From Arcicella sp. (GTDB taxonomy: Bacteria > Bacteroidota > Bacteroidia > Cytophagales > Spirosomataceae): a stretch of 49,636 nt of DNA. Both the position numbers and the translations under genes were made by a program. Shown piece after piece: positions 1 to 49,636 of this stretch (the stretch's first letter is position 1; each line of letters starts with the position of its first letter). Location of the stretch: positions 1 to 49,636 of the forward strand of contig JANXML010000110.1 in NCBI GenBank assembly GCA_025354645.1, read 5' to 3'. The notes beneath the pieces were generated by a model, which did not search any database, had not been told where the DNA came from, and saw nothing but the letters and a program-made list of their open reading frames with translations.

Positions 1-1380
1 AAGGAACGTATCAAGTAACGGTAATCGACGGATTATGTAGTGCAGTTGGAACGGTGAAAGTCAGAGAGAAAGCAACGCCAACGGTAACCGTACCAACGCT
101 TGCAATTTGTGTTGGAACGACTGATACCTTAAAAGCCAGTGGTGCTGATAGTTATGCGTGGTCGAAAGGTGGAGTAACATTTACTTCAACAACAGCGAAA
201 TTAGCTATCTCTGAAATTGGAACTTACAAAGTAATCGGAACGACTCTTGGATGTTCAGCAACCACAACCGTTGAAGTTACACCAAAAGCAAATGTTGACA
301 TTAAAGCTCAATCGGTAGAGATTTGTACGGGTGGAGCGAAAGTGTTAACTGCAACAGGAGCTGGAACGGGTGGAACGTACACTTGGTCAGAAGTGGGCGG
401 AAGCTTCACGGCAACGGGTGCAAGTGTAACAGTGCCAAAAGCAGGAACCTATTCTGTAACAGGAAAAACGCTTGAAGGATGTACTGGAACGGCAACGGCT
501 ACTTTGACCATCAAGGATAATCCAAAAGTGGTGATCACGGGTGACACTGTAATTTGTAAAGGAACGAAAGCTACTTTAACAGCTTCTGGAAAAGGAACTT
601 ACGCTTGGACACAAAACTTAGGAACGTTTACGGCATCAACCGCTGAGGTACAAGTAGGTGAAGGAACGTATCAAGTAACGGTAATCGACGGATTATGTAG
701 TGCAGTTGGAACGGTGAAAGTCAGAGAGAAAGCAACGCCAACGGTAACCGTACCAACGATTGCCATTTGTGTTGGAACAACCGATACCTTAAAAGCCAGT
801 GGTGCTGATAGTTATGCGTGGTCGAAAGGAACAAAAACCTTCACCACGACAACGGCGAAATTAGCCATCAATGAAACGGGAACGTACACTGTGATTGGAA
901 CAATCAATGGATGTACTGCCACGACAACGGTTGAAGTTACACCAAAAGCAAATATTGACATCAAAGCTCAATCAGTGGAGATATGCACAGGTGGAGCCAA
1001 AGTGTTAACGGCATCAGGAGCAGGAACGGGTGGAACTTACACTTGGTCTGACGCAGGAACCTTCACGGCAACGGGTGCCAGTGTAACCGTACCGAAAGAT
1101 GGAACCTACTCAGTAACAGGTAAAACCCTCGAAGGGTGTACTGGAACGGCAACGGCAACTTTAACTATCAAGGACAATCCAACGGTAAGTATCTTAGGTA
1201 AAACAATAATCTGTTCAGGTGATAAAACTACGCTGACAGCCTCTGGAATGGGAACATTTGCTTGGACACAAACTTTATCAGGTACATTCACCGCATCAAC
1301 GGCAGAAGTACAAGTAGGTGCAGGAAGCTATCAAGTAATTGTGACCAGCGGTTCATGTAGTGCCACAGGAACGGTGAAAG
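1..1380 (+). repeat. 660-bp (220-aa) higher-order tandem repeat inside the Ig-like protein gene
   Basis: nt 1-60 and 661-720 are identical; 61-98 matches 721-758; 1321-1380 is a diverged third copy in the same 660-bp register. Confidence 0.9.
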
Positions 1381-2669
1381 TGGTAAATGATAAGTTTATA
1401 TCAATAAGTGCTGGACCAGCAACGGTTTGCGAAGGAGCTTTAACGGCAACTTTAACGGGTGGAGCAGAGTTTGAATCGGGTATTAAGTCTTACGAATGGT
1501 CGGGATCAAGTGGTAAATTTACTTCAACAGAAGCATCATTGACCATCACGAAACCAACGGCAACGGCTACTTATACTTTAACAGTTACCTCAAAAGCAGG
1601 TTGTACGGCAACTGCAACGGCAATCTTAACCGTAACGCCAGCGGTAACGAACACGGCAAATGTACCAATCTGTAAAGGTGGTGAAGCAACCTTGAAAGCA
1701 AGTGTTGAAACGGGAGCAACTTACTTATGGTCTAACGGAGCAACTACTTCGAGTATCAAAGTAATAAAGGCTGACACGTATGAAGTAACCATCATCGAAA
1801 CTGCCACAGGCTGTATCTCGAAAGGTAAATTCATCGTAACAGAAAGTGCTGCTGCAAAAGCTGAAATTACTGGAAATACTTCATTATGTACTTCAACTTC
1901 AACCAAGTTGACCATCAATGAAGGAACATTAGGTGAGACTTATACATGGACGGGTGCAGGATTTACTTCAACAAGCCAAACCATAACGGTAAGCAAACCA
2001 GGTGAATATGGAGTGATTGTGAAAACCAAGGAAGGTTGCGAAGGCACAGCCAAAGTAACCGTAACGGCAGGATTCACACCAACCGCAGTTTGTGGACCAG
2101 TTTGTGTCGGTGACAGCATCAGATTCAGTGCAACGCAATTGAAAGGTTTAACTTATTCATGGACGAAAACTGAAAGTACATTCACTGCATCATCCGCAGA
2201 TCCTAAGTTGTTGAATGTACAACAATCTGATGCAGGAGTTTACCAAGTAGTGATAACGGGTGGCGGATGTACGGCAACGGTTGTAGCGACCTTAGTAGTG
2301 TACGACAAACCAACGGGAATCAAAGCAGTAGCTCAGAATTCAACTTGTGACGCAGACTTGTCTAAGAACGATGGAAGCATCAAATTAACAGGATTTGCAA
2401 CAGGATTGAAATACGATATTGTGGAAGGAGCAACTTACACAGGTACGAAGAAATACTTGGATGCCACAGATATTCCAGTCAATGGAATTGTGAAATCTGG
2501 TATTGCCAACCCAGCAACCAATGCAGGAACTAAGTTTACTGTTCGTGTATTCAATGTCAATAATTGTTACGAAGATTATCCAGTAACGATTCAGCAAGTA
2601 ATTTGCTCATGCGGTGAAGCGAAATGTGTACCATACGGTGTTGTGAAGACAAAAAGCGGGAAAAAATAA
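1..2669 (+). CDS. Large Ig-like/PKD-type repeat surface protein, 5' truncated by window edge
   Basis: Frame is open from nt 3, before the listed ORF start at 54. Repeated ~70-75 aa modules with C...W...G.Y.V...C pattern (e.g. 'ICVGTTDTLKASGADSYAWSKG...GTYKVIGTTLGCSATTTVEV'). C-terminus 'CSCGEAKCVPYGVVKTKSGKK'. Confidence 0.85.
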   Translation, partial: GTYQVTVIDGLCSAVGTVKVREKATPTVTVPTLAICVGTTDTLKASGADSYAWSKGGVTFTSTTAKLAISEIGTYKVIGTTLGCSATTTVEVTPKANVDIKAQSVEICTGGAKVLTATGAGTGGTYTWSEVGGSFTATGASVTVPKAGTYSVTGKTLEGCTGTATATLTIKDNPKVVITGDTVICKGTKATLTASGKGTYAWTQNLGTFTASTAEVQVGEGTYQVTVIDGLCSAVGTVKVREKATPTVTVPTIAICVGTTDTLKASGADSYAWSKGTKTFTTTTAKLAINETGTYTVIGTINGCTATTTVEVTPKANIDIKAQSVEICTGGAKVLTASGAGTGGTYTWSDAGTFTATGASVTVPKDGTYSVTGKTLEGCTGTATATLTIKDNPTVSILGKTIICSGDKTTLTASGMGTFAWTQTLSGTFTASTAEVQVGAGSYQVIVTSGSCSATGTVKVVNDKFISISAGPATVCEGALTATLTGGAEFESGIKSYEWSGSSGKFTSTEASLTITKPTATATYTLTVTSKAGCTATATAILTVTPAVTNTANVPICKGGEATLKASVETGATYLWSNGATTSSIKVIKADTYEVTIIETATGCISKGKFIVTESAAAKAEITGNTSLCTSTSTKLTINEGTLGETYTWTGAGFTSTSQTITVSKPGEYGVIVKTKEGCEGTAKVTVTAGFTPTAVCGPVCVGDSIRFSATQLKGLTYSWTKTESTFTASSADPKLLNVQQSDAGVYQVVITGGGCTATVVATLVVYDKPTGIKAVAQNSTCDADLSKNDGSIKLTGFATGLKYDIVEGATYTGTKKYLDATDIPVNGIVKSGIANPATNAGTKFTVRVFNVNNCYEDYPVTIQQVICSCGEAKCVPYGVVKTKSGKK

Positions 2670-2682
2670 GTTTTAGGGAGTC

Positions 2683-2720
2683 GTTGTTAGGTTTTAGGTA
2701 ATAATCTAAATCCTAACAAC
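2683..2720 (+). terminator. Inverted repeat just downstream of the Ig-like protein gene (possible terminator or 3'-end hairpin, no U-tract)
   Basis: GTTGTTAGGTTTTAG (2683-2697) / CTAAATCCTAACAAC (2706-2720), 14/15 complementary, 8-nt loop. Confidence 0.4.
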
Positions 2721-2994
2721 CCAACCTAAAACAAGTACGGTTAGGTGTTAGGACTAAATGATTTTCATCGGTTTTATTTACGAATAGGAAACATGAATGG
2801 AGCTAAGTTAATCATTTCTAACCCTAATCCTACTTAATTAAAAGACTTGAAATGTTTGGCAGACAAAAGAGCCTGCAAACATCATAGATAGAGTAAACGT
2901 GAAATTGGGATAAGAAAAGAAAGAAATTTCAATTTTTAAATGAAGGAAGAAAAGTTTTCAATGCGAGCGAAGACTATCCCTGACCCATGTATGC

Positions 2995-3029
2995 AAAGCC
3001 CTTAATCATTGATTGAGGGCTTTCTTTTT
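2995..3029 (+). terminator. Rho-independent terminator
   Basis: AAAGCCCTTAATC-ATT-GATTGAGGGCTTT followed by CTTTTT. Confidence 0.8.
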
Positions 3030-3166
3030 GAACTTCAAAGATGTAATGTATTGATAGCTATATTAATAGAATTTTAGGTAGATTATTTCGTTATAATTGA
3101 AAATCATTCCAACCTTTCTATTTTAAAAAGGGTCTTTATGAAACAATTTCTTAATTATTAAAAAAA

Positions 3167-3592
3167 ATGAAAAATTTATTAACCATATCTTTATTCTTCT
3201 TTTTTGCCAATGTGGGATGTACCAGTAAAGAGGATGCCACGTCAAGAAAATTGGGAGACACTTTTCAATTAAAAGCCAGTGAATCAGTCAGTTTTAGTGA
3301 TAATGGAAGTTTGATTGTTGCTAAATTGATAAATATTCAAGACAGCCGTTGTCCGAAAGATGTGCAGTGTATTCGTGCGGGGGAAGCAATTGTAATATTG
3401 GATTTGCAGATTGGCAATGAGCAATTCAACGGATTGAAAGTCTGTGTAGGCTGTGAAAAAGAAATGAATATTACTGAATCAACCGTGATTAAAGCAAAAT
3501 CAAAAACTTATACTCTCAAATTAATTTCTGTTGATCCATATCCAATTTCTACGGTATTAGCCACGCCAACGGCAACCTTAGTGATAAATTAG
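3167..3592 (+). CDS. Small lipoprotein of unknown function
   Basis: Signal peptide plus lipobox-like 'FFFFANVGC'; Cys-containing motif 'DSRCPKDVQCIRAGEA'. Confidence 0.7.
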   Translation: MKNLLTISLFFFFANVGCTSKEDATSRKLGDTFQLKASESVSFSDNGSLIVAKLINIQDSRCPKDVQCIRAGEAIVILDLQIGNEQFNGLKVCVGCEKEMNITESTVIKAKSKTYTLKLISVDPYPISTVLATPTATLVIN

Positions 3593-3894
3593 GGTGTTAT
3601 AAATTTTGCTTTTGACGGTGTTTTACATATGTTAGTGTTTTCACAAACAAAGGCGAAACACCAATAAAGGCGAAAATACACAGACAACGGTAAAGGTGTT
3701 TAAAACAGATTTGACTGGGCATCTGCTATGCCATCTAATCCTGTATCCTTCTAATATTTGTTTTTTATCTACCAAGGTAGAGATAAAATATAGTACAGGT
3801 TCAAATGATTATCTTTTTCATTTTTGACAATCACCACTGAGTAAGTATTCTCCCTCATTTGGAACTGTTTGATAACACCTTTTATCGGATTTCC

Positions 3895-4316
3895 TCAGAA
3901 GAATGCCCACCTTTTTATTTTACTGATGCCGAGCGACGGTTGCCAGTAAATGGGAATAATAATACTTGATAAACGATACACAGTGTCAATAAGTGAACAC
4001 ATTTTGCACCTCTTTTCAATTGTGTTCCATCCAAAATAATGTATTTGCGGAATGCCGCCCGAATACTTTCTGAGAGAGTTTTGTAAATCATTTCCAGAAT
4101 ACAATCAATGAGTTTATTATTGGCAGAATCGGAAATATTAAAAAGCGGAATGCCGCCCGACCCTATCAAGTGTTTGTAGTGCGAACATGAAACGTTTTTT
4201 TCATTCTCCAAGAGTTGAGGTGAGTAATCTTTCATCACACTTAGATTAGTTGAACGGGAGATTATGATGGCGTTACAAACGAGAGGTAAATTTTCTATTA
4301 ACGATTGATTAGGCAT
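3895..4316 (-). pseudogene. Decayed DDE (IS4-like) transposase fragment
   Basis: Two overlapping frames contain transposase-like pieces: 'YSPQLLENEKNVSCSHYKHLIG', 'YIILDGTQLKRGAKCVHLLTLCIVYQVLLFPF', continued in another frame as 'IIPIYWQPSLGISKIKRWAFF'. Confidence 0.55.
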
Positions 4317-4511
4317 CCCCCCTTAAATTTAAAAAATACATACCAAATTGACATATAACTGGATTGGACTTCACGATAACTTGGTTTTTTTTAGCAGCAA
4401 ACGAGTTACGGAAGCCTATCCCGTTTTTAAATAATATTTCGCCCTGTATGTTTACCAGTAAAGAGCTTTTACCCAAAATGTTCAGACCCCATTTTTTGAT
4501 GCTTTCCCTTT

Positions 4512-6296
4512 TTATAGAAAAACAGCTTCGTACATTCCTTCAATCAAATCCTTGTAATTATTGTGAATAACTTTTCTTTTTAATTTCAAGGTTGGAGTTA
4601 GTTCGCCGCTGTCAATGGTAAAAAGTTTTGGAAGTAACTCTACTTTCTTAACTTGTTCATACTGAGCTATACTTTTCATTAACTCTTTGACTTCTTCGTC
4701 AAATTTTTCTTTAACCTTCTGATTTTTAACTATTTGCGAATCATCGGAATATATTATTCCATTTTTTGAACACCAATCTTTCAGAGCATTAAATTCTGGA
4801 ATCAACAATGCCGATGGGAATTTTTGTCCATCTCCTACTACGATGGCTTGTTCTATCAATAACGATTCTTTCAATTTGTTTTCCACCAATTGCGGAGCAA
4901 CATATTTTCCGCCCGATGTCTTGAAAATCTCATTCTTTCTGTCCGTAATTTTTAAATATTTTCCTTCCGAAAGTTCGCCTATATCTCCCGTATGAAACCA
5001 TCCTTGTGAGTCTATTACTTCCGCAGTTGCTTCTGGCTTTTTATAATAACCTTTCATTATTGATGGACCTTTTACGCATATTTCACCGTCTTCGGCAATT
5101 TTCACTTCGATATTTGGCAATACTTTACCTACACAACCTATTCTGAAATCATTGAGGTCGCAAGCTGATACTACTGGTGAGGTTTCGGTAAGTCCGTACC
5201 CCTCGGCAATAGGAATGCCTGCCGCCCAAAAAATCCGTGACAAACGTGGTTGCAATGCCGCTGAACCCGAAACTATTAATTTAATATTTCCTCCCAAAGC
5301 CTCTTGCCATTTACTGAATATCAGTTTACGGGCTAATTTCAATTGTGTATCATACCACCAGCCCATTGGTTTCATCGGGTCGTATTTCAAGCCTAAATTT
5401 AACGCCCAAAAGAATAGTTGTTTTTTTACACCTGTTAATTCGTGACCTTTTGAAACAATTTTATCATACACTTTTTCTAATAGTCGGTGTACGGTTGCAA
5501 ACCCATGCGGTTTTATTTCCCGCAGATTATCTGCAATTGTTTCCATACTTTCAGCATAATAAATCGACACACCGTAGTACATATAAACGTATATATCCAT
5601 ACGCTCATAGATATGACAAAGCGGCAAGAAACTCAATGCTCTATATTCGGGCTTTAAATCCATTGCTTTTGCCTCAATAATTCCATCTAAATTTGCGACT
5701 ATATTATTGTGAGTCAGCATTACTCCTTTGGGCTGTCCCGTTGTGCCAGAAGTGTAGATAAGTGTCAATAAATCTTCTGGATTTACGGCAGCTTTATACG
5801 GTTCTAATTGGCTTGCATCTTCACCTTTTGCCGAATCTCTGAGTTCTTCCCAATGATTTACTCCTGTTACTTTATCAAATGTATAAATTCCTTGAATTCC
5901 TGCTAATGATTCCGTGGCTTGGCGAACCTTTGCCAACAAGGTTGCATCGGAAACAAAGATAAATTTCACCTCTGCATCATTGAAAATATAGCGATAGTCC
6001 TCAACAGTTATGGTGGGATACATAGGCACAGAAACTGCACCCAGTTGTTGCACGCCCAATTCTATAAAATTCCATTCGGGTCTGTTGGGTGAAATTAAAG
6101 CAATTTTATCATCTTTTTTTACTCCTAACTTCAATAAGCCAATACTTATTTCATTGGCGATATTTACCATTTCTTTGGCACTGTATTTTTTCCATATTCC
6201 ATTTACTTTACTGGCTAAGGCATCTTCTTTATTTACGGGAAGTGTACAATTGGGCAATAAATCGAATACTCTGGTTACATTAGGATTACTTTTCAT
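4512..6296 (-). CDS. Long-chain acyl-CoA synthetase (AMP-binding family)
   Basis: 'TLIYTSGTTGQPKGVMLTHNNI', 'GYGLTETSPVV', 'WFHTGDIGEL', 'KITDRKNEIFKTSGGKYVAPQ'. Confidence 0.95.
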   Translation of the reverse strand: MKSNPNVTRVFDLLPNCTLPVNKEDALASKVNGIWKKYSAKEMVNIANEISIGLLKLGVKKDDKIALISPNRPEWNFIELGVQQLGAVSVPMYPTITVEDYRYIFNDAEVKFIFVSDATLLAKVRQATESLAGIQGIYTFDKVTGVNHWEELRDSAKGEDASQLEPYKAAVNPEDLLTLIYTSGTTGQPKGVMLTHNNIVANLDGIIEAKAMDLKPEYRALSFLPLCHIYERMDIYVYMYYGVSIYYAESMETIADNLREIKPHGFATVHRLLEKVYDKIVSKGHELTGVKKQLFFWALNLGLKYDPMKPMGWWYDTQLKLARKLIFSKWQEALGGNIKLIVSGSAALQPRLSRIFWAAGIPIAEGYGLTETSPVVSACDLNDFRIGCVGKVLPNIEVKIAEDGEICVKGPSIMKGYYKKPEATAEVIDSQGWFHTGDIGELSEGKYLKITDRKNEIFKTSGGKYVAPQLVENKLKESLLIEQAIVVGDGQKFPSALLIPEFNALKDWCSKNGIIYSDDSQIVKNQKVKEKFDEEVKELMKSIAQYEQVKKVELLPKLFTIDSGELTPTLKLKRKVIHNNYKDLIEGMYEAVFL

Positions 6297-6327
6297 GAAG
6301 TGGTTTTTTTAATTTTTTAAAATTTTC

Positions 6328-6612
6328 CTAAAATAATGACTGTAATTTCATGGCAACACTCATTTCGCCCGTTATCTTCAACTTACCAAACATAAAGGCT
6401 GTCATAGGATTCAAATCGCCTGATATTAAGCCTTCCAAATCGCTTTGACTCACAGCAATTGTACAATCTGCCGCATCGTCTGAGTTACTTACTTGTCCAT
6501 CGGCACTGAGTAAAATATTACCGTCTTCCGTAGCAAATTTGATTGATGAACCTACACCGCCTTTGACAGCCGCAAGGGTTTTGATTTTTTCTGTTAATTC
6601 TAAAAAATTCAT
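6328..6612 (-). CDS. SCP2 sterol-binding domain protein
   Basis: 94 aa, 'IKFATEDGNILLSADG...DCTIAVSQSDLEGLISGDLNPMTAFMFGKLKITGEMSVAMKLQSLF' is the SCP2 pattern. Confidence 0.85.
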   Translation of the reverse strand: MNFLELTEKIKTLAAVKGGVGSSIKFATEDGNILLSADGQVSNSDDAADCTIAVSQSDLEGLISGDLNPMTAFMFGKLKITGEMSVAMKLQSLF

Positions 6613-6720
6613 TTTGAGATTGATTATATTTGAATATTACATTATGTGAAATTGCAAAAAAATGCACCCACTTTGGGCGAATTACCTTCCTAAAATTTTT
6701 TTAACTTTGTTGTATGATAT

Positions 6721-7113
6721 TTAGTATGATACATTTGGCATTCGATAATCCTCAATCGTATCCATTGCTCCACAAAACTCCACATTATTATAGTCTGGAT
6801 CATAGAAATAAACTGCCGTATTTCCTCCCGTTTCGCCATCGCCCATTGGTGGATTATTGTTGTGCGTAACTGTGCCATAATTGGGAATATAACCTTTCTC
6901 ACGGGCTTGTTTTTCAAAATTAAGCACATCTTGTACTCGGTTTCCGCTTACTTCTAAGGCAAAATGAAAAAAACTCATGCCCGATGGTACGCTGATTTTA
7001 CCTTGTTCGTCTTGTTCTTCTACCAACACCAAACACTCGGGGTGGTCAGCACCACTCATATAACAACAACGAATCGTGTAACCGTTTTTGAAAGGATGTG
7101 GCTCTGTGTGCAT
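6721..7113 (-). pseudogene. VOC/glyoxalase-fold dioxygenase-like protein, probably N-terminally truncated
   Basis: 'DHPECLVLVEEQDEQ...GMSFFHFALEVSG...TAVYFYDPDYNNVEFCG' resembles the C-terminal half of VOC proteins; the start overlaps the end of the upstream hydroxylase fragment. Confidence 0.55.
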
Positions 7114-8111
7114 GAAATCGGGCGTGGGGATAGCGTTCGGTTTGGTAGGTTTTCAACAAAGAACTTGACGATTGTTTTTGGAGAACGGCATCTATTTTCC
7201 AAGTCAGATTCATTATATCTCTGAAACCCGCCGCCATGCCTTGCCCAACGTAGGGCGGCGTAGTGTGGGCAGCATCTCCCGCCAAAAAAATATTATCCCG
7301 TTGCCATTCTTTTACCAGCGTACTTTTTACCGAATATATAACCCCATGTTGGATTTTGAGGTTATCGGTTTCCACATCAATTTCTTTGAGCATATTTTTT
7401 ATAACCGATTCATTTTCAATGGTTTGCTTGCTCAATCCTTTGGTATAATTCAATTCCCAACGTTTGTGGTTGTCCACGCCGTTCATTCTTACCCAAGGTT
7501 GTTTGGAACAACAAATCTTTTGAACGGTATTGAATTTATCTGGTGTTGGACGTATCAAAACCTAAATCGTTGATGGCAATACCTAATTTGTTTCGAGTAA
7601 AACTTTTTGCTCCATCACTGGCAATAAAATAGCTTGCTTTTGCAATTTGTTCGTGTTTTGAAAAAACTATAATTCGCTCCTTTTCTTGCCGAAAATCGGT
7701 AATATCTTTCCCAAACATTAAGGTTACGTTAGGGAAACGTTCGCAGCCTTTCCGCAAAATGGATTCTAATTCGGGTTGCAGGAATAAAAAGTGCGAAGAA
7801 GCAAATCCGCTTTCTGAAATCGTTTTGGCACTGAACAAAACGTTGAAGTTTTTATCAACTATTTCCAGCCCATCTGAGGGTTTCAGGCGAGGCATCAACT
7901 CGTCGAGCAAGCCAACCGACTGAACTATACGCACAATTTCCTCATCAATATGAATAGCTCTGGGAAAATTGAAGGCTGTTTCAAATCTATCAACGCCCAA
8001 TACCCGATAGCCCCGCAACCCCAAGGTATTGCACGCCAACAAGCCAACGGGTCCTAAACCACAAATGACAATATCGAAGAAATTGGAACTATTATTTTCG
8101 TTGTTTTGCAT
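7046..8111 (-). pseudogene. FAD-dependent aromatic-ring monooxygenase (PheA/TfdB/MhpA-like), frameshifted
   Basis: ORF 7536-8111 has the GxGxxG nucleotide-binding N-terminus 'VICGLGPVGLLACNTLGLRGYRVLGVDRF'; ORF 7046-7558 in another frame has 'DNIFLAGDAAHTTPPYVGQGMAAGFRDIMNLTWKI'. They overlap at 7536-7558. Confidence 0.75.
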
Positions 8112-8199
8112 CGTTCTACACTTATTGATGCAAAATTGAAGAGGATTTTTGTGATAACTTTTTCGCTATCTAAAAAAATGAAAATGCCCGAAAAGTTTT

Positions 8200-8763
8200 T
8201 TATGATTTTTCACCTCTTATTACACTCAAAGTAGATTGCGTAATGCCAAGATAAGAAGCAATATGCCCCAATGGTGAACGAAGCAGGATTTTTGGGTGGT
8301 TTGTAAGCAGTAGTTTGTAGCGTTCTTGAGCCGACTGAAACTGTATGGCATGGAGCTGTTCGGCGAGTCTTTTGATGGTACTGACCAATACGTATCGTGC
8401 AAAACGTTGAAGATTTACGTCGCTATCAATGATTTTTTCAATTTTCAGAAAATCAACGGTTCTAACAATTCCGCTTTCCAACATTTCGAGGCAGTAGGGA
8501 TAATGCTGATTCAGAAAGACGTTTTCGATGGGAGCGTAAATCTTTTTTTCATCAAAAAAATCATGTGTAATATCTTTGCCATCTTTCAGATAATACATTC
8601 TCATAAGCCCTTTTTCGACATAATAGACTTTGGTAGAATGATTGCCTTCGTTTAATAACTGATAACCCTTGGGCAATGCCGTGGATAGGCACAGGCTATC
8701 AACCTTCGCCGCAGTTTCGAGAGAAAGTCCTGCTTCTTTCTGTAAGTATTCTACTAAAACCAT
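8200..8763 (-). CDS. Crp/Fnr-family transcriptional regulator
   Basis: cNMP-binding-like N-terminus 'YQLLNEGNHSTKVYYVEKGLMRMYY' and C-terminal HTH 'LGHIASYLGITQSTLSVIR'. Confidence 0.85.
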   Translation of the reverse strand: MVLVEYLQKEAGLSLETAAKVDSLCLSTALPKGYQLLNEGNHSTKVYYVEKGLMRMYYLKDGKDITHDFFDEKKIYAPIENVFLNQHYPYCLEMLESGIVRTVDFLKIEKIIDSDVNLQRFARYVLVSTIKRLAEQLHAIQFQSAQERYKLLLTNHPKILLRSPLGHIASYLGITQSTLSVIRGEKS

Positions 8764-8949
8764 TGATTTACGCTTATGATTAAAGCTATAAAGGTAAATA
8801 ATTGTTCTTAGATTTCGGTTAAGGGTTTTGGAGAATGGAGTTTGTTTTACTGATGTTACGCAGACATTTCCTGACTTTTAATATTCGATAGCTCTGGATA
8901 AGCAACTTTGAGAGTTTTGATATAAATTTTAGCCTTCAATTCAAAATGA

Positions 8950-9293
8950 TTAAGAATCCCAATAATTATTAAACTCTTTCACCCTTCTTCGTGAAATCTG
9001 AGCAATTAAATTGCAGTCCATTTCGATGGTATGACCTATTTCGTTGTATTTTAGAATGTATTGAGGATTCACTAAAAATGCCCTGTGGACTCTCATAAAT
9101 CCAAACTTATTCAATTGGTCCTCAAAATATTTCAAGGTATGAGCGACTATAATTTTTTTACCATCTTTCAAACAGAACGTTGTATAATTCACTTCTCCAT
9201 GAAGCATGATTACTTCTTGCGGGCAAATGGATTTGTGGGTTTTGAGATTGAGTTTTAAGATGGGCGGAAAAATTTGTTTGTTTGAGTTTTTCA
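8950..9293 (-). CDS. LytTR-domain DNA-binding protein
   Basis: 'IMLHGEVNYTTFCLKDGKKIIVAHTLKYFEDQL..FGFMRVHRAFLVNPQYI' matches LytTR. The ORF extends to 9381, but that N-terminal part translates an inverted repeat; MKNSNKQ at ~9293 is the preferred start. Confidence 0.8.
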
Positions 9294-9318
9294 TTTTATC
9301 AAGAGATAAAATTGATGG

Positions 9319-9432
9319 TTTATAGACTGCGACATAACTTCTTAGAATAAAATTTAAAGTAATGGTGTTCAGATTTGACAAATTTCAAAAAGTCAAATCT
9401 ATATTCCAATAAGTTATGTCGTAGTCTATAAA
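9319..9432. repeat. MITE-like or regulatory inverted repeat with nested hairpin
   Basis: TTTATAGACTGCGACATAACTT (9319-9340) / AAGTTATGTCGTAGTCTATAAA (9411-9432), 21/22 complementary; nested AGATTTGAC (9371-9379) / GTCAAATCT (9392-9400). Confidence 0.7.
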
Positions 9433-9443
9433 AAGAGTAAATT

Positions 9444-10727
9444 CTATTTTTTTGAAATACAAAAACAAGCATTTGCATCAATTACATCCACATCTCCAAT
9501 GTCTCCTTTTGGAGCAAAATTATAAATTGGAGGATTGTAATCAATAAATAAATCCGTTGAAGACGCTCCTGCTAATGTATTGCCAGTATATTTTATTCCT
9601 TGCAAACCGTACACTCTTCCTGTGGTTACACCTTTTGCCTCTAAATAATTACCACTATTCCAAATAAAATCATCACAGTCTTTTACACCGCCTTTTTCGT
9701 CACTTTTGTAGGAGAAATCTACGCCACCAGCCGAATTTTTACCCGTAAAACCACCCACAAAATATTGGGTATTTGAAACCCATGCAGTGCCAATTTTATT
9801 ATAGCTATATGACATGGCATTGTGAGGATCTCCTCTTTCAGCTAATATTACCTTTTTTGTATCACCTGAAAATTCTATATCTGTTATCGTATTCATTGCC
9901 CCTGGTAAATTTGGAATTTCCAAGGTTGGAACCGCCGAAGGAGGTAAACTGCCGTCCGTATTTAGGGTAATTGAATATAAATTTCGATTTGAAGCGGTGG
10001 TGGTAGGTGTTGTAATTCTCGCAAAGTACAATTTCACTTTTCCCTTTTCATAATTCACACCAATTCCCCAAATTTGTTCATCTTGAGTTGTGATATCGGG
10101 TGTTGGCGTGTCTATCGTCCAAGGGTCATAAGTGTCTAAAATTGCACCAGCCATCGAAATTCGATAAATTTTACCATTGTCTAAATTGGTTGCAAAAATC
10201 TGTTTATTTACTTTATCATAAGCAATGTTTCCAATGCCATTTAAACTGCCAGTGCTACCCGTCGGATATGTTATTCCAGGTAAATCTACCAAAGTACTAA
10301 TTGCATAGGTAGGTGAAGATGCTTTAAATATCCTTCCAGGAGTGGCATTTTTATAAAGAGGATTGTAACCATTTTGACCGTAAATTCCCGAAGAAGCCAA
10401 ATAAATATTTGAATTGTCATCTGTGGCAATTCCAAAAACTCTTCCTAAATTTTTGAGCGTCCAATCGGCAGGATTTTTCACATATCCAGCAGAAATTAAT
10501 GAAGGAGCCCAATCGGTTCCAACAGGGGCTGAGGCGTTGTTTCTTGTATCATAAATACCTCCCACAAAATCACTACTAATGTCGGCATTATAGGTAACCA
10601 CTGTTAAACCACTTTGCGTACTATTTTCTCCAAATTGTTCACATTCAGGAGAATACACGCACGTTTCTTCTTTGCTACAAGCTATCAAAATGATAATAAC
10701 TGTGAGCGTTGATAATATTCGTTTCAT
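9444..10727 (-). CDS. Putative lipoprotein, beta-propeller-like
   Basis: Lipobox 'LTVIIILIAC'; repeated 'GIATDDNSNIYLASS', 'NGIGNIAYDKVNKQIFATNLDNGKIYRI' blade-like motifs. Confidence 0.65.
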   Translation of the reverse strand: MKRILSTLTVIIILIACSKEETCVYSPECEQFGENSTQSGLTVVTYNADISSDFVGGIYDTRNNASAPVGTDWAPSLISAGYVKNPADWTLKNLGRVFGIATDDNSNIYLASSGIYGQNGYNPLYKNATPGRIFKASSPTYAISTLVDLPGITYPTGSTGSLNGIGNIAYDKVNKQIFATNLDNGKIYRISMAGAILDTYDPWTIDTPTPDITTQDEQIWGIGVNYEKGKVKLYFARITTPTTTASNRNLYSITLNTDGSLPPSAVPTLEIPNLPGAMNTITDIEFSGDTKKVILAERGDPHNAMSYSYNKIGTAWVSNTQYFVGGFTGKNSAGGVDFSYKSDEKGGVKDCDDFIWNSGNYLEAKGVTTGRVYGLQGIKYTGNTLAGASSTDLFIDYNPPIYNFAPKGDIGDVDVIDANACFCISKK

Positions 10728-10743
10728 TTTTTTTATGTTTTAT

Positions 10744-10777
10744 AAATGGGCATATTCTCGTAATAATATGCCCATTT
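10744..10777. repeat. Intergenic 12-bp perfect inverted repeat
   Basis: AAATGGGCATAT (10744-10755) / ATATGCCCATTT (10766-10777), 10-nt loop, between two minus-strand genes. Confidence 0.7.
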
Positions 10778-10792
10778 GAGATATGTATTTCT

Positions 10793-12553
10793 TTATTTTT
10801 CAGGACAAATAACTTTCATTTCCGTTCTGCGATTAATACTATGTTGGGCTTCTGTGCAATTTACCCCATCAGCACATTCGTTCAGTAAAACCGTTTCTCC
10901 GTAACCTTTACCCGTAATTCTATTTCTGTCAATACCCTGCGATACAATGTAATTAACCGAAGCATTTGCCCTATTTTGCGAAAGCGTTTTGTTGTAATCA
11001 TTACTCGAACGGCAGTCCGTATGAGAACCTACTTCCACTTGTACTTTTGGATTAGTTTTCATAAAAACAACCAAACGGTTCAATTCAACTTTGGCTATTT
11101 CTTTGATTTCATATTTATCTAAATCAAACAAAATATTTTTCAAACCCAAGGCTTTTCCACATTCAAACTTTTCTGCACACATTTCTAATTTTACAAATAG
11201 ATTTTTATCACGGTTATAATCGTTGGCAGAAACCTTTTCTATTTGGGAGAAATATTTTTCCATTCTTCCGTATAAATCATATTCCCCTTTTTCGGGCAAT
11301 TGAAGTAAGAAATTTCCTTGAGCATCAGTCACGGTTGATTTTTTAACGGCTAAATCTTTATTTTCCAAAACCACATTTATACCAGCAATGGGTGTGGTAG
11401 TATTACACTCAAAGGCACGACCTTTTATGATGAAGTTTCTATCGCCGTATATAATCTCTTTTGAAATAACGCCACTATTATTCATACAATTTTGAAATTC
11501 ACTTTCAGATAGACTTACTTCTTCCAAATTCGTAGCGTTTAAACTCCCTTTGATGATATAATTTTTTGGTGAAACTTGTTCAAACACAACCACGCCAAAA
11601 CTATTTGTTTTGCCCGTATTCACAATTTGCCCTGCTCCATTTACTAAAACAACATCTGTTTCTGGCAGTATCTCTTTGGTGTATTTATCCCTTGCGGTTA
11701 TGCTCAATTTGCAACCACATACATTGCAAACAGCCTTTACTTGCTCGACTATTTTTGTTTTGCTTTTTTGGGGGAATCTAAAAACAATACCCGCATAGAC
11801 TCCCACAGAACTGATATTACAGTTACATGGGTCCTTTCTTATCATTGGATTCAAATCAACTATATTACCTGATTCTTTTGCAGTTTGGTTATAATATCCA
11901 GAGGCGATGCCAGTGGTTGAATTTACTGATTCAGGGACTTCAAAATGATTGATATGATAAACACCCAAATTCACCCCAAAAGCCTTAGTGAAAAAATAGT
12001 TGAACTGTATTGATGCTTTTGAGGATATTACATTTTTTGCATCGTATCCAGCATGAAAATTCAAATCAATAGGACTTGGTGTTGGAGAAGTTGGGATTTG
12101 ACCTTGTAATAAAGTATAGCCACCTTTGATATTTGATATACCACCCCTCAAATTTAATTCTAAACTCCATTTATCATTTCTCAAATACCTAAAACTGGGT
12201 CCAATACCTGCAAAAGTTCGAGTGATATGATTTTCTTGAAGATTTAGCGTATTTATGGAAAATCCAGAATAAATCAAATTGCTTGTTGAATACTTACTTT
12301 GGGGATTATTTTCTAAAAAATCACCATCTATTCCCATGCCCAACCAATTGTTAAAATAGTAATTTGCCGTTATTCCAGCCATCCAATTTCCTTTATAGTC
12401 AATGAATGGAGTGTTGTTTTGATACATAGGTTTTACATCAAAACCCCCTTTTAGGGATAGTTGTAAGCCTTTATTGTTGTTCAAAACCGTTTGAGCGTTG
12501 ATACCAATACTCACGAAGAGCATCAACATTTTTAATAATATTATTTTTTTCAT
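10793..12553 (-). CDS. OmpA-family outer-membrane protein with N-terminal beta-barrel and carboxypeptidase-regulatory-like domains
   Basis: C-terminal 'VQVEVGSHTDCRSSNDYNKTLSQNRANASVNYIVSQGIDRNRITGKGYGE' OmpA motif; 'IIKGRAFECNTTTPIAGINVVLENKD...TDAQGNFLLQLP' CarboxypepD_reg-like. Confidence 0.9.
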   Translation of the reverse strand: MKKIILLKMLMLFVSIGINAQTVLNNNKGLQLSLKGGFDVKPMYQNNTPFIDYKGNWMAGITANYYFNNWLGMGIDGDFLENNPQSKYSTSNLIYSGFSINTLNLQENHITRTFAGIGPSFRYLRNDKWSLELNLRGGISNIKGGYTLLQGQIPTSPTPSPIDLNFHAGYDAKNVISSKASIQFNYFFTKAFGVNLGVYHINHFEVPESVNSTTGIASGYYNQTAKESGNIVDLNPMIRKDPCNCNISSVGVYAGIVFRFPQKSKTKIVEQVKAVCNVCGCKLSITARDKYTKEILPETDVVLVNGAGQIVNTGKTNSFGVVVFEQVSPKNYIIKGSLNATNLEEVSLSESEFQNCMNNSGVISKEIIYGDRNFIIKGRAFECNTTTPIAGINVVLENKDLAVKKSTVTDAQGNFLLQLPEKGEYDLYGRMEKYFSQIEKVSANDYNRDKNLFVKLEMCAEKFECGKALGLKNILFDLDKYEIKEIAKVELNRLVVFMKTNPKVQVEVGSHTDCRSSNDYNKTLSQNRANASVNYIVSQGIDRNRITGKGYGETVLLNECADGVNCTEAQHSINRRTEMKVICPEK

Positions 12554-12571
12554 GATTGATATTTTTTTAAA

Positions 12572-13516
12572 TTATTTCAACAAGGTTACGTGTGCTACAT
12601 AATCCGCTTTCTTCCCAGTCTTTGCTTTTTTAATATCAAAAGTTGCAGTATGATTGGGCGTAAGGGTTTCCTCATTTGTTATCCATAAATAATTGCCATT
12701 ATTTTCTGTTACAAAAATCAAATAGCACTGTAAGCCAACTGGGTATTTTCCACCCAATGTACCCAATGCGTTAGGGGCATTTTTCGGAAGCACAAGCACT
12801 TGGCTTACTTTATCAAAGCCTACTGGTACTTTGGCAGTTATGAGCGTTTTTGGTTCTGGATAACCATAAAATCTATCAACATTAAACCATCCAAAATTGG
12901 GTACAATAAACTTGTAAGTGTTTGCTCTGGTGTCCGTAAAAACAACCGTAGCGGTTTGTTCCCAACCTAAATTATTATCGTATAATTGCCCTTTAAAAAG
13001 TCTCATACCTTCAAGCATTCCTCCCGTGTTGCTCGCAGAGGTAGTTATCTCAATGGGTTTTGTTAACGTTAGGTTTTGTCCCGTTAGCGATACTATATTT
13101 ACATAAAACTCCCCGCCAGACTGCATAATTTCCCACTCTTTATTTGGCAATAGTCCCATGGTTGGTTTATTAGTTACACTCATTTTGGCTTTGTCGTAAA
13201 TTTCGACTAATTCCAATATGACCGATCCTGTGACAGCAGCGCCATTTAAAGTCAAACTATTGGGTTGCACAGTCACGGTTGTCCCTCTTTCAGAAGTATA
13301 AGTAAAACTTTGAGTGGAGATAAAGTGAGCAAACTTTTTTTCGCCAATTGTGGCATCTTCAAATAGAGCATTTAATTTATCAATTGAAGATGGTTGGGGT
13401 TCATTTGTAATGGTAACTTCATTGTCAGTACATCCCCAAACGATGCTTGAGATTATGATCATCTGGAAACTTTTCTTCTGAAAAAAAAGTAAGATTTTCG
13501 GTAATAACTTTTTCAT
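12572..13516 (-). CDS. Putative lipoprotein of unknown function
   Basis: Lipobox-like 'IISSIVWGC'; immediately upstream of the OmpA gene, co-oriented. Confidence 0.65.
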   Translation of the reverse strand: MKKLLPKILLFFQKKSFQMIIISSIVWGCTDNEVTITNEPQPSSIDKLNALFEDATIGEKKFAHFISTQSFTYTSERGTTVTVQPNSLTLNGAAVTGSVILELVEIYDKAKMSVTNKPTMGLLPNKEWEIMQSGGEFYVNIVSLTGQNLTLTKPIEITTSASNTGGMLEGMRLFKGQLYDNNLGWEQTATVVFTDTRANTYKFIVPNFGWFNVDRFYGYPEPKTLITAKVPVGFDKVSQVLVLPKNAPNALGTLGGKYPVGLQCYLIFVTENNGNYLWITNEETLTPNHTATFDIKKAKTGKKADYVAHVTLLK

Positions 13517-13591
13517 GTTTTTAAAATATTGATTTTTAACACCTACATCCTTTTAGCCGATTCGGTTTTTTGCTTAGCGGTTTGACTCTAC

Positions 13592-13637
13592 AAAATTGGG
13601 TGAATTACACAAGGCAAAAAATACCCAATTTAGGTGA
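13592..13637. promoter_or_regulatory. Operator-like inverted repeat upstream of the lipoprotein/OmpA operon
   Basis: AAATTGGGT (13593-13601) / ACCCAATTT (13623-13631). TACCCAATTTAGGTGA (13622-13637) matches TACCCAATATTGGTGA at 17293-17308 in 14/16 positions. Confidence 0.45.
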
Positions 13638-13680
13638 GTACAAACCAAGCAAACAGAAGTGATTAGAGAGGGAAAGGCAC

Positions 13681-13730
13681 AAAAAAAACAGGCATAACGA
13701 GCCGATTTATAGCTCATTATGCCTGTTTTG
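13681..13730 (-). terminator. Rho-independent terminator of the 13745-18406 gene cluster (minus strand)
   Basis: AAAACAGGCATAACGAGC...GCTCATTATGCCTGTTTT, preceded on the plus strand by an A-tract (U-tract on the minus-strand RNA). Confidence 0.75.
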
Positions 13731-13744
13731 AAAGATGATTTATA

Positions 13745-14407
13745 CTATGCTTCTTTCACTTTATTACGAATAATATAGAAACCATAAGCCACCATGAGAT
13801 TGGTGATAACGATAAAAAGAGGAGAAGATAAATACCAACAAAGTTGCATGAAATCAGTAGAGTAGGCTGAAAGTTTTTCCATAAGAGTTGAAATCAAAAT
13901 AGAAAAAAGATTCATGATAAGTAGAGCTGAAATTATCCAAATGAGCGAGCGTTTGTAAGTACTACTTTTATAGGTAAGCACTATTTTACGAAGCATAAGA
14001 ATTGAAACAATAATAACGAATATTGTTTCAGCACTTGACATATAACTACTTATAAGATTCTTTGTAGTAAGAAAATCATTAATCATTAAACAAATAAAAA
14101 TTATGCAAAGTAAAGCCAAAACCCATTTAAGTTCTTTACCTAAATCAAAAATTGATATAGTAAGCAAAGAAACTAAAATAATATCAAGACAAGGACTTAG
14201 GTGATATAAAAGTTGCTGGCTATGCTCAATATTAGAAAAATAAAAAGCAATCCAGCTAATTATAAATGCTCTAATAACGTTATAAGTGGCTATTTTTAAA
14301 GGAAAATTAAAAAACTTCCATCTAAAAATAGCCACTATTACAGGTATTATTGCTGTTCCGATACTAATATTATATGCCCATTCTATAATAGAAAAATACT
14401 TTTCCAT
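13745..14407 (-). CDS. Multi-spanning (about 6-7 TM) integral membrane protein of unknown function
   Basis: 220 aa made almost wholly of hydrophobic segments separated by short charged loops. Confidence 0.75.
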   Translation of the reverse strand: MEKYFSIIEWAYNISIGTAIIPVIVAIFRWKFFNFPLKIATYNVIRAFIISWIAFYFSNIEHSQQLLYHLSPCLDIILVSLLTISIFDLGKELKWVLALLCIIFICLMINDFLTTKNLISSYMSSAETIFVIIVSILMLRKIVLTYKSSTYKRSLIWIISALLIMNLFSILISTLMEKLSAYSTDFMQLCWYLSSPLFIVITNLMVAYGFYIIRNKVKEA

Positions 14408-14457
14408 TTAATTTTGTAGTTTTAGACCACAATATAGAAAGAAAAAATAAATTTATA

Positions 14458-14844
14458 TTAAGCAGTCGGAGGTTTAGGTTTTATCATTGGTAATACTCCA
14501 TCAGGTCCACCATCACCAGCGGTTGCTGTTGTGGCATATTTAGGAAGTTTATTCATGATTTGTGGCTCATCATCTTTTGATATGCCAGAAGCAGATTCAA
14601 TCACTAATTGCAATTGCCCGCTCTTTTTAATGGCTTTGTTCATTCCAAAACTCACTACAATCCCTGCCGCATCTTCGTTTTCGAGGAGCATTTTGACAAG
14701 GAGGGTTTTTCCGATAAAATAACCCTGTGTCACCAAGGAATTTGGGTCTGTTATTTCTTCCTTAAAAATTGTTTTTAACTGTAAGGCAGTTTTTGCATCT
14801 ACCTTTTTTAAGCCCTGTTGGCTCAATCTGTGCGTGTTTTTCAT
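14458..14844 (-). CDS. Small conserved-looking soluble protein of unknown function
   Basis: 128 aa, no signal peptide; compact middle part 'YFIGKTLLVKMLLENEDAAGIVVSFGMNKAIKKSGQLQLVIES' and Pro/Gly-rich C-terminus 'DGGPDGVLPMIKPKPPTA'. Confidence 0.6.
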   Translation of the reverse strand: MKNTHRLSQQGLKKVDAKTALQLKTIFKEEITDPNSLVTQGYFIGKTLLVKMLLENEDAAGIVVSFGMNKAIKKSGQLQLVIESASGISKDDEPQIMNKLPKYATTATAGDGGPDGVLPMIKPKPPTA

Positions 14845-14876
14845 GAAATTGTGATTTTATGGTAAAAATTGGGAAA

Positions 14877-16574
14877 TTAATAAATTGAGAGTTTTAGGTT
14901 CAATAATTCTTTGAAATTTGCAGGCAAAGGTGGCGTTGGAACATAATTTAAAACTCTTATTATTTCAATTATTGTTAGCCTTCTTCTGATTCCAGTGGTC
15001 TGATTTTCTGCCATGCTTTGAAAATTCGCTACCAAAGCTGCTGTAATAGCACTTGCTAAGGAGGTACTATTGAAAGGTTTGTCGTTCGTTGCGGTAATCA
15101 TTGCGGAGGTAAGAACATCATCGCCAAAACAACGGTAATCTAATCTATTGCCACTGTTTAATTTTGGTTGAAAATTCCTATCAAAAGCACCTACCATAAT
15201 GGCACCTGTCCCGTTGGTCTTATTCGTTATATCTTTCAACGTTGAAAAAGGACTTGAAAAATTAAGGTTGAGATTATTATTACCATTCCCAGCCGCTTCA
15301 ATAATGATATATTTTGCACTTATTCCTTTATTAATTACATTCCACATGGCAGGTTCAATTTCTACTGGAAAAAGTGAACTTGCGACGTAATTTGGTAGCG
15401 GATTTTTTGGAGTAGGAACTGGAACTGGATAAATTTTATAAGTAACTGTAACTTGTAATTCTAATAGCACGATATCGTATAAATTAAGGGTTTTTACCAT
15501 GCTTCCTGAAATCGCCTCAGTTGTTTGATTATAACCATACCCCAATACTGAAGCCAGAGCTGCCTCTCTAAATTCACCTTTTGGATAATGCGTAGAAGCC
15601 ACTTGAACATCTGCCCCCATACATAATCCATTTAAGGTAGCTGCACTATCGATGGGATTCTCTTTTCCTAAAAGTACATTTAAGGTCTTTTGTCCATGCA
15701 TAAAATCACCATTGTTTACCCCACCACCTAAAATTGGTCTTGCAGTAGAAGGTGGAAAACCAGCGTATTGAATAGGTGTATCAAAATTCCAACCTTGCTC
15801 CACATCTATTACTTTAATGGTAGGTTTTGAAGATGAAGTAGAAGTCAAATTTGTTCCTACAACAATGCCGAAAGTGTTAAGTATCGTATGAATAGGTTTG
15901 ACATTCGCCAACGGTGGCGGTGGATCAAAAGTGCCAACTCGACTTAAAGGATCAGATTGTGGAACTGATGCGGAATTAGAAGACTTCATATTCATAGCCA
16001 ATGGCTCTGGTTGAAATTTACTTGCAAAAGATTTTGGTCGATTATTTGCTACTTGTGTAGGCACATCATTTGGAATTGATGCCCCTCCAGAACCTTGAAA
16101 AGCACTTTGTTCCTCAAAATTGGCAAGTGTCCCTCTCAAATAAAAATAATCAATTCCTAAATTTGGAAAACTTATTTTTAACTTATTCAAATCCTCCAGC
16201 TTTTGCATTTCATTGGCTGAATTAACTTCAATGAAATAATAATTCAATAAATTTTCACCAATATTATTGCTTCTATCATTTGCCATTTGCATCAGATTGA
16301 CAACATTCGTATTATCTTCCACAGAAAAAAGACTTTCAATTTTTCCATTCACATCCATCGGTGCGATTTGTGCAACCAGATTTGAAAAAACAAATTTACT
16401 CTCACTAATATTGCCAGCGTTTTTAAGAATAGGATAAAGTTCATTAACTCTTCCAAAGTTAAAATCGAGGAAAAATTTATCATTAATTACAATCTTTCCT
16501 GGATTATTAGTTACCGTTTCCTGTTGCAAAAAAAAAGCATCTTTAATTTTGAATACAATTTTTGAGATGGGCAT
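14877..16574 (-). CDS. S8 subtilase-like protein without signal peptide
   Basis: Candidate triad in order: Asp 'IKVIDVEQGW', His 'GDFMHGQKTLNVLLG', oxyanion Asn 'IIIEAAGNGNNN', Ser 'NSTSLASAITAALVA'. N-terminus 'MPISKIVFKIKDAFFLQQE' is not a signal peptide. Confidence 0.7.
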   Translation of the reverse strand: MPISKIVFKIKDAFFLQQETVTNNPGKIVINDKFFLDFNFGRVNELYPILKNAGNISESKFVFSNLVAQIAPMDVNGKIESLFSVEDNTNVVNLMQMANDRSNNIGENLLNYYFIEVNSANEMQKLEDLNKLKISFPNLGIDYFYLRGTLANFEEQSAFQGSGGASIPNDVPTQVANNRPKSFASKFQPEPLAMNMKSSNSASVPQSDPLSRVGTFDPPPPLANVKPIHTILNTFGIVVGTNLTSTSSSKPTIKVIDVEQGWNFDTPIQYAGFPPSTARPILGGGVNNGDFMHGQKTLNVLLGKENPIDSAATLNGLCMGADVQVASTHYPKGEFREAALASVLGYGYNQTTEAISGSMVKTLNLYDIVLLELQVTVTYKIYPVPVPTPKNPLPNYVASSLFPVEIEPAMWNVINKGISAKYIIIEAAGNGNNNLNLNFSSPFSTLKDITNKTNGTGAIMVGAFDRNFQPKLNSGNRLDYRCFGDDVLTSAMITATNDKPFNSTSLASAITAALVANFQSMAENQTTGIRRRLTIIEIIRVLNYVPTPPLPANFKELLNLKLSIY

Positions 16575-16586
16575 AACTTTATTTGT

Positions 16587-17222
16587 TTAAACCAATTTCC
16601 ACTCCAAAGCCTTCACAACGGCTTCCGAAGCAGAATTAACGTGGAGTTTTTCGTAAATATTTTTTACGTGCGTATGCACTGTATTGAAACTAATATCGCA
16701 AGCATCGGCAATCATTTTGTAGCTCATGCCCTTGGTCATGCAACCCAAAATTTCTTTTTCTCGATTCGTGAGGGCAACAAAAGTCTGGTGTGCCGTGGCA
16801 TTTTGACTTTGAAACATTGCCAAAACTCTTGCCGCAATATTGGGCGAAAGCGAAGAACCCGAAGCAAAAACATCTTTTATGGCTTGCACATATACCTCTG
16901 GGTCGGGGCTTTTAACGATATAACCATTCGCCCCAGCACATATCGCTTGAAAGATTCTTTCATCGTCTTCATAGATGGTCTGAATCAGTATTTTGGTATC
17001 TGGATACAGTTTTTTTATGTCGAGTGTTGCCTCCAATCCACTCACGTGAGGCATTTGAATATCCATCAAAACCACGTCAGGTTTGTGCTTTTTGATAGCC
17101 CAGAGGGCATTTCGGGCATCACCAAAAGCTCCTGCCATCATAAAATCCTCGCTACTTCCCAAATACATGGCAAGGCTATCTCGCAGGTTTTTATTATCTT
17201 CAAATATCACGACCCGAATCAT
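16587..17222 (-). CDS. NarL/LuxR-family response regulator
   Basis: Receiver 'VVIFEDN..LRDSL...DVVLMDIQMPHVSGLEA...K'; HTH 'LTNREKEILGCMTKGMSYKMIADACDISFNTVHTHVKNIYEKLHV'. MIRVVIFEDN at 17222 preferred over the ORF-track start at 17387. Confidence 0.93.
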   Translation of the reverse strand: MIRVVIFEDNKNLRDSLAMYLGSSEDFMMAGAFGDARNALWAIKKHKPDVVLMDIQMPHVSGLEATLDIKKLYPDTKILIQTIYEDDERIFQAICAGANGYIVKSPDPEVYVQAIKDVFASGSSLSPNIAARVLAMFQSQNATAHQTFVALTNREKEILGCMTKGMSYKMIADACDISFNTVHTHVKNIYEKLHVNSASEAVVKALEWKLV

Positions 17223-17292
17223 AAGATTTCTAATTAAGAATGTAAACATCACTTTTTTACACAAATTTATCGGGAGATTTATCCTTAAAAAA

Positions 17293-17308
17293 TACCCAAT
17301 ATTGGTGA
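17293..17308. promoter_or_regulatory. Palindromic operator-like site between HK and RR genes
   Basis: TACCCAATATTGGTGA with CCAATATTGG core, 71 bp upstream of the RR start; near-copy at 13622-13637. Confidence 0.4.
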
Positions 17309-18406
17309 CTAAACATCTATGGTTATACTCAACAAGATGCTCGACCCTTTCCCAATTTCTGAATCTATTTTTATTTTCATGTCGCATTCTTCGGCACGTT
17401 GTTCAAAATTTTGCAAACCATTTCCTTCAAAGTTTTCATTGGTGTCAAATCCGATTCCATTGTCTTCAATTTGCAAAAAAACTTGGTTTCCTTCGCTCCA
17501 AATTTTCACATTTGTTTTGCTTGCTTGGGCGTGTTTCACGATGTTGTTGATACTCTCCTTAAAAATCAGATAGGCATTTTTGCGTTGCTCCATTGACAAT
17601 AGATTTTTATTACTAATTATCTGATTATCAAAGGTTAACGAAATATTTTTTGCTCCCAAAATTTGTGTAGCAAAGCCTTTCATTTTCAGCATAAACTTCT
17701 GAAAATCATCGTTTTTTGCTTGAATTGCCCAAATAGTATCTTGCATCAACTGAACAGATTCCTTTGAGTTTGAGGTGATTCTATCTAAAATTGGATTTAA
17801 TTCTTTGGGGGATTTTTTACGTAATAATTCAACAAAAATGGCAATTGAGTTTAAGTTTGAACCCACTTCATCGTGCAAATCTGCCGCAATTCGATTTCTA
17901 ATTTCTTCTACTTTTATTTTTTGTCTGAGGTTATAAATGGATAAGAAATATGCTCCAATACCTATCAAAGTCAAAACATAAAAAACCATTGAAGGCATAA
18001 ACCACCATTCTTGCCAAAAAACTTGGCTTACATTAATTGGTAAGCTAAAAAATACTTTATTGCTTGTTCCTTTCGTACTGATTTCTAAGGAATATTTACC
18101 ACCATCTAAGGTTGGGATTTGTACAATCGGCTCTGTGCCAAGTTCATGCCATTGAGCAAATTTATCGGCTTGGGGAATTCGATATTGATAGGTATATGAT
18201 TGATTGTCAGAGTTTTGTAGTTGAATAGTGACAATTTCATTATATTTTAGATTCAAACTGTTTGTCTCCAAAATCCTTTGAATGGAGTCTTTTTTAAAAT
18301 CGCCTTTCTGCAAATGCCATACATCAGCCAATCGAAGATTTTGGGCTGATAAGTCGTAGCAAAAAATGAAAAATATGATAAAAAAATTAGCAGTTTTAAA
18401 AACCAT
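17309..18406 (-). CDS. Sensor histidine kinase (Y_Y_Y-like domain + TM + HisKA_3 + HATPase)
   Basis: 'RNRIAADLHDEVGSNLNSIAIFVELL' (HisKA_3), 'NAYLIFKESINNIVKHAQAS', 'DNGIGFD..NFEGNGLQNFEQRAEE' (HATPase); periplasmic 'YTYQYRIPQADKFAQWHELG'. Confidence 0.92.
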   Translation of the reverse strand: MVFKTANFFIIFFIFCYDLSAQNLRLADVWHLQKGDFKKDSIQRILETNSLNLKYNEIVTIQLQNSDNQSYTYQYRIPQADKFAQWHELGTEPIVQIPTLDGGKYSLEISTKGTSNKVFFSLPINVSQVFWQEWWFMPSMVFYVLTLIGIGAYFLSIYNLRQKIKVEEIRNRIAADLHDEVGSNLNSIAIFVELLRKKSPKELNPILDRITSNSKESVQLMQDTIWAIQAKNDDFQKFMLKMKGFATQILGAKNISLTFDNQIISNKNLLSMEQRKNAYLIFKESINNIVKHAQASKTNVKIWSEGNQVFLQIEDNGIGFDTNENFEGNGLQNFEQRAEECDMKIKIDSEIGKGSSILLSITIDV

Positions 18407-18837
18407 TGTGTCATTAGTGATTGCAGTATATTTATTTTACACAATTATAAGAACTATTGTAAGTATTTAGCTATCCAAGAATAATTTATTATTTAGTCGT
18501 AGAAATTTATTTAGAAGGAAACAAAAACGATAAAATTTTAGCTATAAATTAAGATATTGTTTTGAAGAATTGCCTGCTTTTTGATTCCACCTACTTTTAA
18601 ATCTTCTCCACAATACCTTCCACGAAAATGAAATATTTTAGTAACTGATGTTAAGTACACTGATTTAGTAGTGTAATGTTTAGTTTTATTATTTAGTGTT
18701 TTTCTTAGAGACTTTCATCGTATTTACTATTAAGATTGCTTTTATTGCAAAATGATTTTTCTTGGTATTGACCTTAATTTCCTCTAATTTGTCGAAGGCA
18801 ATCATAGATAAATAGAGTTGATTACTTTGGTTTCTGG

Positions 18838-19089
18838 TTGTTTGAGCAAGTGATTTTGAATATCATGTATTTTTTTGACCGATTTGTAAAATTCCTCACC
18901 TTTCCATCTTCTTTGATAGTAGTCTTTGATAGAACTTGCATCAGCCCGCAGCGGCTCTTAGAATTGTATGTTTCTGACCAGTATTTACAATATGGCGGTA
19001 AAGTAATTGCTACCACCTAAAGAGGTGCGATCTATGTTTTGAATGAAGCGTTGGCGAATGAAACGGATGAAATTAAATTGACTGAATGA
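18838..19089 (+). pseudogene. Possible gene relic with an in-frame stop
   Basis: '...PQRLLELYVSDQYLQYGGKVIATT' stop 'RGAIYVLNEALANETDEIKLTE' continues in the same frame across the stop at 19018-19020; protein-like composition, no family recognised. Confidence 0.3.
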
Positions 19090-19197
19090 TTACATTACAC
19101 TTTTTGACGCATTTCTGTACAAAAGTAAAACCTTCAAATAGTAGAAAAGATTAATTTTTATGTTTTATCTAAAATATTTAAAAATAGAATTTATATT

Positions 19198-19785
19198 TTG
19201 ATGGCACACATGAACGATACTCAACTTTGGAAAAACTTTCAAGAGGGGGATGAATCTGCCTATACCGAGATTTATCGCACTCATGTGAAAGCTATGTATC
19301 GTTATGGTATGAGCCTTGTTCCTGCATCTGAAGCTTTTGTTTTTGATTGTATTCATGATGTTTTTACGGAAATTTGGGTGAAGAGAACTCGGCTTACTGT
19401 GCCTGATAATGTGCGATATTACTTACTTAAATGTTTGAAAGTGAGAGTTTTACATTTACTACAACGTAAAGAAAGAACTAATCAACCACTCGACCAAATA
19501 GATTTTGATGAACTTTGGGCTGAACCTTCCTATGAAGATATTTTTACTTTCGGAGAAGAAAAACAAAATCGAGAAGATTTAGTAAAAAAACTCATGAGTC
19601 AATTGCCCCCACGCCAGCAAGAAGTTCTCAGACTTCGATTTGTTGAAGAATTAGACTACAAAGAAATTGCCCAAATCCTTTCCGTAAACCCGCAATCTGC
19701 CCAAAATTTAGTTTTTCGAGCCATTGAAAAACTTCGTACATGGCTAATTCCTTGTATTTTACTATTTTTTAAAGAAATAATTTAA
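19198..19785 (+). CDS. ECF-type RNA polymerase sigma factor
   Basis: 'EGDESAYTEIYRTHVKAMYRYG', 'LPPRQQEVLRLRFVEELDYKEIAQILSVNPQSAQNLVFRAIEKLR'. Confidence 0.93.
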   Translation: MMAHMNDTQLWKNFQEGDESAYTEIYRTHVKAMYRYGMSLVPASEAFVFDCIHDVFTEIWVKRTRLTVPDNVRYYLLKCLKVRVLHLLQRKERTNQPLDQIDFDELWAEPSYEDIFTFGEEKQNREDLVKKLMSQLPPRQQEVLRLRFVEELDYKEIAQILSVNPQSAQNLVFRAIEKLRTWLIPCILLFFKEII

Positions 19786-19841
19786 AATAAGTGAGTATAT
19801 AAATAAGGTAACGGTCATCTACGGACAAAAACCTTATTTCC

Positions 19842-20942
19842 GTGCAGAAAAATTTCCAACAATATTCTATAATCGACTTCGTAGGAGATGATGATTTCTT
19901 GAAACATCACCTCCATCCTACGTCAGAATCTTCTCAATTTTGGGAAGATTGGCAGTTGCAAAATCCATCTAAAAAATCAGTGTTTCTGGAAGCTCAAAGG
20001 CTTTTTGAAGCGGTTCGTTTGGGTTTGAGCGAGTACGCACGAACTTACCTTTCACCCGAAGCTGAAGCCAACTTATTAGCTCGAATTCGATTGACCAATG
20101 AATCAAATAATTTATTTGAGAAGCCAATTGTGTCTATTTGGAGGAATAAATGGACAGTTAGTGTGGCAGCGGCATCGGTGCTTTTATTGTTAGGCGTGTT
20201 TTTCTGGAAGTTACAAACTGACCCTGTATCGCCATATTACCAGCAAATCGCTTTATTGAACAAATCGGTAATTGAAAAAAATAACGTTGATTTCAAACCC
20301 CAACTAATTCATCTTTTAGATGGTACAGCCGTGCTACTTTCTGCCAAAAGTAGGCTAAGTTATTCTGAAAATTTTGGGTCAGAAAATAGAATAGTTTACT
20401 TAGATGGTGAAGCCACTTTTGATGTTGCAAAAGACCCATCCAAACCATTTTATGTGTATGCTAATGAATTGATTACCAAAGTTTTAGGCACAAAATTTAA
20501 GATTACGGCTTATGAAAAAGGGAAGGATGTGGTTGTAACCGTTCAGCATGGTCAGGTGAGTGTTTATCGGAATGAAAAATCTGAAAAAAATTCGCTCAAA
20601 GGAGTTTTATTACTCCCCAATCAGCAAGTTGTTTTTGCTCGACAATCAGAACAATTTAATAAAACAATCATTCGTGAACCTCAAATTGTGGCTTTGAATA
20701 ATAAGGAAATTATCAATTTTGATTTTGATGAAACACCCGTTTATGAAGTATTTGAAAGACTTAAAAAGGCGTATAATATTGACATAATTTATAACAGCGA
20801 GATTTTAAAAGATTGTCAATTAACGGCTTCACTTACGGATGAATCGCTTTTTCAGAAGTTAGATATCATCACAAAATCTATCGGAGCGAGTTATGAAACG
20901 GTTGAAGGTCAGATAGTTATAACTTCAAAAGGATGTAAATAA
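19842..20942 (+). CDS. FecR-like anti-sigma factor (GTG start)
   Basis: Single TM 'WTVSVAAASVLLLLGVFFW'; FecR motifs 'LLDGTAVLLSAKSRLSYSENFGSENRIVYLDGEATFDVAKDPSKPFYVYANELITKVLGTKFKI'. Confidence 0.93.
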   Translation: MQKNFQQYSIIDFVGDDDFLKHHLHPTSESSQFWEDWQLQNPSKKSVFLEAQRLFEAVRLGLSEYARTYLSPEAEANLLARIRLTNESNNLFEKPIVSIWRNKWTVSVAAASVLLLLGVFFWKLQTDPVSPYYQQIALLNKSVIEKNNVDFKPQLIHLLDGTAVLLSAKSRLSYSENFGSENRIVYLDGEATFDVAKDPSKPFYVYANELITKVLGTKFKITAYEKGKDVVVTVQHGQVSVYRNEKSEKNSLKGVLLLPNQQVVFARQSEQFNKTIIREPQIVALNNKEIINFDFDETPVYEVFERLKKAYNIDIIYNSEILKDCQLTASLTDESLFQKLDIITKSIGASYETVEGQIVITSKGCK

Positions 20943-20966
20943 ATCTTGCTAATTAATCCATAAGAA

Positions 20967-20997
20967 AAGCCAACGGTTTTCGAAGAACCATTGGCTT
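20967..20997 (+). terminator. Hairpin between FecR-like gene and SusC (terminator or attenuator candidate)
   Basis: AAGCCAACGGTT / AACCATTGGCTT, 11/12 complementary, 7-nt loop, no U-tract. Confidence 0.45.
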
Positions 20998-21083
20998 GAA
21001 ATTTCCAAAATGCCGTCAAGCAATCCCCGTAAGGGTTAAGGAAACATTGTGTCCAAATTTTTAAAATTTAAACAATCAAAAGT

Positions 21084-24000
21084 ATGAAAAAATTTAACCA
21101 TTTAATTATCCAATGTATGAAAATTTCGTTGGTTCAACTTTTCATTGCCTGCTTGTTCATGAGTGTTTCGTGGGCAAATGATGCAAATGCACAGGAAATA
21201 CTAAATCGACGACTTAGTATTCAGGTATCTGATATGAAGATAAAAAATGTGCTTGCGACAATTGAAAAATCTACAAATGTAAAGTTTTCATATAGTCCAC
21301 AAGTAATTCAATCGAGTCGGAAAGTAACGATTAATATGGACGATATTACGTTGGGAGCAATTTTGAGCAAGATTTTAACCCCGCTGCAAATCGGTTATAA
21401 TGTTGTGGGAAATCAAATTATTTTGAACACCATAAGTAAACAAGATGAACCAACGCCATCATCCATTAAAAATAATAGTGTAATAATCCCAAAAGTAGAA
21501 AACATTGAATTGAATATTAAAGGCAAAATTACGAGTACGGAAAGCGGAGAAGTTATTGCTGGCGTTAATATCAACATCAAAGGCACACAAAGAGGTACTT
21601 CGTCCAATTCAAAGGGAGAATATTCAATTACTGTTCCAGATAAAAATACGGTTTTGGTTTTCAGTTTTGTAGGGTATTCTTCCAGAGAAATTGCTGTGGG
21701 TGACAGGAGTATCATTAACGTTACGTTGGCAGAAGAAAATAAAGCATTGAGTGAAGTAGTGGTGGTGGGTTATGGAACGCAAAATAAACGAGAGCTTTCA
21801 ACCTCAATTGTGTCTTTGGATGCCAAAAGTATTGCAGAACAAACCGTGACAAATGCCACACAAGCAATGGCTGGACAATTGGCTGGCGTGTCGGTGCAAT
21901 CCGTCACGGGTAGCCCTGGAACTGCTCCAATCATCCGTATCAGAGGTGTTGGGTCGTTGAGTGCGGGTAATGACCCACTGATTGTTGTAGATGGTTTCCC
22001 GTTGAGTAGTACCGAAAATTTTGACCAAATTAGTCCAAATGATATTGAAAAAATTGAGGTTTTGAAAGATGCCGCTGCCGCTGCAATCTATGGTTCGAGG
22101 GGAGGAAATGGGGTAATTATGGTTACAACAAAAAGAGGAAAAGTTGGACAAACCAGATTTAATTTTTCGGTAACGACTGGCATTGATGAATTAGCTCGAA
22201 AAATTCCTGTTTTGAATTCAGCCCAATACGTTGAATACGCAAAGGAGGCATTTGCTTTAAATAAAGCGGCAATTGTTCCCTCATATTTTGACGACCCAAG
22301 TAAATGGGCTAATACCGATTGGCAAGATGTTATTTTCAGAACAGCTCAAAACAGGAGTTATCAAATGTCGGTTTCTGGGGGAACAGAAAAATTGAAATAT
22401 GCTATATCGGGTGGGTATGTAAAGCAAGAAGGGATTCTGAAAGGAACTGATTATGAACGATTTAATTTTCGGGTAAACATGGATTTGCAACTTTCTTTTA
22501 AATTAAAAATGGGAATAAACGTTGCTCCAAATTATAATTATAGAAATGACCGCCCCGTGAATGGTGAAAATTCCACAGGCAATTATTATGTGGGTGTTCC
22601 AGGGCAGAGTGTGGGTTCATTAGGCTCTGTTTATACGGCTTTGGTGCAAGTTCCCATCATGCCTGTATTTTTAGAAAATGGCGACTATGACATTCCCAGA
22701 AACGATCCTTATTTGAAAAATACTTCCGTAAATCAGAATTTTTTCAATCCTTTGGCATATTTAGAATTACAGAATGACAACACACAATCGGTTAGATTGC
22801 AGGGAAATACGTTTTTACAATACGAAATTATAAAAGGCTTATCTTTCAAAATAAACGTAGGAGCGGAAACGACCAATAATCGAAGAAATACCTTTGTTCC
22901 TTCCACTTTGGCTTATAATAATTCAACAAATGCTTCTTTTTCAACGCCTAATTTGAGGGGAATTACGTCTTCGCAAGGTTCAAATCAAAACTATAATTGG
23001 CTTTGGGAAAACACCTTAAATTATGACAAAAAAGTAGGCGAAAAACATCATTTTGCTTTATTGGCTGGTTATTCAGCTCAAAAAAATACGTCCGAAAACA
23101 GCGGAGTTGCCAGTAGGGCGGGTTCATTTGCCACCGATGCTATTCCCTATGTAAGTTTATCAAGTGATATTTTTGGAACGGCTTTTAAAAGTGCTAATAC
23201 CCTTATTTCTACATTTTTTAGGTTGAATTATAATTATGGACAGAAATATTTACTTTCTGCCGCCATCCGAAGAGACGGTTCTTCAAGATTTGGGGCAGAT
23301 AATCGTTACGCTACTTTTCCGTCTGCCTCCGTTGCTTGGCGATTAAGTGAAGAAGGTTTTATGAAAGACGTTTCAGCTTTTAGTGAACTCAAAATTAGAG
23401 GAAGTTATGGCGTAACTGGAAATAATAATATTGGCGATTTCTCTTCGGTGGCAGTCTTGGGAGGCGACCATTACACCTTCGGGGCAGGCACAGGAACGGC
23501 TGAATATGGCTATGCACCCACAGGTTTCACGAACTCGGGTTTGACTTGGGAAACCAATACACAAAAGGATTTAGGATTGGAAGTTGGGTTGTTGAAAAAT
23601 AGAATTTACCTGTCTGTGGATGTGTATGAGCGTATTACGGAAGGCTTACTCGCTCGAACACCTATTTCTTCATTGGCTGGGCTTGCCAGTTCTTATCTCA
23701 GAAATATCGGAAATATTCGTAATCGAGGTTTAGAAATCGACTTGGTTACTCGCAACTTAACGGGTGATTTTAAGTGGACAACCAATGCCAATTTCTCAAC
23801 TAATAAAAATGTTTTGACTGATTATTATAAAGAAGGAGCAGATTATTATGATGCGGTTTTTGGGTGGAATACGGTTTATCAAATTCAAAAAGGAGGCTCA
23901 TTAGGGGATATTTGGGGTTATGTAGCCGATGGAATTTTCATGAATCAAGGAGAGGTGGATAAAGGTCCGAGGTGGCAAGGAAACGCTTCTTCGCCAGGTG

Positions 24001-24578
24001 ATGTGCGTTACAAAGATTTGAACGGCGATGGTAAAATCACAGCCGATGACCGTGCTGTTTTTGCGAATGCTTTACCCAAATTTACCTACGGAATTACCAA
24101 TACTTTTTCCTATAAAGGCTTCGATTTGCGAGTATTATTACAAGGCGTTCAAGGTTCAAATATTGTCTATGGCGTTGGGCGAAATACAGATGCAGGTTTA
24201 GGAGGCGGAAACAATGCTACAACCGCAGTTTTGGGTCGTTGGAAATCTGAATCTCAACCTGGGGACGGTGTTACACCGAGGGTATTGAACGCTGGAAATA
24301 GTGCAGATTTTTCAAGTCGTTTTGTGTATGATGGTTCGTTTATCAGAATAAGAAATGTGTCTTTGGGATATAATCTTCCGAAAGTATTAATCAGTAAATT
24401 AAAACTCCAAAATGCTCGAATTTACGTCACAGGGCAGAATTTATATACTTTTACTAATTATTTTGGGTATAATCCAGAGGTGAATATTGAGTTGGGAAGT
24501 TCATTAAGATACGGTGTTGATCAAGGAAGTTATCCTTTGCCAAGAAGCTATTCTTTGGGCTTAAATATTGGTTTTTAA
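21084..24578 (+). CDS. SusC/RagA-family TonB-dependent receptor with N-terminal STN domain
   Basis: STN-like N-terminus, carboxypeptidase-regulatory 'KGKITSTESGEVIAGVNINIKGTQRGTSSNSKGEYSI', plug 'EVVVVGYGTQNKRELSTSI', 'PLIVVDGFPL', 'IEKIEVLKDAAAAAIYGSRGGNGVIMVTTKRGK'. Confidence 0.97.
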   Translation: MKKFNHLIIQCMKISLVQLFIACLFMSVSWANDANAQEILNRRLSIQVSDMKIKNVLATIEKSTNVKFSYSPQVIQSSRKVTINMDDITLGAILSKILTPLQIGYNVVGNQIILNTISKQDEPTPSSIKNNSVIIPKVENIELNIKGKITSTESGEVIAGVNINIKGTQRGTSSNSKGEYSITVPDKNTVLVFSFVGYSSREIAVGDRSIINVTLAEENKALSEVVVVGYGTQNKRELSTSIVSLDAKSIAEQTVTNATQAMAGQLAGVSVQSVTGSPGTAPIIRIRGVGSLSAGNDPLIVVDGFPLSSTENFDQISPNDIEKIEVLKDAAAAAIYGSRGGNGVIMVTTKRGKVGQTRFNFSVTTGIDELARKIPVLNSAQYVEYAKEAFALNKAAIVPSYFDDPSKWANTDWQDVIFRTAQNRSYQMSVSGGTEKLKYAISGGYVKQEGILKGTDYERFNFRVNMDLQLSFKLKMGINVAPNYNYRNDRPVNGENSTGNYYVGVPGQSVGSLGSVYTALVQVPIMPVFLENGDYDIPRNDPYLKNTSVNQNFFNPLAYLELQNDNTQSVRLQGNTFLQYEIIKGLSFKINVGAETTNNRRNTFVPSTLAYNNSTNASFSTPNLRGITSSQGSNQNYNWLWENTLNYDKKVGEKHHFALLAGYSAQKNTSENSGVASRAGSFATDAIPYVSLSSDIFGTAFKSANTLISTFFRLNYNYGQKYLLSAAIRRDGSSRFGADNRYATFPSASVAWRLSEEGFMKDVSAFSELKIRGSYGVTGNNNIGDFSSVAVLGGDHYTFGAGTGTAEYGYAPTGFTNSGLTWETNTQKDLGLEVGLLKNRIYLSVDVYERITEGLLARTPISSLAGLASSYLRNIGNIRNRGLEIDLVTRNLTGDFKWTTNANFSTNKNVLTDYYKEGADYYDAVFGWNTVYQIQKGGSLGDIWGYVADGIFMNQGEVDKGPRWQGNASSPGDVRYKDLNGDGKITADDRAVFANALPKFTYGITNTFSYKGFDLRVLLQGVQGSNIVYGVGRNTDAGLGGGNNATTAVLGRWKSESQPGDGVTPRVLNAGNSADFSSRFVYDGSFIRIRNVSLGYNLPKVLISKLKLQNARIYVTGQNLYTFTNYFGYNPEVNIELGSSLRYGVDQGSYPLPRSYSLGLNIGF

Positions 24579-24656
24579 TCTTAAAATTTAATGTCAATAA
24601 GGCTCTAAAACAAAGAATAAATTAGTGCCTCGATGGCAGAATAAAATACTAAAAAA

Positions 24657-26114
24657 ATGAAAAATATAATCCAAAAAATAGTCGTATTTCTCGCTCTTTG
24701 CATCGTTTCTTTTGGTTGCAAAGAAGACTTTATAAACCTTGCAAATCCAAGTGCTTTGACTGAGGCAAGTTATTATAAAACCGCTGTAGATTTAAAGGGC
24801 GGTCTCACGGCAGCATACAGTTCTTTGCAACCCGTTTACAACTATATGTATCAATTTGCAGAAATCTCATCCGATAATTCTATCGGTCCAATTGATGGTC
24901 AAAATGAGCATTTATTTGATAAGTTTGAAGTTCCAACAAATCATACAGGAGTATCAAGAATGTGGACAAATTTATTCCGAAGTGTTGCTAAAACTAATTT
25001 AGTTATTGCCCGAGCTGAACCTATTGTAATGGACGCTACTCAAAAAGCTCGTTTTGTGGCAGAAGCTAAATTTATACGTGCTTTAAACTATTTTAATTTA
25101 GTCAGAATTTTTGGAGATGTACCAATTGTTGTTGCTCCAGTTAAAAATCCTGATGATGCTTTGTCTTTCAGAAGGGATGCTACAACCTTAGTGTACGCTC
25201 AAATTATTAAAGATTTAACAGAGTCTGAGGGGATTTTATTACCAAAATACACGGGTGTTGACGTAGGAAGAGCTACCAGTATTGCCGCAAAAATGTTATT
25301 GAGTGAAGTGTATATGACCCAAAAAAACTTTCCCGTTGCAATTACAAAATTGAAAGAAACCATTGATTTAGCTGATGCAAATGGGGTTGCTTTATTACCA
25401 AAATACGATGACATTTTTGACCCAACGAAGGGAAATAATGCGGAGATTATTTTTTCAATTCAGTACCAAAAAAACCGTATTCCAATCGAAGGAAGCCTTT
25501 TTAGTACGTGGTTTATTCCACAAGAAACGGGTAATTTAGTGGTGAAAGCAGGACGTGGATATGGATATAATTTGGTTCACCCAGATTTGGATGCGGCTTT
25601 TGAAATTAATGATAATAGGAAGTCAATTTCTGTCGATAAATACGTTTCTGCCAACGGTTTAGTTGTGCTTCGATATACCAAAAAGTACCTTGATGGAGGT
25701 CTTTTGGCTGACCAAGATGGGGACAATGATTGGACGATTTATCGTTATGCGGATTTAATCTTGCTTTATGCCGAATCTCTCAACGAAACGGGTAATCAAA
25801 CTGAGGCGTTATTGCAAATGAACAGAATCAGAAAAAGGGCTGGATTGGCAAATAAAATGGTTGCCGACCAAGTGGGATTAAGATTGGCGATTGAGCAAGA
25901 AAGGCGAATTGAGTTGAATATGGAAGGACATCGTTGGTTCGATTTATTGCGTACAGGAAGGGCAATTGAGGTGATGAATAATCATTTTGCCACTTATAAA
26001 ATATTGAGAACAACGAACGTTCAAGCTCAAATTGGCACTACAAATTTGCTATCGCCCATTCCCGAAACTGAGCGAACTGTGAATCCAAATATTGCTCAAA
26101 ATCCAGGATATTAA
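24657..26114 (+). CDS. SusD/RagB-family nutrient-binding lipoprotein
   Basis: Lipobox 'CIVSFGC'; 'RFVAEAKFIRALNYFNLVRIFGDVPIV'; 'RYADLILLYAESLNETGNQTEALLQMNRIRKRAGL'; 'EGHRWFDLLRTGRA'. Confidence 0.96.
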   Translation: MKNIIQKIVVFLALCIVSFGCKEDFINLANPSALTEASYYKTAVDLKGGLTAAYSSLQPVYNYMYQFAEISSDNSIGPIDGQNEHLFDKFEVPTNHTGVSRMWTNLFRSVAKTNLVIARAEPIVMDATQKARFVAEAKFIRALNYFNLVRIFGDVPIVVAPVKNPDDALSFRRDATTLVYAQIIKDLTESEGILLPKYTGVDVGRATSIAAKMLLSEVYMTQKNFPVAITKLKETIDLADANGVALLPKYDDIFDPTKGNNAEIIFSIQYQKNRIPIEGSLFSTWFIPQETGNLVVKAGRGYGYNLVHPDLDAAFEINDNRKSISVDKYVSANGLVVLRYTKKYLDGGLLADQDGDNDWTIYRYADLILLYAESLNETGNQTEALLQMNRIRKRAGLANKMVADQVGLRLAIEQERRIELNMEGHRWFDLLRTGRAIEVMNNHFATYKILRTTNVQAQIGTTNLLSPIPETERTVNPNIAQNPGY

Positions 26115-26142
26115 AATTGGTTAGAATTGAAAATGTGTTTGT

Positions 26143-26172
26143 TTTTGGTTGGATTTTATAATCCAACCAAAA
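26143..26172 (+). terminator. Perfect 13-bp hairpin between SusD and GH gene
   Basis: TTTTGGTTGGATT (26143-26155) / AATCCAACCAAAA (26160-26172), 4-nt loop; weak T-rich tail. Confidence 0.6.
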
Positions 26173-26239
26173 TTTATTATTTCCTAAAAACTATATTAGA
26201 CTTTGAAAACCCTCTCACAAGCCTAAACCGCAACGTATA

Positions 26240-28003
26240 ATGAAAAGAGTCACCCTTATATTTTTTATTTCAATCAACTTTTTGTTAAATATTTCTGCCC
26301 AAAATACGGCTTCAATTTTGCTAAATGCTAACGATATTTTAAGGGAAAAACCTGTGGGAATAGGTGGGACAATGATTGAATACCACGATGCTCCAAGTCC
26401 GTTTGTGGTTGGAAATCCGTATAATTTTCAAGCGGATGTTCGTAAAAATAATTGCCAATTGATTCGTATGGGAGCATATCCAAGTCTGAAAAACATGAAA
26501 CAGACCTTAAATGATTTTGATGATAAAGTTTTGGCAATTATTAATTCAGGGGCAAAACCATTGTTTTATGTCATGATAAAGCCCAATGTCTCCGCTTACT
26601 ACAAAACGGATGGGAAATTGGGGGGAAATCCAGCTTCAAATTTGGCTTTCTTAGTAAATCATTATAAAAATGCTCCTTTTAATCTTTCAAAACAGATTTG
26701 GGAAGTTGGCAATGAACCCGAAAATACGGTTGATTACAAAGCTGGTTCAGATGAATATAGCGAAACTTTCAAGGCTTGCCACGATACTTTGGTGAAACAA
26801 GGTATTCGTGAAAATGTACAATTAGCTGGACCAGTTTTGAGCATAACTTACTTAAATTCAACCAATTATAGAGACGGATTATTTGAAAATTTCATAGAAA
26901 AATGTCACGATTATGTTGATTTAATTACGTTTCATAACTACGGAATTACGGTAAATCCTTTCACACCAACGGGTTCAATGACCAAAGAAAGGTCATTGTC
27001 TTTGCTTAATGATCCGCAAAGATTGGATAATATTGTGGATGGAAATAGGGTGATTGATGTCAATATTTCAGGTTCGATTAATTCAAATCGAAATAATAAT
27101 CAGTGTTATATGGGACTTGCTGGTATGATGAAATTCATGCGGAAATATACGTATGCACGTGGGCAAGTGAGTTTTGGCATTACGGAACAGCGAGGATTTG
27201 CCACCAACAACGTTATTCACGACATTCATACGCTCGAATCTGGGCTTTTTAGTTTGGCTTCGACCCATTTTTTATTGTATAATAATGACCCACAATTTCC
27301 TTCCATACTTGATAATTTATTCATTTTGAGTACCAAATATGACTTACCAATTTATAACCCAGATTATTCTTACGACTACGCCAATTGGTCGCTTTGGATG
27401 AATGGAAATTTGAGGGGAAATACGATGTTAAAACTTACAACTCAATCACCGCTAAATTCTTATAAAAATGCTCTCTTGCTCACCACAGCCTCAAAAAATG
27501 CGGATGGGACAGTCTTTTTGGAGGTGATAAATCGTGATACCGCCAATATCAAAACTACTATTTCATGTAGCAATTTTCCGCAATATGTGAAGACTGCAAT
27601 TCATGAAATGTCTAATGCAAAGTTGCCAAATACTGAAACGGAGTTCTTTTACACGCCTAATTTTACTTATATTTTTCCAAGAATGAGTGTTACTGTTTTC
27701 AAATTTCAAAAGAGTAATGTTCCAATAATTACGGCAAATCAGGAGGAAGAAAATTTAGTATTTTCGGCATATCCAAATCCCTGTAAAAATGATAGTTTTT
27801 TTGTAAAATCAAGCCAAATATCGAAAGCGAAAATCAGCTTTTTTAATACTTTGGGGCAAGAAATATCCATCAAAATTCAAGAAATTAATAAAGAAACGTA
27901 TCAAATTTCAAGCCCAGAAAAGGGGTTTAAAACGGGGATATATTTTTTAAATTTATTGATAAACAATCAAAAATATGTTAAAAAAATCATCATTGCTGAA
28001 TAG
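26240..28003 (+). CDS. Secreted glycoside-hydrolase-like protein (clan GH-A-like, possibly GH39-related) with T9SS type A sorting domain
   Basis: Signal peptide; candidate acid/base 'WEVGNEPE' and nucleophile 'SFGITEQRG'; C-terminal 'YPNPCKNDSFFVKSSQISKAKISFFNTLGQE...GFKTGIYFLNLLINNQKYVKKIII'. Confidence 0.7.
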   Translation: MKRVTLIFFISINFLLNISAQNTASILLNANDILREKPVGIGGTMIEYHDAPSPFVVGNPYNFQADVRKNNCQLIRMGAYPSLKNMKQTLNDFDDKVLAIINSGAKPLFYVMIKPNVSAYYKTDGKLGGNPASNLAFLVNHYKNAPFNLSKQIWEVGNEPENTVDYKAGSDEYSETFKACHDTLVKQGIRENVQLAGPVLSITYLNSTNYRDGLFENFIEKCHDYVDLITFHNYGITVNPFTPTGSMTKERSLSLLNDPQRLDNIVDGNRVIDVNISGSINSNRNNNQCYMGLAGMMKFMRKYTYARGQVSFGITEQRGFATNNVIHDIHTLESGLFSLASTHFLLYNNDPQFPSILDNLFILSTKYDLPIYNPDYSYDYANWSLWMNGNLRGNTMLKLTTQSPLNSYKNALLLTTASKNADGTVFLEVINRDTANIKTTISCSNFPQYVKTAIHEMSNAKLPNTETEFFYTPNFTYIFPRMSVTVFKFQKSNVPIITANQEEENLVFSAYPNPCKNDSFFVKSSQISKAKISFFNTLGQEISIKIQEINKETYQISSPEKGFKTGIYFLNLLINNQKYVKKIIIAE

Positions 28004-31000
28004 GGTGTTTGAAGTAAAATTCATAATTTTTAAAAATACAAAAACAAACCCAAAATCGTTTTTATGCTTGTTTTTATGTTTTATATTGCTGCATAATCCT
28101 TTACTATCCCAAACCCAAAACGCCAATTTATCACAAGCATCTTTCCAGAATCCTCCAACCGAAAACCATATTTATACGTGGTGGCATTGGCTCAATAAAG
28201 GCATCACAAAATCGGGAATCACAAAAGATTTGGAAGCCATGAAACAACAGGGCATTCGTGGAGCAACCATTTTGAATGTCAATCAGTTTCAGGGGAAAGA
28301 TTTTGGGGTCGCCAACGTGAAATTTAACTCGCCCGAATGGTATGATGTCTTCAAATATTCCCTCCAAGAAGCCAAGCGTTTGGGTCTTGAAATTGGCGTA
28401 CATAATTGCGACGGTTGGAGTACAAGTGGTGGTCCTTGGATTACACCCGAACAATCCATGAAGCAATTTGTGTGGAGTAAAGATTTTGTGGAAGGTGGGA
28501 AAAACATTCAGTTGAAACTCAAAAAACCGTTCAGTCGGATGGGCTTTTATCGTGATGCCTACGTGTTGGCTTTCCCCGCACCGCAACCAAGTCCTTTCTA
28601 TAAAAATCTGCCAAAAGTTACAATTTCCGATAATCAAGATGCTCATTTTTTAGTTGATGGCAGCCCTCTAAGCACCGTCAAAATCAATATTGGCGAATCA
28701 ATACAGTTCAATTTCAATGATACCTATCAAACAAATACCTTGTTGATTCACTTGAATAAGCCTTTTGCTTGGCGGGGGACTGACCAAACGGTATTTTTTG
28801 AATTATCAACTTCGGATGATAGTATTAATTTTAAAAAGATTACTGATTTGAAAGATACGTTGTTAAACCAAACCGTTCTACTCAAAATTCCTGAAATTAA
28901 AGCTAAGTTTTTCAAAGTTACTTTGAAAGATATGCTTAAAAAACAAGGAATTGGAATTGATTGGGGAAATAATTTAGACATTTCAGAAATGGCATTTTTG
29001 AACGAAGGCGAAAAAGGAATTTTCCAAACTCGGATAAAATATCTGCAAGCAAAAACCATTACTTCAATTGCGGATAATGTAAAGAATTTTTCGGTTGTTA
29101 CGGTTTTACCAGATGATGAAAATACAATAAGAAACACTAAAAATGTGATTGACATTACTGATAAAATGTCTGTTGATGGAGTTTTAAACTGGAATCCTCC
29201 ATCGGGTAATTGGGCGATTCTTCGTTTTGGATATACGACAACTGGCGTGAAAAATCAACCCGCTACGGTGGAAGGAGAAGGTTTAGAATGTGATAAGATG
29301 GATACAACGGCTCTGGATATACATTTCAAAAATTTCCCGCAAAAATTGATTGAAGCTGCGGGTGATATGAAGGGCAATACTTTCAAATATCTCTTTGTAG
29401 ATAGCTGGGAGTGCCTTTATCAAAATTGGACGGTTGGTTTCGAGAAAGAATTTGAGAAAGCGAGAGGCTATAAAATGCTTCCATATTTGCCCATTTTATG
29501 CGGTGAAATGGTGGAAAGTAGCGAACGAAGCGAAGCATTTTTACATGATTTTCGTAAAACAATTTCAGAATTAGTTGAACTCAGATATTTCAAACATTTA
29601 AGCGATTTGTGCCATAAGCAAGGCATGGATTTGCACGCCGAAGCCATTTACGGAGGAATACATGCACTACCTTTGGACATTCTGAAAGCTAACTCCTATT
29701 TTGATGTTCCCATGACAGAATTTTGGGGCAGAATTGACCCTTCGGATTCTTTGTTGAAATACAATCCGAATAATCAAGTTACGGGAACGTTTGTTACTCA
29801 TGCCGCCACGATGTACAACAAATCAGTAGTTGCGGCGGAATCATATTCAAGTTCAGCCAATTTTAGTGAATCGCCTTGGGCATTGAAATTGTGGGGTGAT
29901 AAGGCATTTACGGAGGGGGTAAACCGCATTGTATTGCACAGTCTTGTGCATCAACCAAATGAGCAAAAACCTGGTATGACTTTGGGACCTTTTGGCTCAA
30001 TCTTTAATCGAAATAACCCGTGGTGGCAACACGCAAAGGCTTGGTTTGACTATCAAGCAAGGGTACAATATGTCTTACAAAAAGGTAGAACAGTAGCGGA
30101 TGTTTTAGTGTATATGGGTGATAAAATGCCAATTGCGGAAGTTGCCAATAAACCTTCAACTTATAATTCAGGTATTCGTTTTGACTTTTGCAATAACGAT
30201 ATTTTAATGAAATATGCTACGGTTAAGAATGGCAGAATATCACTTCACAACAATCTTAGTTATGCAGTTTTAATCCTTGAAGATAGCGTGATGAATCTTT
30301 CAACGTTGATTAAAATTGAAGAATTAATAAGAAATGGCGGGATAATTGTTGCTCCAAAACCTATCAGAACTTTATCTTTGAATAATTACGAAAACAACAA
30401 TGAAGCACTTAGAAAGTAGAGCAACGCTATCTGGGGTAAAATAGATGGAAAAACGGTTTTTGAAAATCAATATGGCAAAGGGAAAGTCATTTTTGGCAAG
30501 TCAATCGAAAGTGTATTTTCTGAAAATAAATTTATACAAGACATTGATTTTAAGGGAATTAACCCATCTGAATTGATGTACATTCATAAAAAAACTGCAA
30601 CACAAGATTTCTATTATATTACAAATAAGAACGAAAGTCGAGAAGTTCAATTTGAGGGATTATTTAAGATTAAAGGGAAAGTCCCACAAATTTGGAACCC
30701 AATTAATGGAGAGATTTTGAGCTTAAAAACGTACTCAGTAGATGGAGAAGTTACTAAAATACCGCTAACTTTAAACCCTAAACAGTCATTTTTTATTGTA
30801 TTTTCCGAAAAATCTCAGTCCGATTTAATTTCAGCTAAAAAAGCGGTAGATAAGGTAGTAGATGAACTCGTATTAAAGCCTTTCAATGGTAAAATTACCT
30901 TTGTGGATGAGCCTGAAATTAAACCAGTTTTATTTAATAATTTTCAGTCATTAACTAAATCTTCAAATCCAGAAATTAAATATTATGTGGGTTTGGCAAA

Positions 31001-31394
31001 ATATGATTTTGAAGTTGAAATATCGAAAGACTTTATCAAAGCAGGGCAACGGAATTACTTAAAATTAGGTAAATTTGGTTCCACCGCTAAAATTGAGATT
31101 AATGGAAAATTTGTAACAATTGTTTGGGAGCAAAGTTCCGAAATTGATATAACAGATTTTATCAAACAAGGGAAAAATACGTTCATTATTTCTACCACAA
31201 ATCCATGGAGAAACCGATTAATTGGAGACTTAATTTATCCTGAAAATAAAAAAGAAAGATGGTTTTCCAGTAATTTGAAAGACAACGGTGGCAAGGTATT
31301 AATTGATAAAAATTCTTTTCTTTTAATATTAGGATTAGGCTCCGATATTTCGATAATTAGTAAAGAACTCCCCGTTTTAAATTCAAATAAATGA
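27975..31394 (+). pseudogene. GH106-like alpha-L-rhamnosidase split by an in-frame TAG at 30417-30419
   Basis: ORF 27975-30419 has 'WWHWLNKGITKSGITKDLEAMKQQGIRGATIL', 'GLEIGVHNCDGWSTSGGPWI'. The same frame continues after the TAG ('SNAIWGKIDGKTVFENQYGKGKVIFGK...') into ORF 30573-31394. Confidence 0.85.
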
Positions 31395-31605
31395 AAAAAT
31401 ATTTAATTTTTTTGACTTTCCTTTTTGTAATAATCAATTTAAAATCTTCCTCTCAAAACCCTGTTCAAATAAAAGGAGTTTTCCTTAAATGACGGTCAAA
31501 ACAATGAAAGTTTCTCCAAATGGTTATGAACATTGCGAATTTCCTGACAATTTTTCAGCTCCTTGGGTGAGAATTACACCTAATAAATCCGCAGAAAGTG
31601 AATGA
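31391..31605 (+). pseudogene. Remnant of a secreted carbohydrate-locus protein, frameshifted and truncated
   Basis: Signal peptide 'MKKYLIFLTFLFVIINLKSSSQNPVQIKGVFLK' stop; then in another frame 'MKVSPNGYEHCEFPDNFSAPWVRITPNKSAESE' stop. Its ATG overlaps the GH106 stop. Confidence 0.55.
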
Positions 31606-31641
31606 ATTTTTAATTTATAATTGACTAAAAAATACAAAACA

Positions 31642-32940
31642 ATGAGAAAAAATCTCGCAATTATTTTTATCGTCTGGGCAATAACAACGCCCATGTCATT
31701 CGCCCAACCCAGCGAAAAATTTATTAAAGTTGCCGTTTCTGCCGACCACCCAGATTGGGTCTATAAAGTAGGCGAAAAGGTGAAATTTACCATTGATGTT
31801 TATAAGAATGGAAGTCTGGTGAAAAACGCCCAAGTGCGTTATGAAATTGGTCCTGAAAAACAAGAACCAACTCAAAAAGAGACGATTGTGTTGTTGTCGG
31901 GTTCAAAAACTATTGATGGTGGAACCATGATAACGGGAGGGTTTTTAAGATGCGTAGCCATTGCGGATATTGACGGAAAAGAGTACAGAAACCTTTGTAC
32001 GGCAGGTTTTGATCCTCTAAGTATCGCTCCAACGGTTGAAAATCCAACTGATTTTGATACCTTTTGGGACGATGCAAAAACTGAACTTGCCAAAATTCCG
32101 ATGGATATAAAAATGACATTATTACCCGAACGATGTACCGAATTAACGAATGTTTATCACGTAAATTTGCAAAATTTTAAGGTGGGAACACGTCTTTACG
32201 GTATTCTTTGTGTACCAAAGAAAGAAGGAAAATATCCTGCACTTTTGCAAGTTCCAGGTGCAGGCGTTCGGGCTTATGCAGGGGATATTGCTAATGCAGA
32301 CAAGGGTATAATCACGTTTCAAATCGGCATTCACGGCATTCCCGTAACGATGGATGCTGGAGTTTATACAGATTTAGGGGCAGGTATTTTAAATGGATAT
32401 TTTAATTATAATATGGATGATAAAAATCGTTTTTTCTATAAGCGAGTTTACATGGGTTGTGTACGAGCGAATGATTTTTTGACAAGTTTACAACAATATG
32501 ACGGCACAAATCTTGGTGTGGTTGGTGGAAGCCAAGGAGGTGCATTGTCAATTATTACAGCGGCTTTGGATAGTAGAGTGAAATGGTTAGGAGCATTTTA
32601 CCCCGCCCTTTCTGATGTAACGGGTTATTTGAAAGGAAGGGCGGGTGGTTGGCCTCATTATTTTGATAAAAATAACCGTCTTTTTAACGAAAAGAAGGAA
32701 AAATTAGAAACTATTAAATATTATGATGTGGTGAATTTTGCCCGCAGACTTAAAATTCCAGGGTATTATTCGTGGGGGTTTAATGATGAAACCTGCCCTC
32801 CGACTTTAATGTATTCGGTTTATAACGTTATCTCTGCCCCTAAAAGCCTGTATTTGGCATTAGATACAGGACATTGGACATACCCTGAACAAAACGAAAA
32901 AATGTATGATTGGCTTCGTGAGAAATTGAGTGGAAAGTAA
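31642..32940 (+). CDS. Acetyl xylan esterase family (AXE1/CE7-like) secreted hydrolase
   Basis: 'DFDTFWDDAKTELAKIP', 'YPALLQVPGAGVRAYAG', nucleophile 'GVVGGSQGGALSI', 'WGFNDETCPPTLMYSVYNVI', 'TGHWTY'. Confidence 0.88.
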   Translation: MRKNLAIIFIVWAITTPMSFAQPSEKFIKVAVSADHPDWVYKVGEKVKFTIDVYKNGSLVKNAQVRYEIGPEKQEPTQKETIVLLSGSKTIDGGTMITGGFLRCVAIADIDGKEYRNLCTAGFDPLSIAPTVENPTDFDTFWDDAKTELAKIPMDIKMTLLPERCTELTNVYHVNLQNFKVGTRLYGILCVPKKEGKYPALLQVPGAGVRAYAGDIANADKGIITFQIGIHGIPVTMDAGVYTDLGAGILNGYFNYNMDDKNRFFYKRVYMGCVRANDFLTSLQQYDGTNLGVVGGSQGGALSIITAALDSRVKWLGAFYPALSDVTGYLKGRAGGWPHYFDKNNRLFNEKKEKLETIKYYDVVNFARRLKIPGYYSWGFNDETCPPTLMYSVYNVISAPKSLYLALDTGHWTYPEQNEKMYDWLREKLSGK

Positions 32941-32964
32941 GAATCTTGATGAAGAATTATTTTT

Positions 32965-33053
32965 TCAGAATAGGATTTATTAGATTCACAAGATACGACA
33001 GGATTAAATTCAGAATCCTAAAATTCATGCTAATCTTATTAATCCTGTTCTGA
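32965..33053. repeat. REP/MITE-like imperfect inverted repeat downstream of CE7 esterase
   Basis: TCAGAATAGGATTTATTAGATT (32965-) is near-complementary to AATCTTATTAATCCTGTTCTGA (-33053), with AGGATTAAATTCAGAATCCT nested; T-rich tail. Confidence 0.55.
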
Positions 33054-33122
33054 TTTTTGTGTAAGAAAATGAATTAAACAATGTACTAAATTACATGAAA
33101 GACGTAACTTTTTACACTTTTT

Positions 33123-33300
33123 TACTTCTTTAAAACGACTGCACTGTACTATAAACAGGAGAAATTATTATTTGATGCACTCAAAACAATAAAAAATACT
33201 CCTGATGTAAAATATAATATTCTTACAAATTCTTGACACGGAACGGGTAAATTTGAGGATATTGCCACCATTAATTCTATCCTCTCAAAATCAATAACTT
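33123..33300 (+). pseudogene. Possible gene relic with in-frame TGA
   Basis: 'YFFKTTALYYKQEKLLFDALKTIKNTPDVKYNILTNS' stop 'HGTGKFEDIATINSILSKSIT' stop in one frame. Confidence 0.35.
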
Positions 33301-33321
33301 AAAAATGTAATTAAATATTTT

Positions 33322-34470
33322 CTATTCCCTAACCGAAGACCCACGAACAATCAATTCGGTCAATAATTGATGCCTTTCATTCCTAATAATTTTTTCTTCC
33401 AAAGCCTTGATTAATATGCTTGCTGATAATTTCCCCATCTCGCCAATAGGCTGAGAAATCGTGGTTAATTGTGGTTCAATAATCGTTGAAACGGGGTCAT
33501 TACTGAAACCCACAACCCCCAATTCTTCGGGGATTTTGATACCTTTACTTTTTGCTAAAATCATTACCTCGATTGCCGTAGGGTCATTTATTGCAAAAAT
33601 GGCATCGGGCGGATTTGGTAAACTCAAAAGATGATTGGCATAAATTCTTGCCTTTTCTTCGGTCAAATCAAAGTCAATAATTAGCTCGTTATCAATCGTT
33701 AAATTGTGCTTTTGAATGGCATCTAAATACCCCTGTTTTCGATTTTTACTCAACTGTAATGAACTCGGACCTGCCAAATGAGCAATCCGTTTATACCCCT
33801 GTTCAATTAAATGCTCAACTGCCATAAACGCCCCGTGATAATCATCCACAACCACTTGCGGAGTTTCTAATTCGGGACAAATTCGATTGAAAAAAACCAT
33901 TGGAATTTCCTTTCGCATGACTGTTTTGAAATGGTCAAAATTATTGGTTTGACTCGTAACCGAAACCAGAAAACCGTCCACTCGGCTACTCATTAAAGCC
34001 TTTACGTTCGCTACTTCGGTTTCATAACACTCATCCGACTGACAAATCATTACGTTGTAACCCGCTTTTGAAAGCACAGACTGAGCTCCAATGATGAAAG
34101 CTGGGAAGAAGTAATGCCTAAATTCTGGGACGATAATTCCAATGGTATTTGTCCGATTTTTCAACAGCCCATGTGCCAATGGATTAGGTTCGTATTCCAA
34201 TTGTTTTGCCAAATCTAAGACCATTTGCCGTGTGCCTTCGTGTATATCCGAATGTCCCCGTAAAGCCCGTGAAACAGTTGATTTGGAAATACCCAATTCA
34301 TTCGCTAAATCAATTATTGTAACTTGATGGTGTGGGTTTCTGGACTTAGAAATTGGTTCAGGTATCGTGAAATGATATTGACAAGATTTACATAAATATC
34401 GTTGCTTACCCCGAATAATTCCTGCTTTCTGAACGTAATCTACTTGATGACATTTTATACATTTTATCAT
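33322..34470 (-). CDS. LacI-family transcriptional regulator with N-terminal InsA-like zinc ribbon
   Basis: 'MIKCIKCHQVDYVQKAGIIRGKQRYLCKSCQYHF' followed by LacI HTH 'VTIIDLANELGISKSTVSRALRGHSDIHEGTRQMV' and periplasmic-binding-like domain. Confidence 0.92.
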   Translation of the reverse strand: MIKCIKCHQVDYVQKAGIIRGKQRYLCKSCQYHFTIPEPISKSRNPHHQVTIIDLANELGISKSTVSRALRGHSDIHEGTRQMVLDLAKQLEYEPNPLAHGLLKNRTNTIGIIVPEFRHYFFPAFIIGAQSVLSKAGYNVMICQSDECYETEVANVKALMSSRVDGFLVSVTSQTNNFDHFKTVMRKEIPMVFFNRICPELETPQVVVDDYHGAFMAVEHLIEQGYKRIAHLAGPSSLQLSKNRKQGYLDAIQKHNLTIDNELIIDFDLTEEKARIYANHLLSLPNPPDAIFAINDPTAIEVMILAKSKGIKIPEELGVVGFSNDPVSTIIEPQLTTISQPIGEMGKLSASILIKALEEKIIRNERHQLLTELIVRGSSVRE

Positions 34471-34577
34471 TATCTGTAAGATATTAATTGTATTATTTTA
34501 ATATTACACCTAATTGCATTAAATTTTTGTTCACATTATGAACTGAATATAAAGATAACAATTTTTCGTTATTCTAC

Positions 34578-34627
34578 CTATCGGTATCAGTTTTGGGAAA
34601 GTTCCCGATAGTTTTTATCGAAAAAAT
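34578..34627. promoter_or_regulatory. Nested palindromes in the divergent lacI-susC intergenic region (operator candidates)
   Basis: CTATCGG (34578-34584) / CCGATAG (34605-34611) enclosing GGGAAAGTTCCC; followed by CG-centred TTTTATCGAAAAAA. Confidence 0.35.
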
Positions 34628-34767
34628 TAAATTATTTCTTCTAAAATTTAAAATAATACTATAAGTTTAAATAATAATGGCAAAAGTGGATAGGTAAATG
34701 AATTTATTGATCTTCTTTGCTATTTATTGTAAAATTGTATTATTCTAATTTAAAACAATCAAATTAA

Positions 34768-37700
34768 ATGTTAAAAATATTACAAATATTAACCCTAATT
34801 GGATTATTCGTAAGTACTACGATTGCCCAAAATATAAATGTCAAAGGGAAGGTAACAGATTCCAATGGTACTTCACTCCCAGGCGTAAGTATTATCATAA
34901 AAGATGCAACTCGTGGAACAGTTACAGACAACGATGGTAACTATAATCTAAGCGATGTTCCCGCAAAAGGAAGTTTGATTTTTTCGTTTGTTGGCTATTT
35001 GAAAAATGAGCTTACAATCAATAATCGGACGATGATTAACGTAAATCTTGAAAACGAAACTACTTCATTGAGTGAAGTGGTTGTGGTGGGTTACGGTACG
35101 CAGAGAAAAGTAGAAACTACTGGTTCAATTGCCTCCATTAAATCGGCAGATTTGACACTAACCCCTATTGCAAACGTTGCCCAAGGCTTACAAGCTCGGA
35201 TTTCGGGAGTTCAAATTACCCAAAATTCTTCCGCACCAGGAGGAAATGTTTCCGTCAGAATTCGTGGTACAAACTCAATCAATGGTTCATCGGAACCGCT
35301 GTATGTTATTGATGGAATTCAAGTAACAAATGGCGGTGGCGTGAATGATGTTAGCCCACTTTCACAAATCAATCCCAACGATATTGAGAGTGTGGATGTT
35401 TTGAAAGATGCTTCGGCTTCGGCAATTTATGGTTCGAGGGCAGCCAATGGAGTTGTTTTAATTACAACAAAAAGAGGAAAATCTGGTGCAACACGGGTTA
35501 CTTATGATAGCTACTTTGGAACACAGGAGGTAAATAAGAAAATTGAGATGTTAAATGCTTCTGAATTTGCCACTCTCGAAAACGAAACATTCAAACAGAC
35601 TATCTACGCCAATCCGTCTTCCTTGGGTCAGGGAATAGATTATCAGGATTTAGTTTTCCGAAAAGCACCCATTCAAAATCATCAGTTAAGCATCACAGGC
35701 GGTTCAGAGAAAACGCAAGTATCGTTGGCTTTGAATTATTTTAATCAAGACGGAATTGTCATTAATTCAAATTTTTCTCGATATTCTCTACGGGTAAATC
35801 TCGACCATCGGGTGAATAAATGGATGAAGGTTGGAACGAGTTTGCTTTACACAAATTCTTTAAGCGACCGTGTACCAACTGGACAAACAAGTATAGATCA
35901 AGGTGCGGTGAGCGGGAGTATTATTGGAGCCGCTTTGGCAGCACCTCCAAATCTATTGCCCTACAGAGAAGACGGTTCGATTTTTCCATTCGGCGACCAG
36001 TTAAATGGTCGTTATCGTGAATTTTCTAATCCAATAGGTTTGGCTCAAATTCTGAATAAAACAACTACTGCACGCTTATTGAGCAATTTTATTTAGAATT
36101 TATGCTGGCAAAAGGACTAACTTACCGTGCCGACATGAACGTAATACAGTCAAGTGCTTTAACTGATTCTTATTCACCACGCTCGATTTCGAACACCTCG
36201 GATTTAGCATCAGCGGGGTCGGCAGGGAAAGCAAATTCTTACGGAACCAACCTCTTACATGAAAGTATTTTAACTTATCAAACCAAGTTAAATGACGTTC
36301 ATTCTCTAAAATTTACAGGCGTTTTTGCCACTCAAAAACAATTGAGTAATGCCAATTCAATCAGTGCAAGTATTTTTCCAAATGATGCTACAACGAATGA
36401 AGCACTTCAATTGGCTACCAATAGAACGGTGTCAAGTAGTAGAAGTGAGACCCGTTTGGATTCGTATATGGGAAGGATAAATTATGGTTACAAAGACAAA
36501 TATTTTGTGGATGTGATTACCCGAATTGACGGTGCAAGTCAGTTCGGCATAAATAATAAATATGGATTTTTCCCCGCAGTTTCAGCCGCTTGGCGTTTAA
36601 TTGAAGAGCCATTTATGAAGGAACAAACGCTCTTGTCTGATTTGAAACTGCGTGGAAGCTACGGAATTACTGGTAATGCCAACGCCATCGGAGCGTATAA
36701 TTCTCTGGCTTTGGTGGGTTCTGGGACTGCAAACGATTACCAATTCAACCATATTTACACAACGGGAATTGCCCCAACGGGGATTCCAAATCCAGATTTG
36801 AAGTGGGAAAAGTCAACACAAATTGATATTGGTTTAGATGTTAGTTTATTGAATAATCGGCTCAATTTAGTTTTGGATTGGTACAACAAGCGAACTGATG
36901 ATTTATTGTTTGTGAAAGCCTTACCACTTTCTTCGGGCTACGGAACGATTACAGGCAATTTTGCCTCACTCGAAAATCAAGGTTTTGAGTTTGCCGCAAA
37001 TGCCAATATTCTTAACACTAAATTGAAATGGAATGTGAATGCAAATATTACGTTTAACAGAAATAAATTACTCTCTTTGGCGGGCGATATTCAAGAATTT
37101 GCTGTTAATAATTTTGGAATTATTAGAGTTGGGCAACCTTTGGGTATTTTTAAAACATATGTTTTTGATGGAAATTATCAAACAGGAGAAAATATTTTGC
37201 CAGGTTCGGATAGCAGGATTGGTGGAACAAAAGTGCGGGATGTAAACGGTGATGGCAAGATTTCGGTGGATGACCAAGTGATTACGGGCAATGCAAACCC
37301 CGATTTTATATTCGGTTTTTCAACTGATTTTAAATATAAAAACGTTGATTTAAATGTTTTTTTCTCGGGTGTACAAGGCAATAAAGTTTATAATTTAATC
37401 AGATATACCTTCGAGAATCCATTGGGTGGAAGAAATTTATATAAGGAATTAGTAAACCGTTGGTCGTCCACAAATCCTAACAATGAATATGTAGTACCAT
37501 TGCAAGGGGGAAGATTACCCATTTCTGACAGATTTATGGAGGACGGTTCTTTTATTCGATGTAAAAATATAACGCTTGGTTATACTTTACCACCAATAAA
37601 AGGTATTTCAAACGCACGTATTTATGTGAGTACCAATAACTTATTTACGATTACTAAATATTCAGGCTTCGACCCAGAGGTGAATTCTTATGGCAATAAC

Positions 37701-37778
37701 AATACTCTGATTGGAGTAGATAACTTGGTTTATCCCGTAGCAAAATCATATTTGGTAGGTTTGCAAGTAAGTTTTTAG
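34768..37778 (+). pseudogene. SusC/RagA-family TonB-dependent receptor interrupted by a -1 frameshift near 36087-36090
   Basis: ORF 34768-36096 (plug and first strands) ends 'TTARLLSNFI' stop; ORF 36102-37778 in another frame carries the rest. One extra T in the TTTT tract gives continuous 'LLSNFYLEFMLAKGLTYRADMN'. Confidence 0.88.
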
Positions 37779-37820
37779 AAGACCTTAAAAATTTATTCAA
37801 AAATTTTAATATTATTTGAA

Positions 37821-39308
37821 ATGAAAAAACTATATATAAAACTATTATTTATCTCAACTCTTTACGCATTAGCGAGTTGCGAACTTAACGAAACCCCATA
37901 TTCTTCTATTTTTACCGAAAGTTTTTATAAAACCGCAGGAGACGCAGAAGTTGCAATTACGGCAGTATATGGTGGAATTGCCGATTTATACAGCGGTCCA
38001 GCCCCGTTGATGAATTCAGATTTTAGTGCCGACCAAGTATATCCTCGTGCGGTTGTGGCTCGCAATACTTATACCTTATTTACCTATGACGCTGCCTATT
38101 CTGCCGCAGTTAGTTTCGGACGTGCTTTTGAGTCCCCCATTTTTACGTGGACATCTTGCTACCGTGGAATTGAAAAAGCCAATTGGATAATTGAAAAAGT
38201 GCCTTCCATTCCAATGGATGAAAAAAGAAGGGATGAAATTGTAGGTGAGGCACTGTTTATAAGAGCTTATATGCACTGGATGCTGGCAAAGAATTTTGGC
38301 GAAGTTCCCGTAAAAATTGTAGCCAGTAGTAAACTGGAAAACGCTATTTTAAAAAAGAGTCCAAGAGCAGATGTTTATAAACAAATTTTTGCAGATTTAG
38401 ACTTAGCAATTACGAAACTCCCTTCTTACTCTGCCTCTTTGGTAAAAGGTAGGGCTTCAAAAGAGGCAGCACAATCGTTGTACGCAAAAGCCGCTTTATA
38501 TGCTGAAAATTGGACGTTAGCACTTCAACAAGCCCAAGCGGTTATTTCTTCTGGAAAACATAGCTTGATGCCCGATGTAAAAGATACTTATAACGTTATA
38601 AAGGAGGATTTAGCAAGAGCCGAAAACATCTTTGCCTTTGAGTGTGAGAGTACAACACCAGGTAAAACCTCACAAATAATGGGTTTGTATGGACCTCCTG
38701 GTAGTACTGCACCCGATTATGGAAGGACGACTTTTGGTTCAATTTTCGTTTACCAATCCTTCTTTGATTCTTTAGATGTGAAAGACAAAAGAAGAGGTTT
38801 ACTGGACACAAATTATGTCAATCTTCAAGGGAGAATTGTTCTTCAAAAAGACATTACCCCTATTACGAGAAAGGGAATTCTGGTGAAAAAATATCAAGAT
38901 GCAAATTCAATTGGTAGCAACCATGCCGTTAATATTCCGCTTTTACGGTACGCTGATGTACTTTTAATTGCGGCAGAAGCAGAAGCTCGTTTAAATGGAA
39001 GCTCTTCAATTGCTTATGGTTTTATCAATCAAGTTCGTAGAAGAGCGGGTATTTCAGATTTAAGAGTAGGATTGAGTAAAGATGCCTTAATCGATGCAAT
39101 TTTGCAGGAACGCTCATGGGAATTATTTGCCGAAGGCGACCGATGGTTTGATTTAACCCGAACAAATACTTTTATAACGGTTGTTTCAAAAGCAGTCAAT
39201 GATGTTTATCCCGTGAGAACGCCAACGGCAAAATATCGTTATTTTCCAATTCCACAGGATGAAATAAACGCCAATCCAAGCGTTGAGCAGAATCCTGAAT
39301 GGAAATAA
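37821..39308 (+). CDS. SusD/RagB-family nutrient-binding lipoprotein
   Basis: Lipobox 'LYALASC'; 'EALFIRAYMHWMLAKNFGEVPV'; 'LRYADVLLIAAEAEARLN'; 'EGDRWFDLTRTNTF'. Confidence 0.95.
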   Translation: MKKLYIKLLFISTLYALASCELNETPYSSIFTESFYKTAGDAEVAITAVYGGIADLYSGPAPLMNSDFSADQVYPRAVVARNTYTLFTYDAAYSAAVSFGRAFESPIFTWTSCYRGIEKANWIIEKVPSIPMDEKRRDEIVGEALFIRAYMHWMLAKNFGEVPVKIVASSKLENAILKKSPRADVYKQIFADLDLAITKLPSYSASLVKGRASKEAAQSLYAKAALYAENWTLALQQAQAVISSGKHSLMPDVKDTYNVIKEDLARAENIFAFECESTTPGKTSQIMGLYGPPGSTAPDYGRTTFGSIFVYQSFFDSLDVKDKRRGLLDTNYVNLQGRIVLQKDITPITRKGILVKKYQDANSIGSNHAVNIPLLRYADVLLIAAEAEARLNGSSSIAYGFINQVRRRAGISDLRVGLSKDALIDAILQERSWELFAEGDRWFDLTRTNTFITVVSKAVNDVYPVRTPTAKYRYFPIPQDEINANPSVEQNPEWK

Positions 39309-41019
39309 TTTTAAATTAATTAAAAATAACAATTTGAACTCACTAATCGACACATCCGTAATTTTCATTTTCTCTGCCTTTGTGTTAGGAATTGGGTTAC
39401 TTTTTGCTCGAACGGGTCGAAATTTAAAATCGTTTTTTGCGGGTGGTGAAGCCGTGCCGTGGACGATTGGCGGATTGTCGTTATTCATGTCTTTTTTCTC
39501 GGCGGGTACATTTGTGGCGTGGGGAAGTATTGCCTATAAACACGGTTGGGTAGCCATCACCATTCAATGGACTATGTGCATCGGGGCGGTGGTTACGGGC
39601 TTATATTTAGCTCCAAAATGGAAAGCAACGGGCAATTTAACCGCCGCAGAGTTCATTAGAGAACGCTTGGGAAACACCGTTCAGAAGCTATACGTCTATA
39701 TTTTTATTTTGGTATCGGTATTTATCAAAGGTTCGGTTTTATATCCAGTTGCCAAATTAGTGAGCATTTCTTTGGGATTTCCATTGATGGAATGTACCAT
39801 CGTTTTAGGGATTTTCATGATTGCATACACGGCTGTTGGCGGACTTTGGGCGGTCATGGTAACGGACATTTTACAGTTCGTAATCCTTACCGCCGCAGTG
39901 TTTATTTTATTGCCACTTTCATTGAATAAAGTAGGTGGTTTTCAAGCATTTACACAAAAAGTGCCCGATGACTTTTTTAATATTCTGAACGGCGATTACA
40001 TGCTTGCCTTTATTCTTTCCTTTGTTTTGTATCATATTTGTTACATCGGTGGCAACTGGACATTTGTGCAACGTTACACAAGCGTAGATTCGCCAAAATC
40101 AGCACGAAAAGTGGCATATTTATTTGCGGGTTTGTATTTAATTAGCCCAATAATTTGGATGTTACCGCCCATGATTTATCATACTATCAATCCTGATTTA
40201 GTGGGTTTAGATACCGAAAATGCCTACCTCAAAGTTTGTCAGTTGGTCTTGCCCCCAGGCTTGTTGGGTTTGATGCTTACGGGTATGTATTTTTCAACTT
40301 CGGCAAGTGCAAACACGACCTTAAATGTGGTTTCTGCGGTGTTTACCAATGATATTTATAAAGGTTTCATAAATCCGCAAGCACCTGATAAACAGTTGAT
40401 TAAGGTCGCTCGCTTATCCTCTTGGGCATTTGGTTTTGGAATGATAATTATTGCTTTGTTGGTTCCAAGAGCGGGTGGAATGGTTGAAGTAGTTCTGAGT
40501 ATTTCTGCCATTTCGGGCGGACCATTGCTTGCTCCACCGATTTGGGCATTATTTTCTAAAAGTTTAGACGGTAAGACCACACTTTGGATAACGTCAATAT
40601 GCCTGACCATTAATTTATTTTTCAAAATTATTGCCCCAATTTCCTTTCATTTCAAACTCAACCGTGCTGAGGAGATGTTGATTGGCATTGGTATTCCACT
40701 TTTGCTTTTAATTTTGAATGAATGGGGGTTGAAAAAATCCGAAAGTGCTGATTATCAATCGTATAAAAAGTACAAAGACGATAAATTAAGTGAAATTGCA
40801 GAACAAAAATCAGTCATTTTTGAAGACAATTCTGAGGCAGAAATCATTAAAGAACAAAATCGTTTTGGGTTAAAAGTGATTGCGTTTTCATTAGTTTTTG
40901 TTGCTTTGATTTTGTTCATTTTGAGTTTTTTAACTACCATCGGAAAAACCTTAACCGCAAGTATCGCTTTTGTAGTTTTATTGGCATCTTGGATACCTTT
41001 TTCACAGACTAAAAAATGA
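39283..41019 (+). CDS. Sodium:solute symporter (SSS family)
   Basis: Multi-TM; 'FFAGGEAVPWTIGGLSLFMSFFSAGTFVAWGSIAYKHGW', 'WTFVQRYTSVDSPKSARKVAY', 'TGMYFSTSASANTTLNVVSAVFTNDIYK'. Start overlaps the SusD 3' end; a later start is possible. Confidence 0.93.
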   Translation: MSRILNGNNFKLIKNNNLNSLIDTSVIFIFSAFVLGIGLLFARTGRNLKSFFAGGEAVPWTIGGLSLFMSFFSAGTFVAWGSIAYKHGWVAITIQWTMCIGAVVTGLYLAPKWKATGNLTAAEFIRERLGNTVQKLYVYIFILVSVFIKGSVLYPVAKLVSISLGFPLMECTIVLGIFMIAYTAVGGLWAVMVTDILQFVILTAAVFILLPLSLNKVGGFQAFTQKVPDDFFNILNGDYMLAFILSFVLYHICYIGGNWTFVQRYTSVDSPKSARKVAYLFAGLYLISPIIWMLPPMIYHTINPDLVGLDTENAYLKVCQLVLPPGLLGLMLTGMYFSTSASANTTLNVVSAVFTNDIYKGFINPQAPDKQLIKVARLSSWAFGFGMIIIALLVPRAGGMVEVVLSISAISGGPLLAPPIWALFSKSLDGKTTLWITSICLTINLFFKIIAPISFHFKLNRAEEMLIGIGIPLLLLILNEWGLKKSESADYQSYKKYKDDKLSEIAEQKSVIFEDNSEAEIIKEQNRFGLKVIAFSLVFVALILFILSFLTTIGKTLTASIAFVVLLASWIPFSQTKK

Positions 41020-43814
41020 AAAAAATATTTCTTATATCTCTAATCATATTTACTTTTCAAGGGGTTTTTGCTCAAACTACATCTCTCAATGGCAATTGGT
41101 CTTTTCATACCGACCCTAATAATAAAGGAGAAAATCAAGGTTGGTATAAACCCGAATTTTCCACCCAAAATTGGGACGAAATGCCCGTGCCTTACAACTG
41201 GGATTTGCGGAACGAATACGCTCATTATGTGGGCAGAGCGTGGTATAAACGCACTTTTAACGTAAATCCAAATCAGAAATCACAAGTTTTCCGATTAATT
41301 TTTGATGGTGTTTACAATGATTCAAAAGTGTGGTTAAATGGAAAACTATTGGGAGAAAATAATTTGGGGTACTTGCCTTTTGAGTTTGAAATATCAAATT
41401 TACTTGATTTTAATGGCAATAATACGCTCGTGGTTGTGGCAGATAATACCTTCAAAAGAGGAGCTATTTGGACATGGGGAGGCATCAGAAGAGAAGTCAA
41501 ATTAGAGATTTCTGAAAAAGTCAGAATTGTTCAACAACGAATCACTTCAAACGTTGATTTAGCGAATAAAACGGCTTCTGTTTCCATTGAAATTTTCTTA
41601 CAAAATTATGATTCAAAAGCCCATGAAGTAGCTGGTAATGTGGCAATTAGTTCAATAAACGGGCAATTAAAATCACTCCCTTTCAATGCAAAAATAGAGG
41701 CAAATTCAGCACAAGAAATTATGGTAAAAACCGCTTTAAATGAATCAGAAACGCATTTATGGCATTTTGAAGACCCATTTTTATACGCCTCCGAAGTAAG
41801 AATTACTAATACAAATGAACATGATATTAGTCGTTTTGGATTACGCAAAATCGAATTGGATAATGCTAAATATGAGCTGAAACTCAATGGCGAATCCGTC
41901 AGATTGATGGGTATGAATCTTGTTCCCGACGACCGCACAACTGGAAATACTATTCCACTTTGGCGATTCAAAGAAGACGTTGATTTATTGAAGACTTTGG
42001 GGTGTAACATGGCTCGAATTACGCACTTGCCATTACCGAAAGAATGTTTAGATTATTTGGACGAAAGAGGCATTTTGGTATTCAATGAAATTCCGCTTTG
42101 GGGTTATGATAAATTTGCCGATCCCGACAAACCTATTGCTTTTGATTGGCTTAAACGTCTGATTATCAAGGACTTTAATCATCCTTCGGTAATTGGTTGG
42201 GGTGTTGGCAATGAGATTGGTAAGTACCCAACCGTAATGAAATACGTGGAAAAAGCCACGCAATATGTTCGAGGTTTGGATAGCACCAGACTGGCAGTTG
42301 TCGTGAGTCATACTGCCGATAATGAGAAAGATATTATTGATTTTTCAGATTTGGGATTAATCAATAAATACAATAAAAATATTGGTCAAGTAACTGACTT
42401 ACAGCATAATAGACACCCAAATAAAATTTTATTTTACACAGAATTTGGCTTGGGACAAATCGGTGAAGATTTAGATACTGACTATAACGCAAAAGCCTCT
42501 CTGGACTCCATGCGATTTAAACCCTATTTAATTGGGGCATCTTACTGGACTTTCAACGATTACCGAAGCAATTTTAACGGAACAAAAGAATTCTCCGAAA
42601 ACCGTGCTTGGGGTGTGGTTGATGCGGCAAGGCAAAAGAAAAAGGCGTTTTATTCTTTCCGAAAAGAACAAGCACCCGTGAAGTCTTTTCGGGTAAATTC
42701 TATGGATAGAATTACTATTATTCCAAGAAAAAAGTTGGATTTACCCGCCTTTATTTTACGAGAATATAAAGTAGTTTATCTGTTTAAAGATGCTGATAAT
42801 AAAGTACTTACGGGTGGATTTATCAGGATTCCGACCATAAAACTTGATGATTTTAATTTTGTAAAAAACCTTGATTGGATAAAACCTGAAAATGCTCATT
42901 CCGTGAGTGTAGATTTACTTTCCCCCTTAAATTATTCAACCGCCGACACAACTATTTTCTTCCAAAAACCCGTTCCGACTCAAATTTTATCTACGCACGG
43001 CGTTCGACAAAATGCCAACGGAATGCCCCCAAAAACGGGAGTAATTCGGGTTGTGTTTGATAAAAATCCAACGGCAGTTTTGCATAAAATAAAGTTTGGT
43101 AAAAATGGATTAACTCAAGAGACAAAACCAACGCTTAATCTTTCAGAAAATGTGAAAGATTTGGAATTTGGAGAAACCTATCAAGTGGCAGTTGTTGCGA
43201 TAAATGCAGTGGGCGAAACGCTATCCGAAATCAAAAATATCAAGGTCGGTACGGAAGCAATGCCTCCAACAATTCGCTATACAGAAGCGGCTGACAAAGG
43301 TTTTTTTGTGGGCTATTCAGTCCTGCCACTCGACCGATATTTTAGGGTTCAGTACACCATAAAAAAAGGCAACTATTCAAATGCAATGGTTGCTCAAACC
43401 GATGCAAAAGGGACACTTTTTGTCGGTGATTTAGAGAACGGGAAACCTTATTATTTCAGATTACAAACCATCACCGATGAATTCACTTATTCAGAATGGT
43501 CGGAAGAGAAAACGATTATCCCTGACGGTGGATTACTCCCACAAGTTCCTGATTTAAAGTATGTTATCCAAAATAATGAAGAAGCAATAGTATGTTTTGA
43601 ACCTGTAAAGAAAGCCATTGGCTACGTTTTAGAATACCGCTCTAAGAGCATTTCTAAGAAAAATACTGTTGTTTCTGAATGGCAAAAAATGGATATTTCA
43701 TCGGCTCAAACCTCTTTTTTTCAATTCAAAAAACCTAATCCAAAATTACAATACGAGTTCAGATTAGCCACAAAAAACACGGTAGGTATTTCAACATTTT
43801 CGGAAATAAAATAA
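41016..43814 (+). CDS. GH2-family beta-glycosidase with C-terminal Fn3-like region
   Basis: 'WYKRTFNVNP', 'NGKLLGENNLGYLPFEFEI', 'GIRREVKLEI', acid/base 'IGWGVGNEIGKY', nucleophile 'ILFYTEFGLGQ'; ATGA overlap with the symporter gene. Confidence 0.92.
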   Translation: MKKIFLISLIIFTFQGVFAQTTSLNGNWSFHTDPNNKGENQGWYKPEFSTQNWDEMPVPYNWDLRNEYAHYVGRAWYKRTFNVNPNQKSQVFRLIFDGVYNDSKVWLNGKLLGENNLGYLPFEFEISNLLDFNGNNTLVVVADNTFKRGAIWTWGGIRREVKLEISEKVRIVQQRITSNVDLANKTASVSIEIFLQNYDSKAHEVAGNVAISSINGQLKSLPFNAKIEANSAQEIMVKTALNESETHLWHFEDPFLYASEVRITNTNEHDISRFGLRKIELDNAKYELKLNGESVRLMGMNLVPDDRTTGNTIPLWRFKEDVDLLKTLGCNMARITHLPLPKECLDYLDERGILVFNEIPLWGYDKFADPDKPIAFDWLKRLIIKDFNHPSVIGWGVGNEIGKYPTVMKYVEKATQYVRGLDSTRLAVVVSHTADNEKDIIDFSDLGLINKYNKNIGQVTDLQHNRHPNKILFYTEFGLGQIGEDLDTDYNAKASLDSMRFKPYLIGASYWTFNDYRSNFNGTKEFSENRAWGVVDAARQKKKAFYSFRKEQAPVKSFRVNSMDRITIIPRKKLDLPAFILREYKVVYLFKDADNKVLTGGFIRIPTIKLDDFNFVKNLDWIKPENAHSVSVDLLSPLNYSTADTTIFFQKPVPTQILSTHGVRQNANGMPPKTGVIRVVFDKNPTAVLHKIKFGKNGLTQETKPTLNLSENVKDLEFGETYQVAVVAINAVGETLSEIKNIKVGTEAMPPTIRYTEAADKGFFVGYSVLPLDRYFRVQYTIKKGNYSNAMVAQTDAKGTLFVGDLENGKPYYFRLQTITDEFTYSEWSEEKTIIPDGGLLPQVPDLKYVIQNNEEAIVCFEPVKKAIGYVLEYRSKSISKKNTVVSEWQKMDISSAQTSFFQFKKPNPKLQYEFRLATKNTVGISTFSEIK

Positions 43815-43826
43815 CGATTAAAAGGC

Positions 43827-46118
43827 ATGATAAAATCTCCTTCGACCATAAAACGTGAAAATAAAAACACCTCATTATCCGCCGATTTAGTGATTGTAGG
43901 AGGGGGGCTTTCGGGTGTTTGTTGTGCCATCACTGCCGCCCGTGCGGGGGTAAAAGTTATCATCGTAACTGACCGCCCTGTGTTGGGAGGAAACGCATCT
44001 TCGGAAGTTAGACTTTGGGTTTTGGGGGCAACCTCACACATGGGCAACAACAATCGTTGGGCGAGAGAAGGGGGCGTAATTGATGAGCTTTTAGTAGAAA
44101 ATATGTACCGAAATGCGGAAGGTAATCCTTTAATTTTCGATACCATTTTATTAGAAAAAGTAGTTTCTGAACAAAATATTAGCCTTTTGCTGAATACTTC
44201 TATTTATGATTTAGAAAAAAAAGGTGCTGATAAGATTTCAAAAGTGATTGGTTTTTGTTCTCAAAATTCAACGCAATATCAACTTTCAGCCCCACTTTTT
44301 TGCGATGCTTCGGGTGATGGCATCGTAGGGTTTTTGGCGGGTGCGGCTTTCAGAATGGGGGCAGAATCAAAAGAAGAATTTGGGGAAAAATTCGCTCCAA
44401 ACGCTGAATACGGTGAATTGCTGGGACATTCGATGTATTTCTATTCAAAAGATGTTGGCAAACCTGTGAAATATATTGCCCCAAATTTCGCCCTTAATGT
44501 TACTAAAAATGTTCCTAAATTTAAGAGTTTCACCGCCCAAGATTTTGGTTGTCGTTTGTGGTGGATTGAATACGGTGGACGCTTAGACACTGTTCATGAT
44601 ACCGAATTAATCAAATGGGAGCTTTGGAAAGTTGTTTACGGCGTTTGGGATTACATCAAAAACTCAGGAAAATTTCCCGAGGCTGAAAACTTAACCCTTG
44701 AATGGGTAGGAACAATTCCAGGCAAACGAGAAAGTAGAAGATTTGAAGGCGATTTCATGCTTACCCAACAGGATATTGTGGAACAAAAACCTCATGTTGA
44801 TGATGTGGCTTTTGGAGGTTGGTCGATTGATTTGCACCCTGCCGATGGCGTATTTTCAGAATTGGAAAAAAGTAGTTGTAATCAGTGGCACAGCAAAGGA
44901 ATTTATGGCATTCCGTTGCGGTGTTTATACTCCAAAAATGTCAGTAATTTGTTCATTGCGGGTAGAATTATCTCCGCTTCACACGTGGCATTCGGGTCGT
45001 GCAGGGTGATGGCAACGGGGGCTCATGGAGGACAAGCGATTGGTATGGCGACAAAAATTTGTATAGAAAATCAAATTTTACCAAAAGAAATAATTTCGTC
45101 AAATCTCATTCAAAAACTCCAAAATGAACTTCTAAAAACTGGACAGCATATTCCAAACTTAGCGTTTGAAGATGAAAATGATTTGGCTAAGAAAGCAATG
45201 ATTTCAGCGAGTAGTGAACTGATTTTGAGTGAGTTACACCCAAATAATTTGCTTCAAGCAATAACTGAATCGGTGGCTCAAATGTTTCCAATTTCTTCGC
45301 CTAAAAAACAAAAAATTATTATTCACCCGCACGCAGATGAGGAAACCGTTTTAGATATTGAGTTAAGAATTTCCAGCAAAAACGGAAATTACACCCCTGA
45401 TGTAACGATTTCTAAACAATCCATAAAATTACAAAAAGGAAGAAACTGTTTGCCTTTGGAATTTGATTTTGGGATAATTGAAAATTTTGAAATTTGCTAT
45501 GCTTTTTTAATAATTCAGAAAAATGAAAAAGTAAAACTTCAATATTCAGACCAAAGAATTTCGGGAATTTTAAGCGTTTTTAATACCATAAATCCTGCGG
45601 TTTCAAATTATGGCAAACAAGAACCAACGGAGGATATTGGCGTTGATTCTTTTGAATTTTGGACACCCAAACGTCGCCCAGAAGGAAAGAATTTAGCCAT
45701 GAAATTTGAGCCAGCCATTGAAGTTTTTCAAGCAAAAAAATTAATCAACGGAATTTTTAGACCCACCAATCAGCCAAACGTTTGGGTTGCAGATATAAAT
45801 GACCGAGAACCAAATTTATTATTAGAATGGACTGATTATCAAGAGATTAAAGAAATAATTCTCTATTTTGACACTGATTTTGACCACCCGATGGAAACCG
45901 TTTTGATTCATCATCCAGAAAATGTTATGCCTTTTTGTGTGCAAGAATATTCAATTTTTGATGGAGATGATAATTTGCTTTTTCACACAAAGAATAACCA
46001 TCAAAGTTTGAACTCTATTAAGCTTTCGGATTATGTTGAAACTAAAAGTATCAAGATTGTTTTTAAACAAAAGTTAGATAAAACCCCCGTTAGCTTGTTC
46101 GGTGTTAGGGTTCTTTAA
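43827..46118 (+). CDS. FAD-dependent oxidoreductase (FAD_oxidored-like) with C-terminal beta-sandwich/discoidin-like region
   Basis: 'ADLVIVGGGLSGVCCAITAARAGVKVIIVTDRPVLGGNASSEVRLW'; 'FCDASGDGIVGFLAGAAFRMG'; 'NLFIAGRIISASHVAFGSCRVMATGAHGGQAIGMA'. Confidence 0.88.
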   Translation: MIKSPSTIKRENKNTSLSADLVIVGGGLSGVCCAITAARAGVKVIIVTDRPVLGGNASSEVRLWVLGATSHMGNNNRWAREGGVIDELLVENMYRNAEGNPLIFDTILLEKVVSEQNISLLLNTSIYDLEKKGADKISKVIGFCSQNSTQYQLSAPLFCDASGDGIVGFLAGAAFRMGAESKEEFGEKFAPNAEYGELLGHSMYFYSKDVGKPVKYIAPNFALNVTKNVPKFKSFTAQDFGCRLWWIEYGGRLDTVHDTELIKWELWKVVYGVWDYIKNSGKFPEAENLTLEWVGTIPGKRESRRFEGDFMLTQQDIVEQKPHVDDVAFGGWSIDLHPADGVFSELEKSSCNQWHSKGIYGIPLRCLYSKNVSNLFIAGRIISASHVAFGSCRVMATGAHGGQAIGMATKICIENQILPKEIISSNLIQKLQNELLKTGQHIPNLAFEDENDLAKKAMISASSELILSELHPNNLLQAITESVAQMFPISSPKKQKIIIHPHADEETVLDIELRISSKNGNYTPDVTISKQSIKLQKGRNCLPLEFDFGIIENFEICYAFLIIQKNEKVKLQYSDQRISGILSVFNTINPAVSNYGKQEPTEDIGVDSFEFWTPKRRPEGKNLAMKFEPAIEVFQAKKLINGIFRPTNQPNVWVADINDREPNLLLEWTDYQEIKEIILYFDTDFDHPMETVLIHHPENVMPFCVQEYSIFDGDDNLLFHTKNNHQSLNSIKLSDYVETKSIKIVFKQKLDKTPVSLFGVRVL

Positions 46119-46364
46119 TTTAAGAATTATAGCAAAATAAATCTGGGCGTATTGAAAAATAAGTTGGTGTCCTTATAAAATAATTTTCTCAAATGGAGTG
46201 AAAATAGTCAAAAAAGGCTCAATGGGGATTTTAAGCTATTTTAGAGGCATACATCAACAACCCAAATCTGAATAAAACTTCATTTTGAACAAAAACATAT
46301 TCATTTTAGATACAAACGGACCTATTAAAGTTATGACCTTTGTGCTTCACAAAAAAATAAAAAA

Positions 46365-47402
46365 ATGAAGTATAAAATTTTAGGAAATACTGGTTTGAAA
46401 GTATCAACGCTTTGTTTAGGTACTATGAATTATGGCGGAAAAGGATTTTTTGGTTATATGGGAAATCTCGACCAATATGCAGTAGATGAGCAAATCAGTA
46501 CGGTAACGGAGGCGGGCGTAAATTTCATTGATACTGCAAATATTTATTCTGAGGGGATTTCGGAAGTTATGATTGGTAAGGCAATTAAAAATCTTGCTAT
46601 TAACCGAGACGATTTGGTTTTGGCAACAAAGGTGAGAGGCTCAATGGGTAAAAGTGAAAATGATCGAGGGCTTTCAAAAAAACATATCATCCAACAAGTT
46701 GAAGCCAGTTTGAAAAGACTTGGAACGGATTATATTGACCTTTATCAAATTCACACCATTGACCCATTAACGCCCATAGAAGAAACTATCAGAACATTGG
46801 ATGATTTGGTACGAAGTGGAAAAATTAGGTATTTCGGTGCCAGTAATATTTCAGCTTGGCAATTGATGAAAGGCTTAGCTTATTCGCAATACAATCATTT
46901 AGACAGATTTTCCTCTCTTCAAGCCAATTATTCATTGGACGTTCGGGATACGGAACGTGAAATTGTACCTTTATTAAAAGACCAGAAAGTGGGAATGATG
47001 ATTTGGAGTCCTTTGAGTGGTGGTTTACTGACAGGAAAATATAAAAGAGATGGACAGAAGGAAGAAGGGCGTTTAAATAAATTCCCTTTTCCTCCTTTTC
47101 ACGAAGAAAGGGCTTATGACATTTTAGACGTTCTTACACCAATGTCAGAACAAAAAGGAGTGTCGGTTTCTCAATTAGCTCTTGCTTGGTTATTGCATCA
47201 ATCGGTGGTGAGTAGTGTAATAATTGGTGCAACCAAATTGATTCAGCTTCAAGACAACTTAAAATCCGTTGACATTATACTCACAGAAACGGAAATAAAT
47301 CAGCTGAATGAAGTGAGTAAATTACCCGTAGAATATCCAGCAAATGTAGTAGAAGTAATGACGATGGATAGGAGTGATGGACCAGATTTTTTGAATAAAT
47401 AA
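46365..47402 (+). CDS. Aldo/keto reductase
   Basis: 'GLKVSTLCLGTMNYGG', 'GVNFIDTANIYSEGISEVMIGKAI', 'SLKRLGTDYIDLYQIH', 'IRYFGASNISAWQL'. Confidence 0.96.
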   Translation: MKYKILGNTGLKVSTLCLGTMNYGGKGFFGYMGNLDQYAVDEQISTVTEAGVNFIDTANIYSEGISEVMIGKAIKNLAINRDDLVLATKVRGSMGKSENDRGLSKKHIIQQVEASLKRLGTDYIDLYQIHTIDPLTPIEETIRTLDDLVRSGKIRYFGASNISAWQLMKGLAYSQYNHLDRFSSLQANYSLDVRDTEREIVPLLKDQKVGMMIWSPLSGGLLTGKYKRDGQKEEGRLNKFPFPPFHEERAYDILDVLTPMSEQKGVSVSQLALAWLLHQSVVSSVIIGATKLIQLQDNLKSVDIILTETEINQLNEVSKLPVEYPANVVEVMTMDRSDGPDFLNK

Positions 47403-47406
47403 TAGT

Positions 47407-47446
47407 AAAGCCAACTGAAAAAAGCTTGATTTTTTCAGTTGGCTTT
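47407..47446. terminator. Bidirectional-type terminator hairpin after aldo/keto reductase gene
   Basis: AAAGCCAACTGAAAAAA (47407-47423) / TTTTTTCAGTTGGCTTT (47430-47446), 17-bp perfect stem, 6-nt loop. Confidence 0.8.
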
Positions 47447-47464
47447 AATGAATTTCAAACCAAA

Positions 47465-48370
47465 ATGAATAAAAACCCAATAAAAATAATAAATTCGGTT
47501 TCTGAACTGCATCGACTTTTATCATTGCCTAAACCATCGCACCCGTTAATTACGCTGATTAATCATGATGAAATTGTACCGAATGCGAACGTAAATGAAC
47601 GATTAATTTTAAATTTCTATAATATTTCCATCAAACGCAGCTTTCAGGGACAAATGAAATATGGTAAAAATTATTATGACTTTGATGAAGGAACAATGTC
47701 GTTTGTTTCTCCAAATCAAGTTATTGCTATTGACCAAGATAAAGATAGAAATAAAGACGGTTGGTCATTAATGTTTCACCCCGATTTGATACGAAATTAT
47801 GCCTTAGGTAATTCTATCAAAAATTATGGATTTTTTGCCTATGAAGTAAACGAAGCATTACATCTTTCAGAAAAAGAAGAAAGAAAAATTGAAAATTTAA
47901 TTAGAAATATCGAGCAAGAATATCAATCAAATACCGACGATTATAGTCAAGATGTAATGGTTTCTAATCTCGAATTATTATTAAATTATTGTAACCGATT
48001 TTATAACCGACAATTTGTTACCAGAAAAATGGCTAATCATGATTTACTGACAAAATTTGAAAACATTTTGGCAAAGCATTTCAGCGAAAGTAATGAAAAA
48101 GGGTTATCAACAGTGAATAGTTTAGCACAAGAATTAAATTTATCTCCAGCCTATTTAAGTGATATGTTGAGAACAATCACAGGACAAAATACTCAGCAAC
48201 ACATTCATAATCAACTAATTGAGAAAGCAAAATATTTTTTAACGACTACAAATTTATCAGTTAATGAGATTGCTTATAAATTAGGTTTTGAATATCCGCA
48301 ATCATTTAGCAAACTATTTAAAAATAAAACCAATTTTACTCCAATCGAATATAGACATAGCTATAATTAA
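47465..48370 (+). CDS. AraC-family transcriptional regulator
   Basis: C-terminal HTH 'VNSLAQELNLSPAYLSDMLRTITGQNTQQHIHNQLIEKAKYFLTTTNLSVNEIAYKLGFEYPQSFSKLFKNKTNFTPIEYR'. Start moved to MNKNPIK because the ORF start lies inside the hairpin. Confidence 0.95.
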   Translation: MNKNPIKIINSVSELHRLLSLPKPSHPLITLINHDEIVPNANVNERLILNFYNISIKRSFQGQMKYGKNYYDFDEGTMSFVSPNQVIAIDQDKDRNKDGWSLMFHPDLIRNYALGNSIKNYGFFAYEVNEALHLSEKEERKIENLIRNIEQEYQSNTDDYSQDVMVSNLELLLNYCNRFYNRQFVTRKMANHDLLTKFENILAKHFSESNEKGLSTVNSLAQELNLSPAYLSDMLRTITGQNTQQHIHNQLIEKAKYFLTTTNLSVNEIAYKLGFEYPQSFSKLFKNKTNFTPIEYRHSYN

Positions 48371-48480
48371 AAAATATTATTGTTTAGCCACCATTTAACA
48401 GTTCGGATATTTAAGAAAAATTTCAATTAAATAGGAAGTTATTCCGAACCAATTTTTTTGAGAAAATGAAGAACTTATCA

Positions 48481-48552
48481 TAAAATAGTCATAACATTAA
48501 TTTAACATACACTTAATCAAATCATAACTAACCTCTAACATTCAGGTTAAAC
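48481..48552 (+). promoter_or_regulatory. 11-bp-periodic TAACAT direct-repeat operator (Pho-box-like) upstream of TonB-dependent receptor
   Basis: TAAAAT(48481), TAACAT(48492), TAACAT(48503), TAATCA(48514), TAACTA(48525), TAACAT(48536), TTAAAC(48547), all in exact 11-nt register. Confidence 0.65.
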
Positions 48553-48560
48553 TGCAAACC

Positions 48561-48568
48561 TAATTTTG
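48561..48568 (+). promoter_or_regulatory. Bacteroidota -7 promoter element (TAnnTTTG)
   Basis: TAATTTTG, just downstream of the phased repeats and 20 bp before the ATG at 48588. Confidence 0.6.
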
Positions 48569-48587
48569 TGTCATCAAAAAAACCAAT

Positions 48588-49636
48588 ATGATGATGCAAA
48601 AATTACTACTACTTTCTTTCCTTTTTCTTTCTATTTTTAATCTTACTGCACAAACCAGCCCTAAACGAGGAATTATTAAAGGACATTTAATTGACTTAGT
48701 TTCGGGCGAAGGACTCATTGGAGCAAACGTATTAGTAGATGGTTTGACTTTGGGAGCCGCTACTGATGTTGAGGGTAATTATACCATTAACAACGTTCCA
48801 GTTGGCACCTACAACCTTACCGTTACGTGCATTAGCTACAAAAACACTAAAATTCAGAATGTAATTATCGAGCAAGATAAGGTTACGCTTCTGAATTCAA
48901 CGGTTGAAAGTAGTGTTCAGGCATTGGGAGAAATTGTGGTGAAAGGCACTCGAAAAACCAATACGGAAATGGCTTTGATTTCACAAATCAAAGAAGCCAA
49001 AATGGTGGTAAGCGGCATCTCAGCGGAGCAAATTTTGAAATCACAAGACCGTGATGCTGCGGAAGTAGTACGAAGAATTCCAGGCGTAACAATTGTGGAT
49101 AATCGTTTTATCAATATTCGTGGTTTGAATGAACGCTACAACACAGTTTGGCTAAATGATGCCGTTGCTCCGAGTTCTGAAACCGACCGCAAATCTTTCT
49201 CCTTTGATATTGTTCCCAGTAATTTATTGGATAGAATTTTAATCTTCAAAACCCCTTCTGCTGAACTCCCAGGTGATTTTGCGGGTGGTATGGTGAAAGT
49301 TTATACCCGTAAACCAAATTACACCGAAGAATCTTTTAACATCAGTTTAACCGCTGGTTTTCGTCAAGGAACTACTTTTCAGGATTTTACTTCCGACAAA
49401 TCGTATAATTCAGACTGGACAGGTTTTGGTTATCAAGACCGCCTTTTGCCCACCGCAACGCCCGACGGTAATGGTGTAATTCCAGTGGCACAAGCCAAAG
49501 CATTTTCTAATAATTATGCTCTTTCAAAATCTTCGGCTCTCCCCGATAGAAGGATGAATTTGAGTTATTTGAGGGGTTTTAAAATAGGAGAAATCTCAAT
49601 GGGGAGTTTGTCGGCAATTAGTTATTCAAATACCTT
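48588..49636 (+). CDS. TonB-dependent receptor with carboxypeptidase-regulatory-like N-domain, truncated by window end
   Basis: Absent from the ORF track because no stop is reached. 'MMMQKLLLLSFLFLSIFNLTAQTSPKRGIIKGHLIDLVSGEGLIGANVLVDG...', plug 'DAAEVVRRIPGVTIVDNRFINIRGLNERYNTVWLNDAVAPS', 'LPGDFAGGMVKVYTRKPNY'. Confidence 0.92.
   Translation, partial: MMMQKLLLLSFLFLSIFNLTAQTSPKRGIIKGHLIDLVSGEGLIGANVLVDGLTLGAATDVEGNYTINNVPVGTYNLTVTCISYKNTKIQNVIIEQDKVTLLNSTVESSVQALGEIVVKGTRKTNTEMALISQIKEAKMVVSGISAEQILKSQDRDAAEVVRRIPGVTIVDNRFINIRGLNERYNTVWLNDAVAPSSETDRKSFSFDIVPSNLLDRILIFKTPSAELPGDFAGGMVKVYTRKPNYTEESFNISLTAGFRQGTTFQDFTSDKSYNSDWTGFGYQDRLLPTATPDGNGVIPVAQAKAFSNNYALSKSSALPDRRMNLSYLRGFKIGEISMGSLSAISYSNT

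Follow-up and report, generated by a model that had tools for sequence, protein, structure and literature searches.

A possible co-diversifying sensory cassette with a leaderless subtilase on a conserved two-component core in Arcicella

The window, that is, the whole stretch of 49,636 nucleotides from Arcicella sp. analysed here, carries five tightly spaced genes on the minus strand. In the order of transcription they encode a histidine kinase (HK; 17309-18406, 365 aa) with Pfam HisKA_3 and HATPase_c domains; a NarL/LuxR-type response regulator (RR; 16587-17222, 211 aa) with Response_reg and GerE domains, whose reading frame offers an alternative start nine codons upstream; a leaderless, divergent S8 subtilase (14877-16574, 565 aa), in which a region of ~200 aa precedes the catalytic domain; a small soluble protein (14458-14844, 128 aa); and a transmembrane (TM) protein with six to seven TM segments (13745-14407, 220 aa). 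The last two are members of phylum-wide families. The gaps between the ORFs measure 86 (HK-RR), 12 (RR-S8), 32 (S8-small) and 50 bp (small-TM), and the cluster ends in an intrinsic terminator, a 19-pair stem with a T tail (13685-13729, minus strand), which is also conserved in G005, another genome of the genus. The preliminary description of this DNA had pointed to the tight spacing, the strong terminator, the HK and NarL-type RR motifs, the lack of a signal peptide on the subtilase and the nearly all-membrane nature of the 220-aa protein, and all of these are borne out, the last two by hydropathy. The same method gives the HK a signal-like N-terminus, ~110 residues outside and one TM segment, and finds no hydrophobic leader in either the subtilase or the small protein. 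Within the HK gene, a hypervariable sensor half (aa 1-165; 17912-18406) is joined to a conserved kinase core (17309-17911). The subtilase, the small protein and the TM protein have no significant match in Pfam or NCBIfam, and a search across the region for RNA families returned none. Beside the cluster, on the plus strand, sigma-factor-like, FecR-like and SusC-like genes (19198-24578) apparently form a separate, ordinary unit.

The candidate catalytic residues of the subtilase, earlier seen to lie in the expected order, are D257, H293, N430 and S505. They are invariant among 27 aligned sequences (the window protein and 26 relatives), as are two further acidic residues, E259 and E426. By sequence, the single protein has no match in the PDB; its profile matches subtilisins (E 7.7e-25), and one module relative (L020) clears the Pfam cut-off, whereas the window protein alone does not. 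An AF2 model (pTM 0.73, mean pLDDT 64) is aligned by Foldseek with subtilisins, including intracellular ones, at a probability of 1.00 and an rmsd of 7-9 A. Sequence and fold together thus make the protein a predicted S8 peptidase. Like the intracellular subtilisins (ISP), it is leaderless and has a predicted subtilisin fold, the best fold matches including 7y6m, 2x8j and 2wv7, and no leader was seen at the S8 starts of its closest module relatives. Unlike ISP, to whose structures it is ~14-16% identical, it carries a D-x-E and E-A-A-G-N signature, the ~200-aa N-terminal region and a linkage to a two-component system (TCS). An S8 profile scan of the genome collection detected relatives in many phyla, with the module present at only one of 80 loci, the G005 contig. 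At two loci, L021 (8308-10612) and L022 (8907-11203), an S8 of the same subfamily stands in a different context with no TCS, and its C-terminal domain recurs in an adjacent 84-aa protein (GVQFTG...WYTFNWP...WHVIW).

In G005, the identical five genes occur in identical order between different flanking genes (the contig is Cytophagales MAG record JAAFJP010000019.1). Other genera of the family have this gene set in a changed arrangement, in which S8 either diverges from small-TM-HK-RR or precedes it. The proposal that the five genes make up a conserved unit therefore stands, as the set recurs in other genera beyond chance. Profile searches of 201 family genomes matched S8 in 32 and TM in 99, and S8 adjoins a TM module in 11 genomes from six genera (G000, G005, G015, G023, G113, G123, G257, G248, G059, G224 and G038). 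The RR comes from one clade in 10 of these 11 modules, and all ten S8-linked RRs tested sit in one starred branch of 16 RRs. Presence is patchy even within the genus (two of eight genomes). After G005, the window RR is most closely related to the RR of a second module carried by the window's own genome (G000:C325, locus L125). There (9385-14011), the order is HK, RR, a C39-type cysteine peptidase, a 150-aa protein and a TM-family protein; the peptidase, which has a signal-like start, stands in for S8, and the 150-aa protein has a Gly/Pro tail. Two further loci, L196 (G005:C6, 8387-13393) and L093 (G038:C20, 8471-13074), combine S8, a soluble protein, a multi-TM protein and HK with a different, LytTR-like or distant, RR.

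The small and TM proteins represent two families that neither Pfam nor NCBIfam lists, and their distribution is much wider than that of the protease. A small-protein profile matched 23 of 300 Bacteroidota genomes, and none of the plasmids searched. Window-type and phylum-type proteins are homologous in both families (hhalign probability 96.7%, E 4.6e-10 for the small proteins; 98.9%, E 3.7e-17 for the TM proteins). Among 48 small-protein loci, of which part were picked via TM or S8 and the phylum-wide ones via the small protein alone, a TM gene is a neighbour in 47, an HK gene in 45 and an RR gene in 41, some of the loci that lack a partner lying near contig ends. The possibility that the two families are scattered over random loci is thus dismissed, because HK and RR adjoin them almost everywhere. 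Small, TM, HK and RR genes are the core across Bacteroidota, where the phylum-wide loci mostly lack a protease, and the protease is an addition. The family core of the small protein reads GY[FY]IGKxxL...GIxIxxG. A C-terminal Cys pair, typically within a final CPPxC, is present in 36 of the 48 proteins, and the window protein has a Cys-less DG/Pro tail instead; six have a hydrophobic N-terminal segment, lipobox-like in two of them. An AF2 model of the small protein from two sequences reached a pLDDT of only 41 and was discarded. A role as a dedicated S8 inhibitor was set aside because the family mostly occurs without any S8 neighbour.

Several modules vary this layout. At L017 (8612-9523), L094 (8770-9666), L096 (9822-10649), L098 (10063-10899) and L114 (8227-9063), proteins of 275-303 aa with weak profile scores occupy the small-protein position and appear to be tandem duplications of the small domain. 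At L194 (G169:C39, 8027-11173), four or more TM-family paralogues stand in a row behind a single small gene. At L124 (G005:C1, 7582-12625), a gene for a 658-aa calcineurin-like phosphoesterase, perhaps another kind of attached enzyme, lies upstream of the small gene of a small-TM-HK-RR module.

In the common module, the HK is minimal, with one TM segment and no sensor domain, and a single genome can carry several modules. This S8-less core would work most like LiaFSR, in which an accessory membrane protein is likewise combined with a minimal HisKA_3 kinase and a NarL-type RR (PMC3543457, PMC7191749). It is different from LiaFSR in having an additional small-protein family, a protease in one clade and, in the window, an HK with an outside domain; no Pfam match above noise to a LiaF-type domain was obtained for the TM protein. 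The minimal kinase and the multiplicity of modules would fit an ordinary multi-component environmental sensor, with the small and TM proteins accessory to the kinase as LiaF is to LiaS and S8 loosely attached. Such a reading, which is very unlikely, has to contend with the recurrence of the S8 linkage in six genera.

The most distinctive property of the S8-linked modules is the unequal divergence of their parts. Between the window and G005, amino-acid identity is 98.6% for RR, 83% for HK, 72% for TM, 57% for the small protein and 40% for S8, and dN/dS is 0.01, 0.10, 0.16, 0.31 and 0.24, respectively, with synonymous sites of S8 near saturation; ilvC, taken as a comparison gene, is 96% identical. 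Among ten modules of the S8-linked clade, most identities lie at 20-35% for S8, the small protein, TM and the HK sensor half, at 49-87% for the kinase core and at 61-99% for RR. For example, in G257 and G224 the RRs are 95% and the kinase cores 78% identical, compared with 23% for the HK sensor half, 23% for TM, 25% for the small protein and 30% for S8, where shuffled sequences give a background of about 23%. This extreme contrast is absent from S8-less modules, in which, at an RR identity of 90-100%, the small proteins are 68-95% and the TM proteins 40-99% identical. It also persists at a chromosomal position shared by several genera, where the flanks are mostly 55-94% identical and the sensory parts are near background; the flanking genes, labelled from their sequences and not by family search, are a GH16-type gene, esterase-like genes, a 234-aa hydrolase and a second kinase. 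At this position, S8 is absent from G239 and G224. That the divergence merely marks relaxed constraint or old paralogy, rather than specificity, likewise appears very improbable: old paralogy of the whole module does not suit RRs that are 95-99% identical beside S8s of 30-40%, and S8-less modules are far more alike at similar RR identity.

The variable parts appear to diversify and move jointly, independently of the kinase core and RR. In alignment scores of the ten modules, G023-G123 and G257-G248 are, besides window/G005, the top pairs in all four sensory parts. The kinase-RR partners are different ones, as the kinase core and RR of G257 pair with those of G224 (0.81 and 0.97). Relatedness switches within the HK gene, between the sensor half and the kinase core. 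Mantel correlations over the ten modules are high for kinase core and RR (rho 0.90), intermediate for S8 and TM (0.47, p 0.004) and not significant for S8 and RR (0.14). Since the sensory-part matrices other than S8-TM and small-TM are weakly correlated, the case for a block depends chiefly on the top pairs that the parts have in common, and block exchange is visible in two pairs only, in a sample of one genome per species. In the window, the variable block is non-contiguous, with RR lying between HK and S8.

These patterns bear directly on the direction of signalling. The protease, the small protein and the TM protein had been proposed as the output or a feedback arm of the TCS, with the small protein as a substrate or inhibitor. 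Apparent co-transcription, the short RR-S8 gap and a terminator shared by the window and G005 speak for such an arm. Nonetheless, most of the phylum has the small and TM genes beside HK without any S8, S8 is often divergently transcribed in other genera, and its divergence and inheritance follow the small protein, TM and the HK sensor half, not RR relationships; an output enzyme would have no need to co-vary with the sensor half of a kinase. The output proposal is thus not upheld and seems unlikely. As constant companions of HK in S8-less modules, the small and TM proteins are probably core parts on the input side. The protease, which shares its top pairs with the sensory parts and not with the kinase-RR pair, most likely belongs to the signal or input side as well, as do ComQ and ComX in comQXPA. 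Taken together, the chances are about even that the locus is an input-side, co-diversifying sensory cassette on a conserved kinase core and RR; a true secreted signal takes up roughly half of that likelihood.

Very fast divergence of S8, the small protein and TM beside a fixed signalling end could also arise from conflict, if a foreign protein or phage factor were detected via the protease and the small protein. Such an arms-race sensor would be expected to be patchy, as the module is in the genus, and might swap its peptidase type, as with the C39 enzyme of L125. However, S8, the small protein, TM and HK do not match PADLOC defence models, the PADLOC matches of RR seem to reflect general similarity of receiver and HTH domains, no sign of a mobile element or defence island was noticed nearby, and the module has housekeeping flanks and a syntenic position in several genera. 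This explanation is therefore a doubtful one.

Among known systems, an input-side cassette would have its closest counterparts in bacterial communication. In comQXPA, conservation declines from ComA through ComP and ComQ to ComX; the N-terminus of ComP is variable, and ComX is a 52-73-aa precursor whose C-terminus is its most variable part (PMC4008528). The window cassette resembles it in having a HisKA_3-type kinase with a variable N-terminus, a conserved Response_reg and GerE regulator, a linked processing enzyme and small protein, variable signal-side genes and a similar order of conservation. Unlike comQXPA, a system of Firmicutes, it has so far been found only in Bacteroidota, has a subtilase where comQXPA has an isoprenyl transferase, and includes a separate multi-TM protein and a small protein of 128 aa that looks folded and has a conserved tail. 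No Pfam match to a ComQ-type isoprenyl transferase or ComX precursor was found, S8 and an unrelated small family being present instead, and for lack of ComQ and ComX genes the locus is not a comQXPA member. The small-protein tail GGPDGxxxMIKPxPP is conserved between the window and G005, the reverse of the variable C-terminus of ComX. Together with the missing export signals, this tail speaks against a simple peptide pheromone.

The agr system pairs a membrane peptidase (AgrB) and a short peptide (AgrD) with a LytTR regulator (AgrA), and its signal, processing and sensor parts are variable and its RR conserved. The window cassette differs from agr in these components but shows the same division between a conserved RR and variable parts for signal, processing and sensing, and its divergence pattern resembles that of strain-specific communication systems. 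No established communication system of such a kind, based on a protein or peptide, is known to us in Bacteroidota. A search of papers, in which coverage of subscription journals was thin, yielded no description of the five-gene unit; it thus appears undescribed, in agreement with the earlier statement that the gene set has no characterised precedent. The analysis defines the two protein families and a signalling module found across Bacteroidota, and the matched hypervariable input block beside a nearly fixed output block may serve as a genomic signature of a specific, possibly self-made signal.

It is reasonable to picture such a cassette as follows, on the basis of computed conservation, linkage, co-variation and operator copies, together with a presumed ligand, protease substrate, export step and DNA binding. 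The conserved half, kinase core and NarL-type RR, would be driven by a hypervariable half consisting of the cytoplasmic subtilase, the small protein, the 6-TM protein and the outside sensor domain of HK. That the cytoplasmic protease and the soluble small protein co-vary with an outside domain suggests a molecule produced in the cell and sensed at its exterior. The subtilase would process the small protein, or check its state, to yield a self-made signal, which the TM protein might export or receive; TM and the HK sensor domain would read it with an allele-specific fit; and the kinase core would phosphorylate RR, which could then act on two operator-like sites, one between the HK and RR genes and the other in front of the operon that follows. 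In its fullest form, this would amount to pherotype-like self-recognition by a protein-derived signal, with maturation by a cytoplasmic subtilase, a matched 6-TM/kinase sensor and cassette exchange between species on a conserved kinase core and regulator, a version that is put forward only tentatively.

The first operator-like element, TCACCAATATTGGGTATTTTT (17288-17308, minus strand), fills part of the HK-RR gap, and a second copy, TCACCTAAATTGGGTATTTTT (13617-13637, minus strand), lies between the terminator and the next operon, within a conserved noncoding leader (13517-13684, minus strand) that is nearly identical in G005. The first gene of that operon (12572-13516, minus strand) encodes a 314-aa lipoprotein-like protein without a Pfam match, a putative RR target. 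In the 5.36-Mb genome, the sequence TCACCNANATTGGGKATTTTY has just two exact matches, at these two places, and mismatched copies are about as frequent as a reversed control permits; therefore, no wider regulon is claimed. A shorter motif, ATTGGGTATTTTT, was also considered, and its 75 near-matches in the genome compared with 46 for the reversed control leave no readable regulon; only the longer element is specific. A structured RNA in the leader (13500-13640) was rejected at a z-score of 0.04. Both elements are kept in G005, allowing one G/T and one C/T change, and the second one is embedded there in noncoding sequence, most of which matches the window as far as the ATG, where an unrelated gene begins. 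RR would probably control the operon that encodes it and an adjacent, replaceable operon, and the latter, behind the second element, would be a likelier TCS output than the protease. In the window (13480-13745) and at L016 (10770-11030), a near-identical terminator and promoter-like leader precede two unrelated genes, as if cargo had been swapped behind one promoter.
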